DNA of 64,000 nt from Stenotrophomonas maltophilia (GTDB lineage: Bacteria > Pseudomonadota > Gammaproteobacteria > Xanthomonadales > Xanthomonadaceae). Shown here piece by piece: positions 1-64,000 of this stretch (positions within the stretch are counted from its first letter, which is position 1; each line of letters begins with the position of its first letter). Location: the NCBI RefSeq assembly GCF_004920835.1, contig NZ_QFHO01000023.1, positions 1-64,000 on the forward strand. The letters run 5' to 3'. The translations under genes were made by a program, and so were the position numbers. A model generated the notes under the pieces. It was not told the DNA's origin. It worked only from the letters and a program-made list of their open reading frames with translations, and ran no database searches.

Positions 1-89
1 ACCTCTGACAGTTTCCGTGTGCGTCCACCCACGGAAGAGAAAGAAGAAGAGCAAGAGCGGAAGCGGGTCGCTTCGCTCGACGGCCATTT

Positions 90-128
90 GGGTCAGATCC
101 GTTTTCCACAGGAAAACGGATCTGACCC
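90..128. repeat. GGGTCAGA-type hairpin, copy 1
   Basis: Perfect inverted repeat with 18-bp arms and a 3-nt loop (aca), starting GGGTCAGATCC and ending GGATCTGACCC. It is the first of about eleven intergenic hairpins in the window sharing these arm ends. It lies in the long non-coding stretch before pgk. Confidence 0.85.
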
Positions 129-200
129 CTTCTTTTTCCAACCGACATCAGAAACCGCTTCTGCTTTTGCCATCCGCTCCGCCTCATGAACCTTTCGAGG

Positions 201-460
201 CCAGGGTGGTGTGGGCTGGCAGGGGTGTGAGCGGCATGGGCCCGAGGCATGCCTCGGGCGGGTTGGGCAGGACGCCCAACCCCGGTCTTGCCGTGTGCAC
301 AGGACAGCGCACAGGAGCAAGCGGCGACCAAGCCCCCATGGATGGGTTTACGGCGTCGCCTGCCAGCCCACACCACCCCGGCTCATCCACAGCACCACGA
401 AGCGCCAGCGCTTTGGCTTCGGCCGTTGCTGTTGCTGTTGCTGTCGCTGTTGCTGTCGCC
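201..460. repeat. Composite intergenic repeat, copy A, with GTTGCT microsatellite
   Basis: A 23-bp arm at 201-223 pairs with 359-381 (22 of 23 positions). The loop carries further hairpins at about 240-259 and 260-283 and the motif catggatgggtttacggcg near 338-356, which recurs in the other copies. A GTTGCT/GTCGCT microsatellite follows at 425-460. The same order (inverted-repeat core, gtttacggcg motif, GTTGCY run) is seen near 9.6-10.1 kb and 24.3-24.6 kb. Apart from the hairpin at 90-128 I see no gene in 1-565; open frames here are repeat-derived. Confidence 0.7.
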
Positions 461-510
461 CTGCGCTTCTGCCTGCCGCAGGCATCGGCCCTCCCACCAC
501 CCGCACCCGA

Positions 511-516
511 TACAAT
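511..516 (+). promoter_or_regulatory. -10-like box before pgk
   Basis: TACAAT lies 50 bp upstream of the pgk start and resembles a sigma-70 -10 hexamer. No convincing -35 box is seen at the usual distance, so this is tentative. Confidence 0.35.
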
Positions 517-565
517 GGCCGTCTGCCGTAGCCCGGCATCCCGTCCCTGAGCCAAAGAGTTGCCC

Positions 566-1741
566 ATGTCCATCGTCCGCATGACCGACCTCGACCTCTC
601 CGGCAAGCGCGTGCTGATCCGCCAGGATCTGAACGTGCCGATCGAGAATGGCCGCATCACCTCCGAACAGCGCATCACCGCTTCGCTGCCGACGCTCAAG
701 CGCGCGCTGGAGCAGGGCGCGGCGGTGATGGTCACCTCGCACCTGGGGCGCCCGAAGGAAGGCGTGTGGAGCGAAGCAGATTCGCTGGCGCCGGTGGCCC
801 AGCGCCTGTCCGAGCTGCTCGGTCGCGAGGTTCCACTGGTGCGCGACTGGGTCGACGGCGTCGAGGTGCAGCCGGGTCAGCTGGTGCTGCTGGAAAACTG
901 CCGCATGAATGTCGGCGAGGCCAAGGACGATGAAGCCCTGTCGAAGAAGTATGCCGCGCTGTGCGACGTGTTCGTGATGGATGCCTTCGGTACCGCGCAC
1001 CGCGCCCAGGCCTCAACCCATGGCGTCATCCGCTTCGCACCGGTCGCGGCCGGTGGCCCGCTGCTGATGGCCGAGCTGGATGCGCTGGCACAGGCGCTGG
1101 ACGCCCCGGCCAAGCCGCTGCTGGCGATCGTCGCTGGCAGCAAGGTCAGCACCAAGCTGGAACTGCTGGCCAGCCTGGTTGGCAAGGTCGATCAGCTGAT
1201 CGTCGGTGGCGGCATCGCCAATACCTTCATCGCCGCCGCTGGCTACAACGTCGGCAAGTCGCTGTATGAGCCGGACCTGCTGGACACCGCGAAGAAGATC
1301 GTCGCCGATGCCAAGGCCCGTGGTGCGGACATCCCGCTGCCGGTCGACGTGGTCACCGCCAAGCAGTTCCTGCCCGACGCCGTGGCTGAAGTGAAGGCGG
1401 TCGACGCCGTCGCCGAAGACGACCTGATCCTGGACATCGGCCCGCAGACCGCTGCGCAGTATGCGCAGCTGATCGAAAACGCCGGCACCGTGGTCTGGAA
1501 CGGTCCGGTTGGCGTGTTCGAGTTCGAGGCCTTCAGCAAGGGCACCGAAGCGCTGGCTCGCGCCATCGCCAGCTCCAACGCGTTCTCCATCGCCGGCGGT
1601 GGCGACACCCTGGCTGCGGTCGACAAGTTCGATATCGCCGCGCAGGTCAGCTACATCTCCACCGGCGGTGGTGCGTTCCTGGAGTTCCTGGAAGGCAAGA
1701 CCCTGCCGGCCGTGGCCGCACTCGACGCGCGCGGCGCATGA
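566..1741 (+). CDS. pgk: Phosphoglycerate kinase
   Basis: Converts 1,3-bisphosphoglycerate and ADP to 3-phosphoglycerate and ATP in cytoplasmic glycolysis. The 391-residue product has the family's normal length. R19, D21 and N23 of the N-terminal RQDLNVP substrate motif are present, followed by HLGRP, then WNGPVGVFE and GGGDTLAA near the C-terminus, which bind nucleotide and close the hinge. I chose ATG at 566 (MSIVRMTDL) rather than a TTG six bases earlier because it gives the usual N-terminus. The stop overlaps the next gene's ATG (ATGA), and pyk and an aldolase follow on the same strand, so this is a lower-glycolysis cluster. Confidence 0.97.
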
Positions 1742-2391
1742 ATGCCGACCACGGCAGGGATGTGCTGTTCTTCGACCTCGACGGCACGCTGATCGATTCG
1801 CAGGTGGGCATCACCGCCTGCATCGCCTACGCGCTGCAGAAGATGGACCATCCGGTGCCGCCGCAGGACACCCTGCTGGGCTGGATCGGTCCTTCGTTGC
1901 GGACCACCTTCGCGCCGCTGTTCGTCGAACCGGCGCGGGTGGAACAAGCCGTGGGCTACTACCGTGAACGTTTCGATGCCGAAGGCTGGCGCGAGCACAC
2001 GGTGTATCCGCAGGTGGAAGACACGCTGCGCACGCTGCACGGTCGTGGCCACCGCCTGGCGGTGGTCACCGCCAAGAACGAGCCGCACGCGCGCCGCATC
2101 CTTGCCCACCTGCCGTTCGGCGGGTTGTTCGAGGAGATTGTCGGCTCGACCCTGGACGGCTCGCGCAGCCACAAGCCGGAACTGGTCGGCGAAGCGCTGC
2201 GCCGGTTGCAGGTACAGCCGGCGCAATGCTGGATGATCGGCGACCGCCGCATGGACATCGAAGGTGCGCGTCACCACGGCCTGCGCAGTATCGGTGTGCT
2301 GTGGGGCTTCGGTGGCGAGCAGGAGCTGACCGAAGCCGGCGCCGGGCAACTGGCACGCGAACCGGCGCAGTTGGAAACGCTGCTGGCGTGA
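1738..2391 (+). CDS. HAD-family phosphatase, phosphoglycolate phosphatase-like
   Basis: A 217-residue haloacid dehalogenase superfamily hydrolase. Motif I is DLDGT with nucleophile D13 and acid D15, motif II is the VVTAK segment, the lysine motif is near SHKPEL, and motif IV is [12 protein letters not shown] helical cap sits between motifs I and II, as in Gph-type phosphatases, so a small phosphorylated metabolite is the likely substrate but it cannot be named. It overlaps pgk by four bases and is probably co-transcribed; a role in clearing phosphorylated by-products of glycolysis is inference. Confidence 0.85.
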
Positions 2392-2404
2392 TGCGCCTTT
2401 GATC

Positions 2405-2433
2405 GGTAGCGCCGGGCCCTGCCCGGCGCTACC
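2405..2433. repeat. SMAG-type GTAG hairpin
   Basis: Palindrome GGTAGCGCCGGGCC/GGCCCGGCGCTACC with a short loop, ending in GTAG/CTAC as in the SMAG elements of S. maltophilia. It lies just after the HAD gene, where it could cap that transcript. Confidence 0.75.
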
Positions 2434-2571
2434 ACGACCCTGCGCCAGCGTATGTCCGGCCGATGTCCGTTCGATGACCCGCGAAGTCAGGCAGCGCAAG
2501 GCTGTAACCGTATACATGCGGCGTGAAGGATGTGCTAATTTCCGTTCTTTATCGGGAGAGGCCCATTCACC

Positions 2572-4038
2572 ATGTTCGAGCGTCAGCGTCGCACCAAGAT
2601 CCTTGCCACCCTCGGCCCGGCCACTGATCCGCCGGGCGTGCTGGAGGATCTGTTCCGCGCCGGCGTCAACGTGGTGCGGCTGAACTTCAGCCACGGTGAT
2701 CCGTCCGGCCAGGCCAAGCGTGCCGCCGAAGTGCGTGCGGCTGCGGCCCGCGTCGGCGTGGAAGTGGGCATCCTGGCCGACCTGCCGGGCCCGAAGATCC
2801 GCATCGAGCGTTTCGCCGAAGGCAAGGTGCAGCTGAAGGCGGGCGACCGTTTCGACCTGATCGCCAGCACCAATGCCGGCCCCGGTGATGCGACCCAGGT
2901 CGGCGTCAGCTACCTCGGCCTGCCGCAGGATGTCGGCCCGGGTGATGTCCTGCTGCTCGACGATGGCCTGATGCAGCTTCAGGTAGTCGAAGTGGAAGGC
3001 GAGCGCATCATCAACACCGTGCTCAACGACGGCGCGCTGTCTGATCGCAAGGGGTTGAACAAGCAGGGCGGCGGCCTGTCGCTGGGTGCGCTGACCGAGC
3101 GCGACAAGGAGCTGATCGGCATCGTCGCCAAGATCGGCGTCGACTTCATCGCCGTGTCGTTCTGCCGCAATGCGCAGGACATGAATGACGCGCGCGAGAT
3201 CGCTGAATCGCACGGCTGCTACGCCGCACTGGTGTCGAAGATCGAGCGCACCGAGGCCATCGAAAACCTCGAAGAGATCGTCGAGGCCAGTGACGTGGTG
3301 ATGGTTGCGCGCGGTGACCTCGGTGTGGAAATCGGCGATGCCGAACTGCCGGGCCTGCAGAAGAAGATCATCAAGGCCTCGCTGGCGCAGAACAAGGTGG
3401 TCATCACCGCTACGCAGATGCTGCAGTCGATGGTCGAAAGCCCGATCCCGACCCGCGCCGAAGTGCTGGACGTGGCCAACTCGGTCATCGACGGCACCGA
3501 CGCGGTCATGCTGTCGGCCGAAACCGCTGCCGGTGCCTACCCGGTCAAGGCCGTGGAAGCGATGGCGCGGATCTGCCTGGGTGCCGAGCGCCAGTTCCAG
3601 ACCGAGACCGACTTCAATGCCTCGCCGCGCAACCTGGAACGTGCCGACCAGGCCATTGCCATGGCCACCATGTTCCTGTCCCAGCACGTGGGCGTGCGCG
3701 CGATCGTGGCGATGACCGAATCCGGTGGCACCGCCCGCTATCTGTCGCGTTTCCGTGCCAAGGCGCCGGTGTTCGCGGTCACCCGCCATGACGGCGCCCG
3801 CCGGCAGATGGCGCTGATGCGCGATGTGTATCCGATCAACTTCGACAGCCGTGGCCTGACCCCGCGCGAAGCCGCGCGCGGCAGCATCCGCCTGCTGGTT
3901 GAAGCCGATCTGCTGCAGGCCGGTGACCGCGTGGTGTTCACCAGCGGCGAGCACATGGAAACCCTGGGGGCGACCAACACCCTGCGCCTGCTGGAAGTGG
4001 GCGAAGACGGCCGTGCCAGCGGTCTGGGCGACCTGTAA
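2572..4038 (+). CDS. pyk: Pyruvate kinase
   Basis: Transfers phosphate from phosphoenolpyruvate to ADP, the last step of glycolysis. The 488-residue product is full length. It opens with the canonical RRTKILATLGPA and the substrate-binding NLNFSHG-like segment (VVRLNFSHG). The catalytic-lysine region around SKIERTEA and the metal-site acids in VMVARGDLGVEIG follow, then TATQMLQSM. The C-terminal domain has TESGGTARYLS and TSGEHMETLGATN. A hairpin and 180 bp separate it from the HAD gene, so it may have its own promoter. The start has a purine-rich stretch (gggagagg) upstream. Confidence 0.97.
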   Translation: MFERQRRTKILATLGPATDPPGVLEDLFRAGVNVVRLNFSHGDPSGQAKRAAEVRAAAARVGVEVGILADLPGPKIRIERFAEGKVQLKAGDRFDLIASTNAGPGDATQVGVSYLGLPQDVGPGDVLLLDDGLMQLQVVEVEGERIINTVLNDGALSDRKGLNKQGGGLSLGALTERDKELIGIVAKIGVDFIAVSFCRNAQDMNDAREIAESHGCYAALVSKIERTEAIENLEEIVEASDVVMVARGDLGVEIGDAELPGLQKKIIKASLAQNKVVITATQMLQSMVESPIPTRAEVLDVANSVIDGTDAVMLSAETAAGAYPVKAVEAMARICLGAERQFQTETDFNASPRNLERADQAIAMATMFLSQHVGVRAIVAMTESGGTARYLSRFRAKAPVFAVTRHDGARRQMALMRDVYPINFDSRGLTPREAARGSIRLLVEADLLQAGDRVVFTSGEHMETLGATNTLRLLEVGEDGRASGLGDL

Positions 4039-4049
4039 ACCCTGGAGCC

Positions 4050-4080
4050 CGGGTCAGTTCCCCGAAGGGGCTCTGACCCG
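4050..4080. repeat. GGGTCAGA-type hairpin, copy 2
   Basis: Short imperfect hairpin from CGGGTCAGTTCCCC to GGGGCTCTGACCCG just after the pyk stop. It belongs to the same arm family as the copy at 90-128. Confidence 0.7.
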
Positions 4081-4164
4081 GCGCAACAGGACATCGCCTG
4101 TCCTGTGCGGACATTGGAATCGTTTCCAGCCTGGCCTCCACGGCGAGGCAACGGGTAGCGGGGC

Positions 4165-4170
4165 TATACT
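4165..4170 (+). promoter_or_regulatory. -10-like box before the aldolase gene
   Basis: TATACT, followed by a T-rich stretch, lies 33 bp before the aldolase start. No clear -35 partner is visible. Confidence 0.4.
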
Positions 4171-4202
4171 TACGTTTTTCCCGCACCCGCCACAGGAAGT
4201 AC

Positions 4203-5207
4203 ATGAGCATCGAACAGCTGGCTGAAACCGCCCAGGCCATGGTTGCCCCGGGCAAGGGCATCATCGCGATCGACGAATCCACCGCTACCATCGCCAAGCG
4301 TTTCGCCGGCGTCGGTATCGAGAACACCGAGGAGAACCGTCGTGCCTATCGCGAACTGCTGCTGACCACGCCCAAGCTCAACGAGCATATTTCCGGCGCC
4401 ATCCTGTATGACGAAACCATCCGTCAGTCGACCAAGGACGGCGTGCCGTTCGCCAAGTACATGGCCGACCACGGCATGATTCCGGGCATCAAGGTGGACA
4501 AGGGTGCGCACCCGCTGGCCGGCTGCCCGGGCGAGCTGGTGACCGAAGGCCTGGACGGCCTGCGCGAGCGCCTGCAGGAGTACTACAAGCTGGGCGCGCG
4601 CTTCGCCAAGTGGCGTGCGGTGATCAACATCGGCGAGAGCATTCCGTCGGGTACCTGCATCGAGTCCAACGCCCACGCGCTGGCCCGCTACGCAGCGCTG
4701 TGCCAGGAATGCGGCCTGGTGCCGATGGTCGAGCCGGAAGTGATCATGGACGGCGACCACGACATCGAGACCTGCTACGAAGTCACCGAAGCGACCCTGC
4801 GTTCGCTGTTCGATGCGCTGTACCAGCAGAACGTGCTGCTGGAAGGCACCATCCTGAAGGCCTCGATGGTCATCTCCGGCAAGAACTGCGATGAGCAGGC
4901 CGACGTCGAGGAAGTGGCCGAGTCGACCGTGATGTGCCTGAAGAGCACCGTGCCGGCGATCCTGCCGGGCGTGGTGTTCCTGTCCGGTGGCCAGAGCGAC
5001 GAGCAGTCCACCGCTCACCTCAACGCCATGAACCAGATGGGCAACCTGCCGTGGCCGCTGAGCTTCTCCTACGGCCGCGCGATGCAGCAGGCTGCGCTGA
5101 AGCTGTGGGCCAAGGACATGAAGGGCAACTACGCTGCTGCCCAGAAGACCGTGTACGAGCGCGCCAAGGACAATGGCCTGGCCGCGCTGGGCAAGTGGAA
5201 CGGTTGA
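4203..5207 (+). CDS. Class I fructose-bisphosphate aldolase
   Basis: Interconverts fructose 1,6-bisphosphate with dihydroxyacetone phosphate and glyceraldehyde 3-phosphate through a Schiff base. The 334-residue product is of the eukaryote-like class I type: it has GKGIIAIDEST near the N-terminus, K136 in AKWR, and the Schiff-base K219 in EGTILKASMV, then FLSGGQS and the SFSYGRAMQ phosphate-binding segment. The class II zinc motifs are absent. It sits after pgk and pyk on the same strand, which matches a glycolytic/gluconeogenic role. A strong stem-loop follows the stop. Confidence 0.95.
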   Translation: MSIEQLAETAQAMVAPGKGIIAIDESTATIAKRFAGVGIENTEENRRAYRELLLTTPKLNEHISGAILYDETIRQSTKDGVPFAKYMADHGMIPGIKVDKGAHPLAGCPGELVTEGLDGLRERLQEYYKLGARFAKWRAVINIGESIPSGTCIESNAHALARYAALCQECGLVPMVEPEVIMDGDHDIETCYEVTEATLRSLFDALYQQNVLLEGTILKASMVISGKNCDEQADVEEVAESTVMCLKSTVPAILPGVVFLSGGQSDEQSTAHLNAMNQMGNLPWPLSFSYGRAMQQAALKLWAKDMKGNYAAAQKTVYERAKDNGLAALGKWNG

Positions 5208-5234
5208 TCCGTCCCATCGCAGGATGAACAGGGC

Positions 5235-5264
5235 AACGCCGGCATCACGCCGGCGTTTGCTTTT
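5235..5264 (+). terminator. Rho-independent terminator after the aldolase gene
   Basis: Stem AACGCCGGC/GCCGGCGTT with a short loop, followed by a T-rich tail (gcttttg), 27 bp past the stop codon. Confidence 0.75.
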
Positions 5265-5336
5265 GCGGGTATCTTTTCCGCCCCCACGCACCGGGCCGGT
5301 GTGCGGGACATACATGGAAGGCCAAGGAGAAAAAAC

Positions 5337-6482
5337 ATGCGTTTGGCAGCAATCACAGTGGCCGTTGCCACGGTCCTGATCGCCGGCGGTTGCAACCGCA
5401 TCGGTGGCGGTGGTGACGCAGGCAAGGCCGCGTCTCTCGATTTCGACAAGCCGGTGTCCGGCGAAATCACCTCGCGCAGCGGCATCAACTTCAACGACGG
5501 CAGCCACCACCAGCTGTACCAGATCAAGCTGGAAGACAAGGACCTGGTCGGTCTGAAGTTGACCGGTGCACTGACCGGTTCGATCGCCGTGTTCAACAAC
5601 GGCAGCCTGGTATCCACCAGCAATACCGGCTACGAACGCGAAGGCGACGTCTCGCTGGCCTTCCGTGCAAACGGTGGCGGCACCTACCAGGTGGCGGTCA
5701 ACGCCGATGGCCCGAGCGCCTTCGGTCCGTATCGCCTGCGCGCCGAGAAGCTGAAGCCGTATGACGGCAAGCCGCTGGTGGGTAGCGGCGAGATCGCCGA
5801 CATGCTGGCCGGCAGCTCGCAGGACTACACCCTGCAGGTGGAGAAGGCAGGCCTGTACGAGATCCGCCTGGTGTCGGATGTGTTCGACCCGGTGCTGAAG
5901 CTGTCGGGCCAGGGCGTTGAGGCCGAGAATGATGATGGCAACGACAGCACCAACTCGCGCCTGACCCTGTCGCTGAAGCCGGGCAAGTACACCTTGACCG
6001 CGCGCGGTCTGGGCGACGGTGTCAATGGCATGTTTACCCTGTCTGCCAATCGCATCGAACTGCCGGGCAATCTGGTTGAACGCGATGGCACCGCCCTGCC
6101 GAAGTCGGGCAGTGTGTACACCATGCTCGACAACGATGGCCGCCGTCGTTTCCTGCTGACCCTGGACCGCCCGGCCGACGTGCGCCTGGATGCGATCTCC
6201 AGCCAGGTCGATACCGTGCTGCGCGTGGTCGGCGGTGATGTCGAGCTGACCGACGACGACGGTGGCAACGGTACCAATTCGCGCCTGGAGGAGACCTTGC
6301 CGGCCGGTCACTACACCATTGACGTGTCCAGCCTCAATAATGGCGCGGGCATGGTGGAAGTGCGCGTGCAGGTGGAGGGTGCCAGCGCCGACGGTGCTGC
6401 CGCCTCGGCCGCGCGTGCCGCTGCGGACGCTGCTGCCGCAGTGGCCGATGATGCCGCCGCAGTGGATGCCGCCAGCCGCTGA
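5337..6482 (+). CDS. Lipoprotein with three PPC-like repeats and an alanine-rich tail
   Basis: A 381-residue predicted lipoprotein. ATG at 5337 is preceded by AAGGAG. The first 19 residues form a signal peptide ending in the lipobox-like LIAGGC. Three beta-rich repeats of about 95-115 residues follow; the second and third each carry an acidic loop (NDDGNDSTNSRL and TDDDGGNGTNSRL), resembling bacterial pre-peptidase C-terminal (PPC) domains. The last 40 residues are almost all alanine, with scattered Asp and Arg. The protein is probably periplasmic or surface-exposed; no enzymatic domain is seen. It has its own gap and RBS and does not look co-transcribed with the aldolase gene. Confidence 0.75.
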   Translation: MRLAAITVAVATVLIAGGCNRIGGGGDAGKAASLDFDKPVSGEITSRSGINFNDGSHHQLYQIKLEDKDLVGLKLTGALTGSIAVFNNGSLVSTSNTGYEREGDVSLAFRANGGGTYQVAVNADGPSAFGPYRLRAEKLKPYDGKPLVGSGEIADMLAGSSQDYTLQVEKAGLYEIRLVSDVFDPVLKLSGQGVEAENDDGNDSTNSRLTLSLKPGKYTLTARGLGDGVNGMFTLSANRIELPGNLVERDGTALPKSGSVYTMLDNDGRRRFLLTLDRPADVRLDAISSQVDTVLRVVGGDVELTDDDGGNGTNSRLEETLPAGHYTIDVSSLNNGAGMVEVRVQVEGASADGAAASAARAAADAAAAVADDAAAVDAASR

Positions 6483-6546
6483 CATCGCTCCATGCGGTGC
6501 ATGGATGGGTAGATCCAAGCGACGCGTGGATGGAAGCAGTCGCACA

Positions 6547-6581
6547 ACAGAAAAGGCCGGGCATCGCCCGGCCTTTTCTGT
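6547..6581. terminator. Bidirectional terminator between convergent genes
   Basis: Stem ACAGAAAAGGCCGGGC/GCCCGGCCTTTTCTGT with a 3-nt loop. The A-run on one side and T-run on the other let it stop transcription from the lipoprotein gene and from the macrodomain gene. A weak GTAG hairpin lies just before it at about 6509-6533. Confidence 0.85.
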
Positions 6582-6599
6582 TCCAACCACGTCAGCCGT

Positions 6600-7199
6600 T
6601 CAATGCGCGGCTGCAAATCCGGTATCGCCCAATGGCGGCAGCATCGAGCTGCGCGGCTCGTTGTCCGCGTTCTGTCCGGCAGCGGTCAGCGCCTGCTGGT
6701 AAGCCTTGGCGGTAGCGGTATTGAACGCCACCAGCACGATGCGCATCGGCTGTGCATGGCTGCGCTGCCATGCCAGCGTTTCGGTCACTGCGATCTGCGC
6801 GGCCTGGTACAGCGGGTAGCCGTACACGCCGCAGCTGATCGCCGGGAAAGCGATCGATGTCACTCCCAGCGATTCGGCCAGCTGCAGGGATTTCCAGTAG
6901 CAGTTGGCCAGCAGCGCCGGTTCGTCGCGTTGACCGTCGTGCCAGACCGGGCCGACCGTATGCAGCACATGCCGCGCAGGTAACGCATGGGCGTCGGTGG
7001 CACGCACTTCGCCGGTCGGGCAGCGCACACCGGGCCGCAGTTCCGGCAGCTGTTCGCATTCGGCCAGCAGCGCTGGGCCTGCGGCGCGATGGATCGCACC
7101 GTCGACACCGCCACCGCCGAGCAGTGTTTCATTGGCCGCGTTGACGATCGCATCCACCGCCAGGGTCGTGATGTCGCCCTGCCAAACTTCGATCTTCAT
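6600..7199 (-). CDS. Macrodomain O-acetyl-ADP-ribose deacetylase
   Basis: A 199-residue single-domain macro protein of the YmdB/AF1521 type, which hydrolyses O-acetyl-ADP-ribose or related ADP-ribose esters. The ADP-ribose-binding signature is clear: GDIT near the start, then VDAIVNAAN, the [12 protein letters not shown] loop, and the [15 protein letters not shown] segment. The start is the ATG at 7199 (MKIEVWQGD), with AGGAGACGG upstream; a longer upstream frame lacks such support. The last 25 residues (after AAGQNAD) extend past the usual fold. It is monocistronic, facing a terminator. Confidence 0.92.
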
Positions 7200-7364
7200 G
7201 CGCCCGTCTCCTGCCTGTGAGGTGTTCCGCGCAGCATCTGCGCCGGCTGTTCCCAAGGTAGGGCACAGGGCATTGATACTGCGTCATGACCGTCTCACGC
7301 GCTGCGATCCGGCGGCCTTCACGCACGATGGCGGGTGGCGCCTTCACGCAGGCTGAAGCAGAAA

Positions 7365-7405
7365 GGGGTCAGAGCCTTTTTCCGCACGGAAAATGCTCTG
7401 ACCCC
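7365..7405. repeat. GGGTCAGA-type hairpin, copy 3
   Basis: Inverted repeat starting GGGGTCAGAGC and ending GCTCTGACCCC, with a loop around ccgcacgg. It is the first of two such hairpins in the gap between the macrodomain gene and cysK. Confidence 0.8.
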
Positions 7406-7429
7406 TGCGATCCATAGTTCTGGCAAACC

Positions 7430-7468
7430 GGGTCAGAGCCCTTTCCCTGCAGGAAAGGGATCCGACCC
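7430..7468. repeat. GGGTCAGA-type hairpin, copy 4
   Basis: Arms GGGTCAGAGCCCTTTCC and GGAAAGGGATCCGACCC, immediately downstream of the cysK stop (minus strand). It may serve as its transcript end. Confidence 0.8.
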
Positions 7469-7474
7469 GATGCA

Positions 7475-8434
7475 TCACGGCAGGCCGGCCAACCAGTCGT
7501 CGTCGGAACCTTCGTTCACATCGGCAAATAGCGGCGTGGAGAAGTAGCGTTCGCCGGTGTCCGGCAGCATCGCCAGGATCACCGAGCCCGGTTCGGCGCG
7601 CGCGGCGACATCCAGCGCGCTGGCGACAGTGGCGCCAGCGGAGATGCCAACGAAGATGCCTTCCTCCGCCGCCAGGCGGCGGGCGGTGGCGATCGCGCGG
7701 TCATCTTCCACCGTCACCAGTTCATCCACCACATCACGGTTGAGTACATCGGGCACGAAGTCCGGGGTCCAGCCCTGGATCTTGTGCGGCTTCCAGTCAT
7801 CGCCCTTCAGCAGCGCGGCACCGGCCGGTTCGGTGGCGATGATGCGCGTCTGCGGGCGCGCGACCTTCAGTACTTCGCCCACGCCGGTGAGCGTGCCGCC
7901 GGTGCCCCAGCCACTGACGAAGTAGTCCAGTCGCTTGCCGGCGAAATCGCGCAGGATCTCGGCGGCGGTGGTGTTGCGGTGGTAGGCCGGGTTGGCCGGG
8001 TTGGCGAACTGGCTGGCCAGGAACCAGCCGTGCTGCTCGGCCAGTTCGGCCGCCTTGCGTACCATGCCGCTGCCGCGCTCGGCGGCCGGGGTCAGGATCA
8101 CCTTGGCGCCATACGCGCGCATCAGCTTGCGCCGTTCCACCGAGAACGTTTCGACCATGGTCGCCACGAACTTATAGCCGCGCGCGGCGGCGACCATCGC
8201 CAGTGCCACGCCGGTGTTGCCCGAGGTGGCCTCGACGATGGTGTCGCCCGGCTTGAGCAGGCCACGCGCTTCGGCGTCGAGAATGATCGCCAGTGCCAGG
8301 CGGTCCTTCACTGAGCCGCCCGGGTTGAACGACTCGACCTTGGCGTAGAGGCTGACCTGCGGCGGAGCCAGGCGCTGCAGCTTGACGATGGGGGTGTTGC
8401 CGACGGTGTCGAGGATGGAGTCGTACAGGGCCAT
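7475..8434 (-). CDS. cysK: Cysteine synthase (O-acetylserine sulfhydrylase)
   Basis: Makes cysteine from O-acetylserine and sulfide with pyridoxal phosphate. The 319-residue product has PLP lysine K43 in NPGGSVKDR, the TSGNTG substrate loop at about 70-75, and the glycine-rich SGWGTGGTLTG phosphate cup. The C-terminal GISAGA motif is also present. The start at 8434 (MALYDSILD) is preceded by a CGGAG Shine-Dalgarno; the upstream in-frame extension is proline/arginine-rich and unlike the family. It is divergent from cysB, the expected regulator, with a 207-bp shared promoter region. Confidence 0.95.
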   Translation of the reverse strand: MALYDSILDTVGNTPIVKLQRLAPPQVSLYAKVESFNPGGSVKDRLALAIILDAEARGLLKPGDTIVEATSGNTGVALAMVAAARGYKFVATMVETFSVERRKLMRAYGAKVILTPAAERGSGMVRKAAELAEQHGWFLASQFANPANPAYHRNTTAAEILRDFAGKRLDYFVSGWGTGGTLTGVGEVLKVARPQTRIIATEPAGAALLKGDDWKPHKIQGWTPDFVPDVLNRDVVDELVTVEDDRAIATARRLAAEEGIFVGISAGATVASALDVAARAEPGSVILAMLPDTGERYFSTPLFADVNEGSDDDWLAGLP

Positions 8435-8641
8435 GGAAGCGCTCCGGAGAGGGGCCGCGCCGGGCTTCGGCGGGCGAAGGGGGAGGGCTGGCTGTTGAGG
8501 CCAGCGGCTGCCGGCTGACCGTAGCGCCGGCATATGACGCCCGGAAATGACCAGATACCTTTCTTAAACAACCTTTGGTTATAAGCTGGTGACGGCAATT
8601 GACCCTAGAGTGGACCTCCGCCCCCACATCGCCCGCCTGCC
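8435..8641. promoter_or_regulatory. cysK-cysB divergent promoter region
   Basis: A 207-bp gap between divergent cysK and cysB. The half near cysB (about 8540-8610) is markedly more AT-rich than its surroundings, with tttcttaaacaacctttgg followed by ttataagctg, the type of degenerate AT-rich tract that CysB binds. Promoters for both genes must lie here; exact boxes cannot be fixed. Confidence 0.55.
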
Positions 8642-9625
8642 ATGACGCTGACCCAGCTGCGCTATCTGGTTGCCATCGCCGACGCCGAGCTGAACATCAC
8701 GCTGGCCGCCTCGCGCGTGCATGCCACTCAGCCCGGCCTGTCCAAGCAGCTCAAGCAGCTGGAAGACGAGCTGGGTTTCCTGCTGTTCGTGCGCAAGGGC
8801 CGCAGCCTGGAGTCGGTCACCCCGGCCGGCACCGAGGTCATCGCCCGCGCCCGCTCGGTGCTGGCCGAGGCCAACAACATCCGCACTTACGCGGCCAACC
8901 AGCGCCGCGAGAGTCAGGGCCAGCTGATCCTGACCACCACCCACACCCAGGCGCGCTTCGTGCTGCCGCCGGCGGTGGCGGCGATCAAGCAGGCGTATCC
9001 GCAGGTGAGCGTGCATCTGCAACAGGCCGGTGAAGCCGATGCACTTGATCGCTTGAACCAGGGCGATGCCGACATTGCGATCATCAGCACCGCCGGCAGC
9101 GAGCCCACCGATGGCATTGCGGTGCCGCTGTTCCGCTGGCGGCGCCTGGTGGTGGTGCCCAAGGGCCACCCGCTGGACCGCGCAGGCCGCACCCCGGACC
9201 TGGCCGCGCTGGCCCGGCAGCCGCTGATCAGCTACGAATCATCGACTCGGCCGAATTCCTCGCTGCAGCGTGCCTTCGCCGCCAACGGCCTGGTGCCGGA
9301 TCTGGCGTTGACCGCGCTCGATGCTGATCTGATCAAGACCTACGTGCGCACCGGACTGGGCGTGGGGTTGCTGGCGGAGATGGCGGTCAGTTCCAACGAC
9401 GAAGACCTGAAGGCGTGGCCGGCGCCGGCACCGATTGCCGAGTGCATCGCCTGGGCGGTGCTGCCGCGCGACCGGGTGCTGCGCGATTACGCGTTGGAGC
9501 TGGTGCATGTGCTGGCACCGCAGATCGATCCGCGCGACCTGCGCAGGGTGCTGGATGGCAACCAGGCGGCGGCGTGGCCGGTACCACCGACGTGGGAGTC
9601 GCTGACCCAGACCATCACGGTCTGA
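8642..9625 (+). CDS. cysB: LysR-family regulator of sulfur assimilation, CysB
   Basis: A 327-residue LysR-type transcription factor. The N-terminal winged helix-turn-helix (MTLTQLRYLVAIADAELN, then ATQPGLSKQLKQLE) and the RKGRSLESVTPAG linker are the CysB subfamily form. The C-terminal domain should sense N-acetylserine or O-acetylserine. It is transcribed divergently from cysK, so it probably activates cysK and represses itself from the shared region, as in enteric and pseudomonad systems. The start lies at the beginning of the conserved HTH. Confidence 0.93.
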   Translation: MTLTQLRYLVAIADAELNITLAASRVHATQPGLSKQLKQLEDELGFLLFVRKGRSLESVTPAGTEVIARARSVLAEANNIRTYAANQRRESQGQLILTTTHTQARFVLPPAVAAIKQAYPQVSVHLQQAGEADALDRLNQGDADIAIISTAGSEPTDGIAVPLFRWRRLVVVPKGHPLDRAGRTPDLAALARQPLISYESSTRPNSSLQRAFAANGLVPDLALTALDADLIKTYVRTGLGVGLLAEMAVSSNDEDLKAWPAPAPIAECIAWAVLPRDRVLRDYALELVHVLAPQIDPRDLRRVLDGNQAAAWPVPPTWESLTQTITV

Positions 9626-9635
9626 GGCTGGTCGA

Positions 9636-9900
9636 GCAGGGCTGCGCCCTGCACCTGCTGCAAACCGGAGCAACAGCAACAGCAACGTCAAAAGCTCGCT
9701 ATCCGTGGGATGGCGGGGCGGTGTCGGACTGCGGGGACGCCGTGAACCCGTCCCTGGGGGCCTGGCCGCGGCATCCATGCCGCGGACACCCCGCACTCCG
9801 ACACCGCCCCACCTCTGACAGATTCCGATGGCTGTTGGTAGGTGTCGACCTTGGTCGACACGGTAGATCCACGCCATGCGTGGATGGAAACTGTCAGATA
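9636..9900. repeat. Composite intergenic repeat, copy B (reverse orientation)
   Basis: Read from the minus strand it has the order seen in copies C and D. First comes a GTGTCGACC/GGTCGACAC hairpin (9842-9861), then an ~22-bp arm at 9789-9810 pairing with 9715-9736 (21 of 22). Between the arms is ggtgtccgcggcatggatgccgcgg and a gttcacggcgtcc motif. A GTTGCT run (9671-9686) and a GCAGGGCGCAGCCCTGC hairpin (9636-9652) follow. A GTAGATCCACGCCATGCGTGGAT hairpin is appended at 9863-9885. No gene lies in 9626-10197. Confidence 0.75.
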
Positions 9901-9913
9901 TCGAAATACATGT

Positions 9914-10133
9914 GGGGTCAGATCCGTTCCAACAGACCGCAGGAATCTGTCGAAGGCGGGGTGGGTCCGGTTGCGGGGGCGTGAGCGCCATGGATGGCGC
10001 GACCGAGCCTCCATGGACGGATTTACGGCGTCCCCCGCAACCGGACCCACCCCGCCATCCCTCAGGAAACCAGCTTCTGCTGTTGCTTCGGCACCTGCCG
10101 TGGCCTCTGCGGGTGCAGGGCGCAGCCCTGCCG
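9914..10133. repeat. Composite intergenic repeat, copy C
   Basis: Begins with a degenerate ggggtcagatccg segment and ggaatctgtcgaa. It continues with perfect 25-bp arms at 9955-9979 and 10032-10056 around gcgccatggatggcgc and catggacggatttacggcg, then a short tgctgttgct run and a GGGTGCAGGGCGCAGCCCTGCC hairpin (10111-10132). It lies head to head with copy B, so the two form a large inverted arrangement between cysB and the copper genes. Confidence 0.75.
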
Positions 10134-10197
10134 ACAAACCCCCTCCTGCGACGGTTCGTCGCACGGGCAACCCTGGACCCCGCTCTACACTAGCGGG

Positions 10198-10605
10198 GTG
10201 ACCCGCCTGTCCCGCCCGCAGCGCCTTCTGCTCCAGCTCGCCATCCTGGCGACGCTGCTGATGGTGCTTGCGCCACTGGTCAGCCGCGCGCTGCAGGCAC
10301 AGCCGATGGACCACGCCGCCATGGGCCATGACATGCACGCCATGGCCATGGCCGGGCACGATCGGCACGGCGCTACGCCTGCAGCGCCCAGCCGTCCGGC
10401 CGACCCCCACGCCATGCATGGCGAAGCCTGCGAATACTGCGTGCTGGCGATGCGCCTGCTGCCGTGGCTGGCCGTGCTGGTGCTGCTGTTGCCGCTGTTG
10501 TGGCGGCCGCAGCTGGCGTTCCCATGGTCGCAGCAGGTGCTGCCGGCGCTGCGGTGGCCGGCACATGCCGCGCGTGGGCCGCCGCGCTTCTCCATCGTTC
10601 GCTGA
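10198..10605 (+). CDS. DUF2946-type membrane protein with Met/His metal-binding segment
   Basis: A 135-residue protein. Residues 6-30 are hydrophobic (signal anchor). Next comes a segment rich in Met, His and Asp (MDHAAMGHDMHAMAMAGHD) typical of copper ligands, then EACEYC with a CxxC, and a second membrane segment. This layout matches the DUF2946 family, often found beside copper receptors. GTG at 10198 is chosen because the frame before it runs through the repeat; a later ATG at 10261 would remove part of the first membrane helix. A TonB-dependent copper receptor follows, supporting a role in copper handling. Confidence 0.72.
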   Translation: MTRLSRPQRLLLQLAILATLLMVLAPLVSRALQAQPMDHAAMGHDMHAMAMAGHDRHGATPAAPSRPADPHAMHGEACEYCVLAMRLLPWLAVLVLLLPLLWRPQLAFPWSQQVLPALRWPAHAARGPPRFSIVR

Positions 10606-10677
10606 TGTCCCTATCGAATCCGCCGCACGACGCCTGACCGGGCGCCGTGCGCGCGTGCGTACTTTGGAGCTGTTCCG

Positions 10678-12741
10678 ATGAAAATGACTTCCCGCCCTGC
10701 GGGCGCCTGCGCGCGCCTGCCGGTTGCCCTTGGCCTGGCCGTGGCCGCATCACTGGCACACGCCGCGCCTGCCGACGAGGCGCGCACTCTCGACACCCTG
10801 GTGGTGACCGCCGCTGCACCGTCCTCGCCGCTGCATTGGGTGACCGATCCGCGCCTGCCGCGGCAGCCGGTGCCCGCCAGCGACGGTGCTGATTACCTGA
10901 AAACCGTCCCCGGCTTCGCCGCCATCCGCAACGGTGGCACCAATGGCGACCCGGTGCTGCGCGGCATGTTCGGTTCGCGGCTGAACATCCTCAGCAACGA
11001 TGGCAACCTGATCGGTGCCTGCCCGTCGCGCATGGACAATCCGCTGTCCTACATCGCGCCGGAGAGCTTCGACCGGTTGACCATCATCAAGGGCCCGCAG
11101 AGCGTGCGCTGGGGCGCGGGCGCCTCGGCCGGCACCGTGCGTTTCGAGCGCGATACGCCGCGCTTCGATGAGCCGGGCCTGCGTGCCGATGCCAGTGCGC
11201 TGGTCGGTTCGCGCAACCGCAACGACCAGGTGCTGGACCTGACCCTGGGCAATCCGACCGGTTACGTGCGTGCGAGCGGCAACCGTTCCGAAGCCGATGA
11301 CTACAAGGATGGCAATGGCGACGTGGTGCCGTCGAAGTGGCGCAAGTGGAACGGCGACGTGGCCATCGGCTGGACGCCGGATGCCGACACGCTGCTGGAA
11401 ATCTCCGCCGGTGCCGGTGATGCGATCGCGCGCTACGCGGGCCGTGGCATGGACGGTGCCGCGTTCGAGCGCACCAGCTACGCGGCGCGCTTCGAGAAGC
11501 GCAACCTGCCGGGTGCGTGGGACACGCTGCAGGCCAACGTGTACTACAACAATGCCGACCACGTGATGGACAACTACACGCTGCGCACGCCGAACCCGCA
11601 CAGCATGATGCCGATGCCGATGGCCTCGAACGTGGACCGCCGTACCCAGGGCGGGCGGGTCAGTTCCGAATGGCGCTGGCAGGATGTGCAGCTGGTGGCC
11701 GGTGTGGATGGCGAGGACAGTCGTCACCGCGGCCGCATGGGCATGGGCCGCGACACCTACCGCCAGGCGGCGTGGGAGACCGATGCCAACTTCCGCCGCT
11801 ACGGTGCCTTCACCGAACTCACCCTCGGCGCCGGCACCGACCAGCGCTGGATCAGCGGGCTTCGCATCGATCGCGCCAGCGTCCGCGATGAGCGGCAATC
11901 GGTGCGCGGGATGATGGGCAACCGGCCGAATCCGACCGCTGGCCTGCAGCGCAAGGAATGGCTGGGCAGTGGTTTCCTGCGCTACGAGCAGGATCTGGCC
12001 GACGGCTTGACCTGGTACGCAGGCCTCGGCCACAGCGAGCGCATGCCTGACTACTGGGAGCTGTTCTCGCCCAACCAGGGACCGGCCGGCACGGTGAATG
12101 CATTCAGCGGCGTGCAGCCCGAGCGCACCACCCAGCTTGATGTGGGCATGCAGTACAAGGGCCCGCGCGTGCAGGCCTGGCTCTCGGCGTACGCCGGTCA
12201 GATCCAGGACTACATCCTGTTCACCTACCACGGCAGCGGGATGATGGGCATGAGCCAGGCCCGCAACGTCGATGCCCGCATTGCCGGGGCCGAGGCGGGC
12301 GTGGAAGTGGCGCTGGCCGAACAGTGGAAGCTGGGCGGCACGCTGGCCTATGCCTGGGGCGAGAACCGCGACCAGCAGCGACCGCTGCCGCAGATGCCGC
12401 CGCTGGAGGCGCGCCTGAGTGCGAACTGGGAAGGCCAGCGCTGGAGTGCTGGTGCGCTGCTGCGTGCGGTGACCCACCAGCACCGTGTCGCCGATGGCCA
12501 GGGCAACGTGGTCGCCCAGGACCTGGGACCGAGCGCCGGCTTCGCCACCTTCGCGCTCAATGCGGCTTACCGCTTCAGCTCGCAGCTGCAGCTCAGCGCG
12601 GGTGTCGACAACCTGTTTGATCGCACCTACAGCGAGCACCTGAACCTGGCCGGCAGCGCCGACTTCGGCTTCCCGGCCGACCCGGTACGCATCAACGAGC
12701 CGGGCCGCAGCGTGTGGATGAAGGTGAACTACCGGTATTGA
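10678..12741 (+). CDS. TonB-dependent copper receptor (OprC/NosA type)
   Basis: A 687-residue outer-membrane receptor that would take up copper using TonB energy. It has a signal peptide ending near SLAHAAPA, a TonB box-like LDTLVVTA at about 40, and a plug domain with VLRGMFGSRLNIL and the NPLSYIAPESFDRLTIIKGP segment characteristic of the TonB-copper subfamily. A 22-strand barrel follows, ending in a terminal tyrosine (MKVNYRY). The Met-rich loops (NPHSMMPMPMASN, GRMGMGRD, GSGMMGMSQ) fit copper as ligand. It is preceded by the DUF2946 gene with a 72-bp gap, probably one operon. Confidence 0.9.
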   Translation: MKMTSRPAGACARLPVALGLAVAASLAHAAPADEARTLDTLVVTAAAPSSPLHWVTDPRLPRQPVPASDGADYLKTVPGFAAIRNGGTNGDPVLRGMFGSRLNILSNDGNLIGACPSRMDNPLSYIAPESFDRLTIIKGPQSVRWGAGASAGTVRFERDTPRFDEPGLRADASALVGSRNRNDQVLDLTLGNPTGYVRASGNRSEADDYKDGNGDVVPSKWRKWNGDVAIGWTPDADTLLEISAGAGDAIARYAGRGMDGAAFERTSYAARFEKRNLPGAWDTLQANVYYNNADHVMDNYTLRTPNPHSMMPMPMASNVDRRTQGGRVSSEWRWQDVQLVAGVDGEDSRHRGRMGMGRDTYRQAAWETDANFRRYGAFTELTLGAGTDQRWISGLRIDRASVRDERQSVRGMMGNRPNPTAGLQRKEWLGSGFLRYEQDLADGLTWYAGLGHSERMPDYWELFSPNQGPAGTVNAFSGVQPERTTQLDVGMQYKGPRVQAWLSAYAGQIQDYILFTYHGSGMMGMSQARNVDARIAGAEAGVEVALAEQWKLGGTLAYAWGENRDQQRPLPQMPPLEARLSANWEGQRWSAGALLRAVTHQHRVADGQGNVVAQDLGPSAGFATFALNAAYRFSSQLQLSAGVDNLFDRTYSEHLNLAGSADFGFPADPVRINEPGRSVWMKVNYRY

Positions 12742-12781
12742 TCCGCCGGGCATGGCCCGGCGCTACCGTCACGCGCCGGGC

Positions 12782-12823
12782 AAAAAAAAAACGGGGCCGG
12801 ATCCCCGCCAGGATCCGTCCCCG
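12782..12823 (-). terminator. A10 tract with stem-loop (terminator geometry on the minus strand)
   Basis: Ten adenines at 12782-12791 precede a stem CGGGGCCGGATCC/GGATCCGTCCCCG (12 of 13 paired). Read on the minus strand this is a textbook intrinsic terminator, yet no minus-strand gene enters it. A partial GTAG palindrome lies before it (about 12745-12765). The rest of the 304-bp gap to the efflux gene shows no gene; the tacact at 13011-13016 could be a -10 box. Confidence 0.5.
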
Positions 12824-13045
12824 CCCGACGCCCTCTGTCGGGCAGCTTCGACTCTACGATGGCAACGTCGGTAATGGGTCGCTGGATACACCCCGACACA
12901 AGCCGACACCGCCAACACCAGCCTTGCACGGAACCGGTTGAAGGCGCTAGCGCGGTGCCGGTTCCACGCCGGTAAACGCTTGGCACATACCGCTTTTGCG
13001 GGCCCTTGCCTACACTCGGCGGCCGTGGATCAATCAGGACCGTTC

Positions 13046-14152
13046 ATGTTGGCTCGTATCGCTTCGACCCTGGCCTTCGGCCTCAGCCTGGCCGTGCTGG
13101 CCGGGTGCGCAGGCAAACAGGAGGCTGCCGCACGTCGGCAGGGCGAAGCAGTGCCGGTCACCGCGCAGGTCGTGCAGCCCACGCAGTGGAACGACACCCT
13201 GCAGGCGCTGGGCACGGCCAAGGCGCGCGAATCGATCAGCGTCACCGCCAAGGTCAGCGAAATCGTCGAGAAGGTGCACTTCGAGAGCGGCCAGCACATC
13301 GCCGCCGGTGCGCCGATCGTGACCCTGCGCGGGCAGGCCCAGGAAGCGGCACTGGTGCAGGCCCAGGCCACCTTCCACGAGGCCGACCAGCTGTACAGGC
13401 GCCAGCGCGAGCTGGCCACGCAGCGGCTGGTATCCAGTGCCACGCTGGATACGCAGAAGTCGATCCGCGATGCCGCCGAAGCGCGCGTGGCGCAGATGCA
13501 GTCGGACATCGGTGACCGCCGTGTGCGTGCGCCGTTTGCCGGCGTGCTCGGCATCCGCCAGGTCAGCCCGGGCACGCTGCTGACGCCGACCACGGTGATC
13601 GCCACGCTTGACGACATCGAACACATGCATATCGATTTCCAGGTGCCGGAAGTGGAACTGGCCGCACTCGGCGTCGGCGACAAGGTCAGTGCATCCAGCG
13701 TGGCCTGGCCGGGCCGCACCTTCGAAGGCGTGGTCAGTACCATCGATGCACGCATCGATCCGGCGACCCGTGCAGTGACCGTGCGCGCCGACTTCGCCAA
13801 CAGCGACCACGCGCTGCGTCCGGGCATGCTGCTGGACGTACGCCTGTTCCATCCCGAACGGCCGGCGCTGGTGGTTCCGGAAATCGCGGTGGTGCAGGTC
13901 GGCCGCGATACCTTCGTGTATCGCATCAAAAGCGACGACAGCGTCGAGCGCGTGGATGTGGTCACCGGTGCGCGCCGTGCCGGCGTGGTCGAGATCAAGC
14001 AGGGCCTGGAAGCGGGCCAGCGAATCGTGGTCGATGGCACCGGCAAGCTGCGCCCGGGACTGAAGGTAGCCGCCAAGGACGCAGCACCGGCGAGCGGCGC
14101 CAAGCCGGCTGACGCGCCGGCGGCGGTGGTCGCCGAGGGCCACGGCGGATGA
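13046..14152 (+). CDS. RND efflux periplasmic adaptor (membrane fusion lipoprotein)
   Basis: A 368-residue membrane fusion protein linking an inner-membrane RND pump to an outer-membrane channel. The signal peptide ends in the lipobox VLAGC, so it should be lipid-anchored. It has the split lipoyl halves (VTAKVSEIVEKVHFESGQ and RVRAPFAGVLGIRQVSPG), a short helical hairpin between them, and the beta-barrel domain with PEVELAALGVGDKV. ATG at 13046 places the lipobox correctly. Its TGA overlaps the pump ATG. S. maltophilia has several two-gene pumps lacking their own outer-membrane gene (for example SmeMN, SmeGH); which one this is cannot be decided here. Confidence 0.9.
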   Translation: MLARIASTLAFGLSLAVLAGCAGKQEAAARRQGEAVPVTAQVVQPTQWNDTLQALGTAKARESISVTAKVSEIVEKVHFESGQHIAAGAPIVTLRGQAQEAALVQAQATFHEADQLYRRQRELATQRLVSSATLDTQKSIRDAAEARVAQMQSDIGDRRVRAPFAGVLGIRQVSPGTLLTPTTVIATLDDIEHMHIDFQVPEVELAALGVGDKVSASSVAWPGRTFEGVVSTIDARIDPATRAVTVRADFANSDHALRPGMLLDVRLFHPERPALVVPEIAVVQVGRDTFVYRIKSDDSVERVDVVTGARRAGVVEIKQGLEAGQRIVVDGTGKLRPGLKVAAKDAAPASGAKPADAPAAVVAEGHGG

Positions 14153-17100
14153 AGCTGTCCGACACCTCCATCCAGCGGCCGGTGTTCGCCGTGGTGATGA
14201 GCCTGCTGCTGCTGGTGCTGGGCGTGATGTCCTTCACCCGCCTGACCCTGCGTGAGCTGCCTGCCATCGATCCGCCGATCGTTTCGGTGTCGGTGGATTA
14301 CACCGGTGCCTCGGCGGCGGTCATCGAAAGCCGCATCACCCAGGTGCTGGAAGACGCGCTGGCCGGTATCGAAGGCATCGATACGATCAACGCGCGCAGC
14401 ACCAATGGCCGCTCGCAGGTCAGCATCGAATTCACCTCCAACCGCGATATCGAGGCCGCAGCCAACGACGTGCGTGATGCGGTCAGCCGCGTTGCCGACC
14501 GCATGCCGGAAGAAGCGCGCCCGCCGGAAATCGCCAAGGTCGAAAGCGATGCCGACCCGATCATCTGGTTCAACATGGTCTCCTCGACCATGGACACGCT
14601 GGAACTGAGCGACTACGCCGACCGCTACGTGGTCGACCGTTTCTCCAGCCTCGACGGCGTGGCCCAGGTCCGCATCGGCGGCCGCCAGCGCTATGCGATG
14701 CGCATCTGGCTGGACCGTGACCAGCTGGCCGCGCGCGGGCTGACCACCGGCGACGTGGAAACCGCGCTGCGCAACGAGAACGTGGAACTGCCGGCCGGCC
14801 GTATCGAATCGACCGACCGCGACTTCACCCTGCGCGTGGAGCGCAACTACATCAAGCCCGAAGACTTCGCGACCATCCCGCTGGGCAAGGGCCGCGACGG
14901 CTACGTGGTGCGCATGGGCGACGTGGCGAAGATCGAGCTGGCTTCGGCCGAGCGTCGCGCCTACTACCGCAGCAACGGTGAACCGGGCATCGGCCTGGGC
15001 ATCGTCAAGACCTCCACCGCCAACTCGCTGGATGTGGCACGCACCGCGCGCGCTGAGGCGGAGCGGGTCGCGCTGACGCTGCCCAAGGGCACGCAGATTT
15101 TCGTTGCCTTCGACAACACCACCTTCATCGAAGCCGCAGTGGACCGTGTTTACGCCACGCTGGTGGAAGCGATGATCCTGGTGCTGGCGGTGATCTGGCT
15201 GTTCCTCGGCAGCTTCCGTGCTGCACTGATTCCGGCAGTGACGGTGCCGGTGTGCCTGGTCGCCGCCTTCATCGCGCTGTATGCGTTCGACTTCTCGATC
15301 AACCTGCTGACCCTGCTGGCGCTGGTGCTGTGCATCGGCCTGGTGGTGGACGACGCGATCGTGGTGGTGGAGAACGTGCAGCGCCGCATCGATCTGGGTG
15401 AACCGCCGTTGGTGGCGTCCAAACGCGGTACCGCGCAGGTGGCGTTCGCGGTGATCGCCACCACGGCCGTGCTGGTGGCGGTGTTCCTGCCGGTCGGTTT
15501 CCTTGAGGGCAACACGGGACGGCTGTTCCGTGAACTGGCAGTGGCGCTGGCTGCGGCAGTGGCATTGTCCGCGTTCGTGGCGCTGACGCTGACGCCGATG
15601 ATGGCCTCCAAGCTGCTCAAGCCCCATACCGGGCAGGCGCCGCGTGGCCTGCATGGTTTCATCAACCGCAACCTGGAGCGCCTGGCCGGGGCCTATGGGC
15701 GGGTGCTCGACCACCACGTCGATCGCACCTGGATCTACCTGCTGGTGATGGTGGCTGCACTGGCCGCCAGCTGGGGCCTGCTCAAGCTGCTGCCATCGGA
15801 ACTGGCACCGGCCGAAGACCGCGGTTCGTTCCAGATCATGATCGACGGCCCGGAAGGTGCCGGCTACGACTACACCGTGCAGCAGGTGCAGCAGGTGGAA
15901 GCGATGCTGGCACCGCATGTCGGCCCTGACAAACCGATCGTGCGCGCCAACCCGCGCGTGCCGGGTGGCTGGGGCGCCAGCGAGGAAATGCACACCGGCC
16001 GCGTCAGCATCTTCCTGCAGCCGTGGCGCCAGCGTAGCGAGGGCACGCCGGAAGTGGCCAATGAGCTGCAGAAGGAACTGGACACCATCCGCGGCGTGCG
16101 CGTACGTACGCAGGTGGGCGGTGGCCTGGTGCGCAGCGGCGGCCAGCCGTTCCAGATCGTGCTGGGCGGCCCGGAATACGCCGAGATCGCGCAGTGGCGC
16201 GACCGCATCCTGCTGCGCATGGCCGACAACCCCGGCCTGGTCGGCCCAGACTCGGACTACAAGGAAACCCGCCCGCAGATGCGGGTCAACATCGACCGCC
16301 AGCGTGCGGCCGATCTGGGCGTGCCGGTCACCGCGATTGGTTCGGCACTGGAAACCATGATGGGCTCGCGCCGCGTCACCACCTTCGTCGACAACGGCGA
16401 AGAGTACGACGTGCTGGTCCAGGCCGGCCGCGACGGGCGTGCCAGCCCGGCCGACCTTGCCGCGATCCGTGTGCGTGCCACCTCCGGCGAACTGGTGCCG
16501 CTGTCCAACCTTGTCACGCTGAGCGAAGTGGCCGAGGCCGGCACCCTGAACCGCTTCAACCGCCTGCGCTCGATCACCATCAATGCCGGCCTGGCGCCGG
16601 GTTATCCGCTGGGCGAGGCGATTGCCTGGGCGCAGCAGGTCACGCGCGAGGAGCTGCCACAGTATGCGCAGGTGAATTGGAAGGGCGAATCGCGCGAGTA
16701 CCAGAGTGCTGGTGGTGCAGTGCTGCTGACCTTCGCGATGGCGCTGCTGGTGGTGTACCTGGTGCTGGCCGCGCAGTTCGAGAGCTTCATCCACCCGCTG
16801 ACCATCATGCTGACCGTGCCGCTGGGTGTGCTCGGTGCGCTGGTTGGCCTGTGGGTCAGCGGTGGCACGGTGAACCTGTTCAGCCAGATCGGCATCGTCA
16901 TGCTGGTCGGCCTGGCGGCGAAGAACGGCATCCTGATCGTCGAATTCGCCAACCAGCTGCGCGACGACGGGAGAACCGTACGCGAGGCGATCATCGAATC
17001 GGCGATGGTGCGCCTGCGCCCGATCCTGATGACCTCGATCGCCACCGTGGTCGGTGCGGTCCCGCTGGTGGTGGCCGGTGGTCCCGGTTCGGCCAGCCGT

Positions 17101-17274
17101 GGCACCATCGGCATCGTGATCATCTTCGGCGTGACCCTCTCGACGTTCCTGTCGCTGTTCGTGGTGCCGGCGTTCTACGCGCGGCTGGCGCCATACACGC
17201 GCTCGCCGGAAGCGGTGAAGCGCGAGCTGGAGAAGCAGGAAGCGGAGTCGCCGTCGGTGGGTGGACATGCCTGA
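14149..17274 (+). CDS. RND multidrug efflux permease (HAE1 family)
   Basis: A 1041-residue proton-driven inner-membrane exporter of the AcrB/MexB superfamily. It begins KLSDTSIQRPVFAVVMS with transmembrane helix 1, followed by a large periplasmic loop starting ELPAIDPPIVSVSVDYTGAS. The paired proton-relay aspartates D401 and D402 lie in helix 4 (IGLVVDDAIVVVENV). The second half repeats the architecture and contains LTVPLGVLGAL and GLAAKNGILIVEFA. It shares an ATGA overlap with the adaptor. No outer-membrane factor gene follows, so it probably borrows one from elsewhere. The downstream acetyltransferase start overlaps this gene's end. Confidence 0.95.
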   Translation: MKLSDTSIQRPVFAVVMSLLLLVLGVMSFTRLTLRELPAIDPPIVSVSVDYTGASAAVIESRITQVLEDALAGIEGIDTINARSTNGRSQVSIEFTSNRDIEAAANDVRDAVSRVADRMPEEARPPEIAKVESDADPIIWFNMVSSTMDTLELSDYADRYVVDRFSSLDGVAQVRIGGRQRYAMRIWLDRDQLAARGLTTGDVETALRNENVELPAGRIESTDRDFTLRVERNYIKPEDFATIPLGKGRDGYVVRMGDVAKIELASAERRAYYRSNGEPGIGLGIVKTSTANSLDVARTARAEAERVALTLPKGTQIFVAFDNTTFIEAAVDRVYATLVEAMILVLAVIWLFLGSFRAALIPAVTVPVCLVAAFIALYAFDFSINLLTLLALVLCIGLVVDDAIVVVENVQRRIDLGEPPLVASKRGTAQVAFAVIATTAVLVAVFLPVGFLEGNTGRLFRELAVALAAAVALSAFVALTLTPMMASKLLKPHTGQAPRGLHGFINRNLERLAGAYGRVLDHHVDRTWIYLLVMVAALAASWGLLKLLPSELAPAEDRGSFQIMIDGPEGAGYDYTVQQVQQVEAMLAPHVGPDKPIVRANPRVPGGWGASEEMHTGRVSIFLQPWRQRSEGTPEVANELQKELDTIRGVRVRTQVGGGLVRSGGQPFQIVLGGPEYAEIAQWRDRILLRMADNPGLVGPDSDYKETRPQMRVNIDRQRAADLGVPVTAIGSALETMMGSRRVTTFVDNGEEYDVLVQAGRDGRASPADLAAIRVRATSGELVPLSNLVTLSEVAEAGTLNRFNRLRSITINAGLAPGYPLGEAIAWAQQVTREELPQYAQVNWKGESREYQSAGGAVLLTFAMALLVVYLVLAAQFESFIHPLTIMLTVPLGVLGALVGLWVSGGTVNLFSQIGIVMLVGLAAKNGILIVEFANQLRDDGRTVREAIIESAMVRLRPILMTSIATVVGAVPLVVAGGPGSASRGTIGIVIIFGVTLSTFLSLFVVPAFYARLAPYTRSPEAVKRELEKQEAESPSVGGHA

Positions 17275-17863
17275 CCTGACCACCAACGGGATGGCTGGCG
17301 GGGTCGGATCCCTTTCCCAAAGGGAAAGGGCTCTGACCCCACACCTGCAGGGCGAGGGCTTCCTCCTGCGCCCTTGGCGCAATGAAGACCTCGAATCGCT
17401 GCTGCGCCATGCCAACGATGCCGAGGTATCGCGGGGTCTGCGTGATCGTTTCCCGTACCCGTACACGCGCGAAGATGGCGAGGCTTTCCTGGCTGGCCGC
17501 GTGCTGGCACCGGGCACGCTCAACCTGGCCATCGAGATCGACGGCCAGGCCTGCGGGAGCGTCGGTGCCCAGCAGGGCATCGCCGAGCGTGGTCACATGG
17601 CGGAACTGGGCTACTGGCTGGGCCAGTCCTACTGGGGCCAGGGCCTGATGACCCGGGTGGTCGGCCTGTTCGCACCGTGGGTGATGGACGAACTGCGCCT
17701 GTTCAGGCTGCAGGCCGGGGTGGTCGACTTCAACCTCGGTTCGGCCCGGGTGCTGGAAAAGAACGGCTTCCAGGAAGAGGGCGTGGACCGCTGCGCGGTC
17801 TACAAGCGCGGCGTGCTGCACGACCTGCGCCGCTTCGCCCGGGTGCGCACGCAGCTTCCGTAA
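17267..17863 (+). CDS. GNAT-family N-acetyltransferase with repeat-derived N-terminus
   Basis: A 198-residue acetyl-CoA-dependent N-acetyltransferase of the RimJ/RimL type. The core starts at GFLLRPWRNEDLESLL, contains GYWLGQSYWGQGLMT (the acetyl-CoA-binding loop) and ends with NLGSARVLEKNGFQEEG. ATG 17267 overlaps the RND stop. Residues about 12-25 (GGVGSLSQRERALT) are encoded by a complete GGGTCAGA-type hairpin lying in frame, and no ATG occurs between it and the conserved domain. Either the repeat is translated or translation starts at a rare codon after it. The substrate is unknown. Confidence 0.82.
   Translation: MPDLTTNGMAGGVGSLSQRERALTPHLQGEGFLLRPWRNEDLESLLRHANDAEVSRGLRDRFPYPYTREDGEAFLAGRVLAPGTLNLAIEIDGQACGSVGAQQGIAERGHMAELGYWLGQSYWGQGLMTRVVGLFAPWVMDELRLFRLQAGVVDFNLGSARVLEKNGFQEEGVDRCAVYKRGVLHDLRRFARVRTQLP
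17300..17340. repeat. GGGTCAGA-type hairpin, copy 5, inside a coding region
   Basis: GGGGTCGGATCCCTTTCCC and GGGAAAGGGCTCTGACCCC form an almost perfect hairpin. It is a family member like those between genes, but it falls within the first 25 codons of the acetyltransferase and is open in that frame. Confidence 0.85.
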
Positions 17864-17866
17864 CCG

Positions 17867-17939
17867 GCCGCCGGGCACGGCCCGGCGCTAACGTGGGGGG
17901 GCACGGTCATTGCCGGTAGCGCCGGGCCATGCCCGGCGG
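17867..17939. repeat. Pair of SMAG-type GTAG hairpins
   Basis: Two CCGCCGGGC/GCCCGGCG palindromes, at about 17867-17891 and 17916-17939, in opposite orientation, between the acetyltransferase stop and the symporter. Confidence 0.65.
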
Positions 17940-18052
17940 AGAACACGCCCCCACATCCGGCGCTATCGCAGCGACCTTCGATCAGGGAGAATCGACCGGT
18001 CCCTTCCAGCCGACGGGACGTCCTCACAACCCGCCGACTGGAGAGAGCGCGC

Positions 18053-19570
18053 GTGGAAGCTACCGTACATTTCATCAACAGCATCATCTGGAGCAAGGCG
18101 CTGATCTTCATGTGCCTGGCCGCCGGCCTGTTCTTCAGCCTGCGCACCCGCTTCATGCAGATCCGTGGTTTCGTCGAGATGTGCCGCCTGACCGTGTCCG
18201 GCGAGAAGTCCGAGGCCGGCGTGTCTTCCTTCCAGGCGCTGGCCATGTCGATGGCCGGGCGCATGGGCATCGGCAACATCGCCGGCGTGGCCACCGCCAT
18301 CGCCTTTGGCGGACCCGGCGCCATCTTCTGGATGTGGGTCATGGGCTTCCTCGGCGCCTCCACCTCGTACGTGGAATGCACGCTGGCGCAGATCTACAAG
18401 ACCAAGGACGCCGAAGGCCGCTACCGCGGCGGCCCGGCCTACTACATTGAAAAGGCCATGGGCCTGAAGTGGTATGCCATGGCCTTCGCCATCGCCACGA
18501 TCATCGCAGCCGGTTTCCTGATGCCGGGCGTGCAGGCCAATGCCATCGCCGACAGCGTCATCAATGCCTGTCGCGGTACCGCGCTGTGCGGCCCGCTCGA
18601 TGGCCAGGCCTTCGGCATGGAATCGGTGCAGGCGCTGAAGCTGGGCATCGGCATCGTGGTCGCCCTGTTGCTGGGCGTGGTGATCTTCGGCGGCGTCAAG
18701 CGCATCGCCAACTTCGCCGAAGTGGTGGTGCCGTTCATGGCCGCCGGCTTCATCCTGATGGCCATCGTCATCATGATCATCAACTACGACCGCGTGCCGG
18801 AAATGTTCGGCATCATCTTCAAGAGTGCTTTCGGTACCCATGCTGCATTCGGCGCGATGATGGGCCTGGCGGTGGAGTGGGGCATCAAGCGTGGTATCTA
18901 CGCCAACGAGGCCGGCCAGGGCTCGGGCCCGCATGCGGCCGCTGCGTCCGAGGTCTCGCACCCGGCCAAGCAGGGCTACGTGCAGGCGTTCGCCATCTAC
19001 TTCGACACCATGATGGTGTGCACCGCCACCGCATTCCTGATCCTGGCCAGCGGCACCTACAACGTGTACTCGCCGGTGCCGGGTGGCGCGCCGATCTTCC
19101 AGGGCCTGGCCGGCATTCCGGAAGGCGCGGGCTATGCGCAGGCCGGCGTGGAAGCGGTGCTGCCGGGCTGGGGCTCGGCCTTCGTGTCGGTGGCGATCTT
19201 CTTCTTCGCCTTCACCACCATCATGGCCTATTACTACATGGCCGAAACCAACCTGACCTACGTCAACCACAACAAGCGCCGGCCGCTCACCGTGCTGCTG
19301 CTGCGCCTGGGCATCATCGGCATGGTGGTGTTCGGTGCCTTCCACAACGCCACCCTGGCCTGGGCGCTGGGTGATATCGGCGTGGGCCTGATGGCCTGGC
19401 TGAACATCATCGCCATCCTCATCATCCAGAAGCCGGCCATGCTGGCCCTGCGCGATTACGAGCGGCAGAAGAAGCTGGGCCTGGATCCGATTTTCGACCC
19501 CGATGCCCTGGGCATCAAGAACGCCGATTTCTGGCGTCAACGCAAGCTGGAGTTGTCCCGTAGTGAATGA
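18053..19570 (+). CDS. Alanine/glycine:cation symporter (AGCS family)
   Basis: A 505-residue inner-membrane protein with about ten to eleven transmembrane helices. It matches the AGCS family that imports alanine or glycine with sodium: FQALAMSMAGRMGIGNIAGV, then ATAIAFGGPGAIFWMWV near the N-terminus and GIKRGIYANEAGQGSGPHAA in the middle. GTG at 18053 follows GGAGAGA and begins MEATVHFINS; no upstream ATG suits. The SpoU gene start overlaps its stop, suggesting translational coupling although the functions are unrelated. Confidence 0.92.
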   Translation: MEATVHFINSIIWSKALIFMCLAAGLFFSLRTRFMQIRGFVEMCRLTVSGEKSEAGVSSFQALAMSMAGRMGIGNIAGVATAIAFGGPGAIFWMWVMGFLGASTSYVECTLAQIYKTKDAEGRYRGGPAYYIEKAMGLKWYAMAFAIATIIAAGFLMPGVQANAIADSVINACRGTALCGPLDGQAFGMESVQALKLGIGIVVALLLGVVIFGGVKRIANFAEVVVPFMAAGFILMAIVIMIINYDRVPEMFGIIFKSAFGTHAAFGAMMGLAVEWGIKRGIYANEAGQGSGPHAAAASEVSHPAKQGYVQAFAIYFDTMMVCTATAFLILASGTYNVYSPVPGGAPIFQGLAGIPEGAGYAQAGVEAVLPGWGSAFVSVAIFFFAFTTIMAYYYMAETNLTYVNHNKRRPLTVLLLRLGIIGMVVFGAFHNATLAWALGDIGVGLMAWLNIIAILIIQKPAMLALRDYERQKKLGLDPIFDPDALGIKNADFWRQRKLELSRSE

Positions 19571-20399
19571 TCCCTGGAAGAATGCCCGCCGCCCGTCGTC
19601 GCGACCGCCGCGGGCCACCCCGCTGCCACCGCGTGAGGGCGGCACCCCGCCACCGCCGGGGCGTGGCAATGACGAACTGCGCCTGTATGGCTGGAACGCC
19701 GTGCAGGCCCTGTTCGACAAGCGCCCGCAGGCGCTGCGCAAGCTGTACCTGGTGGAATCGCTGATTCCGCGCATGCAGCCGGTGCTGAAGTGGTGCGTGG
19801 CCAACCGCGTGGGCTATCGCGTGGTGGAGGAGGGCGACCTCAACAAGCTGGCTGCCACCACCCATCACGAAGGCCTGGTGGCCGACGTGCTGCGTGCGCC
19901 GGTGCTGGCGCTGGACGCATGGCTGGCGACGCTGCCGGCTGATGCACCGGCGCTGGCGTTGTGGCTGGACGGTGTCGGCAATCCCCACAACTTCGGCGCG
20001 ATCCTGCGCTCGGCCGCGCACTTCGGCGTCAAGGCGCTGCTGCTGCCGGCCGGCAGCACGCTGGCGCTGTCCGGCGCCGCAGCACGCGTTGCCGAAGGTG
20101 GCGCCGAATCGGTGCCGCTGGTGCAGTTGCCGGACAACGCACAGGCGATGGCGCAGCTGCGAGCGGCCGGTTTCGGGCTGGCAGCAACCCTGGTCAAGGG
20201 CGGTGAGGACGTGTTCCGCGCATCGCTGCCGGCACGACTGGTCTACGTGATGGGTGCCGAAGGCGAAGGCATGGACCGCAGCCTTGCCAGCGAATGCGAC
20301 CTGCAGGTCTCGATTCCCGGCAGCGGCGCGGTGGAGAGCCTGAACGTGGCCTCGGCCACGGCCGTGCTGCTGGCTCAGTGGGTCAGTCGCCGCGATTGA
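19563..20399 (+). CDS. TrmH/SpoU-family RNA 2'-O-methyltransferase
   Basis: A 278-residue SPOUT methyltransferase that would methylate a ribose in tRNA or rRNA using S-adenosylmethionine. A basic, proline-rich N-terminus precedes a short substrate-binding domain (ELRLYGWNAVQALFDKRP). The catalytic knot then has GNPHNFGAILRSA (motif 1), YVMGAEGEGMDRSL (motif 2) and IPGSGAVESLNVASA (motif 3). The probable start is GTG 19563, overlapping the symporter stop. The RNA target cannot be assigned. Confidence 0.9.
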   Translation: MNDPWKNARRPSSRPPRATPLPPREGGTPPPPGRGNDELRLYGWNAVQALFDKRPQALRKLYLVESLIPRMQPVLKWCVANRVGYRVVEEGDLNKLAATTHHEGLVADVLRAPVLALDAWLATLPADAPALALWLDGVGNPHNFGAILRSAAHFGVKALLLPAGSTLALSGAAARVAEGGAESVPLVQLPDNAQAMAQLRAAGFGLAATLVKGGEDVFRASLPARLVYVMGAEGEGMDRSLASECDLQVSIPGSGAVESLNVASATAVLLAQWVSRRD

Positions 20400-20408
20400 A
20401 CCTCTGCG

Positions 20409-20541
20409 CGGGGTCAGATCCCTCGCCACGGCGAGGGCTCTGACCCCGTCCGGTTCCCAATGCAGGATCTGCCGTGGTGGGTGCGAACCTTGGTTCGCAC
20501 CGCTCCCGCCGCTGCGCTCGCCGGGCATGGCCCGGCGCTAC
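20409..20541. repeat. GGGTCAGA-type hairpin copy 6 plus two short hairpins
   Basis: Three intergenic hairpins in a row: CGGGGTCAGATCCCTCGCC/GGCGAGGGCTCTGACCCCG (20409-20448), GGTGCGAACC/GGTTCGCACC (20480-20501), and a SMAG-like CGCCGGGC/GCCCGGCG ending in CTAC (about 20519-20541). They separate two convergent genes. Confidence 0.75.
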
Positions 20542-20545
20542 TGCG

Positions 20546-21967
20546 TCATTCGTTCGGCGGCGTGGTCGCCTTGGCTTCGCTGCCGAAGCTGCCATCGGCT
20601 TCCGCCGCCAGATACGCGAACACGGTGTAGGCGGCCACGTTCTGTGCCAGCGCCTTCGGGTCGATCTTGTCCAGCGTGTCGTCGGCGGTGTGGTGCAGGT
20701 GGAAATAGTCCGAGCCGTCCTGCGCCAGCCACGCCCATGCACCGCCCTTGGCCGCCAGCGGGCCGACGTCCGGGCCCGGACCACCCTTGTCGGCCTGGTA
20801 CTCGATGCCCAGCGGCTTCATCACTTCGGCAATCTGCTTCGTCGCTTCGCGCGAGCCTTCCGGGTTCGGCGAACCGGTGTTGAAGGCGTAGATGCGGCCA
20901 GCACCGAAGTCGCTCTCGGCGGCCAGCTGGTGCAGGGCCACATCCTTGGCATGCGCTTCGGCGTAGGCCTTGCCGCCATACAGGCCCTGTTCTTCGTTGG
21001 CGAACGCGATCACGCGGATGGTGCGCTTCGGCGCCTGCTTCAGCTGGCCGATCAGATGACCAGCGGCCATGGTGATGCCCACGCCTGCACCGTCATCCAC
21101 CGCGCCGGTGCCCAGGTCCCAGGAATCCAGGTGACCACCGATCACCACCACTTCCTTGGGCAGGCTGCGGCCGGTGATCTCGCCGATCACGTTGTACGAG
21201 GTGGCGGTGCCATCCCAGCCGCAGTCCAGCGCCACCTTCACCGTGGTGCTGCCACGGGCCAGCAGGCGGGCCAGCTGATCGGCGTCGGGCACCGACAGTG
21301 CCGCCGACGGCACCGGGGTCAGGCCGTCGTCGAAGCGGGTGATGCCGGTATGCGGCACGCGGTGGGAATCGGTACCGGCCGAACGCATCAGGAAACCGAC
21401 CGCGCCCTTGCGGATCGCCTCGGACGGGCCCTTGCTGCGGATCGCGCCGCCACGGCCGTAGTCGCGTCCATCGCGGAAGGGCAGCATCTGGTAATCGACG
21501 AAGGCGATCTTGCCCTTCAACGAACCGGCCGGTGCTGCCTGCAGCGCAGCCAGGTCGGCGAAGCGCACGACTTCGGCTTCCACCGTGCCGCCCGGGCTGC
21601 CGCCCAGCGCGGTGATCTGCAGCGGCTGCGGGTTCCTGCCGGTTACGGCGGCGTGTTCACTGCGGCGCTCCCATTTCGGGAAGGTCACCGGCTCTTTCCA
21701 GACCTTGTCGAAACCGAGTGCCTTGAACTTGGCTTCGGCCCAGGCCACGGCGCGAGCGTCAGCTTCGCTGCCGGCGATGCGTGGGCCGATCTCGGTGGTC
21801 AGCGATTCGACCACCTTCCAGCCGGTGTCGTCAGCCAGCGCCTGGTCGCGCAGCTGCGCAGCGGTGGCCAGCGAAGCCGGGGGCAGGGTGGTGGTGTGCG
21901 GCGCCGCGAAGGCCGGGGCGGCCAGCAGGGCGAGGGAGGATGCGATGGCAAGGATGCGGCGACGCAT
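20546..21967 (-). CDS. Secreted M28-family zinc aminopeptidase/carboxypeptidase
   Basis: A 473-residue exported peptidase. A signal peptide with basic start MRRR ends near PAFAAP. A protease-associated insert (about 130-230) precedes the M28 metal site: the GGHLDSWDLGTGAVDDGAG segment supplies His and Asp, NEEQGLYGG the catalytic Glu and ligand, and FHLHHTADDTLD the last His. It probably acts in the periplasm or outside the cell on peptides; this subgroup resembles plasma glutamate carboxypeptidase-like enzymes. It is transcribed alone, towards the hairpin cluster. Confidence 0.9.
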   Translation of the reverse strand: MRRRILAIASSLALLAAPAFAAPHTTTLPPASLATAAQLRDQALADDTGWKVVESLTTEIGPRIAGSEADARAVAWAEAKFKALGFDKVWKEPVTFPKWERRSEHAAVTGRNPQPLQITALGGSPGGTVEAEVVRFADLAALQAAPAGSLKGKIAFVDYQMLPFRDGRDYGRGGAIRSKGPSEAIRKGAVGFLMRSAGTDSHRVPHTGITRFDDGLTPVPSAALSVPDADQLARLLARGSTTVKVALDCGWDGTATSYNVIGEITGRSLPKEVVVIGGHLDSWDLGTGAVDDGAGVGITMAAGHLIGQLKQAPKRTIRVIAFANEEQGLYGGKAYAEAHAKDVALHQLAAESDFGAGRIYAFNTGSPNPEGSREATKQIAEVMKPLGIEYQADKGGPGPDVGPLAAKGGAWAWLAQDGSDYFHLHHTADDTLDKIDPKALAQNVAAYTVFAYLAAEADGSFGSEAKATTPPNE

Positions 21968-22079
21968 GGACAGCTCCGGGAAGGGACCAAGCCTTGGAGC
22001 TTAACAGTCGTTCAGGCCCGCGCATGGGCGGGAGGTCATGGCTGGCGCGAACGCTGTTTTCCGCCACGTCCGGCAAAGC

Positions 22080-22107
22080 GAAAGCCCCGCCGGAGCGGGG
22101 CTTTCGT
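22080..22107. terminator. Stem-loop between peptidase and mscL
   Basis: CGAAAGCCCCGC/GCGGGGCTTTCG with a short loop, downstream of mscL on the minus strand and able to end its transcript. Confidence 0.65.
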
Positions 22108-22117
22108 GCAGTCGCGG

Positions 22118-22182
22118 TAGTGCCGGCCGCTGGCCGGCACCACGGTTGTTCCGACGTTGCCGGCCAGCGGCCGGCACTACCG
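22118..22182. repeat. Inverted pair of SMAG hairpins
   Basis: GTAGTGCCGGCCGCTGGCCGGCAC at 22118 and its reverse complement GTTGCCGGCCAGCGGCCGGCACTAC ending at about 22181. The two GTAG ends face outwards, giving a larger stem around a ~12-bp centre. Confidence 0.75.
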
Positions 22183-22192
22183 GTAGGCCGCC

Positions 22193-22597
22193 TTATTTCT
22201 TCAGGCTGTCGCGGATCTCGCGCAGCAGCACCACTTCCTCGGCCGGTGCGGCCGGAGCGGCTTCCTTCTTGCGCGACAGGCGGTTGATCACCTTGATCAC
22301 CAGGAAGATGGCGAAGGCCACGATCACGAACTGGATCAGCGTGTTGATGAAGTCGCCGTAGCCGATCACCACGGCGGGGATTTCCTTGCCGTCGGCACCG
22401 ATGCTGGCCGGTGACAGCGTCCACGCCAGCTGCGAGAAATCCACCTTGCCGATCAGCATGCCCAGCGGCGGCATGATGATCTTCTCGACCAGCGCGGTCA
22501 CGATCTTGCCGAAGGCCGCGCCGATCACCACGCCGACGGCGAGGTCGATGACGTTGCCGCGCATCGCGAATTCCTTGAACTCGGTGAGCATTCCCAT
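22193..22597 (-). CDS. mscL: Large-conductance mechanosensitive channel
   Basis: A 134-residue pentameric membrane channel that opens under hypo-osmotic stress. It has the conserved N-terminal amphipathic helix ([20 protein letters not shown]), transmembrane helix 1 continuing [16 protein letters not shown], and a periplasmic loop. Helix 2 ([20 protein letters not shown]) and the C-terminal bundle [13 protein letters not shown] complete it. Length matches the family. It appears to be transcribed alone. Confidence 0.96.
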
Positions 22598-22652
22598 TGT
22601 TGTTTTTCTCCGGTGGGGGAAGTGGACAGCGCGCAGGGTAGCGCAGGTGATG

Positions 22653-23369
22653 TCAGCCGGCGATCACGCCGTGGCGCTCGGCCACGTTTTCCAATCGGGC
22701 ACTGAAACGGTCGCCGGGCTTCAGCGCCGCCACCCCGGACGGGGTACCCATGAACACAAGGTCGCCGGCACGCAGCTGCCACAGCTTGGACAGCTCATGC
22801 AGGATCTCCGGCACGTTCCAGATCATCTGGTCGAGCAGGGCCTGCTGGCGGACCTCGCCGTTGACCTCCAGCGACAGGTTCAGCGCGGCCAGGTCGCCCA
22901 CTTCAGCGGCATGCACGATCTCGCTGATCGGTGCCGAAGCATCGAAGCCCTTGGCTGCATCCCACGGATGGCCCTTGTCCTTGGCGGCGGCCTGCAGGTC
23001 GCGACGGGTCAGATCCAGTCCGACTGCATAGCCGTAGACCAGCGCATCGGCATCGGCCACGGCCAGTTCACCGGCCGGCGCATCACGGCCGATCGCCACC
23101 ACCAGTTCCACTTCGTGGTGCAGGTTGGCGGTTGCCGGGGGATAGGGGATGGCATCGTCGTGGCCGACCACGATCGCATCGGCCGGCTTGCTGAAGAACA
23201 TCGGACGGCCGCGGTCGTCGGCCGCCGGCACCGCTGCGCCCATTTCGCGGGCATGGTCGGCGAAATTGCGGCCGACGCAGTAGATACGGTGCACGGGGAA
23301 GCTGCCACCACCCACCACCGGCACACGCGGCAGGGCTACGGCAGGAATCACATCGGAGACATCGGACAT
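22653..23369 (-). CDS. Fumarylacetoacetate hydrolase-family protein
   Basis: A 238-residue metal-dependent hydrolase or isomerase of the FAH fold. [15 protein letters not shown], the [10 protein letters not shown] segment, [11 protein letters not shown] (metal ligands), the [10 protein letters not shown] stretch and [14 protein letters not shown] are all family signatures. It is closest in layout to fumarylpyruvate hydrolase or the 5-oxoprolinase-type FAH proteins; the substrate is not decidable. The gene is flanked by unrelated genes on the same strand. Confidence 0.88.
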
Positions 23370-23444
23370 GCGGGCATCCAGGAAGGGCGTGCCCGCAGTC
23401 TAGAACGCATGGCGCCCGCCGTCAGCGGGCGCGGAGGGCGTGGA

Positions 23445-23726
23445 TCAACGCGAGGCCGGCAGCACCGGCTTGCGCACCACGCGGAACTCGCCCTCGACCA
23501 CGTTCGGGTCGAGAGGACGGGCAGTGCCCGGCTTGCGCGAAGCCAGCAGCTTCCATGCCAGGCCGACCAGGATCATCGCCGCACCGACGAACACGCCAAT
23601 GAACACCATCGCGGCCAGGATCGCCAGGCCGAGCAGGCCCACGGCAACGCGCACCAGCGGGTGACGCGGCTTGCGCGGCGCGAACAGGGTGCGGAACTGG
23701 TTGAAGGCGGATGCGCGATTGAACAT
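23445..23726 (-). CDS. Small membrane protein of unknown function
   Basis: A 93-residue protein with a basic N-terminal region (FNRASAFNQFRTLFAPRKPR) and two near-continuous hydrophobic helices at about 28-60. The tail is polar. ATG 23726 (MFNRAS) is more natural than the earlier in-frame starts. I do not recognise a domain. It faces the same way as the FAH gene with a ~75-bp gap. Confidence 0.65.
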   Translation of the reverse strand: MFNRASAFNQFRTLFAPRKPRHPLVRVAVGLLGLAILAAMVFIGVFVGAAMILVGLAWKLLASRKPGTARPLDPNVVEGEFRVVRKPVLPASR

Positions 23727-23789
23727 GGCGGCTCGATAGGCTGGAATCAGCGAAACCAGAGTATCGGGAGGTGCCACTGTCTTTGAGTG

Positions 23790-23904
23790 AAAAACTCGTT
23801 AAATATAGCCTGTGCTTATTACGAATCAATGACTTGTGTTCATGTTGCAGCCAGTCACCTGAGTGGGCGTGCGACAATGCGCGTTTACTGTCCGAGCCTT
23901 CGCC
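23790..23904 (+). promoter_or_regulatory. AT-rich upstream region of the Rieske gene
   Basis: About 60 bp of clearly AT-rich sequence (gttaaatatagcctgtgctt, then attacgaatc) stands out in this GC-rich genome between two divergent genes. It probably contains the promoter(s) of the Rieske gene and perhaps of the small membrane protein, but no single hexamer pair is decisive. Confidence 0.4.
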
Positions 23905-24240
23905 ATGACTGCCGCTGCTGCCCTGATCGCCCTTGATGCCATTGCCGATGGCGCGTTCGCCGAGGTCGAGGCGGTGGTCGATGGGGATGCCGAGTCGCTG
24001 GTGTTGTATCGCGACGGGTCTCAGGTGCGGGCGTTCCTGAACATCTGCCCGCATGCCGGTCGCCGCCTGGACTGGGCACCGGGCCAGTTCCTGAAGAGCC
24101 GCGAAGGCCACCTGGTATGTGCAGCGCACGGCGCCTCGTTCGCGCTGGACAGCGGCGACTGCATCGCCGGCCCCTGCAAGGGCGACCGCCTGCGCGCGGT
24201 GCCGGTGGACGTGCGCGACGGGCAGGTCTACCTGGCCTGA
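23905..24240 (+). CDS. Rieske [2Fe-2S] ferredoxin-like protein
   Basis: A 111-residue soluble Rieske domain. The cluster ligands are C48-x-H50 (ICPHAGR) and C72-x2-H75 (VCAAHGASF), spaced as in NirD/ferredoxin-type Rieske proteins. It has no membrane anchor and no oxygenase partner beside it, so its redox partner is unknown. ATG 23905 (MTAAAAL) is used; an upstream start would add fourteen unlike residues. A composite repeat follows the stop. Confidence 0.88.
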   Translation: MTAAAALIALDAIADGAFAEVEAVVDGDAESLVLYRDGSQVRAFLNICPHAGRRLDWAPGQFLKSREGHLVCAAHGASFALDSGDCIAGPCKGDRLRAVPVDVRDGQVYLA

Positions 24241-24248
24241 GGCCGGAA

Positions 24249-24273
24249 GCAGTCGAGCACGGCTCGACTCTAC
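24249..24273. repeat. GTAG hairpin (GTCGAGC type)
   Basis: GCAGTCGAGC/GCTCGACTCTAC with a short loop. The same sequence recurs at 54530-54554. Confidence 0.65.
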
Positions 24274-24280
24274 AAAAGTC

Positions 24281-24620
<340 letters not shown>

Positions 24621-24634
24621 ACAAATCCCAACCC

Positions 24635-26482
24635 TCAGAACATCAGGTTGATCATCAACACCACCACGCACGTATAGATCAGCGACAGTGGTCCGCCAAC
24701 CCGCCACATTTCGCGTGGGGTGTAGTTGGCCGGGCCGGTGATCATCGAGATCACCGGATTGGAGGCCGTCATCAGGTTGTTGGACGCCGACAGCGCCACG
24801 ATCAGCGCGAACGCCGTCGGGTTGCCGCCCGCGGCCAGCGCCAGGTTCACCGCAATGGGCACCATCACGATGGTCGCGCCCACATGGCTGATCACCAGCG
24901 AGAACGCCGTGGTCAGCAGCGCCAGTGCGACTTCCAGCACCCATACCGGGATGCCGGTAGGCAGCTTGTCGATGGTGTGGCCGGCCACCCATGCCGCCGC
25001 GCCGCTGGAGTCCATCGCCCAGCCGAGCGGGATCAGCCCGGCCATCATGAACACTGTTTTCCAGTTGATCGAGGCGTAGGCCTCGTCCATGCGCAGCACG
25101 CCGGTCAGCAGCATGCCGGCCACGCCGGTCATCAGGGTCAGCGCCACCGGCAGCTTGCTGGTCAGCGCGATCAGGATGGTCAACGCGAAGATCGCCATCG
25201 CGATCTTGAACTTGTGCGGGCGCTGCTCGCCGGTCGGGTAGTCGGTTACCACCACGAAGTCACGACTCCTGGCGGCCTGTGCCAGGTCGGTCCAGATGCT
25301 GTGGAAGACCAGCATGTCGCCGGCACGCAGCTGCACATCGCGCACGTCCTCGCGGATCACCTGCTTGTCGCGGTTGATCGCCAGCAGGCTGATGCCGCGC
25401 TCCTTGCGCAGGCGCAGGTCGGCCGCGCTCTTGCCGATCACGTTCGAGGTCGGTGGCACCACTGCCTCGGAGATGCCGGCGCGGCTGGGGTTGAACAGGT
25501 CACCGAGGTGCTTCAGGCGCGAGGACATGCGCAGGAACTGGTTCTGCGCGAAATCGTGGATCTGCTCGCGCGGGCCCATCGCCCCCAGCACGCTGCCGAC
25601 CCAGATGCGCATTTCCGCCGGTGGCGCCAGGCGGGTGTCATTGCCGGTTTTCAGGGCCAGCAGCAGCGGCGCATCATGCAGATTCTCGGCCTCGCCCAGG
25701 GTCATGCCGACCAGCGGGCTTTCAGCGCTGACCACCAGTTCGAACACGTCGCCTTCGATGCCATAGGTCTTTGCGAAGTAGCTCTCGGTGCGTGCCGGGG
25801 TGACCCCGTCGTTGACCAGGCTTTCCTCTTCCACCAGCTTGCGGTCGCCGTAGTAGCGGAAGTACAGCAGCGAAGCGATCAGCAGCGCCACGCCGATCGG
25901 CAGCGGCGCGAACATGCGCAGCGGTTCGATGGTGGCCAGGCCCGAGGGCAGGTTGTTGTTGGCCGAGGCCAGCAGATCGTTCAGCAGGATCAGCGGCGAG
26001 TTGCCGACCATGGTCAGCGCGCCACCCATCACGATCGCCGCCGAGATCGGCAGCAGCAGCCGCTGCATGGTCAGGCCCGTGCGCGCCGCCAGCCGCGAGG
26101 CTACCGGCAGGTACAGCGCCATCACCGACGGATTCTGCATGAAGGACGAGTTCAGGCCGGCGATGGCCGTGGTCATCATCAGCAGCCGCTGCTCCACGCC
26201 ATGGCCGCGCCGCAGCAGCCATGCGGCCAGCCGGTTCAGCGCCCCGGTGCGGTCCAGGCCGGCACCGAGGATGGTGGTGGCGATGATGCTCATCACCGCG
26301 TTACCGGAGAAACCACCGAAGATTTCCTCCGGCGCGATCAGGCCGGTGACGCCGAGCACCACCAGCACCACCAGCGCGACCACGTCGGCGCGGATGCGCT
26401 CGAACAGGAACATCGCCATCGTGAAGCCGACCAGCCCGAGCACGAGCTTCATGTCGTTGGTCAGCGTCAGCGCGGTATCCAT
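24635..26482 (-). CDS. SLC13/DASS-family transporter with two TrkA-C (RCK-C) domains
   Basis: A 615-residue inner-membrane transporter. Two blocks of transmembrane helices (about 10-200 and 420-612) flank a soluble middle (about 205-405) holding two TrkA_C-like domains (EGDVFELVVSAESPLVG and RKERGISLLAINRDKQVI with LRAGDMLVFHS). The family signatures SSFMQNPSVMALYLPV and the C-terminal SASNNLMTASNPVISMITG are sodium/substrate hairpins. Sulfate, dicarboxylates or a similar anion is expected; the ligand is unknown. It lies 27 bp after trmB on the same strand. Confidence 0.9.
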   Translation of the reverse strand: MDTALTLTNDMKLVLGLVGFTMAMFLFERIRADVVALVVLVVLGVTGLIAPEEIFGGFSGNAVMSIIATTILGAGLDRTGALNRLAAWLLRRGHGVEQRLLMMTTAIAGLNSSFMQNPSVMALYLPVASRLAARTGLTMQRLLLPISAAIVMGGALTMVGNSPLILLNDLLASANNNLPSGLATIEPLRMFAPLPIGVALLIASLLYFRYYGDRKLVEEESLVNDGVTPARTESYFAKTYGIEGDVFELVVSAESPLVGMTLGEAENLHDAPLLLALKTGNDTRLAPPAEMRIWVGSVLGAMGPREQIHDFAQNQFLRMSSRLKHLGDLFNPSRAGISEAVVPPTSNVIGKSAADLRLRKERGISLLAINRDKQVIREDVRDVQLRAGDMLVFHSIWTDLAQAARSRDFVVVTDYPTGEQRPHKFKIAMAIFALTILIALTSKLPVALTLMTGVAGMLLTGVLRMDEAYASINWKTVFMMAGLIPLGWAMDSSGAAAWVAGHTIDKLPTGIPVWVLEVALALLTTAFSLVISHVGATIVMVPIAVNLALAAGGNPTAFALIVALSASNNLMTASNPVISMITGPANYTPREMWRVGGPLSLIYTCVVVLMINLMF

Positions 26483-26509
26483 GTGGGGAGCGGCGTCCTC
26501 AGGCGATCG

Positions 26510-27244
26510 TCAGGTGCGGTCGTACAACAGGTCCCAGACGCCATGGCCGAGCTTCTGGCCGCGGGTCTCGAAGTGGGTCTGCGGCCGCCAGTCCGGGCGC
26601 GGCACGCTGCCACGCGGACCGGCGCGGTTGACCAGGCCAGCGGTGGCGTCCAGCACGTCCCACATCTGCTCGGCGTAGTCCTCCCAGTCGGTGGCGCAGT
26701 GCAGGCGGCCGCCCGGGCGCAGCTTGCGCACGATCAGTTCGGCGAACGCCGGCTGCAGCAGGCGGCGCTTGTTGTGGCGCTTCTTGTGCCACGGATCCGG
26801 GAAGTAGATGCGCACTTCATCCAGCGCGCCATCGGCGATCTCGTTCTGCAGCACTTCCACCGCATCGTGGTGGTACAGGCGCACGTGGTCGGCTTCGTCC
26901 TCGGCCAGCGCGTTCAGCAGGCGGCCCACGCCGGGGGCGTGCACTTCGATGCCGATGTAGTCGCGCGACGGGTCGTGCTGGGCGGCGAAGCGCATGGCCG
27001 CGCCATTGCCGAAGCCGATTTCCAGCACCTTGTGCGCGGGACGGCCGAAGGTCGCATCCAGGTCACGCGGCTGGCCGCTGTAGTCCAGGCCGAAGCGTGG
27101 CCAGCGTTCGTCGAACGCGCGCTGCTGGGCCGGAGTGAAGCGGCCCTGACGCAGCACGAAACTGCGCACTTCGCGGCGACCTTCACTGACCGTGAAGGGC
27201 TTGGGCGGGGCCTTGGAACCCGCGCTGTCGAAAGGATTGGTCAT
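26510..27244 (-). CDS. trmB: tRNA (guanine-N7-)-methyltransferase
   Basis: Makes m7G46 in the tRNA variable loop with S-adenosylmethionine. The 244-residue product is full length: [11 protein letters not shown] (SAM-binding motif I), [34 protein letters not shown] (the TrmB signature) and [15 protein letters not shown] near the end. Its ATG overlaps the thiG stop by one base, indicating coupling. Confidence 0.96.
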
Positions 27245-28038
27245 CAGCCGATCAACCCGTCAATCGGCGACGACGCACTGGCATAGCGCTTGCGCGGGAT
27301 TCGCCCGGCCAGGAAGGCCTCGCGTCCGGCTTCGACCGCCTTGCGCATGGCGCTGGCCATCAGCACCGGGTGGCGCGCGCCGGCAATGGCGGTGTTCATC
27401 AGCACGCCATCGCAGCCGAGCTCCATCGCGATCGCCGCATCCGAAGCGGTGCCGACGCCGGCGTCGACGATGATCGGCACCTTGGCGTCTTCGATGATCT
27501 GCAGCAGGTTGTACTTGTTCTGGATGCCCAGGCCCGAACCGATCGGCGCGGCCAGCGGCATCACCGCAGCGCAGCCGATCTCTTCCAGGCGCTTGGCCAG
27601 GATCGGGTCGTCGGAGGTGTAGACCATCACCTCGAAACCGTCCTTGACCAGCTGCTCGGCGGCCTTGAGGGTCTGCACCACGTCCGGGTACAGCGACTTC
27701 TGGTCGCCAAGCACTTCGAGTTTGGTCAGGTTGTGGCCGTCCAGCAGCTCACGGGCCAGGCGGCAGGTGCGCACGGCATCCTCGGCGGTGTAGCAGCCGG
27801 CGGTGTTGGGCAGGATGGTGAAACGCTCCGGCGGCAGCACGTCGAGCAGGTTCGGCTCGCCCGGGTTCTGCCCGATGTTGGTGCGGCGGATGGCCACGGT
27901 GACGATCTGGGCGCCTGCAGCCTCGGTGGCCAGGCGGGTTTCTTCCAGATCCTTGAACTTGCCGGTGCCGGTCAGCAGCCGCGAGCCATAGGTCTTGCCG
28001 GCGATCACCAGCGAATCGGGGGAGACTTGAACGTTCAT
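27244..28038 (-). CDS. thiG: Thiazole synthase
   Basis: Forms the thiazole phosphate of thiamine from deoxyxylulose phosphate, dehydroglycine and ThiS thiocarboxylate. The 264-residue product has the TIM-barrel landmarks: [14 protein letters not shown] at the start, [22 protein letters not shown] with the Schiff-base lysine, then PLAAPIGSG and [17 protein letters not shown] near the phosphate site. It is downstream of thiS and upstream of trmB. Confidence 0.97.
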
Positions 28039-28086
28039 GGCGCGATTATCGCTTATCCGCCTGAAGATGGGGTCACGTAGAGGGCT

Positions 28087-28124
28087 GGGTCGGATCCCTT
28101 TGCCAGGGCAAAGGGCTCTGACCC
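28087..28124. repeat. GGGTCAGA-type hairpin, copy 7
   Basis: GGGTCGGATCCCTTTGCC/GGCAAAGGGCTCTGACCC hairpin in the short gap between thiS and thiG. An element within an operon gap can act as a processing or attenuation site. Confidence 0.8.
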
Positions 28125-28140
28125 GCTGCGAAGTGGTTCT

Positions 28141-28178
28141 GGGGCAGAGCCCATCGCAATTCGATGGGATCCGACCCC
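28141..28178. repeat. GGGTCAGA-type hairpin, copy 8
   Basis: GGGGCAGAGCCCATCG/CGATGGGATCCGACCCC around an AATT centre, six bases from the thiS stop. It forms a tandem with copy 7. Confidence 0.75.
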
Positions 28179-28183
28179 GGCCA

Positions 28184-28384
28184 TCAGCCCCCGCCCAGCG
28201 CGTGCACGATCTCCACTACGTCGCCTTCGGCCAGCGCATGTTCGCCATGGCGGCTGCGGCTGACGATCTCGCCGTTGACCTCCACCGCCACCCGGCGCTG
28301 CAGCAGCTGCTCGGCCTCGAGCAGGTCGTGGAGGGTCGCCGAAGCGGGCAGGGTACGCGGTTCGCCATTGAGCTGGATGTTCAT
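28184..28384 (-). CDS. thiS: Sulfur carrier protein ThiS
   Basis: A 66-residue ubiquitin-like protein that carries sulfur as a C-terminal thiocarboxylate to Thi[21 protein letters not shown] begins the fold and the chain ends in the obligatory Gly-Gly (ALGGG). It starts the thiS-thiG-trmB-SLC13 minus-strand cluster. The 145-bp gap to thiG is filled by two hairpins. I saw no TPP riboswitch core upstream. Confidence 0.95.
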
Positions 28385-28591
28385 CCGCTCATTGTCGCTG
28401 ATGGCACGTCAGGATCGGAATGCTTGCAACTTCCTCCGGGCGCCAACGCTGGCACAGCGCACTGTCAGGCGATCAGGCGACAATCCATGCGGCGGCGCAG
28501 CGTGAGCAAAAGGCGGCGCGGTGAAACCATTCACCGTGCGCCGGCGTACGTGCGCCGGATTCCTACCTATCTTCCCCACAGGAGTTTCTAC

Positions 28592-30427
28592 ATGCAGCTC
28601 AGCAAACACCCGATCCGCTCCCTGATGGCGGCCGCGATCGCGCTGGCCGCGCTTCCGGCCATGGCAGGCGAAAACCCGTACTCGAAGGCCGTGTTCTTCG
28701 GTGACAGCCTGACCGACGCCGGTTACTTCCGTCCGCTGCTGCCGGCGGCCACCCAGGGGGCCACCGGTCAGTTCACCACCAACCCGGGCTGGGTGTGGTC
28801 ACAACAGGTGGCCAACTACTACGGCCTCAACAACGGCGCCAACGGCAATGGCCAGAACGGTGACAATTACGCCGCAGGCGGTGCCCGTGTCAGCGTGGAC
28901 GTACCGAGCGCGCTGGGCGTCATCCCGTCGCTGAAGACGCAGGCCAACCGTTACCTGGCTGCGAACGGCGGCAAGGCAGATCGCAATGCCCTGTACACCG
29001 TATGGGGTGGCGCCAACGACCTGTTCGCTGCAGCTGGCGCTCCGACGCAGGCCCAGGCCATCATCGGCGCAGCCGTTACCGATCAGATTGCCCTGGTCGG
29101 CGCGCTGAAGCAGGCAGGGGCACAGTACGTGCTGGTGCCGAACCTGCCGAATGTCGGCCTGACTCCGGCATTCCGTGGCCCGAATGCGGCCACCGCCACT
29201 GCGCTGTCCGCGGGTTACAACAAGGCCCTGTACGGTGGCCTGAAGCAGGCCGGCATCGAGTTCATTCCGCTGGATACCTTCACCGTGCTGAGTGAAGTGG
29301 CTGCCAACCCGGCCATGTACGGTTTCACCAACGTCACCAGCACCGCCTGCAAGATCGATCCGAACAACTCGACGGTCAGCATCCTGACCTGCAATCCGAC
29401 CAGCTATGTCAGCCCGGATGCGTACCAGACCTATCTGTTCGCCGATGGCGTGCATCCGACCGTCGCTGGCCACCAGCTGCTGGGTCAGTACGCCGTTTCG
29501 GTGCTGGAAGCACCGCGCCTGCAGCAGGTGCTGAGCCACTCGGCACAGACCATCGGCCGCTCGCGTGCCGATCAGGTCAGCAATCACCTGGGCGCCCGTC
29601 CGGCCGATGGCCTGTCGTGGTGGGGTGGCGTGCGTGGCGACCTGCAGCGCTACGACCACGCGGACCTGTATGACGGCCTCGCTCCGGCCGGCCTGTTCGG
29701 CATCGACTGGGCGCGCGACGGCGTGGTGCTCGGCGGCTTCGCCGGCTTCGGCCGCCTGAATGCCGACTTCGGCAACAGCCGTGGCGACTTCACCCAGAAG
29801 GACACCACCGCCGGCCTGTTCGCGGCATGGTACGGCGACCGCGTCTGGGTCAACGGCCAGGTCAGCTACACCTGGCTGTCGTATGACGTGAACCGCAAGG
29901 TCCAGCTGGGCCCGGCCACCCGCGAGCACGGTGGTTCGCCGGATGGCAGCAACCTCACTGCTGCACTGAACGCCGGTTATGAGTTCGGCACCGAAGGTGG
30001 CTTCCGCCATGGTCCGGTCGCTGCGGTGATCTGGCAGAAGGTCAAGATCGACGGTTACAGCGAAAGCGCCGCCGCCGGCACGCTGGCCACTGCCCTGGGC
30101 TACGACCGCCAGAACGTCGACTCCACCGTCGGCCGTATCGGCTGGCAGGCCCGCTTCGATGGCGGCACCGTCAAGCCGTACGTGCAGGTGACCTACGACC
30201 ACGAGTTCGAGGACACCAAGCAGGCCAGCGCCTGGCTGCAGACGCTGCCGGAACTGGGCAGCTACCGCGTGCCGGGCCTGGACTTCGACAAGAACTACGC
30301 CACCGCCGTGCTGGGTGCGCGCATGGACCTGTTCGGCCTGCAGGGCAACGTTGGCCTGAGCACCACGGCCGCGCAGAAGCGCGCCCGCGATGCCTCGGTC
30401 TTCGCCACCGTCAGCGGCAGCTTCTGA
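28592..30427 (+). CDS. GDSL-type autotransporter esterase (EstA-like)
   Basis: A 611-residue surface esterase that exports its own passenger. A signal peptide (MQLSKHPIRSLM to AMAGE) precedes the GDSL lipase domain: FFGDSLTDAG contains the nucleophile Ser, GGAND the oxyanion Asn, and DGVHPT the Asp and His of the triad. From about 325 the chain becomes an autotransporter beta-barrel (GGVRGDLQRYDHADLYDG onwards) and ends in Phe. Start at 28592 follows CAGGAG. It resembles EstA of Pseudomonas and the S. maltophilia esterases, which act on short-chain esters and affect motility and rhamnolipids in Pseudomonas. Confidence 0.93.
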   Translation: MQLSKHPIRSLMAAAIALAALPAMAGENPYSKAVFFGDSLTDAGYFRPLLPAATQGATGQFTTNPGWVWSQQVANYYGLNNGANGNGQNGDNYAAGGARVSVDVPSALGVIPSLKTQANRYLAANGGKADRNALYTVWGGANDLFAAAGAPTQAQAIIGAAVTDQIALVGALKQAGAQYVLVPNLPNVGLTPAFRGPNAATATALSAGYNKALYGGLKQAGIEFIPLDTFTVLSEVAANPAMYGFTNVTSTACKIDPNNSTVSILTCNPTSYVSPDAYQTYLFADGVHPTVAGHQLLGQYAVSVLEAPRLQQVLSHSAQTIGRSRADQVSNHLGARPADGLSWWGGVRGDLQRYDHADLYDGLAPAGLFGIDWARDGVVLGGFAGFGRLNADFGNSRGDFTQKDTTAGLFAAWYGDRVWVNGQVSYTWLSYDVNRKVQLGPATREHGGSPDGSNLTAALNAGYEFGTEGGFRHGPVAAVIWQKVKIDGYSESAAAGTLATALGYDRQNVDSTVGRIGWQARFDGGTVKPYVQVTYDHEFEDTKQASAWLQTLPELGSYRVPGLDFDKNYATAVLGARMDLFGLQGNVGLSTTAAQKRARDASVFATVSGSF

Positions 30428-30440
30428 TCCAGAGCGGGGG

Positions 30441-30476
30441 CGGGGTCCTTTCCGCAGGGAAAGGGCTCCAACCCCG
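30441..30476. repeat. GGGTCAGA-type hairpin, copy 9 (degenerate)
   Basis: CGGGGTCCTTTCC/GGAAAGGGCTCCAACCCCG after the esterase stop. It lacks part of the family arm but keeps the core. Confidence 0.6.
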
Positions 30477-30548
30477 CCGCTGCATGGCAGGATGGACCGG
30501 CCACCATTGCGCAACACCGGCCGCTCCGCATAGACTTTCCACCGCAAC

Positions 30549-30622
30549 GCGGGCGTAGCTCAATGGTAGAGCTGTAGCTTCCCAAGCTACTGACGTGGGT
30601 TCGATTCCCATCGCCCGCTCCA
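30549..30622 (+). tRNA. tRNA-Gly (anticodon CCC)
   Basis: A 74-nt cloverleaf. GCGGGCG pairs with CGCCCGC as the acceptor stem, the D arm is AGCTCAATGGTAGAGC, the anticodon stem GTAGC/GCTAC closes the loop TTCCCAA (CCC), and the T arm is GTGGG-TTCGATT-CCCAC. Discriminator T and encoded CCA complete it. It reads GGG codons. A lower-GC segment starts immediately downstream. Confidence 0.95.
30605..30622 (+). repeat. tRNA 3'-end repeat, left copy (candidate att site)
   Basis: The last 18 bases of the tRNA-Gly gene (TTCCCATCGCCCGCTCCA) recur imperfectly at 31756-31773 with 15 of 18 identities. Such a copy at the end of a low-GC block resembles a decayed attR. Confidence 0.4.
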
Positions 30623-30758
30623 TGTCTCCAGGGTATTCACCCCAGGCAGACGCGGCGCAATGGTTGAACCACACCGAAGCCAGGGTGTGGTGGCAGCGCC
30701 CTGACTTCTCTCTTCAATGCGTTGGGCTGTGGCTCCTCCGAACCACAGCCCGAGTGGC

Positions 30759-31496
30759 TTATGCGCCCGCTTGCGCGGCCGCGTCCTTGGCGGCGGCAGT
30801 GATGGAGCTTCCGAATCCGGTATACGTTGACCCGTTGCAATGCAGATAGGCACGGAATACGACGCCATTCAGTTCGGCATTGTCGAAGTAGCAGTGCGTG
30901 CCTGTTTCGGACGATTTCTTCACAAGGCGCATTGCAATCGCGTTTGAATCATCGACGCTGGAGCCAATGCCGGCAATGCTCCAGGACTGACCTGCTCGGC
31001 TACAGGTGTAGGGATACCTGTAGCCGTGTGCCGACCCGTAGTAGTAGTCAACATTGCAGCTTGCCTGCGTCGCAGCAAGATTGATGGCCAGTTCGAGCAG
31101 GTTCCTCCCCGCGGTCGTTGTCGACAGGCCGTAGGCGGAAAGGGAGGTGGAATCGCACTGCCCTTTGATTCCGACGCCGGGTGCTGGGATGCTGACATAT
31201 GGATCGTGTGCGAGGACGCTGCATACGGGGCCTTCCTCGGCGACGGCGAGGAGCCCATTCGCATTGGCTGTCGCATCATCGATATTGCTGCCAACGCCCG
31301 AGACCGTACCATTCTTGCCGCATCGCCGGACCGCCACGCCACCGTGGTTCGGCAACATGTCCATGCCAGGATCACAGATGCCCGGCCCGATCGAGGATGC
31401 CCCTGAGTGCCCGCTGTGCTCACGTTCCACATTCGGTGCCACCGACGCCTGGGCCGAAAGCAGTGCAAGCATCAGGGGAAAGGAAATCGCAGCCAT
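30759..31496 (-). CDS. Secreted protein with four tandem two-cysteine repeats
   Basis: A 245-residue protein. A signal peptide (MAAISFPLMLALLSAQASV) precedes four repeats of 51-55 residues. Each has a cysteine pair: C41/C59, C92/C114, C147/C165 and C202/C220, i.e. C-x17-C in three units and C-x21-C in one. After the second cysteine, three units show a GxGSs-type turn and an Ala-rich helix (GVGSNIDDATANAN, GIGSSVDDSNAIAM, GFGSSITAAAKDAAA). Each unit probably holds its own disulfide. ATG 31496 is preceded by TGAGG; an ATG at 31514 is possible. I do not recognise the family. It is AT-richer than its neighbours and adjoins the tRNA. Confidence 0.72.
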   Translation of the reverse strand: MAAISFPLMLALLSAQASVAPNVEREHSGHSGASSIGPGICDPGMDMLPNHGGVAVRRCGKNGTVSGVGSNIDDATANANGLLAVAEEGPVCSVLAHDPYVSIPAPGVGIKGQCDSTSLSAYGLSTTTAGRNLLELAINLAATQASCNVDYYYGSAHGYRYPYTCSRAGQSWSIAGIGSSVDDSNAIAMRLVKKSSETGTHCYFDNAELNGVVFRAYLHCNGSTYTGFGSSITAAAKDAAAQAGA

Positions 31497-31755
31497 GTAA
31501 AACCTCAAATCCATGAGTGAGCGATGAAGCTAGCAGAAGCGTCTTTTGGGAAAACCGGAATTGAACCAATCCGTCGCTTCAGGAAGCCAGTGCTTCGATT
31601 CAAGATGCTCACGGCCATGAAAGTGCGAGGCAATTGGTATGTTGTTCTTGGCTGCGCGGCCTCCTCGGCAACGCCCGCTGTCTCCCAGGCTGTGTCGCGC
31701 CGGAAGATTCAGTCGGTGCTCGGCTTGGGGATGCTAAAAGATCGTTAACTTTTGG

Positions 31756-31773
31756 TTCCCAGCGCCCGCTGCC
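31756..31773 (+). repeat. tRNA 3'-end repeat, right copy (candidate att site)
   Basis: TTCCCAGCGCCCGCTGCC matches 30605-30622 at 15 of 18 positions and ends just before the RBS of the DUF805 gene. Between 31497 and this site there is non-coding, lower-GC sequence with only a doubtful 74-codon frame. Confidence 0.4.
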
Positions 31774-31783
31774 CGGAGCGAGA

Positions 31784-32188
31784 ATGATCGCTGCACTCAT
31801 GCCCATCAGGCGATGCCTTGATTTTTCAGGGCGATCCAACCGGACAGAATTCTGGTCGTATTCCCTGCTTGGCGGGTTCGTGGCGGGGTTGGGCTACATT
31901 CTGATGAATGCCAGCTCCTGGCTGATCGGTAGCGATCTCTACGATGGGGAAATGTCCCAGCGTCTGCAGGGAGCAGGAGTGGCAGTGGCGATGTTTGCCG
32001 TCATCGTCCTCCTCCCGCCGATGCTGGCCCTGGCCGTTCGGCGATTGCACGATATCGACGAGTCCGGCTGGTACGTGGTGATCGCATTCATTCCGTTGGG
32101 TGTGTTCGTTCTCTTTCCTCTCATGCTCCTTCCGGGGAGCGAGGAAGAGAATCGATTCGGCGGAATGCCTGGAGTGCCGGGCGCTTGA
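31784..32188 (+). CDS. DUF805 inner-membrane protein
   Basis: A 134-residue protein of the DUF805 family. Typical marks are FSGRSNRTEFWSYSL at the start, a central pair of membrane helices, RRLHDIDESGWYVVI and the C-terminal ENRFG. Start at 31784 (MIAALMPIRRCLD) follows CGGAGCGAG. DUF805 proteins are common small membrane proteins without a settled function. Confidence 0.88.
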   Translation: MIAALMPIRRCLDFSGRSNRTEFWSYSLLGGFVAGLGYILMNASSWLIGSDLYDGEMSQRLQGAGVAVAMFAVIVLLPPMLALAVRRLHDIDESGWYVVIAFIPLGVFVLFPLMLLPGSEEENRFGGMPGVPGA

Positions 32189-32227
32189 ATCAGCGTTCTG
32201 GTGCGAAGTCGCAGCCACCACACCCGC

Positions 32228-33409
32228 ATGATTGTTGATCGCATCACCCTCCGCCGATACACCCAATGGCTGCCGTTCCTGGCTTGGGTCGCCATCTGCG
32301 TGGCCTGGTGGTCGCCCTTGGGCGTGGTCGTTGGCCTGGCCGCATGCCTTGCCCTGGGAGGCGTGCTGCAGCGCTTCGATCTGGTTGGCGATGCCGTAGG
32401 CGGCGCACAGCTGCGCTCGCGGGCGACGCTGCCCTTTGCCACTCGGCCGCCCACGCACGATGTGCTGCTGGACTGGGGCGAGCTGGGTATGGGCGGGCCC
32501 GCCTACAGCACCCAGATGCTGCGCGATGGCGCCATCGTTGAAGGCGTATCGACCAGCGGCAGCCACGATGCCAGTGGTGAGTGGCAGCAGCTGGCAGGAA
32601 GCGTGCTGCGCGTGGCCAGTGGCTACATTGATCGCAGCGAAGCCGTGATCGTCTACGACGAAGCGGACAAGAGGGTGATGCACCTGCTGACGATTGTTCC
32701 CAGCCTGTTCTGGCAGGAACTGCACGAGCGTCGGCAGCTTGGCGGGGATGCCGAAGCTGCGGCGTGGCTGCGCGATCTTCCCAGTCGATTGACCACACTG
32801 CGCCCCTGTCGGGGTCTATGGCTGGAACAGGAACATCCGGCAGTGGCCGCCGGGTTGCCGCAGGCATTGCGGCATGTCCTGCCTGACGGTCGGGTTCTGC
32901 AGGCCATCCCGCTGCTTCCCGACGACCTGCGCCTGACCACACATCCGTCCCTGTTCACCCGCGTCTGCCCGTACGCCCTCTGCCTTGATGGCGAGGCCAG
33001 TGACCGTCATGCCTGCGATCTGGACACGGTCATCGCCAGCCCGTCAGGGCGATGCGTGGCGGTGGCGGGCAGCGTACTTGATGGGGATCTGCGTCCCATC
33101 GAGGGTGTGTGGCTCGTCCACTGGCAGGGGCATTGGCAGGCCATCGGCCGCCGTGCGATGGGCGGCAGTGGCAAGACCCGGAGTGGGGCCTGGATCGATG
33201 TGATCGCGGTCGGCGATGACGGAACGCTTCGCTGCGAAGCCTATGAGGAACACTGGACGTTCGAGGCGATCACACGCATCCCCACGCCACACACGGCATT
33301 GGCGCTGCCTGTGGAATGGCGGGAAACCGCATTGGCCGTGCGTGTCCGCGATGGGTGCTTCTCGTTGCGCCTGCCCCGTGCTGATCAGCGGCACGCATCC
33401 CCTGGATGA
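32228..33409 (+). CDS. Uncharacterised protein with N-terminal membrane anchor
   Basis: A 393-residue protein from ATG 32228; a GTG at 32201 would add nine residues. Residues about 12-45 are hydrophobic (FLAWVAICVAWWSPLGVVVG) and probably form two helices. The rest is soluble with alternating strands and many Trp and Asp, containing HDVLLDWGELGMG and AVAGSVLDGDLRPIEGVWLV. No family is recognised. It follows the DUF805 gene with a 39-bp gap and may be co-transcribed. Confidence 0.7.
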   Translation: MIVDRITLRRYTQWLPFLAWVAICVAWWSPLGVVVGLAACLALGGVLQRFDLVGDAVGGAQLRSRATLPFATRPPTHDVLLDWGELGMGGPAYSTQMLRDGAIVEGVSTSGSHDASGEWQQLAGSVLRVASGYIDRSEAVIVYDEADKRVMHLLTIVPSLFWQELHERRQLGGDAEAAAWLRDLPSRLTTLRPCRGLWLEQEHPAVAAGLPQALRHVLPDGRVLQAIPLLPDDLRLTTHPSLFTRVCPYALCLDGEASDRHACDLDTVIASPSGRCVAVAGSVLDGDLRPIEGVWLVHWQGHWQAIGRRAMGGSGKTRSGAWIDVIAVGDDGTLRCEAYEEHWTFEAITRIPTPHTALALPVEWRETALAVRVRDGCFSLRLPRADQRHASPG

Positions 33410-33489
33410 GCCATGAGGATGTCCCCGGCGATGGCCCTTCCACCGCCAGAGACGGCAAATGGGTGCGGATGACCGGATTTCCGGATGAC

Positions 33490-33912
33490 TCATGTGCCTG
33501 CCGATTGCATCAGCTGCGCATACTCCTCGGTAAACAGCCCCGACAACGCCCGGCGCTGCTCTGCATCGATCACGCGCGAGGCGTTGGCTGTGTAGTCGAA
33601 ATGCACCATCACGCAGCGCCCGCTGGCCACCAGGGCCTCGAACTGGAACGCCTGCTGCACGATCGACAGCGAGGAGCGGCCGATGTTCTCGATGCGGGTC
33701 TCGATGCGCACTTCGTGTCCGGCCTGTATCTGCTGCAGGAAGTCGATCTCGTAGCGGCGCAGGATCAGCGTCAGGTCGCGCATGCTGGCCTCGCGGCTGA
33801 AATGCCGGAAGATCTCCTGGCGGCCTTCCTCGAACCAGACGGGCAGGGCGGTGTTGGTGACGTGGCCGAGTACATCCACTTCGGAGAAGCGCGGAAGGAT
33901 CGTCAGCGGCAT
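33490..33912 (-). CDS. Acyl-CoA thioesterase, 4HBT/YbgC type
   Basis: A 140-residue hot-dog fold thioesterase. The signature RFSEVDVLGHVTNTALPVWF holds the catalytic Asp (D13) and His; GRQEIF and the strand MVHFDYTANASRV follow. It would hydrolyse an acyl-CoA thioester in the cytoplasm; chain-length preference is unknown. It is not next to Tol-Pal genes, so this is not the classical ybgC locus. Confidence 0.87.
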   Translation of the reverse strand: MPLTILPRFSEVDVLGHVTNTALPVWFEEGRQEIFRHFSREASMRDLTLILRRYEIDFLQQIQAGHEVRIETRIENIGRSSLSIVQQAFQFEALVASGRCVMVHFDYTANASRVIDAEQRRALSGLFTEEYAQLMQSAGT

Positions 33913-33991
33913 GATGCCTCCGGGGCGTAGTGGGTGGGGTCTCCGGCGACGGTGCTGCCTTCGCCGGAGACAGTGCGGCGACTACTGGGCG

Positions 33992-34357
33992 TCAGTCTGA
34001 GTAGAAACCGTTGCCGAGGGTGCCGGGCAGGCCGGGTTCGGGCCACGGCATCAGTGACGTGCAGGCGTCATACAGCGTGCAGAAATCCTGCCGCAGCTGG
34101 GCAGGTACCCAGCTGCCGTAGGAAACGTCGGTCGAGTCGCCCTGGCAGGCGTAGGAAACATCGATCCAGCGCGTATTGGCGTGTGAGGCAACGCCCTGGT
34201 GCTGTGTCTTGCCTGTGCAGTAGCGCAGGCCCTGGCCGATCAGGGTGTTGTTGGCATCGAAGTAGAGCCGGGAGACTGCATGGGTCGGCGCAGCCTGTAC
34301 GTCTGTGGCGCCTCCCACCAGGCCAAACAGCAACAACAGCGGAATTCCCATTCGCAT
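33992..34357 (-). CDS. Small secreted cysteine-containing protein, unknown
   Basis: A 121-residue protein. ATG 34357 lies behind AAGGAGAACC. A signal peptide ([20 protein letters not shown]) ends near VQAAP. The mature part has four cysteines (CTGKT, CQGDS and CTLYDAC) and ends in GNGFYSD. Family not recognised; small secreted proteins with similar YSD ends occur in Xanthomonadaceae. It lies between the thioesterase gene and rimK. Confidence 0.7.
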
Positions 34358-34523
34358 CTGTGGTTCTCCTTGGTTTGTGCAAGCCGGCCGTGTCCTGTCC
34401 ATTGGCCGGCAGGGGCATCTTCGCACAGCACTGCCAGGCGAGCAGATGCCGCCGTTCGCAGAGCATCATCCACCCGCCACACGCCCGCGCTATGCTGCGC
34501 GCCTGCCGTCCGATCCCGCCGCG

Positions 34524-35402
34524 ATGAAGCTCGCCATCCTGTCCCGCAACAGCACCCTGTACTCCACCCGCCGGCTGGTCGAAGCGGCGCGCGCGCGCGG
34601 CCACACCGTACGCATCCTCGACCCGCTGCGCTGCTACATGCGCATCGCTGCCGATGGCTTCTCGATGCACTACAAGGGCCGGCCGATGACCGGTGTGGAC
34701 ATGGTCATTCCGCGCATCGGCGCCTCGATCACCCGCTATGGCACCGCCGTGCTGCGCCAGTTCGAGCTGATGGGCGCACGCACCCCCAATCCGTCCGATG
34801 CGATCCTGCGTTCGCGCGACAAGCTGCGCGCGCACCAGCTGCTGGCGGCCAAGGGCATCGACATGCCGGTCACCGTGTTCGGCGACAACCCCGATGACAC
34901 CGTCGACCTGCTGTCCATGCTCGGCCCGCCGCCGCACGTGGTGAAGCTCAACGAGGGCACCCAGGGGCGGGGCGTGATCCTCACCGAGAAGGCCAGTGCC
35001 TCGCGCGGCATCGTCGAGGCCCTGCGTGGTCTGTACGCCAACTTCCTGATGCAGGAGTTCATTGGCGAGGCCAAGGGCGCCGACCTGCGCTGCTTCGTGG
35101 TGGGTGACCAGGTGGTGGCGTCGATGCAGCGGCAAGCGCCGGAAGGTGATTTCCGCTCCAACCTGCATGCCGGGGGGACCGCGGTAGCGGCCAAGGCCAG
35201 CCGCGCCGAGCAACAGGTGGCAGTACGTTCGGCCAAGGCACTGGGACTGTCCGTGTGCGGGGTGGACCTGATCCGCTCCGCGCGCGGGCCGCTGGTGCTG
35301 GAAATCAATTCCACACCTGGGCTGGAAGGAATCGAAGCCGCCTGCGGAGTGGATGTCGCCACGCGTATCATCGAGCACGTCGAGAAGCTTAAAAAACCCT
35401 GA
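34524..35402 (+). CDS. rimK: RimK-type ribosomal protein S6 glutamate ligase
   Basis: A 292-residue ATP-grasp ligase. In E. coli RimK adds glutamates to the C-terminus of ribosomal protein S6. The sequence has [56 protein letters not shown], the [15 protein letters not shown] nucleotide loop, and [20 protein letters not shown] with metal ligands. Length matches the family. It stands alone on the plus strand, with a candidate non-coding transcript and a terminator after it. Confidence 0.92.
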
Positions 35403-35566
35403 TATTTCAACCAATTATGATTCTCATGGGCAAATGACGCCGGCTTTAACGAGCCTTTAATCGGTGCCGGCGTAGGCTTCAGCGAACCGCAGCTCTGCCT
35501 CTCAGCAGGATCGGTATCGGGATACAACTTCAGACCCAGGCGGGGGCACCGCCTGGGTCTTTTTTA
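35403..35566 (+). ncRNA. Candidate small RNA or long 3' UTR ending in a strong terminator
   Basis: The 160-bp stretch between rimK and its terminator has a TATGAT -10-like box at 35416-35421 and AT-rich surroundings. It then shows pairing segments (tttaacgagcctttaatcgg; gccggcgtaggcttcagcg; ctgcctctcagcagg) before the terminator at 35532. There is no open frame of note. It could be an independent sRNA or the 3' end of the rimK message. No -35 box is evident. Confidence 0.3.
35532..35564 (+). terminator. Rho-independent terminator
   Basis: AGACCCAGGCGG/CCGCCTGGGTCT with a short loop, followed by TTTTTT: a textbook intrinsic terminator on the plus strand. Confidence 0.9.
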
Positions 35567-35648
35567 TGCCTGCCGAAGGCCCCTTGTGGAGGCCGCGTGA
35601 CGGCCGTAGAGTGACGCGCATCGTTCCTGGATGGATCGGAGGCTGGCG

Positions 35649-36125
35649 ATGTACCGCATCACGATGATCGCGTTGTTGCTGGGGCTGTCCGGCGCGGCTG
35701 CCGCCAAGCCGGAAAAGACCGCCCTACAGATGGACCGGCAGGCGCCGGTGGCCGGACAGATCCGCCAGGTGGAGGCAGCCCTGGCCACTCCTGAATACGC
35801 CGAGTTGTCCAATGAGGACCGCAGCCGCGTGCAGCAGTCACTGGAACGGATCCGCTCGCGGATGGGCGAACGCCAGACCGTGCAGGAGCTGCCACCGCAG
35901 GAGCAGGCCGACGTCTTCAACGAGCAGGAGCGGATCAATACCCTGCTGACCCGTGGCCATGACGACAGCCGCCAGATCTGCACCTACCAGCGCACCACCG
36001 GCAGCAACATGCCCAAGGGGCGCTGCCTGACCGTGGCCGAGCGGCGCCGTATCGAGGAAAAGGGCAAGGCCCTGATCAACGACCAGCGCAGCTACAGCAA
36101 CCTCGTTCCGCCTTCCGGGCGCTGA
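35649..36125 (+). CDS. Small periplasmic protein, paralogue 1 of 3
   Basis: A 158-residue protein with a signal peptide ending SGAAAAKP. The mature part is mostly helical and charged. It carries the family's core: a VAGQIRQVEAAL-like helix, NEDRSRVQQSLERI, and near the end ICTYQRTTGSNMPKGRCLTVAERRR, with a conserved pair of cysteines around TGSNMP. That C-terminal block recurs in many small exported Xanthomonadaceae proteins of unknown role. It is the most divergent of the three tandem copies. The start MYRITM is chosen over an upstream ATG eighteen bases earlier because it fits the signal peptide. Confidence 0.8.
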   Translation: MYRITMIALLLGLSGAAAAKPEKTALQMDRQAPVAGQIRQVEAALATPEYAELSNEDRSRVQQSLERIRSRMGERQTVQELPPQEQADVFNEQERINTLLTRGHDDSRQICTYQRTTGSNMPKGRCLTVAERRRIEEKGKALINDQRSYSNLVPPSGR

Positions 36126-36219
36126 TCCCCGTGTCCCACACCTGCCTTGCGCTGCGCATGGCCGCATCGACAGATTCCCGTTTCTAGCCGTTCAATCATG
36201 GACGAACATGGAGGTAGTG

Positions 36220-36690
36220 ATGCAACGCATGACCCCGATTGCCCTGATGGTGTGCCTGGGCCTGGCCGCAACGGCGCAGGCGAAGCCAGAAAAGAGTGAA
36301 GTGAAGTTCGACGCCAAGGCGCCGGTGGCCGAGCAGATCCAGGCCGTCGAAAAGGCGATCAGCTCCGAGAACTACAGCGAGATCGGCCTGGAGGACAAGA
36401 GCCGGGTGCAGCAGGCGCTGGGCCGGATCAAGCTGGCGGTGGGTGACCACCAGAACGTGGAGCAGCTCAGCCCGCACGACCAGACCCAGGTCTTCAACGA
36501 CCAGGAAGTGATCAATACGATCATGACCCGCGCCCACGCCGACAGCCGCATGGTCTGCCGTCGCGAGCGCAGCACCGGCAGCAACATGCCGCAGAGTGTC
36601 TGCCTGACCGTGGCGCAACGCCGCAAGGCGCAGGAAGAAAGCCGCAAGGCGCTCAACGACACTCAGCGCTTCAACAACTACAAGCCCTGA
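36220..36690 (+). CDS. Small periplasmic protein, paralogue 2 of 3
   Basis: A 156-residue exported protein closely related to the next gene. The start at 36220 (MQRMTPIAL) follows GGAGG. The signal peptide ends TAQAKPE. The shared blocks are APVAEQIQAVEKAI, NYSEIGLEDKSRVQQALGRI, then QVFNDQEVINTIMTRAHADS, and the C-terminal CRRERSTGSNMPQSVCLTVAQRRKAQEE with its cysteine pair (quoted in parts). Function unknown. Helical and charged, it may bind a partner in the periplasm. Confidence 0.82.
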   Translation: MQRMTPIALMVCLGLAATAQAKPEKSEVKFDAKAPVAEQIQAVEKAISSENYSEIGLEDKSRVQQALGRIKLAVGDHQNVEQLSPHDQTQVFNDQEVINTIMTRAHADSRMVCRRERSTGSNMPQSVCLTVAQRRKAQEESRKALNDTQRFNNYKP

Positions 36691-36792
36691 TCGCAAGGCA
36701 TCGCCAACGGTCACCCTGCCGAGCGTCCCTTGTGGGCGCATCGGCGGAGTCGTAAAGTTGGTCCCCATTCATGGAAGAACCTGGAGTGCGTT

Positions 36793-37254
36793 ATGTACCG
36801 CAAGACCACGCTGGCCCTGATGCTGTCGCTGGGCCTGGTTGCCACTGTGCACGCCAAGGCCGAGAAGCAAGGCGTTCGGATGGACGGCGGCGCACCGGTG
36901 GCCGAGCAGATCCGCCGCGTTGAAGCGGCCATCGGCAGCGAGGACTACAGCGAGATCGGGCTGGAGGACAAGAGCCGGGTGCAGCAGGCACTGAACCGCA
37001 TCAAGATCAAGATGAATGGCCGCGAGAAGGTTGATGAGCTTGCGCCGCAGGAGCGTAACGACGTCTTCAACGAGCAGGAGATCGTCAACACGATAATGAC
37101 CCGTGCCCATGCCGACAGCCGCATGATCTGCCGCCGCGAGCGCCTGACCGGCAGCAACATGCCGCAGAGCGTCTGCCTGACCGTGGCCCAGCGCCGCAAG
37201 GCCCAGGAAGAAAGCCGCCGCGCGATGACCGACCAGCAGCGGATGAGCCGCTGA
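36793..37254 (+). CDS. Small periplasmic protein, paralogue 3 of 3
   Basis: A 153-residue exported protein. Start MYRKTT at 36793 has GGAG upstream. The signal peptide ends TVHAKAE. It shares SEDYSEIGLEDKSRVQQAL, the NEQEIVNTIMTRAHADSR block and SNMPQSVCLTVAQRRKAQEE almost residue for residue with paralogue 2, so the pair is the younger duplication. It is the last gene before the two-component system on the same strand, 166 bp away. Confidence 0.82.
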   Translation: MYRKTTLALMLSLGLVATVHAKAEKQGVRMDGGAPVAEQIRRVEAAIGSEDYSEIGLEDKSRVQQALNRIKIKMNGREKVDELAPQERNDVFNEQEIVNTIMTRAHADSRMICRRERLTGSNMPQSVCLTVAQRRKAQEESRRAMTDQQRMSR

Positions 37255-37420
37255 CCGACGGCCCCGGCCCAGGCCATTCGCGACGGTCGCGGCGCCGGTA
37301 CGAAATGTTAAGAATGGAACCTGTATCGTTCAGCAGGTAGACGTCGCGTCCACTCCGGCAGGTCCATCCTGCAGGGGTGGGCCTGGCCCCCCGACGACCC
37401 TTCAAGAACCAGAGGTTCCA

Positions 37421-38098
37421 GTGCGCATTCTCGTAATCGAAGACAACAGCGACATCGCCGCCAACCTGGGCGACTACCTTGAGGATCGTGGCCACACCGT
37501 GGACTTCGCGGCCGATGGTGTCACTGGCCTGCACCTCGCCGTCGTGCACGAGTTCGACGCGATCGTGCTGGACCTCAACCTGCCTGGCATGGACGGCATC
37601 GAAGTGTGCCGCAAGCTGCGCAATGAAGCGCGCAAGCAGACGCCGGTACTGATGCTGACTGCCCGGGATTCGCTGGACAACAAGCTGGCGGGTTTCGATT
37701 CCGGCGCCGACGACTACCTGATCAAGCCGTTCGCGCTGCAGGAAGTGGAAGTGCGCCTGAATGCCCTGTCGCGCCGCGGCAAAGGCGTGCAGACCCGCGT
37801 GCTGGAAACCGGTGACCTGGAATACAACCTGGATACGCTGGAAGTCCGTCGCCAGGGCAAGCTGCTGCAGCTCAACCCGACCGCGCTGAAGATCCTGCAG
37901 GCGCTGATGGAAGCGGCCCCGGCCGTGGTGACCCGCCAGGAGCTGGAAACCCGCGTGTGGGGCGAGGAACTGCCCGATTCGGATTCGCTGCGGGTGCACA
38001 TCCATGGCCTGCGTGCGGTGGTCGACAAGCCGTTTGAAGTGCCGCTGATCCAGACCCGCCATGGCATCGGATACCGCATCGCCACCCCGGAAGCCTGA
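37421..38098 (+). CDS. OmpR-family response regulator
   Basis: A 225-residue response regulator. The receiver domain has phospho-acceptor D51 (VLDLNLPGMDG), switch T80 and K102 (LIKPF). A winged-helix DNA-binding domain follows (LQLNPTALKILQALMEA, then LRVHIHGLRAVVD, and TRHGIGYRIA). The start is GTG 37421, directly at MRILVIEDN. The sensor kinase gene overlaps its end. What it controls is not visible; the three paralogues immediately upstream are candidates by position only. Confidence 0.93.
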   Translation: MRILVIEDNSDIAANLGDYLEDRGHTVDFAADGVTGLHLAVVHEFDAIVLDLNLPGMDGIEVCRKLRNEARKQTPVLMLTARDSLDNKLAGFDSGADDYLIKPFALQEVEVRLNALSRRGKGVQTRVLETGDLEYNLDTLEVRRQGKLLQLNPTALKILQALMEAAPAVVTRQELETRVWGEELPDSDSLRVHIHGLRAVVDKPFEVPLIQTRHGIGYRIATPEA

Positions 38099-39428
38099 TT
38101 CCGTGGCAGCCAAGGGGGAGCGCCGACGCACGCCGTATCGGCGACGCCTGCGCAGCCGCATCATCGTGTCGTTCGTGTTGTTGGGCTTCTGCCTGACAAC
38201 ACTGTTCGCGTTCGCCACCAACTGGGCCCGCCTGCGCGTGGAAAACCAGCTGGTGGAAGAGCTGATGAACCGCAACATCGATGAGTATGCGCGGCGCTAT
38301 TACGAACATCCGGGTCACAACCCGGATGCCCCAGTGCTGCAGATCAAGGCGTACGCCTACTCCAAGGACAAATTCGACCGGGTGCGCGAAGAACGTGCGC
38401 AATGGGCGGGCTTCTCAGATGGCATCCACAGCGTCAGCGGCGATGAGCACGGCGAGGCGTATTCCTACAAGCTGGCGGTACGCAAGACGCCTGACGCCTG
38501 GTTCTTCCTCGCCTATGACATGACCGACAGCGTGCGTGGCGGCAAGCAGCTCAACCGCGCGCTGGTGCTGTCGGTGCTGGTGTTCAGCGTGCTGTCGCTG
38601 GTGCTGGGCTGGTGGTCGGCATCGAAGGTGATGAAACCGGTGTCGGACCTGGCCGCGCGGCTGCGTGCCTATCGTGGCGGTACCAGTGATCCCGAACCCT
38701 TGGCGCCACGCTTCCCCGACGACGAAGTGGGGCAGCTGGCCCAGGCGCTGGACGACTATTCCTCGCGGCTGACCGAGGTGGTGCAGCGCGACCGGGAGTT
38801 CAACGCCGACGTCAGCCATGAACTGCGCACGCCGCTGGCGGTGATCCGTGGCGCTACCGAACTGCTGCTGACCCGGCCCGGCCTGGACGAGAAGGTGCTG
38901 CAGCGCCTGCAGCGCATCCAGCGCGCCGAACAGCAGTGCAGCGACCTGATCGGCGCGCTGCTGCTGCTGTCGCGCAACGAGCGCGGGCAGGGCACCAGCA
39001 ACGTCGCCCGCGTGGCCGAGCAGCTGCTCGATGCACATCGCGCACAGCTGGGCGGCAAGCCGCTGGAGCTGCTGCTGGAAGGCGAGCGCAACCTGGTGAT
39101 CGATGCGCCCGAAGCGGCCCTGTCGGTGGCGCTGGGCAACCTGATCGGCAATGCCGTGAAGTATTCGCAGGACGGCGAGGTACGCGTGTTCGTCGGCACC
39201 AACTCGGTGTCGGTAACCGACAGCGGCCCGGGCCTGAGCGAAGAAGACGCCGCCAAGCTGTTCCAGCGTGGCTACCGCGGCACCCATGCCGGCCATTCGC
39301 AGGGCGGTGGTATCGGTCTGTCGATCGTCAGCCGCCTGTGCGACCTGTACGGCTGGCAGGTCAGCGTGCGCCCTGGCGGCGAACGCGGCGTGATCGCCAC
39401 CCTGACGTTCTCGCCGAAGCCACTGTAA
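38061..39428 (+). CDS. Sensor histidine kinase
   Basis: A 455-residue membrane kinase from ATG 38061; GTG 38103 would reduce the overlap with the regulator and give 441 residues. Helix 1 (IIVSFVLLGFCLTTLFAF) and helix 2 (ALVLSVLVFSVLSLVLGWW) bound a ~130-residue periplasmic sensor. A HAMP domain follows, then DVSHELRTPLAV with phospho-His 253. The ATPase domain has NLIGNAVKYS (N box), VTDSGPGLSEED (G1) and GGGIGLSIV (G2). It partners the upstream OmpR-type regulator. The signal is unknown. Confidence 0.92.
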   Translation: MASDTASPPRKPDSVAAKGERRRTPYRRRLRSRIIVSFVLLGFCLTTLFAFATNWARLRVENQLVEELMNRNIDEYARRYYEHPGHNPDAPVLQIKAYAYSKDKFDRVREERAQWAGFSDGIHSVSGDEHGEAYSYKLAVRKTPDAWFFLAYDMTDSVRGGKQLNRALVLSVLVFSVLSLVLGWWSASKVMKPVSDLAARLRAYRGGTSDPEPLAPRFPDDEVGQLAQALDDYSSRLTEVVQRDREFNADVSHELRTPLAVIRGATELLLTRPGLDEKVLQRLQRIQRAEQQCSDLIGALLLLSRNERGQGTSNVARVAEQLLDAHRAQLGGKPLELLLEGERNLVIDAPEAALSVALGNLIGNAVKYSQDGEVRVFVGTNSVSVTDSGPGLSEEDAAKLFQRGYRGTHAGHSQGGGIGLSIVSRLCDLYGWQVSVRPGGERGVIATLTFSPKPL

Positions 39429-39431
39429 ACG

Positions 39432-39623
39432 GTAGATGCCGACCTTGGTCGGCGCTGGCCCTGACGACCATGTAGAGCCGAGCCCACGCTCGGCTGCGTT
39501 GGGCTCCCGGAGCCGAGCATGGGCTCGGCTCTACAGTAGCCTGCGCCATGCATGGACGCCCGATCAGTAGATCCGCGCCATGCGTGGATGCGCTTCGGTA
39601 GTGCCGGCGGCTGGCCGGCAACC
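39432..39623. repeat. Cluster of four GTAG hairpins
   Basis: 39432-39458 (GTAGATGCCGACC/GGTCGGC), an outward-facing pair at 39472-39534 (GTAGAGCCGAGC … GCTCGGCTCTAC), 39567-39592 (GTAGATCCGCGCCATGCGTGGATG) and 39598-39623 (GTAGTGCCGGCGGCTGGCCGGCA). They fill the gap between the kinase and coaE, which are convergent. Confidence 0.75.
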
Positions 39624-39628
39624 CGGCC

Positions 39629-40240
39629 TCAGCCCCCGGCCAACCCCAGATACCGTGCATGCAGCCGTTCCACCTGCACCTGCAGGTCCTCCGGCTGCCC
39701 ATCATTGACCACCACGTCATCGGCCAGCGCCAAGCGCTGTGCGCGGCTGGCCTGCGCAGCAATCATCTGGTCGGCCAGCGCGGCGTCGATGCCGTCACGC
39801 AGCATCAGCCGGGCATGCTGCACGGCTTCCGGCGCATCCACCAGCAGCACCCGGTCCAGCCACGGATAGGCCTGCCGCCCACCAACCTCCGTCAACAGCG
39901 GAATGGCGGCAATTGCATAGGGGCTGGCGGCCTGCTCGCACTGCTGTTGCATCAGCAGGCGGATGGCCGGGTGGGTGATGGCTTCCAGTGCCGTCCGCTC
40001 GGCCGGGTCGGCAAACACATGGGCGCGCAGCCGGGCCCGGTCCAGGCCGCCATCGGCCAGCAGCATGTCGGCGCCGAAGCGCTCGGCGATGCGGGCCAGC
40101 GCCGGGCTGCCAGCGGCAACCACGGCGCGGGCGGCCAGGTCGGCGTCGGCCACCACGATCCCCAGCGCCTCGAAGCGCCGGGTCACTTCACTCTTGCCCG
40201 AGGCGATGCCGCCGGTCAGGCCAACCACATAGCGGCTCAT
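39629..40240 (-). CDS. coaE: Dephospho-CoA kinase
   Basis: Phosphorylates the 3'-hydroxyl of dephospho-CoA, the final step of coenzyme A synthesis. The 203-residue product begins MSRYVVGLTGGIASGKSEV with the P-loop. The DADLAARAVV lid motif, ITHPAIR and IPLLTE are also present. Start 40240 is immediately before the P-loop region; the longer upstream frame is unlike the family. It is transcribed behind pilD and pilC, an order common in Xanthomonadaceae and pseudomonads. Confidence 0.96.
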   Translation of the reverse strand: MSRYVVGLTGGIASGKSEVTRRFEALGIVVADADLAARAVVAAGSPALARIAERFGADMLLADGGLDRARLRAHVFADPAERTALEAITHPAIRLLMQQQCEQAASPYAIAAIPLLTEVGGRQAYPWLDRVLLVDAPEAVQHARLMLRDGIDAALADQMIAAQASRAQRLALADDVVVNDGQPEDLQVQVERLHARYLGLAGG

Positions 40241-40251
40241 GGGGACTCCCC

Positions 40252-41115
40252 TCAGCGCAGCCCGCTCATCACCAGGTACTGCTCCACCAATGGCGCACCC
40301 CACATGAAGTACAGCCAGCCGGCGATGGCCAGGTAGGGGCCGAACGGGATGGGGGTGGCGCGGTCACGGCCCCGGCTGTACAGCCAGATCGAGCCGATGA
40401 TGGCGCCCAGCACCGAGGACAGCAGGATGATCGGCAGGATGCCCTTCAGCCCGCACCAGGCGCCCAATGCAGCCAGCAGCTTGAAATCGCCATGGCCCAT
40501 GCCTTCCTTGCCGGTCAGCTGCTTGAACAGCCACCAGACCGTCCACAGCGACAGGTAACCCACCGCCGCGCCCACCAGGGCAGGCTTGGCCGGCATGTAC
40601 AGGTTGTCGATGCTGCCTATCAGCCCCAGCCACATCAGCGGCAGGGTCAACTGGTCGGGCAGCAGCTGCGTGCGCAGGTCGATGCCGGACAAGGCGATCA
40701 GGAAACAGGTCAGCACAATGGCGCCGAAGCCCTGCCAGCCGAAGCCGAACTGCCAGACACAGGCCAGCACCAGCACCGAGGTCAGCGCCTCCACCAGCGG
40801 GTACTGCAGTGAGATGGGCGCCTTGCAGTGCCGGCATTTGCCGCCCTGGATGATCCAGCTGAACAGGGGGATGTTCTCGTACCAGCTCAGCTTGTGCTTG
40901 CAATGCGGGCAGTGCGACGGCTCCACCACGATCCCCGGTGGGGGTGGTTCATAGAAGTCCGGTTCCTCCAGGACTTCGCGCGCATCGCGCTTCCACTGCC
41001 ACTCCAGCCGCTTGGGCAGGCGCAGGATGACGACGTTGAGGAAACTGCCCAGCAGCAGTCCCAGGGCGGCCGCGGCGGGGTAGCCGAGGCCGGGATGCTG
41101 GTCGAGAAAAGCCAT
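40252..41115 (-). CDS. pilD: Type IV prepilin peptidase
   Basis: A 287-residue inner-membrane aspartyl protease that cleaves and N-methylates prepilins (and type II secretion pseudopilins). The zinc-binding CPHCKHKLSWYENIPLF and CRHCKAPISLQY tetracysteine motif is present. The two catalytic acids lie in SGIDLRTQLLPD and GMGHGDFKLLAALGAW. Start 41115 (MAFLDQHPGL). It lies between pilC and coaE with an 11-bp gap, so it is part of the pil operon. Confidence 0.96.
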   Translation of the reverse strand: MAFLDQHPGLGYPAAAALGLLLGSFLNVVILRLPKRLEWQWKRDAREVLEEPDFYEPPPPGIVVEPSHCPHCKHKLSWYENIPLFSWIIQGGKCRHCKAPISLQYPLVEALTSVLVLACVWQFGFGWQGFGAIVLTCFLIALSGIDLRTQLLPDQLTLPLMWLGLIGSIDNLYMPAKPALVGAAVGYLSLWTVWWLFKQLTGKEGMGHGDFKLLAALGAWCGLKGILPIILLSSVLGAIIGSIWLYSRGRDRATPIPFGPYLAIAGWLYFMWGAPLVEQYLVMSGLR

Positions 41116-41122
41116 GTATGTG

Positions 41123-42382
41123 TTATCCGACGACGGCGCCGAGTTTGAAGATGGGAAGGTACATGGCAATCACCATGCCGCCAACAATGGTACCAATGAA
41201 CACCATGATCATCGGTTCCAGCAGGCTGCTCAGGGCATCCACCGAATTGTTGACCTCCTGCTCGTAGTACTCCGCCACCTTGAACAGCATGGCGTCCAGC
41301 GCACCGGCCTCTTCGCCGATGCCGGTCATCTGGATGACCATGTGCGGGAACAGGTTGGTCTGCTTCATCGACATGTTCACCGGGTAGCCCACCGAGACGT
41401 CGTCGCGCATGCGCAGCACCGCTTCTTCGTACACGGTGTTGCCGGTGGCGCCGGCCACGATGCCCAGCGCCTCCACCAGCGGCACGCCGGCCTTGAAGGT
41501 CACCGCCGTGGTGCGCGAGAAACGGGCGATGGCGCTGTTGTGCATGATCTGCCCGATCACCGGCACCTTCAGCACGAACCGGTCCATCGCATGCTGCATC
41601 TTCGGCGAGCGCTTGTAGGCCATGACCAGGCCGACCGCCGTACCGATCGCGACCAGCAGCATCAGCCACCACCACGACACCATGAATCTCGAGAGGTTCA
41701 CCACCAGCTGGGTGAAGGCGGGCAGCTCGGCGCCGAAGCTCTTGAACACGTCCTCGAACTGCGGCACCACGAACACCAGCATGATGCCGCTGACCAGCAT
41801 GGCCACCACCACCACCATGATCGGGTAGAACAGCGCCTTCTTGATCTTGCCCTTCAGCGCTTCGATGTTCTCCTTGTAGGTGGCCACCGTGTCCAGCACG
41901 GTTTCCAGCACGCCGGCGCCTTCGCCGGCCCGCACCAGGTTGCGGTACAGCTCATCGAACTGCACCGGGTGCTTGCTGACCGCTTCGTACATCGAGGAGC
42001 CGCCCTCGATGTCGGTGCGGATGGTGTCCACCAGCTTCTTCATGCGCGGGTTCTTGTGCCCGCTGGCAATGATGTCCAGCGACGACACGATCGGCACGCC
42101 GGACTTCATCATCGTGGCCATCTGCCGGCTGAAGAAGGCGATGTCCTTGGGCTTGACCGGGCTGCCGGCGGCGCCGAACAACGGTTTCGACTTCGGCTTG
42201 ACCTGGCCCGGGTTGATGCCCTGGCGGCGCAGCTCGGCACGCAGCAGGTTGGCGTTCTTGGCCAGCTGCTCGCCCTTCATCTTCACGCCCCGCTTGTCGG
42301 TCCCCACCCAGACAAACGGCTGCAGCTCCATGGTGGCGCGTGCCACCGGCTCTTTCTTGATCGCACTGCGACTGACAGACAT
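41123..42382 (-). CDS. pilC: Type IV pilus inner-membrane platform protein
   Basis: A 419-residue polytopic protein that couples the PilB/PilT motors to pilus assembly. Two homologous T2SSF domains are seen, the first around FSRQMATMMKSGVPIVSSL and the second around FSRTTAVTFKAGVPLVEALG, each followed by a hydrophobic helix. The chain ends LEPMIMVFIGTIVGGMVIAM. ATG at 42382 starts MSVSRSAIKKEP. It is divergent from the first pilin and followed by pilD. Confidence 0.96.
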   Translation of the reverse strand: MSVSRSAIKKEPVARATMELQPFVWVGTDKRGVKMKGEQLAKNANLLRAELRRQGINPGQVKPKSKPLFGAAGSPVKPKDIAFFSRQMATMMKSGVPIVSSLDIIASGHKNPRMKKLVDTIRTDIEGGSSMYEAVSKHPVQFDELYRNLVRAGEGAGVLETVLDTVATYKENIEALKGKIKKALFYPIMVVVVAMLVSGIMLVFVVPQFEDVFKSFGAELPAFTQLVVNLSRFMVSWWWLMLLVAIGTAVGLVMAYKRSPKMQHAMDRFVLKVPVIGQIMHNSAIARFSRTTAVTFKAGVPLVEALGIVAGATGNTVYEEAVLRMRDDVSVGYPVNMSMKQTNLFPHMVIQMTGIGEEAGALDAMLFKVAEYYEQEVNNSVDALSSLLEPMIMVFIGTIVGGMVIAMYLPIFKLGAVVG

Positions 42383-42506
42383 GTTGGCTCCCCAAGACCC
42401 GCCATCCCCAGGCGGGTAACTAGCCGTGGATGGTAGCGGGTTCAAGGCCGGATGGGCAGTTGGCGGGCGGCCCAGCGTGCGATTTCGTGCCGGCTGCCGG
42501 CCAAAG

Positions 42507-42523
42507 GTGACGCACTGCGTCAC
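42507..42523. promoter_or_regulatory. Palindromic operator-like site, candidate PilR site
   Basis: GTGACGCACTGCGTCAC: perfect 7-bp arms around ACT. It lies about 100 bp upstream of the sigma-54 promoter, where enhancer-binding proteins such as PilR bind. No binding evidence is visible beyond symmetry and position. Confidence 0.4.
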
Positions 42524-42622
42524 ATTGCCGCGTCCATCGCAGATTCGGATGCGGGGGGTTCCCATCCACGAAATTGCTGCCATCATGGGCGCGGGGAAAT
42601 CCAGGGGGAGGCGTGCCGGGGT

Positions 42623-42638
42623 TGGCACGCAACCTGCG
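42623..42638 (+). promoter_or_regulatory. Sigma-54 promoter of the first pilin gene
   Basis: TGGCACGCAACCTGCG: GG at -24 and GC at -12 with ten bases between, matching the TGGCAC-N5-TTGC consensus except one base. It is about 97 bp before the pilin ATG. Conserved regulation of pilA by RpoN and PilR is established in related bacteria. The rest of the 352-bp pilC-pilin gap has no gene. Confidence 0.75.
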
Positions 42639-42734
42639 TTGATCCACCCGCAGGGTATGGGGCCCGCTCAACCGGCGCTGTCCGGTCCGATCCCGTGCAC
42701 TGAACTCAACCACCACTATCTTGGGGATGTACCA

Positions 42735-43175
42735 ATGAAGAACCAGAAGGGCTTCACCCTTATCGAACTGATGATCGTCGTCGCGATCATCGCTATCCTG
42801 GCTGCCATCGCACTGCCGGCTTACCAGGACTACACCGCCAAGTCGAAGGTCACCGCGGCGCTGGCCGATCTGGCTTCGCACAAGACCCAGTTCGAGATGG
42901 AAAAGAGCGCGGGCCGTGATCCGACCGTAGCAACCGCTGGATTCCAAGCTGAAGAGACCGGTAGCTGCGAAAGCATCACCGTGACTAAGGGCGGCATGAC
43001 CTGTGCCATCCGTGAGCCGGGTAGCCGGATCGGCGAAGGCGCAACTCTTGCTTTGAAGTACACCGACACCGCCGTTGGCGACAACGGTGCCATTACGACC
43101 CCGGGTGGCTTCTCCTGCGTCGTGACCGTTATGGATGCTAAGTTCATTCCGAAGGGTTGCACCAAGGGTACCTAA
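42735..43175 (+). CDS. pilA: Type IV pilin, first copy
   Basis: A 146-residue pilin subunit. A six-residue leader MKNQKG precedes the class IVa signature [20 protein letters not shown] with the Glu at mature position 5. PilD should cleave after Gly6 and methylate Phe. The globular part has a cysteine pair near the C-terminus ([16 protein letters not shown]). A sigma-54 promoter and PilS-PilR in the same locus indicate its regulation. A second pilin gene follows 158 bp downstream. Confidence 0.95.
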
Positions 43176-43238
43176 TGCACTCAATCCGTAGAGCTTTGTT
43201 ATAGGAGCTAATGTTCCTAGAGCTCTCTGGGGAGTGAA

Positions 43239-43266
43239 CACAAGGCCCGCTTCGGCGGGCCTTGTG
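43239..43266 (+). terminator. Stem-loop between the two pilin genes
   Basis: CACAAGGCCCGC/GCGGGCCTTGTG around TTCG. It has no long T-tract, so it may attenuate or protect the first message rather than fully stop it. Confidence 0.6.
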
Positions 43267-43332
43267 CTGACCGGGCTACCAGAACCGATCGGCACGCAGC
43301 AATGGGGATTGCTGGATCAAACAGGGGGAGTC

Positions 43333-43740
<408 letters not shown>

Positions 43741-43961
43741 TCACACTTCCGCTCTCCGATGGGATGCTGGCCGACCCTTGACGGGGCTATCATCACCGGG
43801 GGAGTCAGGATCGTGCCTGCCGGGTAGGGAGTGCCAGGCGAGGCAGTGTTGCTCATGGATTGGCGATGCCGTTGGCCGTTGGCTGCGGCAGGTTCTGCTG
43901 CCCCGTGCGGTGCCCGTACAAGGCGCACGGCAGTGCATGACCCCATGAGCCAAGGATTCAT

Positions 43962-45695
<1,734 letters not shown>

Positions 45696-45696
45696 C

Positions 45697-45772
45697 GTCG
45701 ATCCACGCCATGCGTGGATGACGTCGGTCGGCATCGGGTCAGAGCCCTTTCCTGCGGAAAGGGATCCGACCC
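45697..45772. repeat. GTAG-type and GGGTCAGA-type hairpins between pilB and pilR
   Basis: 45697-45724 carries GTCGATCCACGCCATGCGTGGATGAC, and 45736-45772 carries GGGTCAGAGCCCTTTCC/GGAAAGGGATCCGACCC (family copy 10). They separate the convergent pilB and pilR. Confidence 0.8.
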
Positions 45773-45778
45773 GGCTGA

Positions 45779-47152
<1,374 letters not shown>

Positions 47153-47212
47153 GGGCGTGAAAGATAAACGAGGGGGCTGGAAGCGACAAATGTTTGACGC
47201 ACAGAATCAGAA

Positions 47213-48826
47213 TCAGGTGGGCAACAGCGTGTGCGGGCCGGGCAACACCAGACGGAAGCAGGAGCCGCCCGCCGGCACCGGAATGTAGTCGAGCCGTGCC
47301 TGGTTGGCCCGGCACAGTTCGCGGGCGATATACAGGCCCAGGCCGGTGCCATGCTCGGAGGTGGTGAAGAACGGCCGGAACAGCTGCGCGGCAACGCTCT
47401 CTGGAATACCCGGACCACGGTCCATCACGTCGATCACCGCGCTGCGCTCGTGCTGCGCCACGCGCAGCCGTACGCGTGCGGGTTGCTGGCCGATGCGGCC
47501 GTACTTCAGTGCGTTGTGCACCAGCACGGTCAGCACCTGGTAGAGATGCTTCGCATCGACCTGGGCCATCACCGAACTGTCGTTGATGATCGGCTCGATG
47601 CTGTCGGTCTCCAGCGTCTGCCCCTGTTTGTACTCCAGCACGAAGCGGCGCACGAACGCGGCCAGGTCTACGTTCTCGGGGGTGGCGCGCTCGCGCCGGG
47701 CCAGGCCCAGCACGCTCTCGACAATGCCGTTGGTGCGTTGGCACTGCTGGCGGATGATCTGCAGCAGGCGGCGGTCGCTTTCGTTGAAGCCGGTGCCTTC
47801 CTCCAGCAGCTGTACGGCGTAGTTGATCGCCGCCAGCGGATTGCGGATCTCGTGCGCCAGGCTGGCCGAGAAGCGCCCCATCGCCGACAGGGTGAGTGAT
47901 TCGGCGCGGCGCGAGACCACGCTGGAGTCGTCCAGGAACACCAGTGCCAGTTCGCTGCCGGCCAGCAGGCGGGCAAAGCGCGGCTGTACCTCGGGCTGGT
48001 CGGGGTTGAGCTGCAGCGGCAGCTCGTCCTGCGCCCAGCCGTTGCGCCAGCGCTGCAGGCGGCGGGCCAGTTCCGGCGCGGCGCTGGTCAGGTCCAGGCG
48101 CCCACTTTCGCCGTTGCCATCGCTGTCGCCCAGCAGCATCGAGGCGGCTTCGTTGGCCAGGGTGATGCGACTGTCGGCATCCACCACCAGCACGCCGGTA
48201 CGCATGCGGCGGATGATCAGTTCGTTGATCTGGAACAGGTTGGCCACTTCATCGCCGCGCTGGTTGGCCAGTTGCTGGTTGCGGCGCGCGCGGTTGCCCA
48301 CCTGGAAGCTGATGAAGGCCAGCGCCAGGTAGCTGGTAGCGAACATCGCCAGCTCGGCGAGGGTGCGTGTGGGGTCGCCCCCTTCCAGTAGTTTCCAGCT
48401 GTATTCCGCGCCCGTGGCCAGGCTGGCGGCGATCGCCAGGCCCAGGCCCCAGCTCAGTGGCAGCAGGGTGGCAGCAGCGGCGATGTTGAACAGCAGCGAC
48501 ATCGAGATGCCGGCGCTGGCACCGGGCAGTGCATGTGAGAGCAAGGTGGCGGCGATGATGTCGACCAGCACGCTGCTGACCACGATCGGGCGCAGCCAGC
48601 GCTCGTTGCGGCCGATCACCAGGGCCAGCAGCGACAGCAGCAGATAGATCGCCGCGACGGTATCGGCCAGGCGCGGGTGATGCGCTTCGCCGACCATGGC
48701 CGACAACGGGCTGTACAGCAGGCCGGCGATGACCGCGGCGATCAGCACCCGGTACAGCGCGAAGAAATACAGCTCACGCCGCGGAATCGATTCGATGCGG
48801 TCGATCAATGAAGCACTGGGTGACAC
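47213..48826 (-). CDS. pilS: Type IV pilus sensor kinase
   Basis: A 537-residue inner-membrane kinase. Start is GTG 48826 (VSPSASLIDRIE) behind GGGGAG. About six transmembrane helices (residues 25-190) are followed by a PAS-like linker (RTGVLVVDADSRITLANEAA). The kinase core has SLAHEIRNPLAAINYAVQLL with the phospho-His, NALKYG, VMDRGPGIPESV and TTSEHGTGLGLYIA. In Pseudomonas PilS senses pilin in the membrane. It precedes pilR. Confidence 0.94.
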   Translation of the reverse strand: MSPSASLIDRIESIPRRELYFFALYRVLIAAVIAGLLYSPLSAMVGEAHHPRLADTVAAIYLLLSLLALVIGRNERWLRPIVVSSVLVDIIAATLLSHALPGASAGISMSLLFNIAAAATLLPLSWGLGLAIAASLATGAEYSWKLLEGGDPTRTLAELAMFATSYLALAFISFQVGNRARRNQQLANQRGDEVANLFQINELIIRRMRTGVLVVDADSRITLANEAASMLLGDSDGNGESGRLDLTSAAPELARRLQRWRNGWAQDELPLQLNPDQPEVQPRFARLLAGSELALVFLDDSSVVSRRAESLTLSAMGRFSASLAHEIRNPLAAINYAVQLLEEGTGFNESDRRLLQIIRQQCQRTNGIVESVLGLARRERATPENVDLAAFVRRFVLEYKQGQTLETDSIEPIINDSSVMAQVDAKHLYQVLTVLVHNALKYGRIGQQPARVRLRVAQHERSAVIDVMDRGPGIPESVAAQLFRPFFTTSEHGTGLGLYIARELCRANQARLDYIPVPAGGSCFRLVLPGPHTLLPT

Positions 48827-48942
48827 GCCGGAACTCCCCTTCTGGCTGCCTGGGTCTGGAATCTGCGGCGGGCCTGCCTGGCATCCCCTGAAGCCGGCCG
48901 GTACGTCGCGTCGATGTGGCGTCGAGTCTGCTCGATTCGACC

Positions 48943-48948
48943 AGTATA
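48943..48948 (-). promoter_or_regulatory. -10-like box for pilS
   Basis: On the minus strand the bases read TATACT, about 117 bp before the pilS GTG. It is close to an imperfect palindrome (about 48920-48940, gtcgagtct/cgattcgac). The rest of 48827-49202 contains no gene; the end nearest sucC holds its promoter. Confidence 0.35.
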
Positions 48949-49090
48949 GGGCCCCCGGGCGGGCGCCGTCGGCGCGGCCCGGATCGCGCATTTGGCCCGC
49001 TGTGGATACCGGTGGCCAGCGTCGGCCGGGGCGCAACTGCCTGAATGATGGTGGAAATCTGGCCGGGTCTGGCGTTTTGTACAGACTTCT

Positions 49091-49119
49091 TTGCGCCCCG
49101 GCGCTGGCTCGGCCACAAT
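49091..49119 (+). promoter_or_regulatory. Candidate sigma-70 promoter of sucCD
   Basis: TTGCGC and CACAAT are spaced 17 bp, 84 bp before sucC. Both hexamers are two bases from consensus, so this is plausible rather than proven. Confidence 0.45.
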
Positions 49120-49202
49120 AGTGGGCCCGCCGCGGTCCATGCCGGCGCCCCGCCGGGGCCCTGAGGAATTGCGTGCGGTCGTTCCTATTCCCACGGTGAC
49201 GC

Positions 49203-50372
49203 ATGAATTTCCACGAATACCAGTCAAAACAACTGCTTGCCGAGTACGGCATCCCGGTCCCGGCCGGCAAGGTCGCTGCGACCCCGGACGAAGCTGTTGC
49301 CGCTGCCAACTCCCTGGGCCAGGGCCCCTGGATGGTCAAGGCGCAGATCCACGCTGGCGGCCGCGGCAAGGCTGGCGGCGTCAAGTTCTGCAAGACCACC
49401 GACGACGTGAAGGCCGCTGCGGCCAAGATGCTCGGCACCAAGATGGCCACCTACCAGACCGCTGGCGTTGAACTGCCGGTCAACCTGGTGCTGGTGACCA
49501 CCGCCGGCGAGATCGTCAAGGAACTGTACCTGTCGGTGCTGGTTGACCGTGGCACCAAGACCATCACCTACATCGCTTCTTCGGAAGGCGGCGTGGAGAT
49601 CGAGCAGGTCGCTGCTGAAACCCCGGAGCTGATCCACTCGCTGAACGTCGATTTCGTCGAAGGCGTGCAGGGTTACCACGGCCGTGATTTCGGCTTCAAG
49701 CTGGGCCTGACCGCCAAGCAGGCCGGCCAGTTCGCCAGCATCATGGTGAACCTGTACCGCCTGTTCAACGAAAAGGATCTGGCGCTGGTTGAAATCAACC
49801 CGCTGGCCATCCTGGACGACGGCAACCTGTACGCGCTGGACGGCAAGTTCGACAGCGACGACAACGCCGCGTTCCGCCAGAAGGCCCTGGTCGCCATGCG
49901 CGACAAGACCCAGGAAGATCCGACCGAAGTGATCGCTTCGGAGCTGGACATCAACTACGTCACCATGGACGGCAACATCGGCTGCATGGTCAACGGCGCA
50001 GGCCTGGCCATGGCCACCATGGACGTCATCAAGCTCAACGGCGGCGAGCCGGCGAACTTCCTGGACGTGGGCGGCGGTGCCAACAAGCAGCGCGTCATCG
50101 AAGCCTTCAAGCTGATCCTGTCCTCGGACAAGGTCGAAGGCATCTTCGTCAACATCTTCGGCGGCATCGTCCGCTGCGACATGATTGCCGAAGGCATCAT
50201 CGCCGCCGTGAAGGAAGTGGGCGTCAAGGTTCCGGTCGTGGTGCGCCTGGAAGGCACCAACGTGGAAGAAGGCAAGCAGCTGCTGCGTGACAGCGGCATG
50301 GCCATCATCCCGGCTGACAACATCAACGATGGCGCCAAGAAGATCGTTGAAGCTGTCAAGAACGCTGCCTGA
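49203..50372 (+). CDS. sucC: Succinyl-CoA synthetase beta subunit
   Basis: ADP-forming succinyl-CoA ligase subunit of the TCA cycle; with SucD it turns succinyl-CoA into succinate and ATP. The 389-residue product starts [23 protein letters not shown]-grasp landmarks include [29 protein letters not shown] and the C-terminal [18 protein letters not shown] phosphate loop. sucD follows with a 20-bp gap. Confidence 0.97.
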
Positions 50373-50392
50373 TCCGACACCAAGGAATTCCC

Positions 50393-51268
50393 ATGTCTGT
50401 TTTGATTAACAAGAACACCAAGGTGATCGTGCAGGGCTTCACCGGCCAGCAGGGCACCTTCCACGCCACTCAGATGATCGAGTACGGCACCCAGGTTGTT
50501 GGCGGCGTGACCCCGGGCAAGGGTGGCACCACCCATATCGACCTGCCGGTCTTCAACACCGTTGCCGACGCCGTGCAGAGCACCGGCGCCAACGCTTCGG
50601 TCATCTACGTGCCGCCGCCGTACGCGGCCGACGCGATCCTGGAAGCCGCTGCTGCCGGCATCAAGGTCATCGTCTGCATCACCGAAGGCATCCCGGTGCT
50701 GGACATGCTGCGCGTCAAGAACGTGCTGACCCGTTCGCATCCGGACACCGTGCTGATCGGGCCGAACTGCCCGGGCGTCATCACCCCGGGTGAGTGCAAG
50801 ATCGGCATCATGCCGGGCCACATCCACCAGCCGGGCAAGATCGGCATCGTGTCGCGTTCGGGCACCCTGACCTATGAAGCGGTCAAGCAGACCACCGAAG
50901 TCGGCCTGGGCCAGTCCACCTGCATCGGCATCGGTGGTGACCCGATCAACGGCCTGAACTTCGTCGACTGCCTGAAGCTGTTCAACGAAGACCCGCAGAC
51001 CGAAGGCATCATCATGGTCGGCGAAATCGGCGGCGACGCTGAAGAAGCCGGCGCCGAGTACATCAAGAACCACGTGAAGAAGCCGGTCGTCGGTTTCATC
51101 GCCGGTGCGTCGGCTCCGGCCGGCAAGCGCATGGGCCACGCCGGTGCGATCGCCTCGGGCGGCAAGGGCACTGCAGAAGGCAAGTTCGCTGCCATGGAAG
51201 CTGCTGGCGTCGTCACCGTGCGTTCGCCGGGCGACCTGGGCGCTGCCATCGCCAAGCTGGTGAAATAA
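50393..51268 (+). CDS. sucD: Succinyl-CoA synthetase alpha subunit
   Basis: A 291-residue subunit that binds CoA and carries the phosphohistidine. [20 protein letters not shown] begins the Rossmann CoA domain. [20 protein letters not shown] and the active His249 in [17 protein letters not shown] are conserved. It forms the sucCD operon; a hairpin and terminator follow. Confidence 0.97.
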
Positions 51269-51295
51269 GATCGACTGCCTCCGGCAGACGATTCT

Positions 51296-51356
51296 GTAGA
51301 GCCGGCCGCTGGCCGGCTGCTTGAAACAGAAAGGCCGCCTCCGGGCGGCCTTTCTG
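51296..51356. terminator. GTAG hairpin and terminator after sucD
   Basis: GTAGAGCCGGCCGCTGGCCGGCTGC (51296-51320) is a SMAG-like hairpin. AGAAAGGCCGCC/GGGCGGCCTTTCT (51329-51356) then gives an intrinsic-type stem with a short T-run. Confidence 0.75.
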
Positions 51357-51366
51357 CGTCTGGTGT

Positions 51367-51407
51367 GGGGTCAGATCCATTTTGCTGCGCAAAAGGGATC
51401 TGACCCC
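51367..51407. repeat. GGGTCAGA-type hairpin, copy 11, at the nadE promoter
   Basis: GGGGTCAGATCC...GGGATCTGACCCC, ending six bases before the nadE -10 box, so it covers the position of the -35 element. Confidence 0.75.
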
Positions 51408-51412
51408 GGCGT

Positions 51413-51418
51413 TACAAT
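51413..51418 (+). promoter_or_regulatory. -10-like box of nadE
   Basis: TACAAT, 31 bp before the nadE ATG. The region where a -35 box would lie is inside the adjacent hairpin arm. Confidence 0.5.
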
Positions 51419-51448
51419 GGCGGCATTGCAACCACAGGCTGGATTCCC

Positions 51449-53083
51449 ATGGCTTCGATCCGCATCGCGATGGCGCAGTTCGACTTCCCGGTCGGCGATG
51501 TCGCCGGCAACACCGAGCGCATCATCGAGATGATCGGCCAGGCGCGCGACGAGTACGGCGCCGAGCTGGTGATGTTCCCCGAGCTGGCGGTGAGCGGTTA
51601 TCCGCCGGAGGACCTGCTGCTGCGTCCCGGCTTCCTGTACGAATGCGAGCAGGCGATGACCCGCATCGCAACCGCCTGCCGTGGCATCACTGCCGTGGTC
51701 GGCTGGCCGCAGGCGGCAGGTGCGGTGGTCTACAACGCCGCCAGCGTGCTGCGCGATGGCCTGGTCGAGCAGACCTACCGCAAGCGCGAACTGCCCAACT
51801 ACGCGGTGTTCGACGAGCGTCGCTACTTCGATGTCGATCCGGATGGCGGCAGCTGCGTGTTTGAGGTCAACGGCATTCCGGTGGGCCTGCTGATCTGCGA
51901 AGACCTGTGGTTCGCCGAGCCGCTGGCCGACACCGTGCGCGAAGGTGCGCAGCTGGTGGTGGTGCCCAATGCTTCGCCGTACGAGCGCGGCAAGCACGCC
52001 CAGCGCGATGCCGTGCTGGCCGCGCGAACCCGCGAGAGCGGGGCGGCGATCGCCTATCTCAATGTGGTCGGTGGCCAGGACGCGCTGGTATTCGATGGTG
52101 CTTCGGTGGTGGCCGACGGCGACGGTACCGTGCATCCGGCCGCGGCGGCCTTCGTCGATCAGTGGCTGGTGGTGGAGTACGACGGTGAAACCCGTCGCTT
52201 CATGCCGCACGTGTGGATGGACGATGGCGATGAGAGCATGGACGCGCTGGCCTGGCGTGCTGTGACCCGTGGCATCCAGGACTACTGCCGCAAGAACGGC
52301 TTCAGGAAAGTGTGGCTGGGCCTGTCCGGTGGCATTGACTCGGCGCTGGTGCTGGCGATGGCCGTGGATGCAATGGGTGCCGAAAACGTCACCGCAGTGC
52401 GACTGCCGTCGCGCTACACCGCTGGCCTGTCCAATGATCTGGCCGCCGAACAGTGCCAGGCGCTGGGCGTGAAGCTGGAAGCGGTGTCGATCGAGCCAGC
52501 ATTCAAGGGCCTGATGGAATCGCTGGCGCCCATGTTCGAAGGCACCACCCCGGACGTGACCGAGGAGAACCTGCAGTCGCGCAGCCGTGGCGTGATCCTG
52601 ATGGCGCTGGCCAACAAGTTCGGCGGCCTGCTGCTGACCACCGGCAACAAGAGCGAGTACGCGGTGGGTTACGCCACGATCTACGGCGACATGTGTGGTG
52701 GCTACGCGCCGCTGAAGGACCTGTACAAGACCGAAGTGTTCGGTCTGTCGAAGTGGCGCAACACCGTGGGCGGTGCGCCGGTGATCCCGCCGGCGGTGAT
52801 CAGCCGCCCGCCTTCGGCCGAACTGCGCGAGAACCAGCTGGACCAGGATTCGCTGCCGGCCTATGACGTGCTGGACGGCATCCTGTACCGCTACATCGAC
52901 CAGGAGCAGTCGCGCACGGAGATCGTTGCGGCCGGTTACGACGCGGCCGTGGTCGACCGCGTGCTGCGCCTGGTGCGCATCAGTGAGTGGAAGCGGCACC
53001 AGGCCGCGCCGGGGCCGAAGGTCTCGCGGCGTGCGTTCGGCCGTGAGCGCCGCTACCCGATCAGCAACGGCTACAAGGGCTGA
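51449..53083 (+). CDS. nadE: Glutamine-dependent NAD+ synthase
   Basis: Amidates nicotinate adenine dinucleotide to NAD+ using glutamine. The 544-residue two-domain enzyme has an N-terminal nitrilase-type glutaminase with the triad in FPELAVSGYPPEDLL (Glu), YRKRELPNYAVFDE (Lys) and LLICEDLWF (Cys). The C-terminal synthase has the P-loop LGLSGGIDSALVLAM and TTGNKSEYAVGY. Start ATG 51449 is followed by ASIRIAMAQFDF, typical of the family. Confidence 0.96.
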   Translation: MASIRIAMAQFDFPVGDVAGNTERIIEMIGQARDEYGAELVMFPELAVSGYPPEDLLLRPGFLYECEQAMTRIATACRGITAVVGWPQAAGAVVYNAASVLRDGLVEQTYRKRELPNYAVFDERRYFDVDPDGGSCVFEVNGIPVGLLICEDLWFAEPLADTVREGAQLVVVPNASPYERGKHAQRDAVLAARTRESGAAIAYLNVVGGQDALVFDGASVVADGDGTVHPAAAAFVDQWLVVEYDGETRRFMPHVWMDDGDESMDALAWRAVTRGIQDYCRKNGFRKVWLGLSGGIDSALVLAMAVDAMGAENVTAVRLPSRYTAGLSNDLAAEQCQALGVKLEAVSIEPAFKGLMESLAPMFEGTTPDVTEENLQSRSRGVILMALANKFGGLLLTTGNKSEYAVGYATIYGDMCGGYAPLKDLYKTEVFGLSKWRNTVGGAPVIPPAVISRPPSAELRENQLDQDSLPAYDVLDGILYRYIDQEQSRTEIVAAGYDAAVVDRVLRLVRISEWKRHQAAPGPKVSRRAFGRERRYPISNGYKG

Positions 53084-53117
53084 GCGCAGGTCGCCGGGCA
53101 GGGCCAGGCGCTACCAG

Positions 53118-53179
53118 GTAGTGCCGGCCGCTGGCCGGCAATCCCGTAGACCACGTATCCACGCATGGCGTGAATCTAC
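53118..53179. repeat. Two GTAG hairpins overlapping a gene end
   Basis: GTAGTGCCGGCCGCTGGCCGGCA at 53118 and GTAGACCACGTATCCACGCATGGCGTG...TCTAC at 53146-53179. The end of the second provides the stop codon of the lipase-like gene. Confidence 0.7.
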
Positions 53180-54378
53180 CGGGCCTGGTCGAGCAGCTGT
53201 TCGAAGCCGGCGGTTTCGGTGGCTTCGTCGAACGGGCTGTCCCCCAGCCGCGCACGCACGAACGCCAGGCCATCCGCAGCCGCCGCATCCAGCGTGCCGC
53301 GGTGGTCGACCGGATAGCGCCGGAATGCCACGGGCTCTCCACGCAGGGCCAGCCCCGCGGCATACAGCAGGGTGGTCATGTACGGCACGTCGCGGTCCTC
53401 GCTGCCATGGCCCAGCATCAGCGGCTGGCTGAAACCGCGGCGCGGCACGCCCAGGTAGTCGTGCAGCAAGGTCCAGATGCCCGCCACGTCGGTCAGCGGT
53501 GAGATGAACATCGCGCCGGTATCGGCGCCTTCCAGCGTGGAGGCCAGTTCGCCCAGGCATTGCCCGCGCGCCAGCGCGACCCGTGCACGCCCCTCATCGC
53601 TGAGCACGCGGTCGATCTGCGGGGCGACCTGCAGCAGGCCATCCAGCAGATAGGCGTGGTAGGCGTTGAGCGCGCCGGGATTGGCGGTGCGATTGTCCGG
53701 TTTCATCACCAGCGCGGTCAGCTCGACGGCGGTGGGCGTGCCGGTGGTGAAGCTGCCGCGGTACCGCAGTGATGGTCCGCCGTAAGCATCCGCGATGTGG
53801 CCGGCAGCAAGCGCGGCGGCACCGCCCTGCGAATGGCCAACCGAGACCCAGCGCGGCGACAGCGTGGTGCGGCCGAGGTACTGATGGCTGGCCTTGACCA
53901 GATCGATGGCGTTGCGTGCGGCGGTGCGCACGTGCAGGTAGGCGTGGTCACCGGGGCTGCCGAGGCCCTGGTAGTCGGCGGCGACGACGGCATAGCCCTG
54001 TGCCAGGAACAGGTCGAGGAAACGCCCGTCGCGTTCAGGCTGGTAGGGGCCGGACACGGAGGGGGCGCAGCGATCGGCGATGCCCTGGGTGCCGTGTGCC
54101 CACGACACCACCGGCCAGCCACCGACCGGAGCCGCGCCGGCCGGCAGGTACAGCAGGCCGGTGCCTTCGGCCAACTGGCCACGGTGGTCTGGGGTGCGGT
54201 AGTGCAGCTTGTAGGACTGGGCGGCCGCAGACGGCACCCAGCTGGCGCGATAGGGCGCGGCGGAGAGCAGGTCGCCGGGCGCGGCCGGGGTGGCGCCCAG
54301 CGGGCCGGAGGCCAGCGCCAGCACGGCCGAAGCGATCAGGGTGGTCAGGTGCCGCAAACGGCGGGGCGGTGGTGTCAT
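53176..54378 (-). CDS. Secreted lipase-like alpha/beta hydrolase
   Basis: A 400-residue exported hydrolase of the secretory lipase/prolyl-like group. The signal peptide runs to GPLGATPAAP. The nucleophile elbow is VSVGHSQGGAAALAAGH, with WAHGTQGIADRC as the oxyanion loop. The charge-relay acid and His fall in MLGHGSEDRDVPYM and RYPVDHRGTLDA. The substrate is unknown (lipid ester or polyester). The stop overlaps a GTAG hairpin. Confidence 0.88.
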   Translation of the reverse strand: MTPPPRRLRHLTTLIASAVLALASGPLGATPAAPGDLLSAAPYRASWVPSAAAQSYKLHYRTPDHRGQLAEGTGLLYLPAGAAPVGGWPVVSWAHGTQGIADRCAPSVSGPYQPERDGRFLDLFLAQGYAVVAADYQGLGSPGDHAYLHVRTAARNAIDLVKASHQYLGRTTLSPRWVSVGHSQGGAAALAAGHIADAYGGPSLRYRGSFTTGTPTAVELTALVMKPDNRTANPGALNAYHAYLLDGLLQVAPQIDRVLSDEGRARVALARGQCLGELASTLEGADTGAMFISPLTDVAGIWTLLHDYLGVPRRGFSQPLMLGHGSEDRDVPYMTTLLYAAGLALRGEPVAFRRYPVDHRGTLDAAAADGLAFVRARLGDSPFDEATETAGFEQLLDQAR

Positions 54379-54529
54379 GGGGCGCTCCTTGCCGGCCAGG
54401 ATGGCCGTTGCGCCGCAGTGTGGAGGGCCTTGCCCGCGCCGATTGGGACCGGCGTCGCATCCACCGGGGATTCGGAGAATTCCTAGGCGGCACCCGGGAA
54501 GCCGTCGCGCGTGGAGCGTCCTGCTGAGA

Positions 54530-54587
54530 GCAGTCGAGCACGGCTCGACTCTACAGAAAGAAGAAAGGCCCCTCGCGGGGCCTTTTT
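54530..54587. terminator. GTAG hairpin and terminator after bamD
   Basis: GAGCAGTCGAGC/GCTCGACTCTAC (54530-54554, the same element as at 24249) is followed by AAAGGCCCC/GGGGCCTTTTT (54564-54587). The latter can act as a terminator on either strand. Confidence 0.7.
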
Positions 54588-54588
54588 C

Positions 54589-55476
54589 TTACTTCTTTTC
54601 CAGTCGCGCGTTGCGCTGGCCGGTGCTGGCGGACTTCTCGCCGGCGAACGGGTTCAGCTTGCGGACCATCCACGGGTACTTCGGCCACTTGCCTTCCAGC
54701 CACGGGTGGTCCGGCTGGTTCAGCTGCAGGACGCGGCGGGCGTCGTCGGCCAGGGTCTTGTTGCCCAGGTGGGTGTAGGAATCGGCCAGGACGGCGACGG
54801 CGTCGTACTGGAAGGCGCTCTGCGGGTAGGTTTCCAGCAGGTAGTTGGCGCGGCCCGCGGCCGAGACCCATGCGCCGCGGCGCATGTAGTACAGGGCGTT
54901 GTCCAGCTCGTGCTGGGCGAACACGTCACGCAGCTCCAGCATGCGCTGGCGCGCATCAGCGGCGTAGCGGCTGTTCGGGTAGCGGTCTACCACGATGTTG
55001 AAGTCCGAGTACGCCTGGTGCGGCGTGGACAGGTCGCGGCGGCTTGCATCCAGGGACCATACGCGGCGAAGGAAAACCGTACTGCGGTTGGAGTTGGCCA
55101 GGCCGCGCAGGTAGTACAGGTAGGCGATGTTGCGGTGGGTCGGGTAGGTACGGATGAAGCGGTCGATGCTGGACACCGCGTCATCGTGCTTGCCGGCCTT
55201 GTACTGGGCATAGGCGGTTTCGATCATCGCCTGTTCGGTGTACGGGCCGTACGGATACTGGGCCACCAGGCGGCGGAAGCTGCCTTCGGCGCCGCTCCAG
55301 TTGCCACCCTGCATCAGCTTGTGGCTCTTCTCGTACAACTGTTCGACCGGCGTCCCTTCATCGGGGCGATCACCCTTCTTGGCACCACGATGGCAACCGG
55401 TGGCGGCGATGACCAGCACCAGCAACAGGGCGGTGAGGCGGACGGGCGCAGAGAGCATGACGGAGCGTCGGATCAT
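54589..55476 (-). CDS. bamD: Outer membrane assembly lipoprotein BamD
   Basis: A 295-residue outer-membrane lipoprotein of the BAM complex that inserts beta-barrel proteins. The signal ends in the lipobox IAATGC. Five TPR-like repeats follow (KSHKLMQGGNWSGAEGSFRR, ETAYAQYKAGKHDDAVSS, YYLRGLANSNRS and others). The start at 55476 (MIRRSVM) is used; 55458 is possible. It is divergent from rluD, a conserved neighbourhood in gammaproteobacteria. Confidence 0.93.
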   Translation of the reverse strand: MIRRSVMLSAPVRLTALLLVLVIAATGCHRGAKKGDRPDEGTPVEQLYEKSHKLMQGGNWSGAEGSFRRLVAQYPYGPYTEQAMIETAYAQYKAGKHDDAVSSIDRFIRTYPTHRNIAYLYYLRGLANSNRSTVFLRRVWSLDASRRDLSTPHQAYSDFNIVVDRYPNSRYAADARQRMLELRDVFAQHELDNALYYMRRGAWVSAAGRANYLLETYPQSAFQYDAVAVLADSYTHLGNKTLADDARRVLQLNQPDHPWLEGKWPKYPWMVRKLNPFAGEKSASTGQRNARLEKK

Positions 55477-55577
55477 GAGGTCGAGGCGGGACGCGGCTGG
55501 AATACGAAGGGTCGATGATAGCCTAGTGTCCTGTCCAGCGACTGAAACCGGCCGCCGGGACCCCAAAATTTCAAAGA

Positions 55578-56579
55578 ATGCCCCCTGCCATGTCTGAACA
55601 ACCCTCTGAATCGGCCCGCCAGGCCATCGTCCCCGACACCTCTGCCGGCCGCCGTTTCGACGCGGTCGTGGCCGAATTGTTCCCCGAATACTCGCGTTCG
55701 CGCCTGACCGAGTGGATCAAGACCGGCGATGTCCTGCTGGACGGCGCCCAGGCCCGCCCGCGCGATCCGCTGCGCGGCGGCGAGGTGGTCACCCTCACCG
55801 TGGTGCTTGAAACCCAGACCGACGCCCAGCCGGAGGACATCCCGCTGGACGTGCTGTTCGAGGACGAGTACCTGCTGGTGATCAACAAGCCGGTCGGCCT
55901 GGTGGTGCACCCCGGCGCCGGCAACCACAGCGGCACCCTGGTCAACGCCCTGCTGTTCCGCGACCCGTCGGTGGCGGTGCTGCCGCGCGCGGGCATCGTG
56001 CATCGCCTGGACAAGGACACCAGCGGCGTGATGGTGGTGGCCAAGACCCTGGAGGCACAGACCGCGCTGGTCGAGCAGCTGGCCGCACGCGACGTGCACC
56101 GCCAGTACCTGGCCATCGTGATGGGCGCCCTGGTGGCTGGCGGCACTGCCGATGCGCCGATCGACCGCCACCCGCGCGACCGCCTGAAGATGGGCGTGCG
56201 CGAGGATGGCAAGGAAGCGGTGACCCATTACCGCCTGCGCGAGCGTTTCCGTGCACATACCGCCCTGGAATGCCGCCTGGAAACCGGCCGTACCCACCAG
56301 ATCCGCGTGCACATGGCACACATCCGCCATCCGATCGTGGGCGATCCGCTGTACGGCGGCGCGCTGAAGCTGCCCAAGGGCGCCAGCGACGAGCTGGTGG
56401 CCGCGCTGCGCGGCTTCAAGCGCCAGGCGCTGCATGCCGAGACGCTGGAGTTCGTGCACCCGATCACCGGTGAGACGGTGCGCAACACTGCGCCGGTGCC
56501 GGCCGACATGCTGCACCTGCTGAAGGTGCTGCGCGAAGACAGCGACGCCTTCGCCGCACGCGAGCGGGACCGCTGGTGA
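55578..56579 (+). CDS. rluD: 23S rRNA pseudouridine synthase RluD
   Basis: Makes pseudouridines 1911, 1915 and 1917 in 23S rRNA helix 69. A 333-residue product with an S4 domain at the N-terminus ([19 protein letters not shown]). The catalytic Asp is in [18 protein letters not shown]. Further motifs are [12 protein letters not shown] and [16 protein letters not shown]. The stop overlaps the ATG of yfiH. An ATG at 55590 is an alternative start. Confidence 0.94.
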
Positions 56580-57349
56580 TGGCTGCCGCGCTGCCATTGC
56601 TGCAGGCGGACTGGCCGGCGCCTGCGGGCGTCCACGCGCTGACCACGCGGCGGCATGGTGCCGGCATCTCGCCGGCGCCGTTCGCGCAGTTCAACCTGGG
56701 CAACCGGCACGCGGCCGATGGTGACACCCCGGCCAACGTCGAGCACAACCGCCAGCTGCTGCAGCAGGGGTTGGCGCTGCCGTCGGCGCCGCATTGGCTG
56801 CGCCAGGTGCACAGCAGCACCGTACTGCGCTTCAACGCGCCGCCAGTGGCCGGTGCCAGCGAACCGGTCGCCGACGCCGCGGTGACCTCGGTGCCGGGCG
56901 TGGTGCTGGCGATCCTGACTGCTGACTGCCTGCCGGTGGTGTTCGCCGCCGTCGATGGCAGCGAGGTGGGCGCCGCCCATGCCGGTTGGCGTGGCCTGGC
57001 CGACGGCATGCTGGAGGCCACCGTGGCCGCCATGCAGACGCCACCGGCGCAGCTGCGCGCCTGGCTGGGCCCGGCGGCCGGACCGGCCGATTACGAGATC
57101 GGCGAGGAGGTCTATCACGCCTTCGTCGGCCACGATCCGGCCGCCGAGGCTGCATTCATGGCAACCCGTGCTGGCCACTGGAAGGTGGACCTGTTCGCCC
57201 TGGCCCGGCAGCGCCTGCAGGCGGCGGGGATGGACCCGGCGCAGATTCACGGCGGTACGGTGTCGACCATGGCCGATCCGGACCTGTATTCGCACCGGCG
57301 CGATCGTCGTACCGGACGCATGGCAACCCTGGCCTGGATCGCGCCCTGA
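56579..57349 (+). CDS. YfiH/laccase-domain purine nucleoside phosphorylase-like protein
   Basis: A 256-residue single-domain copper/zinc protein. Members of this family act on adenosine/inosine (FAMIN-like) and were earlier called polyphenol oxidases. The three metal-ligand regions are LRQVHSSTVLRF (His), LTADCLPVVF (Cys) and AHAGWRGLADGM (His). The C-terminus has HGGTVSTMADPDLYSHRRD. It overlaps the rluD stop in the conserved bamD-rluD-yfiH arrangement. Confidence 0.9.
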   Translation: MAAALPLLQADWPAPAGVHALTTRRHGAGISPAPFAQFNLGNRHAADGDTPANVEHNRQLLQQGLALPSAPHWLRQVHSSTVLRFNAPPVAGASEPVADAAVTSVPGVVLAILTADCLPVVFAAVDGSEVGAAHAGWRGLADGMLEATVAAMQTPPAQLRAWLGPAAGPADYEIGEEVYHAFVGHDPAAEAAFMATRAGHWKVDLFALARQRLQAAGMDPAQIHGGTVSTMADPDLYSHRRDRRTGRMATLAWIAP

Positions 57350-57351
57350 GC

Positions 57352-57876
57352 GTGCCGCTGTTCGCGCGCGTGCTGGGGCCGGCCTTCGCCACCCTGGTCG
57401 CACCGGTGCAGGCACTGCATGCCGCGCCGCTGCCCTGCCGCTACGTGGGCCAGGCGCGGATCGAGCGCGGCCGGCACTGGCTGGTGCCGCTGCTGGCCGC
57501 GCTGGCGCGGTTGCCAAGGGATGGCGAGGCGCTGCCGACCGAGGTGGCGTTCAGCGCACACGGGCAGGGTGAACGCTGGGCACGACGCTTCGGCCGCTGG
57601 CCGATGGTATCGAGGCTGTGGGCGCACGAAGGGTATCTGCACGAGCAGTTGGGTGCGGTGCGTTTTGAGTTCGACCTGCAGGCCCGCGACGGTGGCATCG
57701 ACTGGTCGGTGCGGCGGGTCTGGGCATTTGGCCTGCTGCCGCTGCCGACGCGCTGGTTTGGTGGCGTACGTTGCCGCGAGGCCTGGGACGACCAGCGCTA
57801 CACTTTCCTGGTCGATGTGACCTTGCCCTGGGCAGGAGCCCTGATCCGCTATGAAGGCTGGCTCGAACCGCAGTGA
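57352..57876 (+). CDS. DUF4166 domain protein
   Basis: A 174-residue protein beginning at GTG 57352 (PLFARVLGPAFATLV). It has the DUF4166 features: CRYVGQARIERGRHW, then RRFGRWPMVSRLW and a final RYTFLVDVTLPWAGALIRYEG (in parts). Function unknown; in other bacteria the domain is found near oxidoreductases. The next ORF overlaps by 26 bases. Confidence 0.72.
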   Translation: MPLFARVLGPAFATLVAPVQALHAAPLPCRYVGQARIERGRHWLVPLLAALARLPRDGEALPTEVAFSAHGQGERWARRFGRWPMVSRLWAHEGYLHEQLGAVRFEFDLQARDGGIDWSVRRVWAFGLLPLPTRWFGGVRCREAWDDQRYTFLVDVTLPWAGALIRYEGWLEPQ

Positions 57877-58288
57877 AGCCGCCACCGACGCGGGCGGCGC
57901 GGTGATCGTGTTCGATGGTGTCTGCGCACTGTGCAACCGCTGGGTGCGCTTCCTGCTGCGCTTTGATCGCAAGGGACGCTATCGCTTCGCGGCAATGCAG
58001 GGTGCGCAGGGCAGCGCCCTGCTGCGCGCGCACGGGCTGGATCCGCAGGACCCGATGTCGTTCCTGTTGCTGGACGAACAGGGCGCCTGGACCGATACCG
58101 ATGCGATCCTGCGCGTGCTGGCAGGACTCGGTGGTGGCTGGCGCCTCACTGGTGCGTTGCGCGTGCTGCCGCGCAGCTGGCGCGACGCGGCGTACCGCGC
58201 GCTGGCCCGCAACCGCTATCGCTGGTTCGGGCGGCATGACGGCTGCTATCTGCCGGCACCGGAGCAGGCCGCACGGTTCCTGGATTGA
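57851..58288 (+). CDS. DUF393 (DCC-family) thiol-disulfide protein
   Basis: A 145-residue protein of the DCC family. The name motif is FDGVCALCNRWVRFLLR with the CxxC that suggests a thioredoxin-like redox role. It is followed by AWTDTDAILRVLAGLGGGW and RYRWFGRHDGCY. It overlaps the DUF4166 gene and is the last gene of the rluD-yfiH cluster. A perfect palindrome separates it from otsA. Confidence 0.85.
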   Translation: MKAGSNRSEAATDAGGAVIVFDGVCALCNRWVRFLLRFDRKGRYRFAAMQGAQGSALLRAHGLDPQDPMSFLLLDEQGAWTDTDAILRVLAGLGGGWRLTGALRVLPRSWRDAAYRALARNRYRWFGRHDGCYLPAPEQAARFLD

Positions 58289-58291
58289 AGA

Positions 58292-58357
58292 AAAAAGGGG
58301 ACGGAGGGGATTAAGTCGTTTGTGCACAAACGACTTAATCCCCTCCGTCCCCTTTTT
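58292..58357. repeat. Perfect 66-bp palindrome with terminator-like ends
   Basis: 33-bp arms without any spacer: AAAAAGGGGACGGAGGGG, then ATTAAGTCGTTTGTG at the centre, mirrored to CCCCTCCGTCCCCTTTTT. It lies exactly between two convergent genes, so it is also a bidirectional terminator. GGGGACGGAGGGGATTAAG arms are known in repeat families linked to REP-associated transposases. Confidence 0.9.
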
Positions 58358-58360
58358 CCC

Positions 58361-59725
58361 TCAGCCCTCCAGCGCGTCGAGGTAGCTGCGTCGCCAGTGG
58401 TTGATGTCGTAGGTGCGCAGGTGCTCCATCATCGCGTGCCAGCGCTCCTTGCGCCGGTGCAGTGACATCGTCGCCGCGGTGGCGATGGCATCGGCGACGC
58501 CGTCCAGGTCATGCGGGTTCACCAGCAACGCCTGCTTGAGTTCGTCGGCGGCGCCGGCCAGCAACGACAGCACCAGTACGCCGGGATCTTCCGGATCCTG
58601 CGAGGCCACGTACTCCTTGGCCACCAGGTTCATGCCATCGCGCAGCGGGGTGACCAGGCCCACTGCGGCAGCGCGGTAGAAGCCGGTCAGAGTGGCATGG
58701 GTGAAGTTCTGGTTGACGTAGCGCAGCGGGGTCCAGTCGGGTGCGGCGTGGCCACCATTGATATGCCCGGCGATCTGTTCCAGCTGGCTGCGCAGCTGGC
58801 GGTACTCGGTGACATCGCCGCGCGAGACCGGGGCGATCTGAAGGTAGGTCAGCGAGCCGTGCTGGTCCGGATGCCGTTCCAGGTAACGCTCGAAGCCGAG
58901 GAAGCGTTCGGGCAGGCCCTTGGAATAGTCCAGGCGGTCCACGCCGATCGCCAGCTGGCGGTCACGCAGGCTGGCGCGCAGGTTCTTCACCGCCGCCTTG
59001 GTGGCAGCGGTACCGGCCTGGCGGGCGATCAGTTCGGTATCGATGCCGATCGGGAAGGCGGCCGCACGGAAGCGGCGACCACCCGGTGCTTCCAGTTCAC
59101 CGTTCTCGAGCACCTTGCCACCGCCGAACAGGCGCAGGTAGGTCTGGAAACGGTCGGCGTCGCGCTGGGTCTGGAAGCCGACCAGGTCGTAGGCATACAG
59201 CGCCGAGAACAACCGCAGATGGTCGGGCATCGCCTGCAGCAGGTCGGCCGAGGGCATCGGGATGTGCAGGAAGAAACCGATGCGGCAGCCGATGCCCCGT
59301 TCGCGCAGCATCGCGCCCAGTGGAATCAGGTGGTAGTCGTGGATCCAGACGATGTCGTCCTCGCGCAGCAACGGCGCGAGCTTGTCGGCGAACAGTGCAT
59401 TGACCTTGTGGTAGGTCTCGCGGGTACCGCGATCGTAATCGACCAGGTCCAGGCGGAAATGCAGCAGTGGCCACAACGTGCGGTTGGCGAAGCCGTTGTA
59501 GTAGCCATCGACCTCGCGCTTGCTCAGGTCCAGGGTGACGAACTCGATGTCGCCATCCTTCTGCGTGTGCAGCGTGCCACTGCCATCGCGCACGCTCTTG
59601 CCGCTCCAGCCGAACCACAGGCCGCCGCGTTCCTTCAGTGCGGCCAGCAGGCCGACCGCGAGGCCGCCGGCGCGGTTTTCACCCGGCACGGCCACACGGT
59701 TTGAAACCACGACAAGACGACTCAC
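58361..59725 (-). CDS. otsA: Trehalose-6-phosphate synthase
   Basis: Joins UDP-glucose and glucose 6-phosphate to trehalose 6-phosphate. The 454-residue GT20 enzyme has RLVVVSNRVAVPGENRAGG, WIHDYHLIPLGAMLRE, the HIPMPSADL site, then GVDRLDYSKGLPERFLGFER and LRDGMNLVAKEYVASQ. GTG 59725 has AGGAGG upstream and overlaps the GH15 stop (GTGA), giving translational coupling. It is the third gene of the trehalose operon. Confidence 0.96.
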   Translation of the reverse strand: MSRLVVVSNRVAVPGENRAGGLAVGLLAALKERGGLWFGWSGKSVRDGSGTLHTQKDGDIEFVTLDLSKREVDGYYNGFANRTLWPLLHFRLDLVDYDRGTRETYHKVNALFADKLAPLLREDDIVWIHDYHLIPLGAMLRERGIGCRIGFFLHIPMPSADLLQAMPDHLRLFSALYAYDLVGFQTQRDADRFQTYLRLFGGGKVLENGELEAPGGRRFRAAAFPIGIDTELIARQAGTAATKAAVKNLRASLRDRQLAIGVDRLDYSKGLPERFLGFERYLERHPDQHGSLTYLQIAPVSRGDVTEYRQLRSQLEQIAGHINGGHAAPDWTPLRYVNQNFTHATLTGFYRAAAVGLVTPLRDGMNLVAKEYVASQDPEDPGVLVLSLLAGAADELKQALLVNPHDLDGVADAIATAATMSLHRRKERWHAMMEHLRTYDINHWRRSYLDALEG

Positions 59726-61503
59726 GATGCCTCCTGCCACGACCGCGACAGGCGCATCGCGGCGGTGATCAGGCCGACGTGCGAATAGGTCTGCGGGAAA
59801 TTGCCCCAGGCCTCGCCGCTGTCGAAGGCCAGATCCTCCGACAGCAGGCCCAGGTGGTTGCGCTGCTTCAACAACAGCTCGAACATCTCGCGCGCCTCTT
59901 CCATGCGACCAATCGCGGCCAGCGCATCGATGTACCAGAACGTGCAGATGGTGAAGCTGGTTTCCGGTTCACCGAAGTCATCCGGGGCGACATAGCGGTA
60001 CAGCGAGTTGCCATGCTTGAGGTCACGGCCGATGGCCTCGACGGTGGCGACGAAGCGGGCGTCCATTGCGTCGATGAAGCCGATGTCGGCCAGCAACAGC
60101 AACGACGCATCCAGGCGATGGCCGCCGAAAGTATCGGTGAAGTGGCCTCGTTCCTCGCTCCAGGCTTCGGCCATGATGCGGGCGTGGATGGTGTCGGCGC
60201 GCTCGCGCCAGTAGCGTGCGCGGTCATCACGCTTCAGGCGCACGGCGATCTTGCACAGGCGGTCGCAGGCTGCCCAGCACATTGCGCTGGTATAGGTGTG
60301 CACTTCGGTGCGGCCGCGGAACTCCCACAGGCCGGCATCCGGTACGTCGTGCAGGGCAAAGGCCTGTTCGCCGAGGGGTTCCAGCCGCGCGAAGGTGTGC
60401 GCATCGCCAGGATCCTGCAGGCGACGATCGAAGAACAGCTGCGTGGAGGCGAGTACCACGCTGCCATAGACATCATGCTGGCGCTGCACCCAGGCCAGGT
60501 TGCCGCGGCGCACCGGGCCCATGCCGCGGTAACCGGACAGGCTGGGTACTTCGTCCTCGTCCAGCTTGGCTTCGAAGCCGATGCCATACAGCGGCTGCAG
60601 CGTGCCATCGTTGCTGGCCAGGTTGAAGATGTAGCCGAGGAACTGTTCCATCGTGCGCGTCGCGCCGAGGCGGTTCAGCGCACGCACCACGAACGCGGCA
60701 TCGCGCAGCCAGCAGTAACGGTAATCCCAGTTGCGCACGCTGCCGGGTGCTTCGGGAATGGAGGTGGTCATCGCCGCGATGATCGCGCCGCTGTCCTCGT
60801 ACTGGCACAGCTTGAGGGTGATCGCACTGCGGATCACTGCGTCCTGCCATTCCAGCGGAATGGACAGGTAGCGCACCCATTCGCGCCAGTAGTCGCGGGT
60901 GCGCTGGAAGGCGTCCTGTACGTAGCCGCTGATCGAGCGGTCGAGCGATTCGTCCACGCCCAGGATCAGGTGGACCGGATGGTTGAGCACGAAGGGCAGG
61001 CCATCGCGCACCAGCCGCACCGGCACATCGGTGGTCAGCCGCAGTACGTGCTCGGGCAGGATCCAGCGCACGTGGTTGCTGCCCCAGGTGGACTCGGGCA
61101 CGCGTGCGCCCCAGTCAGCCAGCGGCCGCGCGCGTACGGTGATGCGCGGGCTGCCCGCCAGTGGACGCACTTGGCGGATCAGGCTCACCGGGCGGTAGAA
61201 GCGATCGTTCTGGCGCCAGCGCGGAGCGAAATCGAGGATTTCCAGCGAGCCGCCGTGGCTGTCGTGCAGCACGGTGCGGAGTATCGCGGTGTTGGTCAGG
61301 TACTCCTGTTCGCTGCTGCTGAAATCCTCCAGCTCGATGGCGAAGTCGCCGCCGTTCTGCTGGTTGGGGCTGAGCAGGGCGCAGAAGGTGGGGTCGCCGT
61401 CGAAGGTGGGCAGGCAGCTCCAGACTACGCGGGCATGTTTGTCGACCAGGGCGCCGAAGCTGCCGTTGCCGACCACGCCCAGATCAAGATCGGGTTGGGT
61501 CAT
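59722..61503 (-). CDS. Glycoside hydrolase family 15 protein, trehalase/glucoamylase-like
   Basis: A 593-residue cytoplasmic-looking hydrolase. An N-terminal beta-sandwich (GNGSFGALVDKHARVVWSCL) precedes the (alpha/alpha)6 barrel: WDYRYCWLRDAAFVV, then GSVVLASTQLFFD, and SEDLAFDSGEAWGNFPQTYS with the catalytic Glu region. Homologues are annotated as GH15 trehalases or glucan-hydrolysing enzymes. It sits between otsB and otsA, which suggests action on trehalose or an intracellular alpha-glucan. Confidence 0.9.
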   Translation of the reverse strand: MTQPDLDLGVVGNGSFGALVDKHARVVWSCLPTFDGDPTFCALLSPNQQNGGDFAIELEDFSSSEQEYLTNTAILRTVLHDSHGGSLEILDFAPRWRQNDRFYRPVSLIRQVRPLAGSPRITVRARPLADWGARVPESTWGSNHVRWILPEHVLRLTTDVPVRLVRDGLPFVLNHPVHLILGVDESLDRSISGYVQDAFQRTRDYWREWVRYLSIPLEWQDAVIRSAITLKLCQYEDSGAIIAAMTTSIPEAPGSVRNWDYRYCWLRDAAFVVRALNRLGATRTMEQFLGYIFNLASNDGTLQPLYGIGFEAKLDEDEVPSLSGYRGMGPVRRGNLAWVQRQHDVYGSVVLASTQLFFDRRLQDPGDAHTFARLEPLGEQAFALHDVPDAGLWEFRGRTEVHTYTSAMCWAACDRLCKIAVRLKRDDRARYWRERADTIHARIMAEAWSEERGHFTDTFGGHRLDASLLLLADIGFIDAMDARFVATVEAIGRDLKHGNSLYRYVAPDDFGEPETSFTICTFWYIDALAAIGRMEEAREMFELLLKQRNHLGLLSEDLAFDSGEAWGNFPQTYSHVGLITAAMRLSRSWQEAS

Positions 61504-61544
61504 CACGTGCTACATCTCGGTTGCGGCCGTGGGGGTTGGCCGGG

Positions 61545-62303
61545 TCAATAGGCATTCTCACGCAGCCAGGCGTGCACGCTGCGTATGTCGGGCAGTGCGA
61601 ACACCGCCGCGCTGGGTTCGCGTTCACCCACCAGCACACTCCAGCCGTGCTGGCCGTTGGCGGCGTCAAAGCCGAACTCATCGGTGAGGTCGTCACCCAT
61701 GAACACGGGCAGGCGGCCACGGAACGGCAGGTACTGCATCATCCGCCGCACCGCGCGACCCTTGTCGGAGCCGACCGGCACGAATTCCACCACATGATCG
61801 CCGGGCTGCAGGCGATGGCTGCTGCGACCGCGCAGGTGGCGGTCGGCAAAGGCGCGCACATCGGCTGCTGCGTTCGGTGCGCCGCGCCAGTGCAGGGCCA
61901 GGCCGACGCCCTTGTCTTCCACCAGCACGCCAGGATGTCCATGCGCGAAACGCATCGCCTGCTGGTGCAGCGCGTGCAGCCAGTCGGCGGTGTCGTCATC
62001 ATGTGCGTCGCGCAGCACGCGACCATCCTCGCCACGCAGTTCGTGGCCATGCAGGCCGGCGGCGGGAAGCTGCAGGGGAGCGAACAACTGGTCCAGTTGC
62101 TCGAGCGGGCGACCACTGACCAGTGCCACGGCACCTTCCAGGCGGTCGCTGATGCGGCCGATGGCTTCGCGCACGTCGGGCAGCAACTGCACGGCATCCG
62201 GGCGTGCAGCGAATTCGATCAGGGTGCCATCAACATCGAGGAACAACGCGCAGGCATCGTCCAGCAATGGAGGTGGCGGACGCAGGGGGAGCGGTTCAGC
62301 CAT
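61545..62303 (-). CDS. otsB: Trehalose-6-phosphate phosphatase
   Basis: Removes phosphate from trehalose 6-phosphate. The 252-residue HAD hydrolase has ALFLDVDGTLIEFA (nucleophile Asp), VALVSGRPLEQLD, LHGHELRGEDG and PVFMGDDLTDEFGF (metal Asp). It is the first gene of the operon, 41 bp before the GH15 gene. Together the operon makes and probably turns over trehalose. Confidence 0.95.
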   Translation of the reverse strand: MAEPLPLRPPPPLLDDACALFLDVDGTLIEFAARPDAVQLLPDVREAIGRISDRLEGAVALVSGRPLEQLDQLFAPLQLPAAGLHGHELRGEDGRVLRDAHDDDTADWLHALHQQAMRFAHGHPGVLVEDKGVGLALHWRGAPNAAADVRAFADRHLRGRSSHRLQPGDHVVEFVPVGSDKGRAVRRMMQYLPFRGRLPVFMGDDLTDEFGFDAANGQHGWSVLVGEREPSAAVFALPDIRSVHAWLRENAY

Positions 62304-62361
62304 GACGCCCAGCTTGCCAGCGCGGGCGTGTACGTGGGGTCGAGGGCAGGCTACGGATTTG

Positions 62362-62465
62362 GTAGTGCCGGCCGCTGGCCGGCAACTTCATGGTCCATGG
62401 ATGCACCCTGCGGTTGCCGGCCAGCGGCCGGCACTACCGTGTAGTGCGGACCAACGGTCCGCACC
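62362..62465. repeat. Inverted SMAG pair plus a third GTAG hairpin
   Basis: GTAGTGCCGGCCGCTGGCCGGCA at 62362 and its inverse ending CACTAC at 62437 face outward. GTAGTGCGGACC/GGTCCGCAC follows at 62441-62465. They fill the otsB-receptor gap. Confidence 0.75.
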
Positions 62466-62492
62466 CACCGAAGGCAATCACACCCAATGCGA

Positions 62493-64000
62493 TCAGAACG
62501 TATAGCGGACGCGGCCGTAGTAGTACGCGCCGTTGCTGCCGATCGGTGACAGCACGTCATACGGCAGGTTGCCGAAGTAGTGGATATCGCTGTTGGATCG
62601 ATCCGGGTAGTTGTCGGTCAGGTTCTGGCCGCCGATGGCCACGCTCCACTGCGGAGTGATGCGGTACTCGACGTCGGCATCCAGCTGCCATTCGGCCTGG
62701 TAGGTCTGGCGCGGGATGTAGCCGTCACCGAAGTTGAACACGCGGGTGGCGCTGCCATAGCGGTTCACGCGGGTGCTCAGCGACCAGTGGTCGTTGCTCC
62801 AGGCGGCCGAGAAGCTGCCACGGGTGCGCGGCGTGGCATCGGTGAGGGTGTTGGTCTCTTCGATACCGAACAGCACGTAGTCCGGGTTCAGTGCACGGAG
62901 CTGTGCCGGCGTGGCCAGCACGTTCTTCAGCGTGGTCTTGGTGTACGCATAGGTGCCGGTCAGCAGCAGCTGACCGTTGCCCAGCGATTGCCGCCAGTTG
63001 CTCACCAGCTCGGCACCGCGGGTGCGGGTATCGGCGGCGTTGACGAAGAAACTGGCGCTCTGCAGGCCGGTGACGCCGTAGTTGGCCGCCACGTAGTCGG
63101 TCAGTGCATCGCCGGTGATGCTTTCCGACAGCGCGATGCGGTCGTCGATGTCGATCTGGAAGAAGTCCAGCGACAGGTCGAAGTGCTCGCCGATGCGGCT
63201 GGTGAAGCCCAGCGAGGTGTTGATCGACTTCTCCGGCTTCAGATTCTGCGCACCCAGGCCACGTGCGATCGGATTGTTGACCGACAGCAGTCGACCCTGC
63301 ACCAGCTGGCCGCCGGCGTTGTAGCCGGTGGAGGTGGATTCGTAACCGATCTGCGCCAGCGACGGTGCGCGGAAGTTGTTGGAGATGGCGCCGCGCAGCG
63401 CGAACGCCGGGGTGAATTCGTAGCGCAGGCCGAGCTTGCCGGTCAGTTCGCCGCCGAAGTCGTCATTGTGCTCGTAGCGCGCGGCCAGGTCGGTGGAGAA
63501 CTTCTCGCCGAACTGGCTGGACAGGCTGGCGTAGGCGCTGGCCACGTCGCGCGACAGGCGCGCCGCGTCCTGCGGGGTCAGGCCGCCACCGGCCTGCGAG
63601 CCGGTCGGGCGGTCGGTGTACGGGCCGGCCGCATAGCTGGCCGGGTCGCCGGGACGGGTCTGGTAGCGCTCATGGCGCGCTTCCACGCCCAGGCCCAGGG
63701 TGTGGCTGATGCTGTCGCTCTGGGTGAACACGCGGCTCAGGTCGAGGTTGCCCACGGTCTGTGCGTATTCGTAGTCGGCGGTCTTGAAGCGGGTCGGGCT
63801 GGTCGGGCCCAGCGATGCGTTGAGCGAATCACGCAGGCGGTAGGTGAAATCGTTCTGCCCGTAATCCAGGCTGCCGTCGTAGCTCCACTCACCCCACTGG
63901 CCGCGCACGCCGGCCACGGCCTGCACGTCGCGGTTCTCGCCTTCGGAGATCGGTCGGTAACCGTTCGGATAGACCTCTTTCCAGTTGGCATCGCCATCGG
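62493..64000 (-). CDS. TonB-dependent receptor, C-terminal part (cut by window edge)
   Basis: The frame is open to the right edge, so only the C-terminal about 500 residues are present: part of the beta-barrel. It contains the barrel strands and the terminal motif (GAYYYGRVRYTF, ending in Phe), FRAPSLAQIGY, NLKPEKSINTSLGFT and NPDYVLFGIEETNTLTDATP. Members of this branch (iron-siderophore or carbohydrate receptors) are many in Stenotrophomonas; the ligand cannot be told without the plug. It is followed by the SMAG cluster. Confidence 0.9.
   Translation of the reverse strand, partial: DGDANWKEVYPNGYRPISEGENRDVQAVAGVRGQWGEWSYDGSLDYGQNDFTYRLRDSLNASLGPTSPTRFKTADYEYAQTVGNLDLSRVFTQSDSISHTLGLGVEARHERYQTRPGDPASYAAGPYTDRPTGSQAGGGLTPQDAARLSRDVASAYASLSSQFGEKFSTDLAARYEHNDDFGGELTGKLGLRYEFTPAFALRGAISNNFRAPSLAQIGYESTSTGYNAGGQLVQGRLLSVNNPIARGLGAQNLKPEKSINTSLGFTSRIGEHFDLSLDFFQIDIDDRIALSESITGDALTDYVAANYGVTGLQSASFFVNAADTRTRGAELVSNWRQSLGNGQLLLTGTYAYTKTTLKNVLATPAQLRALNPDYVLFGIEETNTLTDATPRTRGSFSAAWSNDHWSLSTRVNRYGSATRVFNFGDGYIPRQTYQAEWQLDADVEYRITPQWSVAIGGQNLTDNYPDRSNSDIHYFGNLPYDVLSPIGSNGAYYYGRVRYTF

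Follow-up and report, generated by a model that had tools for sequence, protein, structure and literature searches.

An RNA-like core with two predicted CsrA/RsmA-binding hairpins in a dispersed palindromic repeat of Stenotrophomonas maltophilia

In Stenotrophomonas maltophilia, two copies of a composite intergenic repeat face each other within a 64,000-nt stretch of contig NZ_QFHO01000023.1 (hereafter the window), and we asked what kind of element they represent. The initial annotation listed four copies, B (reverse strand), C, D and a diverged copy A, and suggested from their fixed modular order a unit that moves or amplifies as a whole. All four lie where it placed them and present arm, core and arm in one order; what is conserved, and what this reading had missed, is a core resembling an RNA, with two CsrA-type hairpins. 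It appears reasonably probable to us that the repeat represents, at the DNA level, a dispersed structured RNA, which we infer to be transcribed and bound, with two predicted CsrA/RsmA sites and a stem of a size suited to RNase III.

Anatomy, copy number and distribution of the repeat

The invariant unit comprises a long 5′ arm, a 50-nt core and a long 3′ arm. Its span is identical in 31 of the first 34 copies, and the other three, copy A among them, contain 79 extra nt in hairpin 1. The corresponding features of the window are given below; the outer arm ends of B and C were set by reading of the sequence.

201–381, plus strand: copy A, arm-core-arm, with 79 additional nt in hairpin 1; hairpin 2 (CATGGATG, 337–344) is intact
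9636–9654, minus strand: terminal hairpin module of B
9712–9818, minus strand: copy B, arm-core-arm (core 9738–9787), opposing C head to head
9720–9805, minus strand: match of copy B to covariance model R1 (E 1.6e-14)
9749–9756, minus strand: hairpin 2 loop of B, CAGGGACG, differing from that of C at one N position only
9772–9779, minus strand: hairpin 1 loop of B, CATGGATG, from the sequence
9837–9886, plus strand: B–C spacer with two GTAG-type REPs (GGTAGGTGTCGACC..., GGTAGATCCACGCC...) outside the unit, from the sequence and the REP table of PMC2817692
9955–10056, plus strand: copy C, arm-core-arm (5′ arm 9955–9980, core 9981–10030, 3′ arm 10031–10056)
9963–10048, plus strand: match of copy C to R1 (E 8.5e-17)
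9989–9996, plus strand: hairpin 1 loop and closing pair of C, CATGGATG, fitting CANGGANG, from the sequence and invariant alignment columns
10012–10019, plus strand: hairpin 2 loop and closing pair of C, CATGGACG, fitting CANGGANG, from the sequence
10113–10131, plus strand: terminal hairpin module of C
24351–24527, plus strand: copy D, arm-core-arm; hairpin 2 contains a long insert and has lost its GGA loop to it, from sequence and fold
24385–24392, plus strand: hairpin 1 of D, CATGGATG, intact
24600–24618, plus strand: terminal hairpin module of D, with 1 mismatch

Copy B has a LysR-type regulator gene beside it and C precedes a DUF2946 gene; D is flanked by Rieske and citrate-transporter genes, and A precedes pgk. 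In a repeat search of the window, B and C formed an inverted pair of 146 nt (71% identity), with D related to both. The fold of copy C (z −6.98) lies ∼7 standard deviations below its own dinucleotide shuffles. Long hairpin inserts recur in hairpin 2 or hairpin 1, at varying places and in different strains (D, 24406–24490; A; and loci L133, L137, L017, L021 and L146). A second palindromic intergenic family of ∼40 nt (GGGTCAGATCC...GGATCTGACCCC) is found at window positions 90–129, 7366–7405, 7430–7469, 17301–17340 and 51368–51407 and also in the spacers of some element pairs, and three direct repeats (234 nt, 73%, spacing ∼575) run over called genes at 35814–37197.

The four annotated copies turned out to be part of a far larger set. 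Covariance model R1, trained on 31 copies from the same genome (4.56 Mb, 81 contigs) using an alignment with 18-nt arms, scored at most 150 candidates and returned 103 matches in it at E ≤ 0.01, of which 98 reach E ≤ 3.9e-9; a search with the core motif found 120 matches with up to two mismatches, while the reversed pattern, used as a control, gave 36. Pairs and neighboring genes were counted on 104 copies, namely 101 of the 103 R1 matches (two weak ones were dropped and three weak ones retained) together with A, D and one minus-strand copy from the motif search. There are 25 close pairs within 1 kb, all 25 of which are head to head with starts 222–333 bp apart. The single copies (54 of 104) include several near contig starts, whose partners were probably lost to the contig cut.

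Other arrangements were found in other genomes. Locus L077 (group g18) contains tandem arrays of head-to-head pairs, in which the minus-strand partner, in our reading, has the sequence UACAAGGACGUA. In contrast to the pairs of our genome, six minus-strand copies at G632:C1:94427–95649 are arranged head to tail with a spacing of ∼227 bp. One genome, G082, harbors at least 26 copies with an identical score; 19 fetched copies are identical over 86 nt and one more is nearly so, and the 19 share a long-armed upstream partner on the opposite strand, with a CATGGATG hairpin. The structure upstream of the element in these loci (L235–L254) is a different long-armed one, placed head to head, with the CATGGATG hairpin and a ACAGGAGG stretch on one strand.

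Matches are present in 54 of 198 genomes of the family. Of the 229 class genomes sampled, 40 have matches, our own included; the 39 others are spread across 33 further families (the weakest matches being uninspected), and five genomes of the class have at least 19 matches each. A wider model, R2, matched 33 of 398 genomes of the phylum, all 33 from the same class, the number sampled outside that class not being given. We directly read 23 class stretches, two or three of them imperfect, and 24 phylum-locus matches. Copy C has no blastn match in the plasmid and phage collections searched. One record titled Bacillus subtilis (L161, JAHREJ010000025.1) contains a Stenotrophomonas-like LysR locus, and its assembly is probably contaminated or misnamed.

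Covarying arms, GGA loops and the strand under selection

The arms vary between copies yet remain complementary. Among the 31 copies of our genome, 96.9% of cells are paired and 24 of 30 pairs have changed on both sides, with a covariation score of 0.640 compared with 0.166 after shuffling (0 of 500 shuffles reach it). The corresponding values for 52 copies from three phylogenetic depths are 26 of 30 pairs and 0.827 versus 0.181 (0 of 500), the best score being obtained at slide 0. This alignment (A4) holds 16 class, 26 family and 10 own copies out of 244, with most of the G082 run excluded. Its rows were chosen by paired arms, inner stems and distinct arms, ignoring the loops; since pairing was a criterion of choice, the percentage paired follows in part from the selection, and it is the compensatory changes that constitute evidence. 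Of 126 matches anchored solely on the loop of hairpin 1 and on the 3′ motif, 119 pair at 10 or more of the 17 arm positions, 73 of them at all 17; by our reading, the remaining seven comprise five with a 51-nt core, one with an arm out of register and one chance match.

For the 52-copy alignment, RNAalifold and the pair counts both yield a three-way junction, formed by P1 (1–17/70–86), P2 (18–19/42–43 and 21–27/34–40) and P3 (45–47/65–67 and 48–50/57–59, with a five-base bulge). An inner pairing of 18–20 with 63–65 was dropped in favor of 45–47 with 65–67 on the wider alignment. P1 extends to at least 22 bp in 87 of 88 own, 121 of 124 family and 26 of 31 class copies. Mean identity in the class set is 36% for the arms and 75% for the cores.

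The longer SELEX form of the CsrA/RsmA site is RUACARGGAUGU. In the 52-copy alignment both hairpins have the invariant loop columns C,A,.,G,G,A,.,G, that is CANGGANG, and P2 and P3 each present an ANGGAN hexaloop closed by a C-G pair, with the two GGA motifs 23 nt apart. Hairpin 1 and hairpin 2 each fit CANGGANG in 240 of 243 distinct copies selected blind to the loops. All four bases occur at both N positions of hairpin 2; in hairpin 1, 26 copies depart from CATGGATG, 23 of them at N positions only, with CAGGGATG, CATGGACG and CAGGGAGG as variants in other families. In our genome hairpin 1 reads CATGGATG in 86 of 88 copies and lacks GGA in the remaining two, and the second GGA loop is missing from copy D. 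CsrA does not account for the conserved TT(T/C)ACGGCG on the 3′ side of the core or for a GAG linker. Published binding motifs are the Rsm consensus 5′-A/U-CANGGANG-U/A (PMC6849547) and the RsmA motif ACARGGAUG (PMC3937308).

Our genome has one csrA gene. Outside the family we searched 62 of 68 element-bearing genomes (six, mostly weak, were omitted) and found csrA in 58, including 53 of 54 good ones, a count that has no baseline. Because CsrA is so common in the class, this co-occurrence says little.

RNA pairing on one strand tolerates G-U but not A-C, whereas the two are equivalent in double-stranded DNA. The arm pairs are nearly all Watson-Crick and mismatches are few. Read on the GGA strand, distinct mismatches amount to 67 G-U versus 19 A-C (p 2e-7; inner 17 arm pairs). 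The ratio is 41:7 in the family set with orthologues, 11:1 in the class and 15:11 in our own genome, the last not being significant taken alone. The ratio is 67:17 when each genome and column is counted once; with a single vote per genome, 30 favor G-U and 3 favor A-C, with 3 ties (87 genomes or loci represented). As a control, 315 REP-like hairpins from the same loci yielded 70:65, a noisy comparison with 281 other mismatches. This one-strand excess, absent from the REP-like hairpins, makes it seem that the structure is under selection in RNA of the GGA strand, although our genome alone would be no proof. The same test may help to separate RNA elements from DNA palindromes elsewhere.

Outer modules, mobility and gene context

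The initial annotation treated all modules as one unit. Simple regular expressions applied to the 96 own copies with enough flank detected the ..CTGTCgaa.. block in 61, the hexamer run in 64, the terminal hairpin in 61 and all three in 43, and the outer modules are thus optional. Of 49 genome matches to the terminal hairpin, 41 lie no more than 150 bp 3′ of an element and share its orientation, and four of the eight others are at contig ends. The GTCGACC hairpin was not borne out as a module, being an ordinary GTAG-type REP outside the unit. Together with its neighbor in the B–C spacer it has the GT(A/G)G head and palindrome of Stenotrophomonas REPs tabulated in PMC2817692; the neighbor is nearly identical to a REP listed there, the GTCGACC hairpin alike in kind. 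The element's own hairpins lack a GT(A/G)G head with a short fixed palindrome, and the REPs, which lie near many copies, adjoin it.

Orthologous sites differ in the presence of the element, as the suggestion of a mobile unit had envisaged, and partial losses have differing junctions. At the B/C site R1 copies were found in 14 of the first 19 loci (L130–L148, S. maltophilia group) and in six Xanthomonas loci, among 80. Among the loci listed, B is lost but C retained in L130 and L134, with different junctions, both are lost in L145, and the arm type of B differs between strains; such swaps fit gene conversion as well as transposition. In L135 (P. hibiscicola ATCC 19867, ∼5390–6800) two transposase-like ORFs of 183 and 280 amino acids, IS3-like by our reading, start within hairpin 2 of copy C and are followed by Ns, with a complete copy at 7090. 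At the D site R1 matched in five of 30 loci, our own copy carrying an insert; among those listed, the element is plainly absent from L281, L284, L286, L287, L288, L291 and L300, while L282 and L283 contain the end hairpin only, and some of the remaining loci have other neighbors. By-eye reading of these presence/absence sites revealed no target-site duplication. The annotation had further advised looking for a linked REP-associated tyrosine transposase (RAYT). The genome has three Y1 transposase matches, each at least 5.7 kb from any copy found. Taken together, the constant order, the recurrent pair, the arrays, the amplification in G082 and the presence/absence at orthologous sites speak for a unit that moves or amplifies whole. 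Given the frequent lack of outer modules, the loss of B alone, the differing junctions, and that neither a duplication was noticed by eye nor a RAYT seen next to any copy found, this idea is partly supported.

These data bear on the alternative that the repeat is a REP/BIME/MITE-type DNA palindrome, in which a Y1 (RAYT-like) or another transposase would copy the hairpin as single-stranded DNA and the CsrA-like loops would be coincidental. Its dispersed intergenic location, head-to-head pairs, tandem arrays, nearby GTAG-like REPs and recent amplification in G082, the three Y1 matches and the nearly complete Watson-Crick pairing of the arms would all be expected of such an element. We nevertheless regard this alternative as rather unlikely, as it leaves unexplained the G-U over A-C bias on one strand, which REP-like hairpins of the same loci lack, and CANGGANG with free N in both loops throughout the class, while the element's hairpins have no GTAG head and the nearest Y1 match is 5.7 kb from a copy found. 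The structured RNA that we favor would probably have spread by a separate DNA route, together with REPs.

The swap of arm types at one site between strains and the few mismatches are also what a neutral, functionless palindrome would display if template-switch correction or gene conversion preserved the complementarity of its arms. This we consider highly improbable, since the core retains 75% mean identity across the class while the arms drop to 36%, and the G-U pairs are strand-biased.

None of 79 own units overlaps a called gene. For 38 single copies with both neighbors, 17 are between convergent genes, 11 are antisense to both, 9 sense and 1 between divergent genes, and the neighbors of 22 pairs are oriented −− (9), +− (6), ++ (4) and −+ (3). 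The 55 gene pairs of the window are 25 ++, 15 −−, 8 +− and 7 −+. The element thus sits at gene ends with no sense preference; a rough count outside our genome gave 17 antisense versus 6 sense, and in the flank-gene count outside the genus 60 copies inside called ORFs were dropped. A sense terminator follows the element in 2 of 82, 4 of 118 and 3 of 29 copies, whereas a sense terminator precedes it in 15 of 82, 22 of 118 and 3 of 29, where it would stop read-through. No promoter was claimed from by-eye reading of 17 flanks. The excess of single copies between convergent genes (17 of 38, compared with 8 of 55 window gene pairs) would suit an ordinary 3′-end element, that is a terminator or 3′ stabilizer. 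The element has no T-tract, however, terminators in its 3′ flank are more often antisense (28 of 229) than sense (9 of 229), and two conserved loops are unnecessary for such a role, which makes this explanation distinctly improbable in our view.

In the structured-RNA reading, RNA of the GGA strand would fold into a long P1 stem, usually of at least 22 bp and conserved in pairing but free in sequence, closing a three-way junction in which P2 and P3 would display CsrA/RsmA docking loops. The cell's single CsrA/RsmA would then probably bind each transcribed copy, which would act as a decoy, or as a local control or stability site, and the sequence-free stem would be suited to cutting by RNase III. 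A head-to-head pair would offer one GGA-strand copy in either direction of transcription. Against this reading count the absence of sense bias, the few terminators of its own, the upstream terminators and an Rfam family, Ysr224, on the opposite strand.

Comparison with known RNAs and repeats

Within the portion covered, literature on CsrA together with REPs, covariation or repeats, and on palindromes of Stenotrophomonas or Xanthomonas, contained no account of the family; it included parts of PMC3733652, PMC2864571 and PMC3770706, as well as PMC2267715, where the terms sought are absent, with most subscription journals and the supplements outside its scope. At the gathering thresholds of Rfam release 15 nothing matched the window copies, the only hit in the window being a tRNA, and permissive thresholds yielded mostly generic microRNA hairpins and, below threshold, Ysr224. 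No match to the element was obtained at gathering thresholds in 20 class and family loci; of a further 20 loci, L364 gave a match to Ysr224, on the strand complementary to the element, and L354 one to TwoAYGGAY, adjacent to it. Matches to 5_ureB_sRNA lie ∼200 nt from the element in L355 (1016–1302) and L356 (1017–1303).

The consensus of Ysr224 (RF02770, Yersinia sRNA 224) is the reverse complement of our core, hairpins included, so that the core is already on record in Rfam as a Yersinia sRNA of the other strand, where it is modeled as a single sRNA with another structure. L364 passes its gathering score of 70 with 74.7 bits, while our copies B (31.7 bits) and C (27.9 bits) fail. The functional RNA could hence be the strand with CAUCCAUG loops: the Ysr224 model recognizes B, C and other copies on their complementary strand, and elements read in that orientation often follow closely behind a gene. 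We judge this unlikely, as the G-U bias has the opposite sign and we know of no protein motif in loops of the CAUCCAUG strand.

TwoAYGGAY (RF01731), which belongs to the Rfam clan of CsrA-binding RNAs, resembles the GGA-strand RNA proposed here in having two adjacent hairpins with CAUGGAUG-type loops, but its hairpins are placed side by side and it has neither the core nor the arm pattern of the element. Its match in L354 (1705–1762; 46.1 bits, gathering score 43) is 119 nt from the element, and B and C gave no match to it at E ≤ 5, falling short of that gathering score. TwoAYGGAY was graded as "probably" an RNA (Weinberg 2010).

GTAG REPs (SMAG), BIMEs and REPINs are likewise dispersed intergenic palindromes, often in opposed pairs and in the same spacers. 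The element differs from GTAG REPs, which are 20–40 bp long with a GT(A/G)G head and a family-specific stem sequence, and it has the G-U strand bias that REP-like hairpins at our loci lack. The NEMIS/Correia elements of Neisseria are also dispersed, and in mRNA RNase III cuts their long paired ends; their terminal repeats, however, are of fixed sequence, and to our knowledge they have no CsrA-type core.

We also considered whether the element could be RsmU, which is encoded in the 3′ UTR of comEA in X. campestris, and rejected this because no R1 match lies beside comEA in six g18 genomes taken for Xanthomonas. Among these six, R1 matches are confined to L308, >1.3 kb away, and RsmU is probably distinct from the element, as far as g18 represents Xanthomonas. 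A 2014 paper states that no RsmB homologue had been identified in Xanthomonas (PMC3937308), and RsmU was described in 2020 as an RsmA-sequestering sRNA of X. campestris whose loss changed none of the traits tested (PMC7694677). It is conceivable, if doubtful, that a class-wide dispersed RNA family in Gammaproteobacteria forms a distributed, copy-number-tunable CsrA/RsmA reservoir or a genomic parasite riding on CsrA, and that in Xanthomonadaceae, where no RsmB homologue was found, it does the work of the missing antagonist RNAs. If so, the ∼100 copies, each offering up to two sites, would be a direct candidate for RsmA control, a group of class-wide intergenic palindromes would gain a function and be united with the orphan Ysr224, and "junk" palindromes may belong to the CsrA/RsmA circuit.

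RNAs of the CsrB, RsmX/Y/Z and RsmU type come from one or a few genes per genome, whereas the element is dispersed in ∼100 copies. What they have in common is the GGA motif in hairpin loops, as described for these sRNAs in PMC7694677 and PMC3937308.
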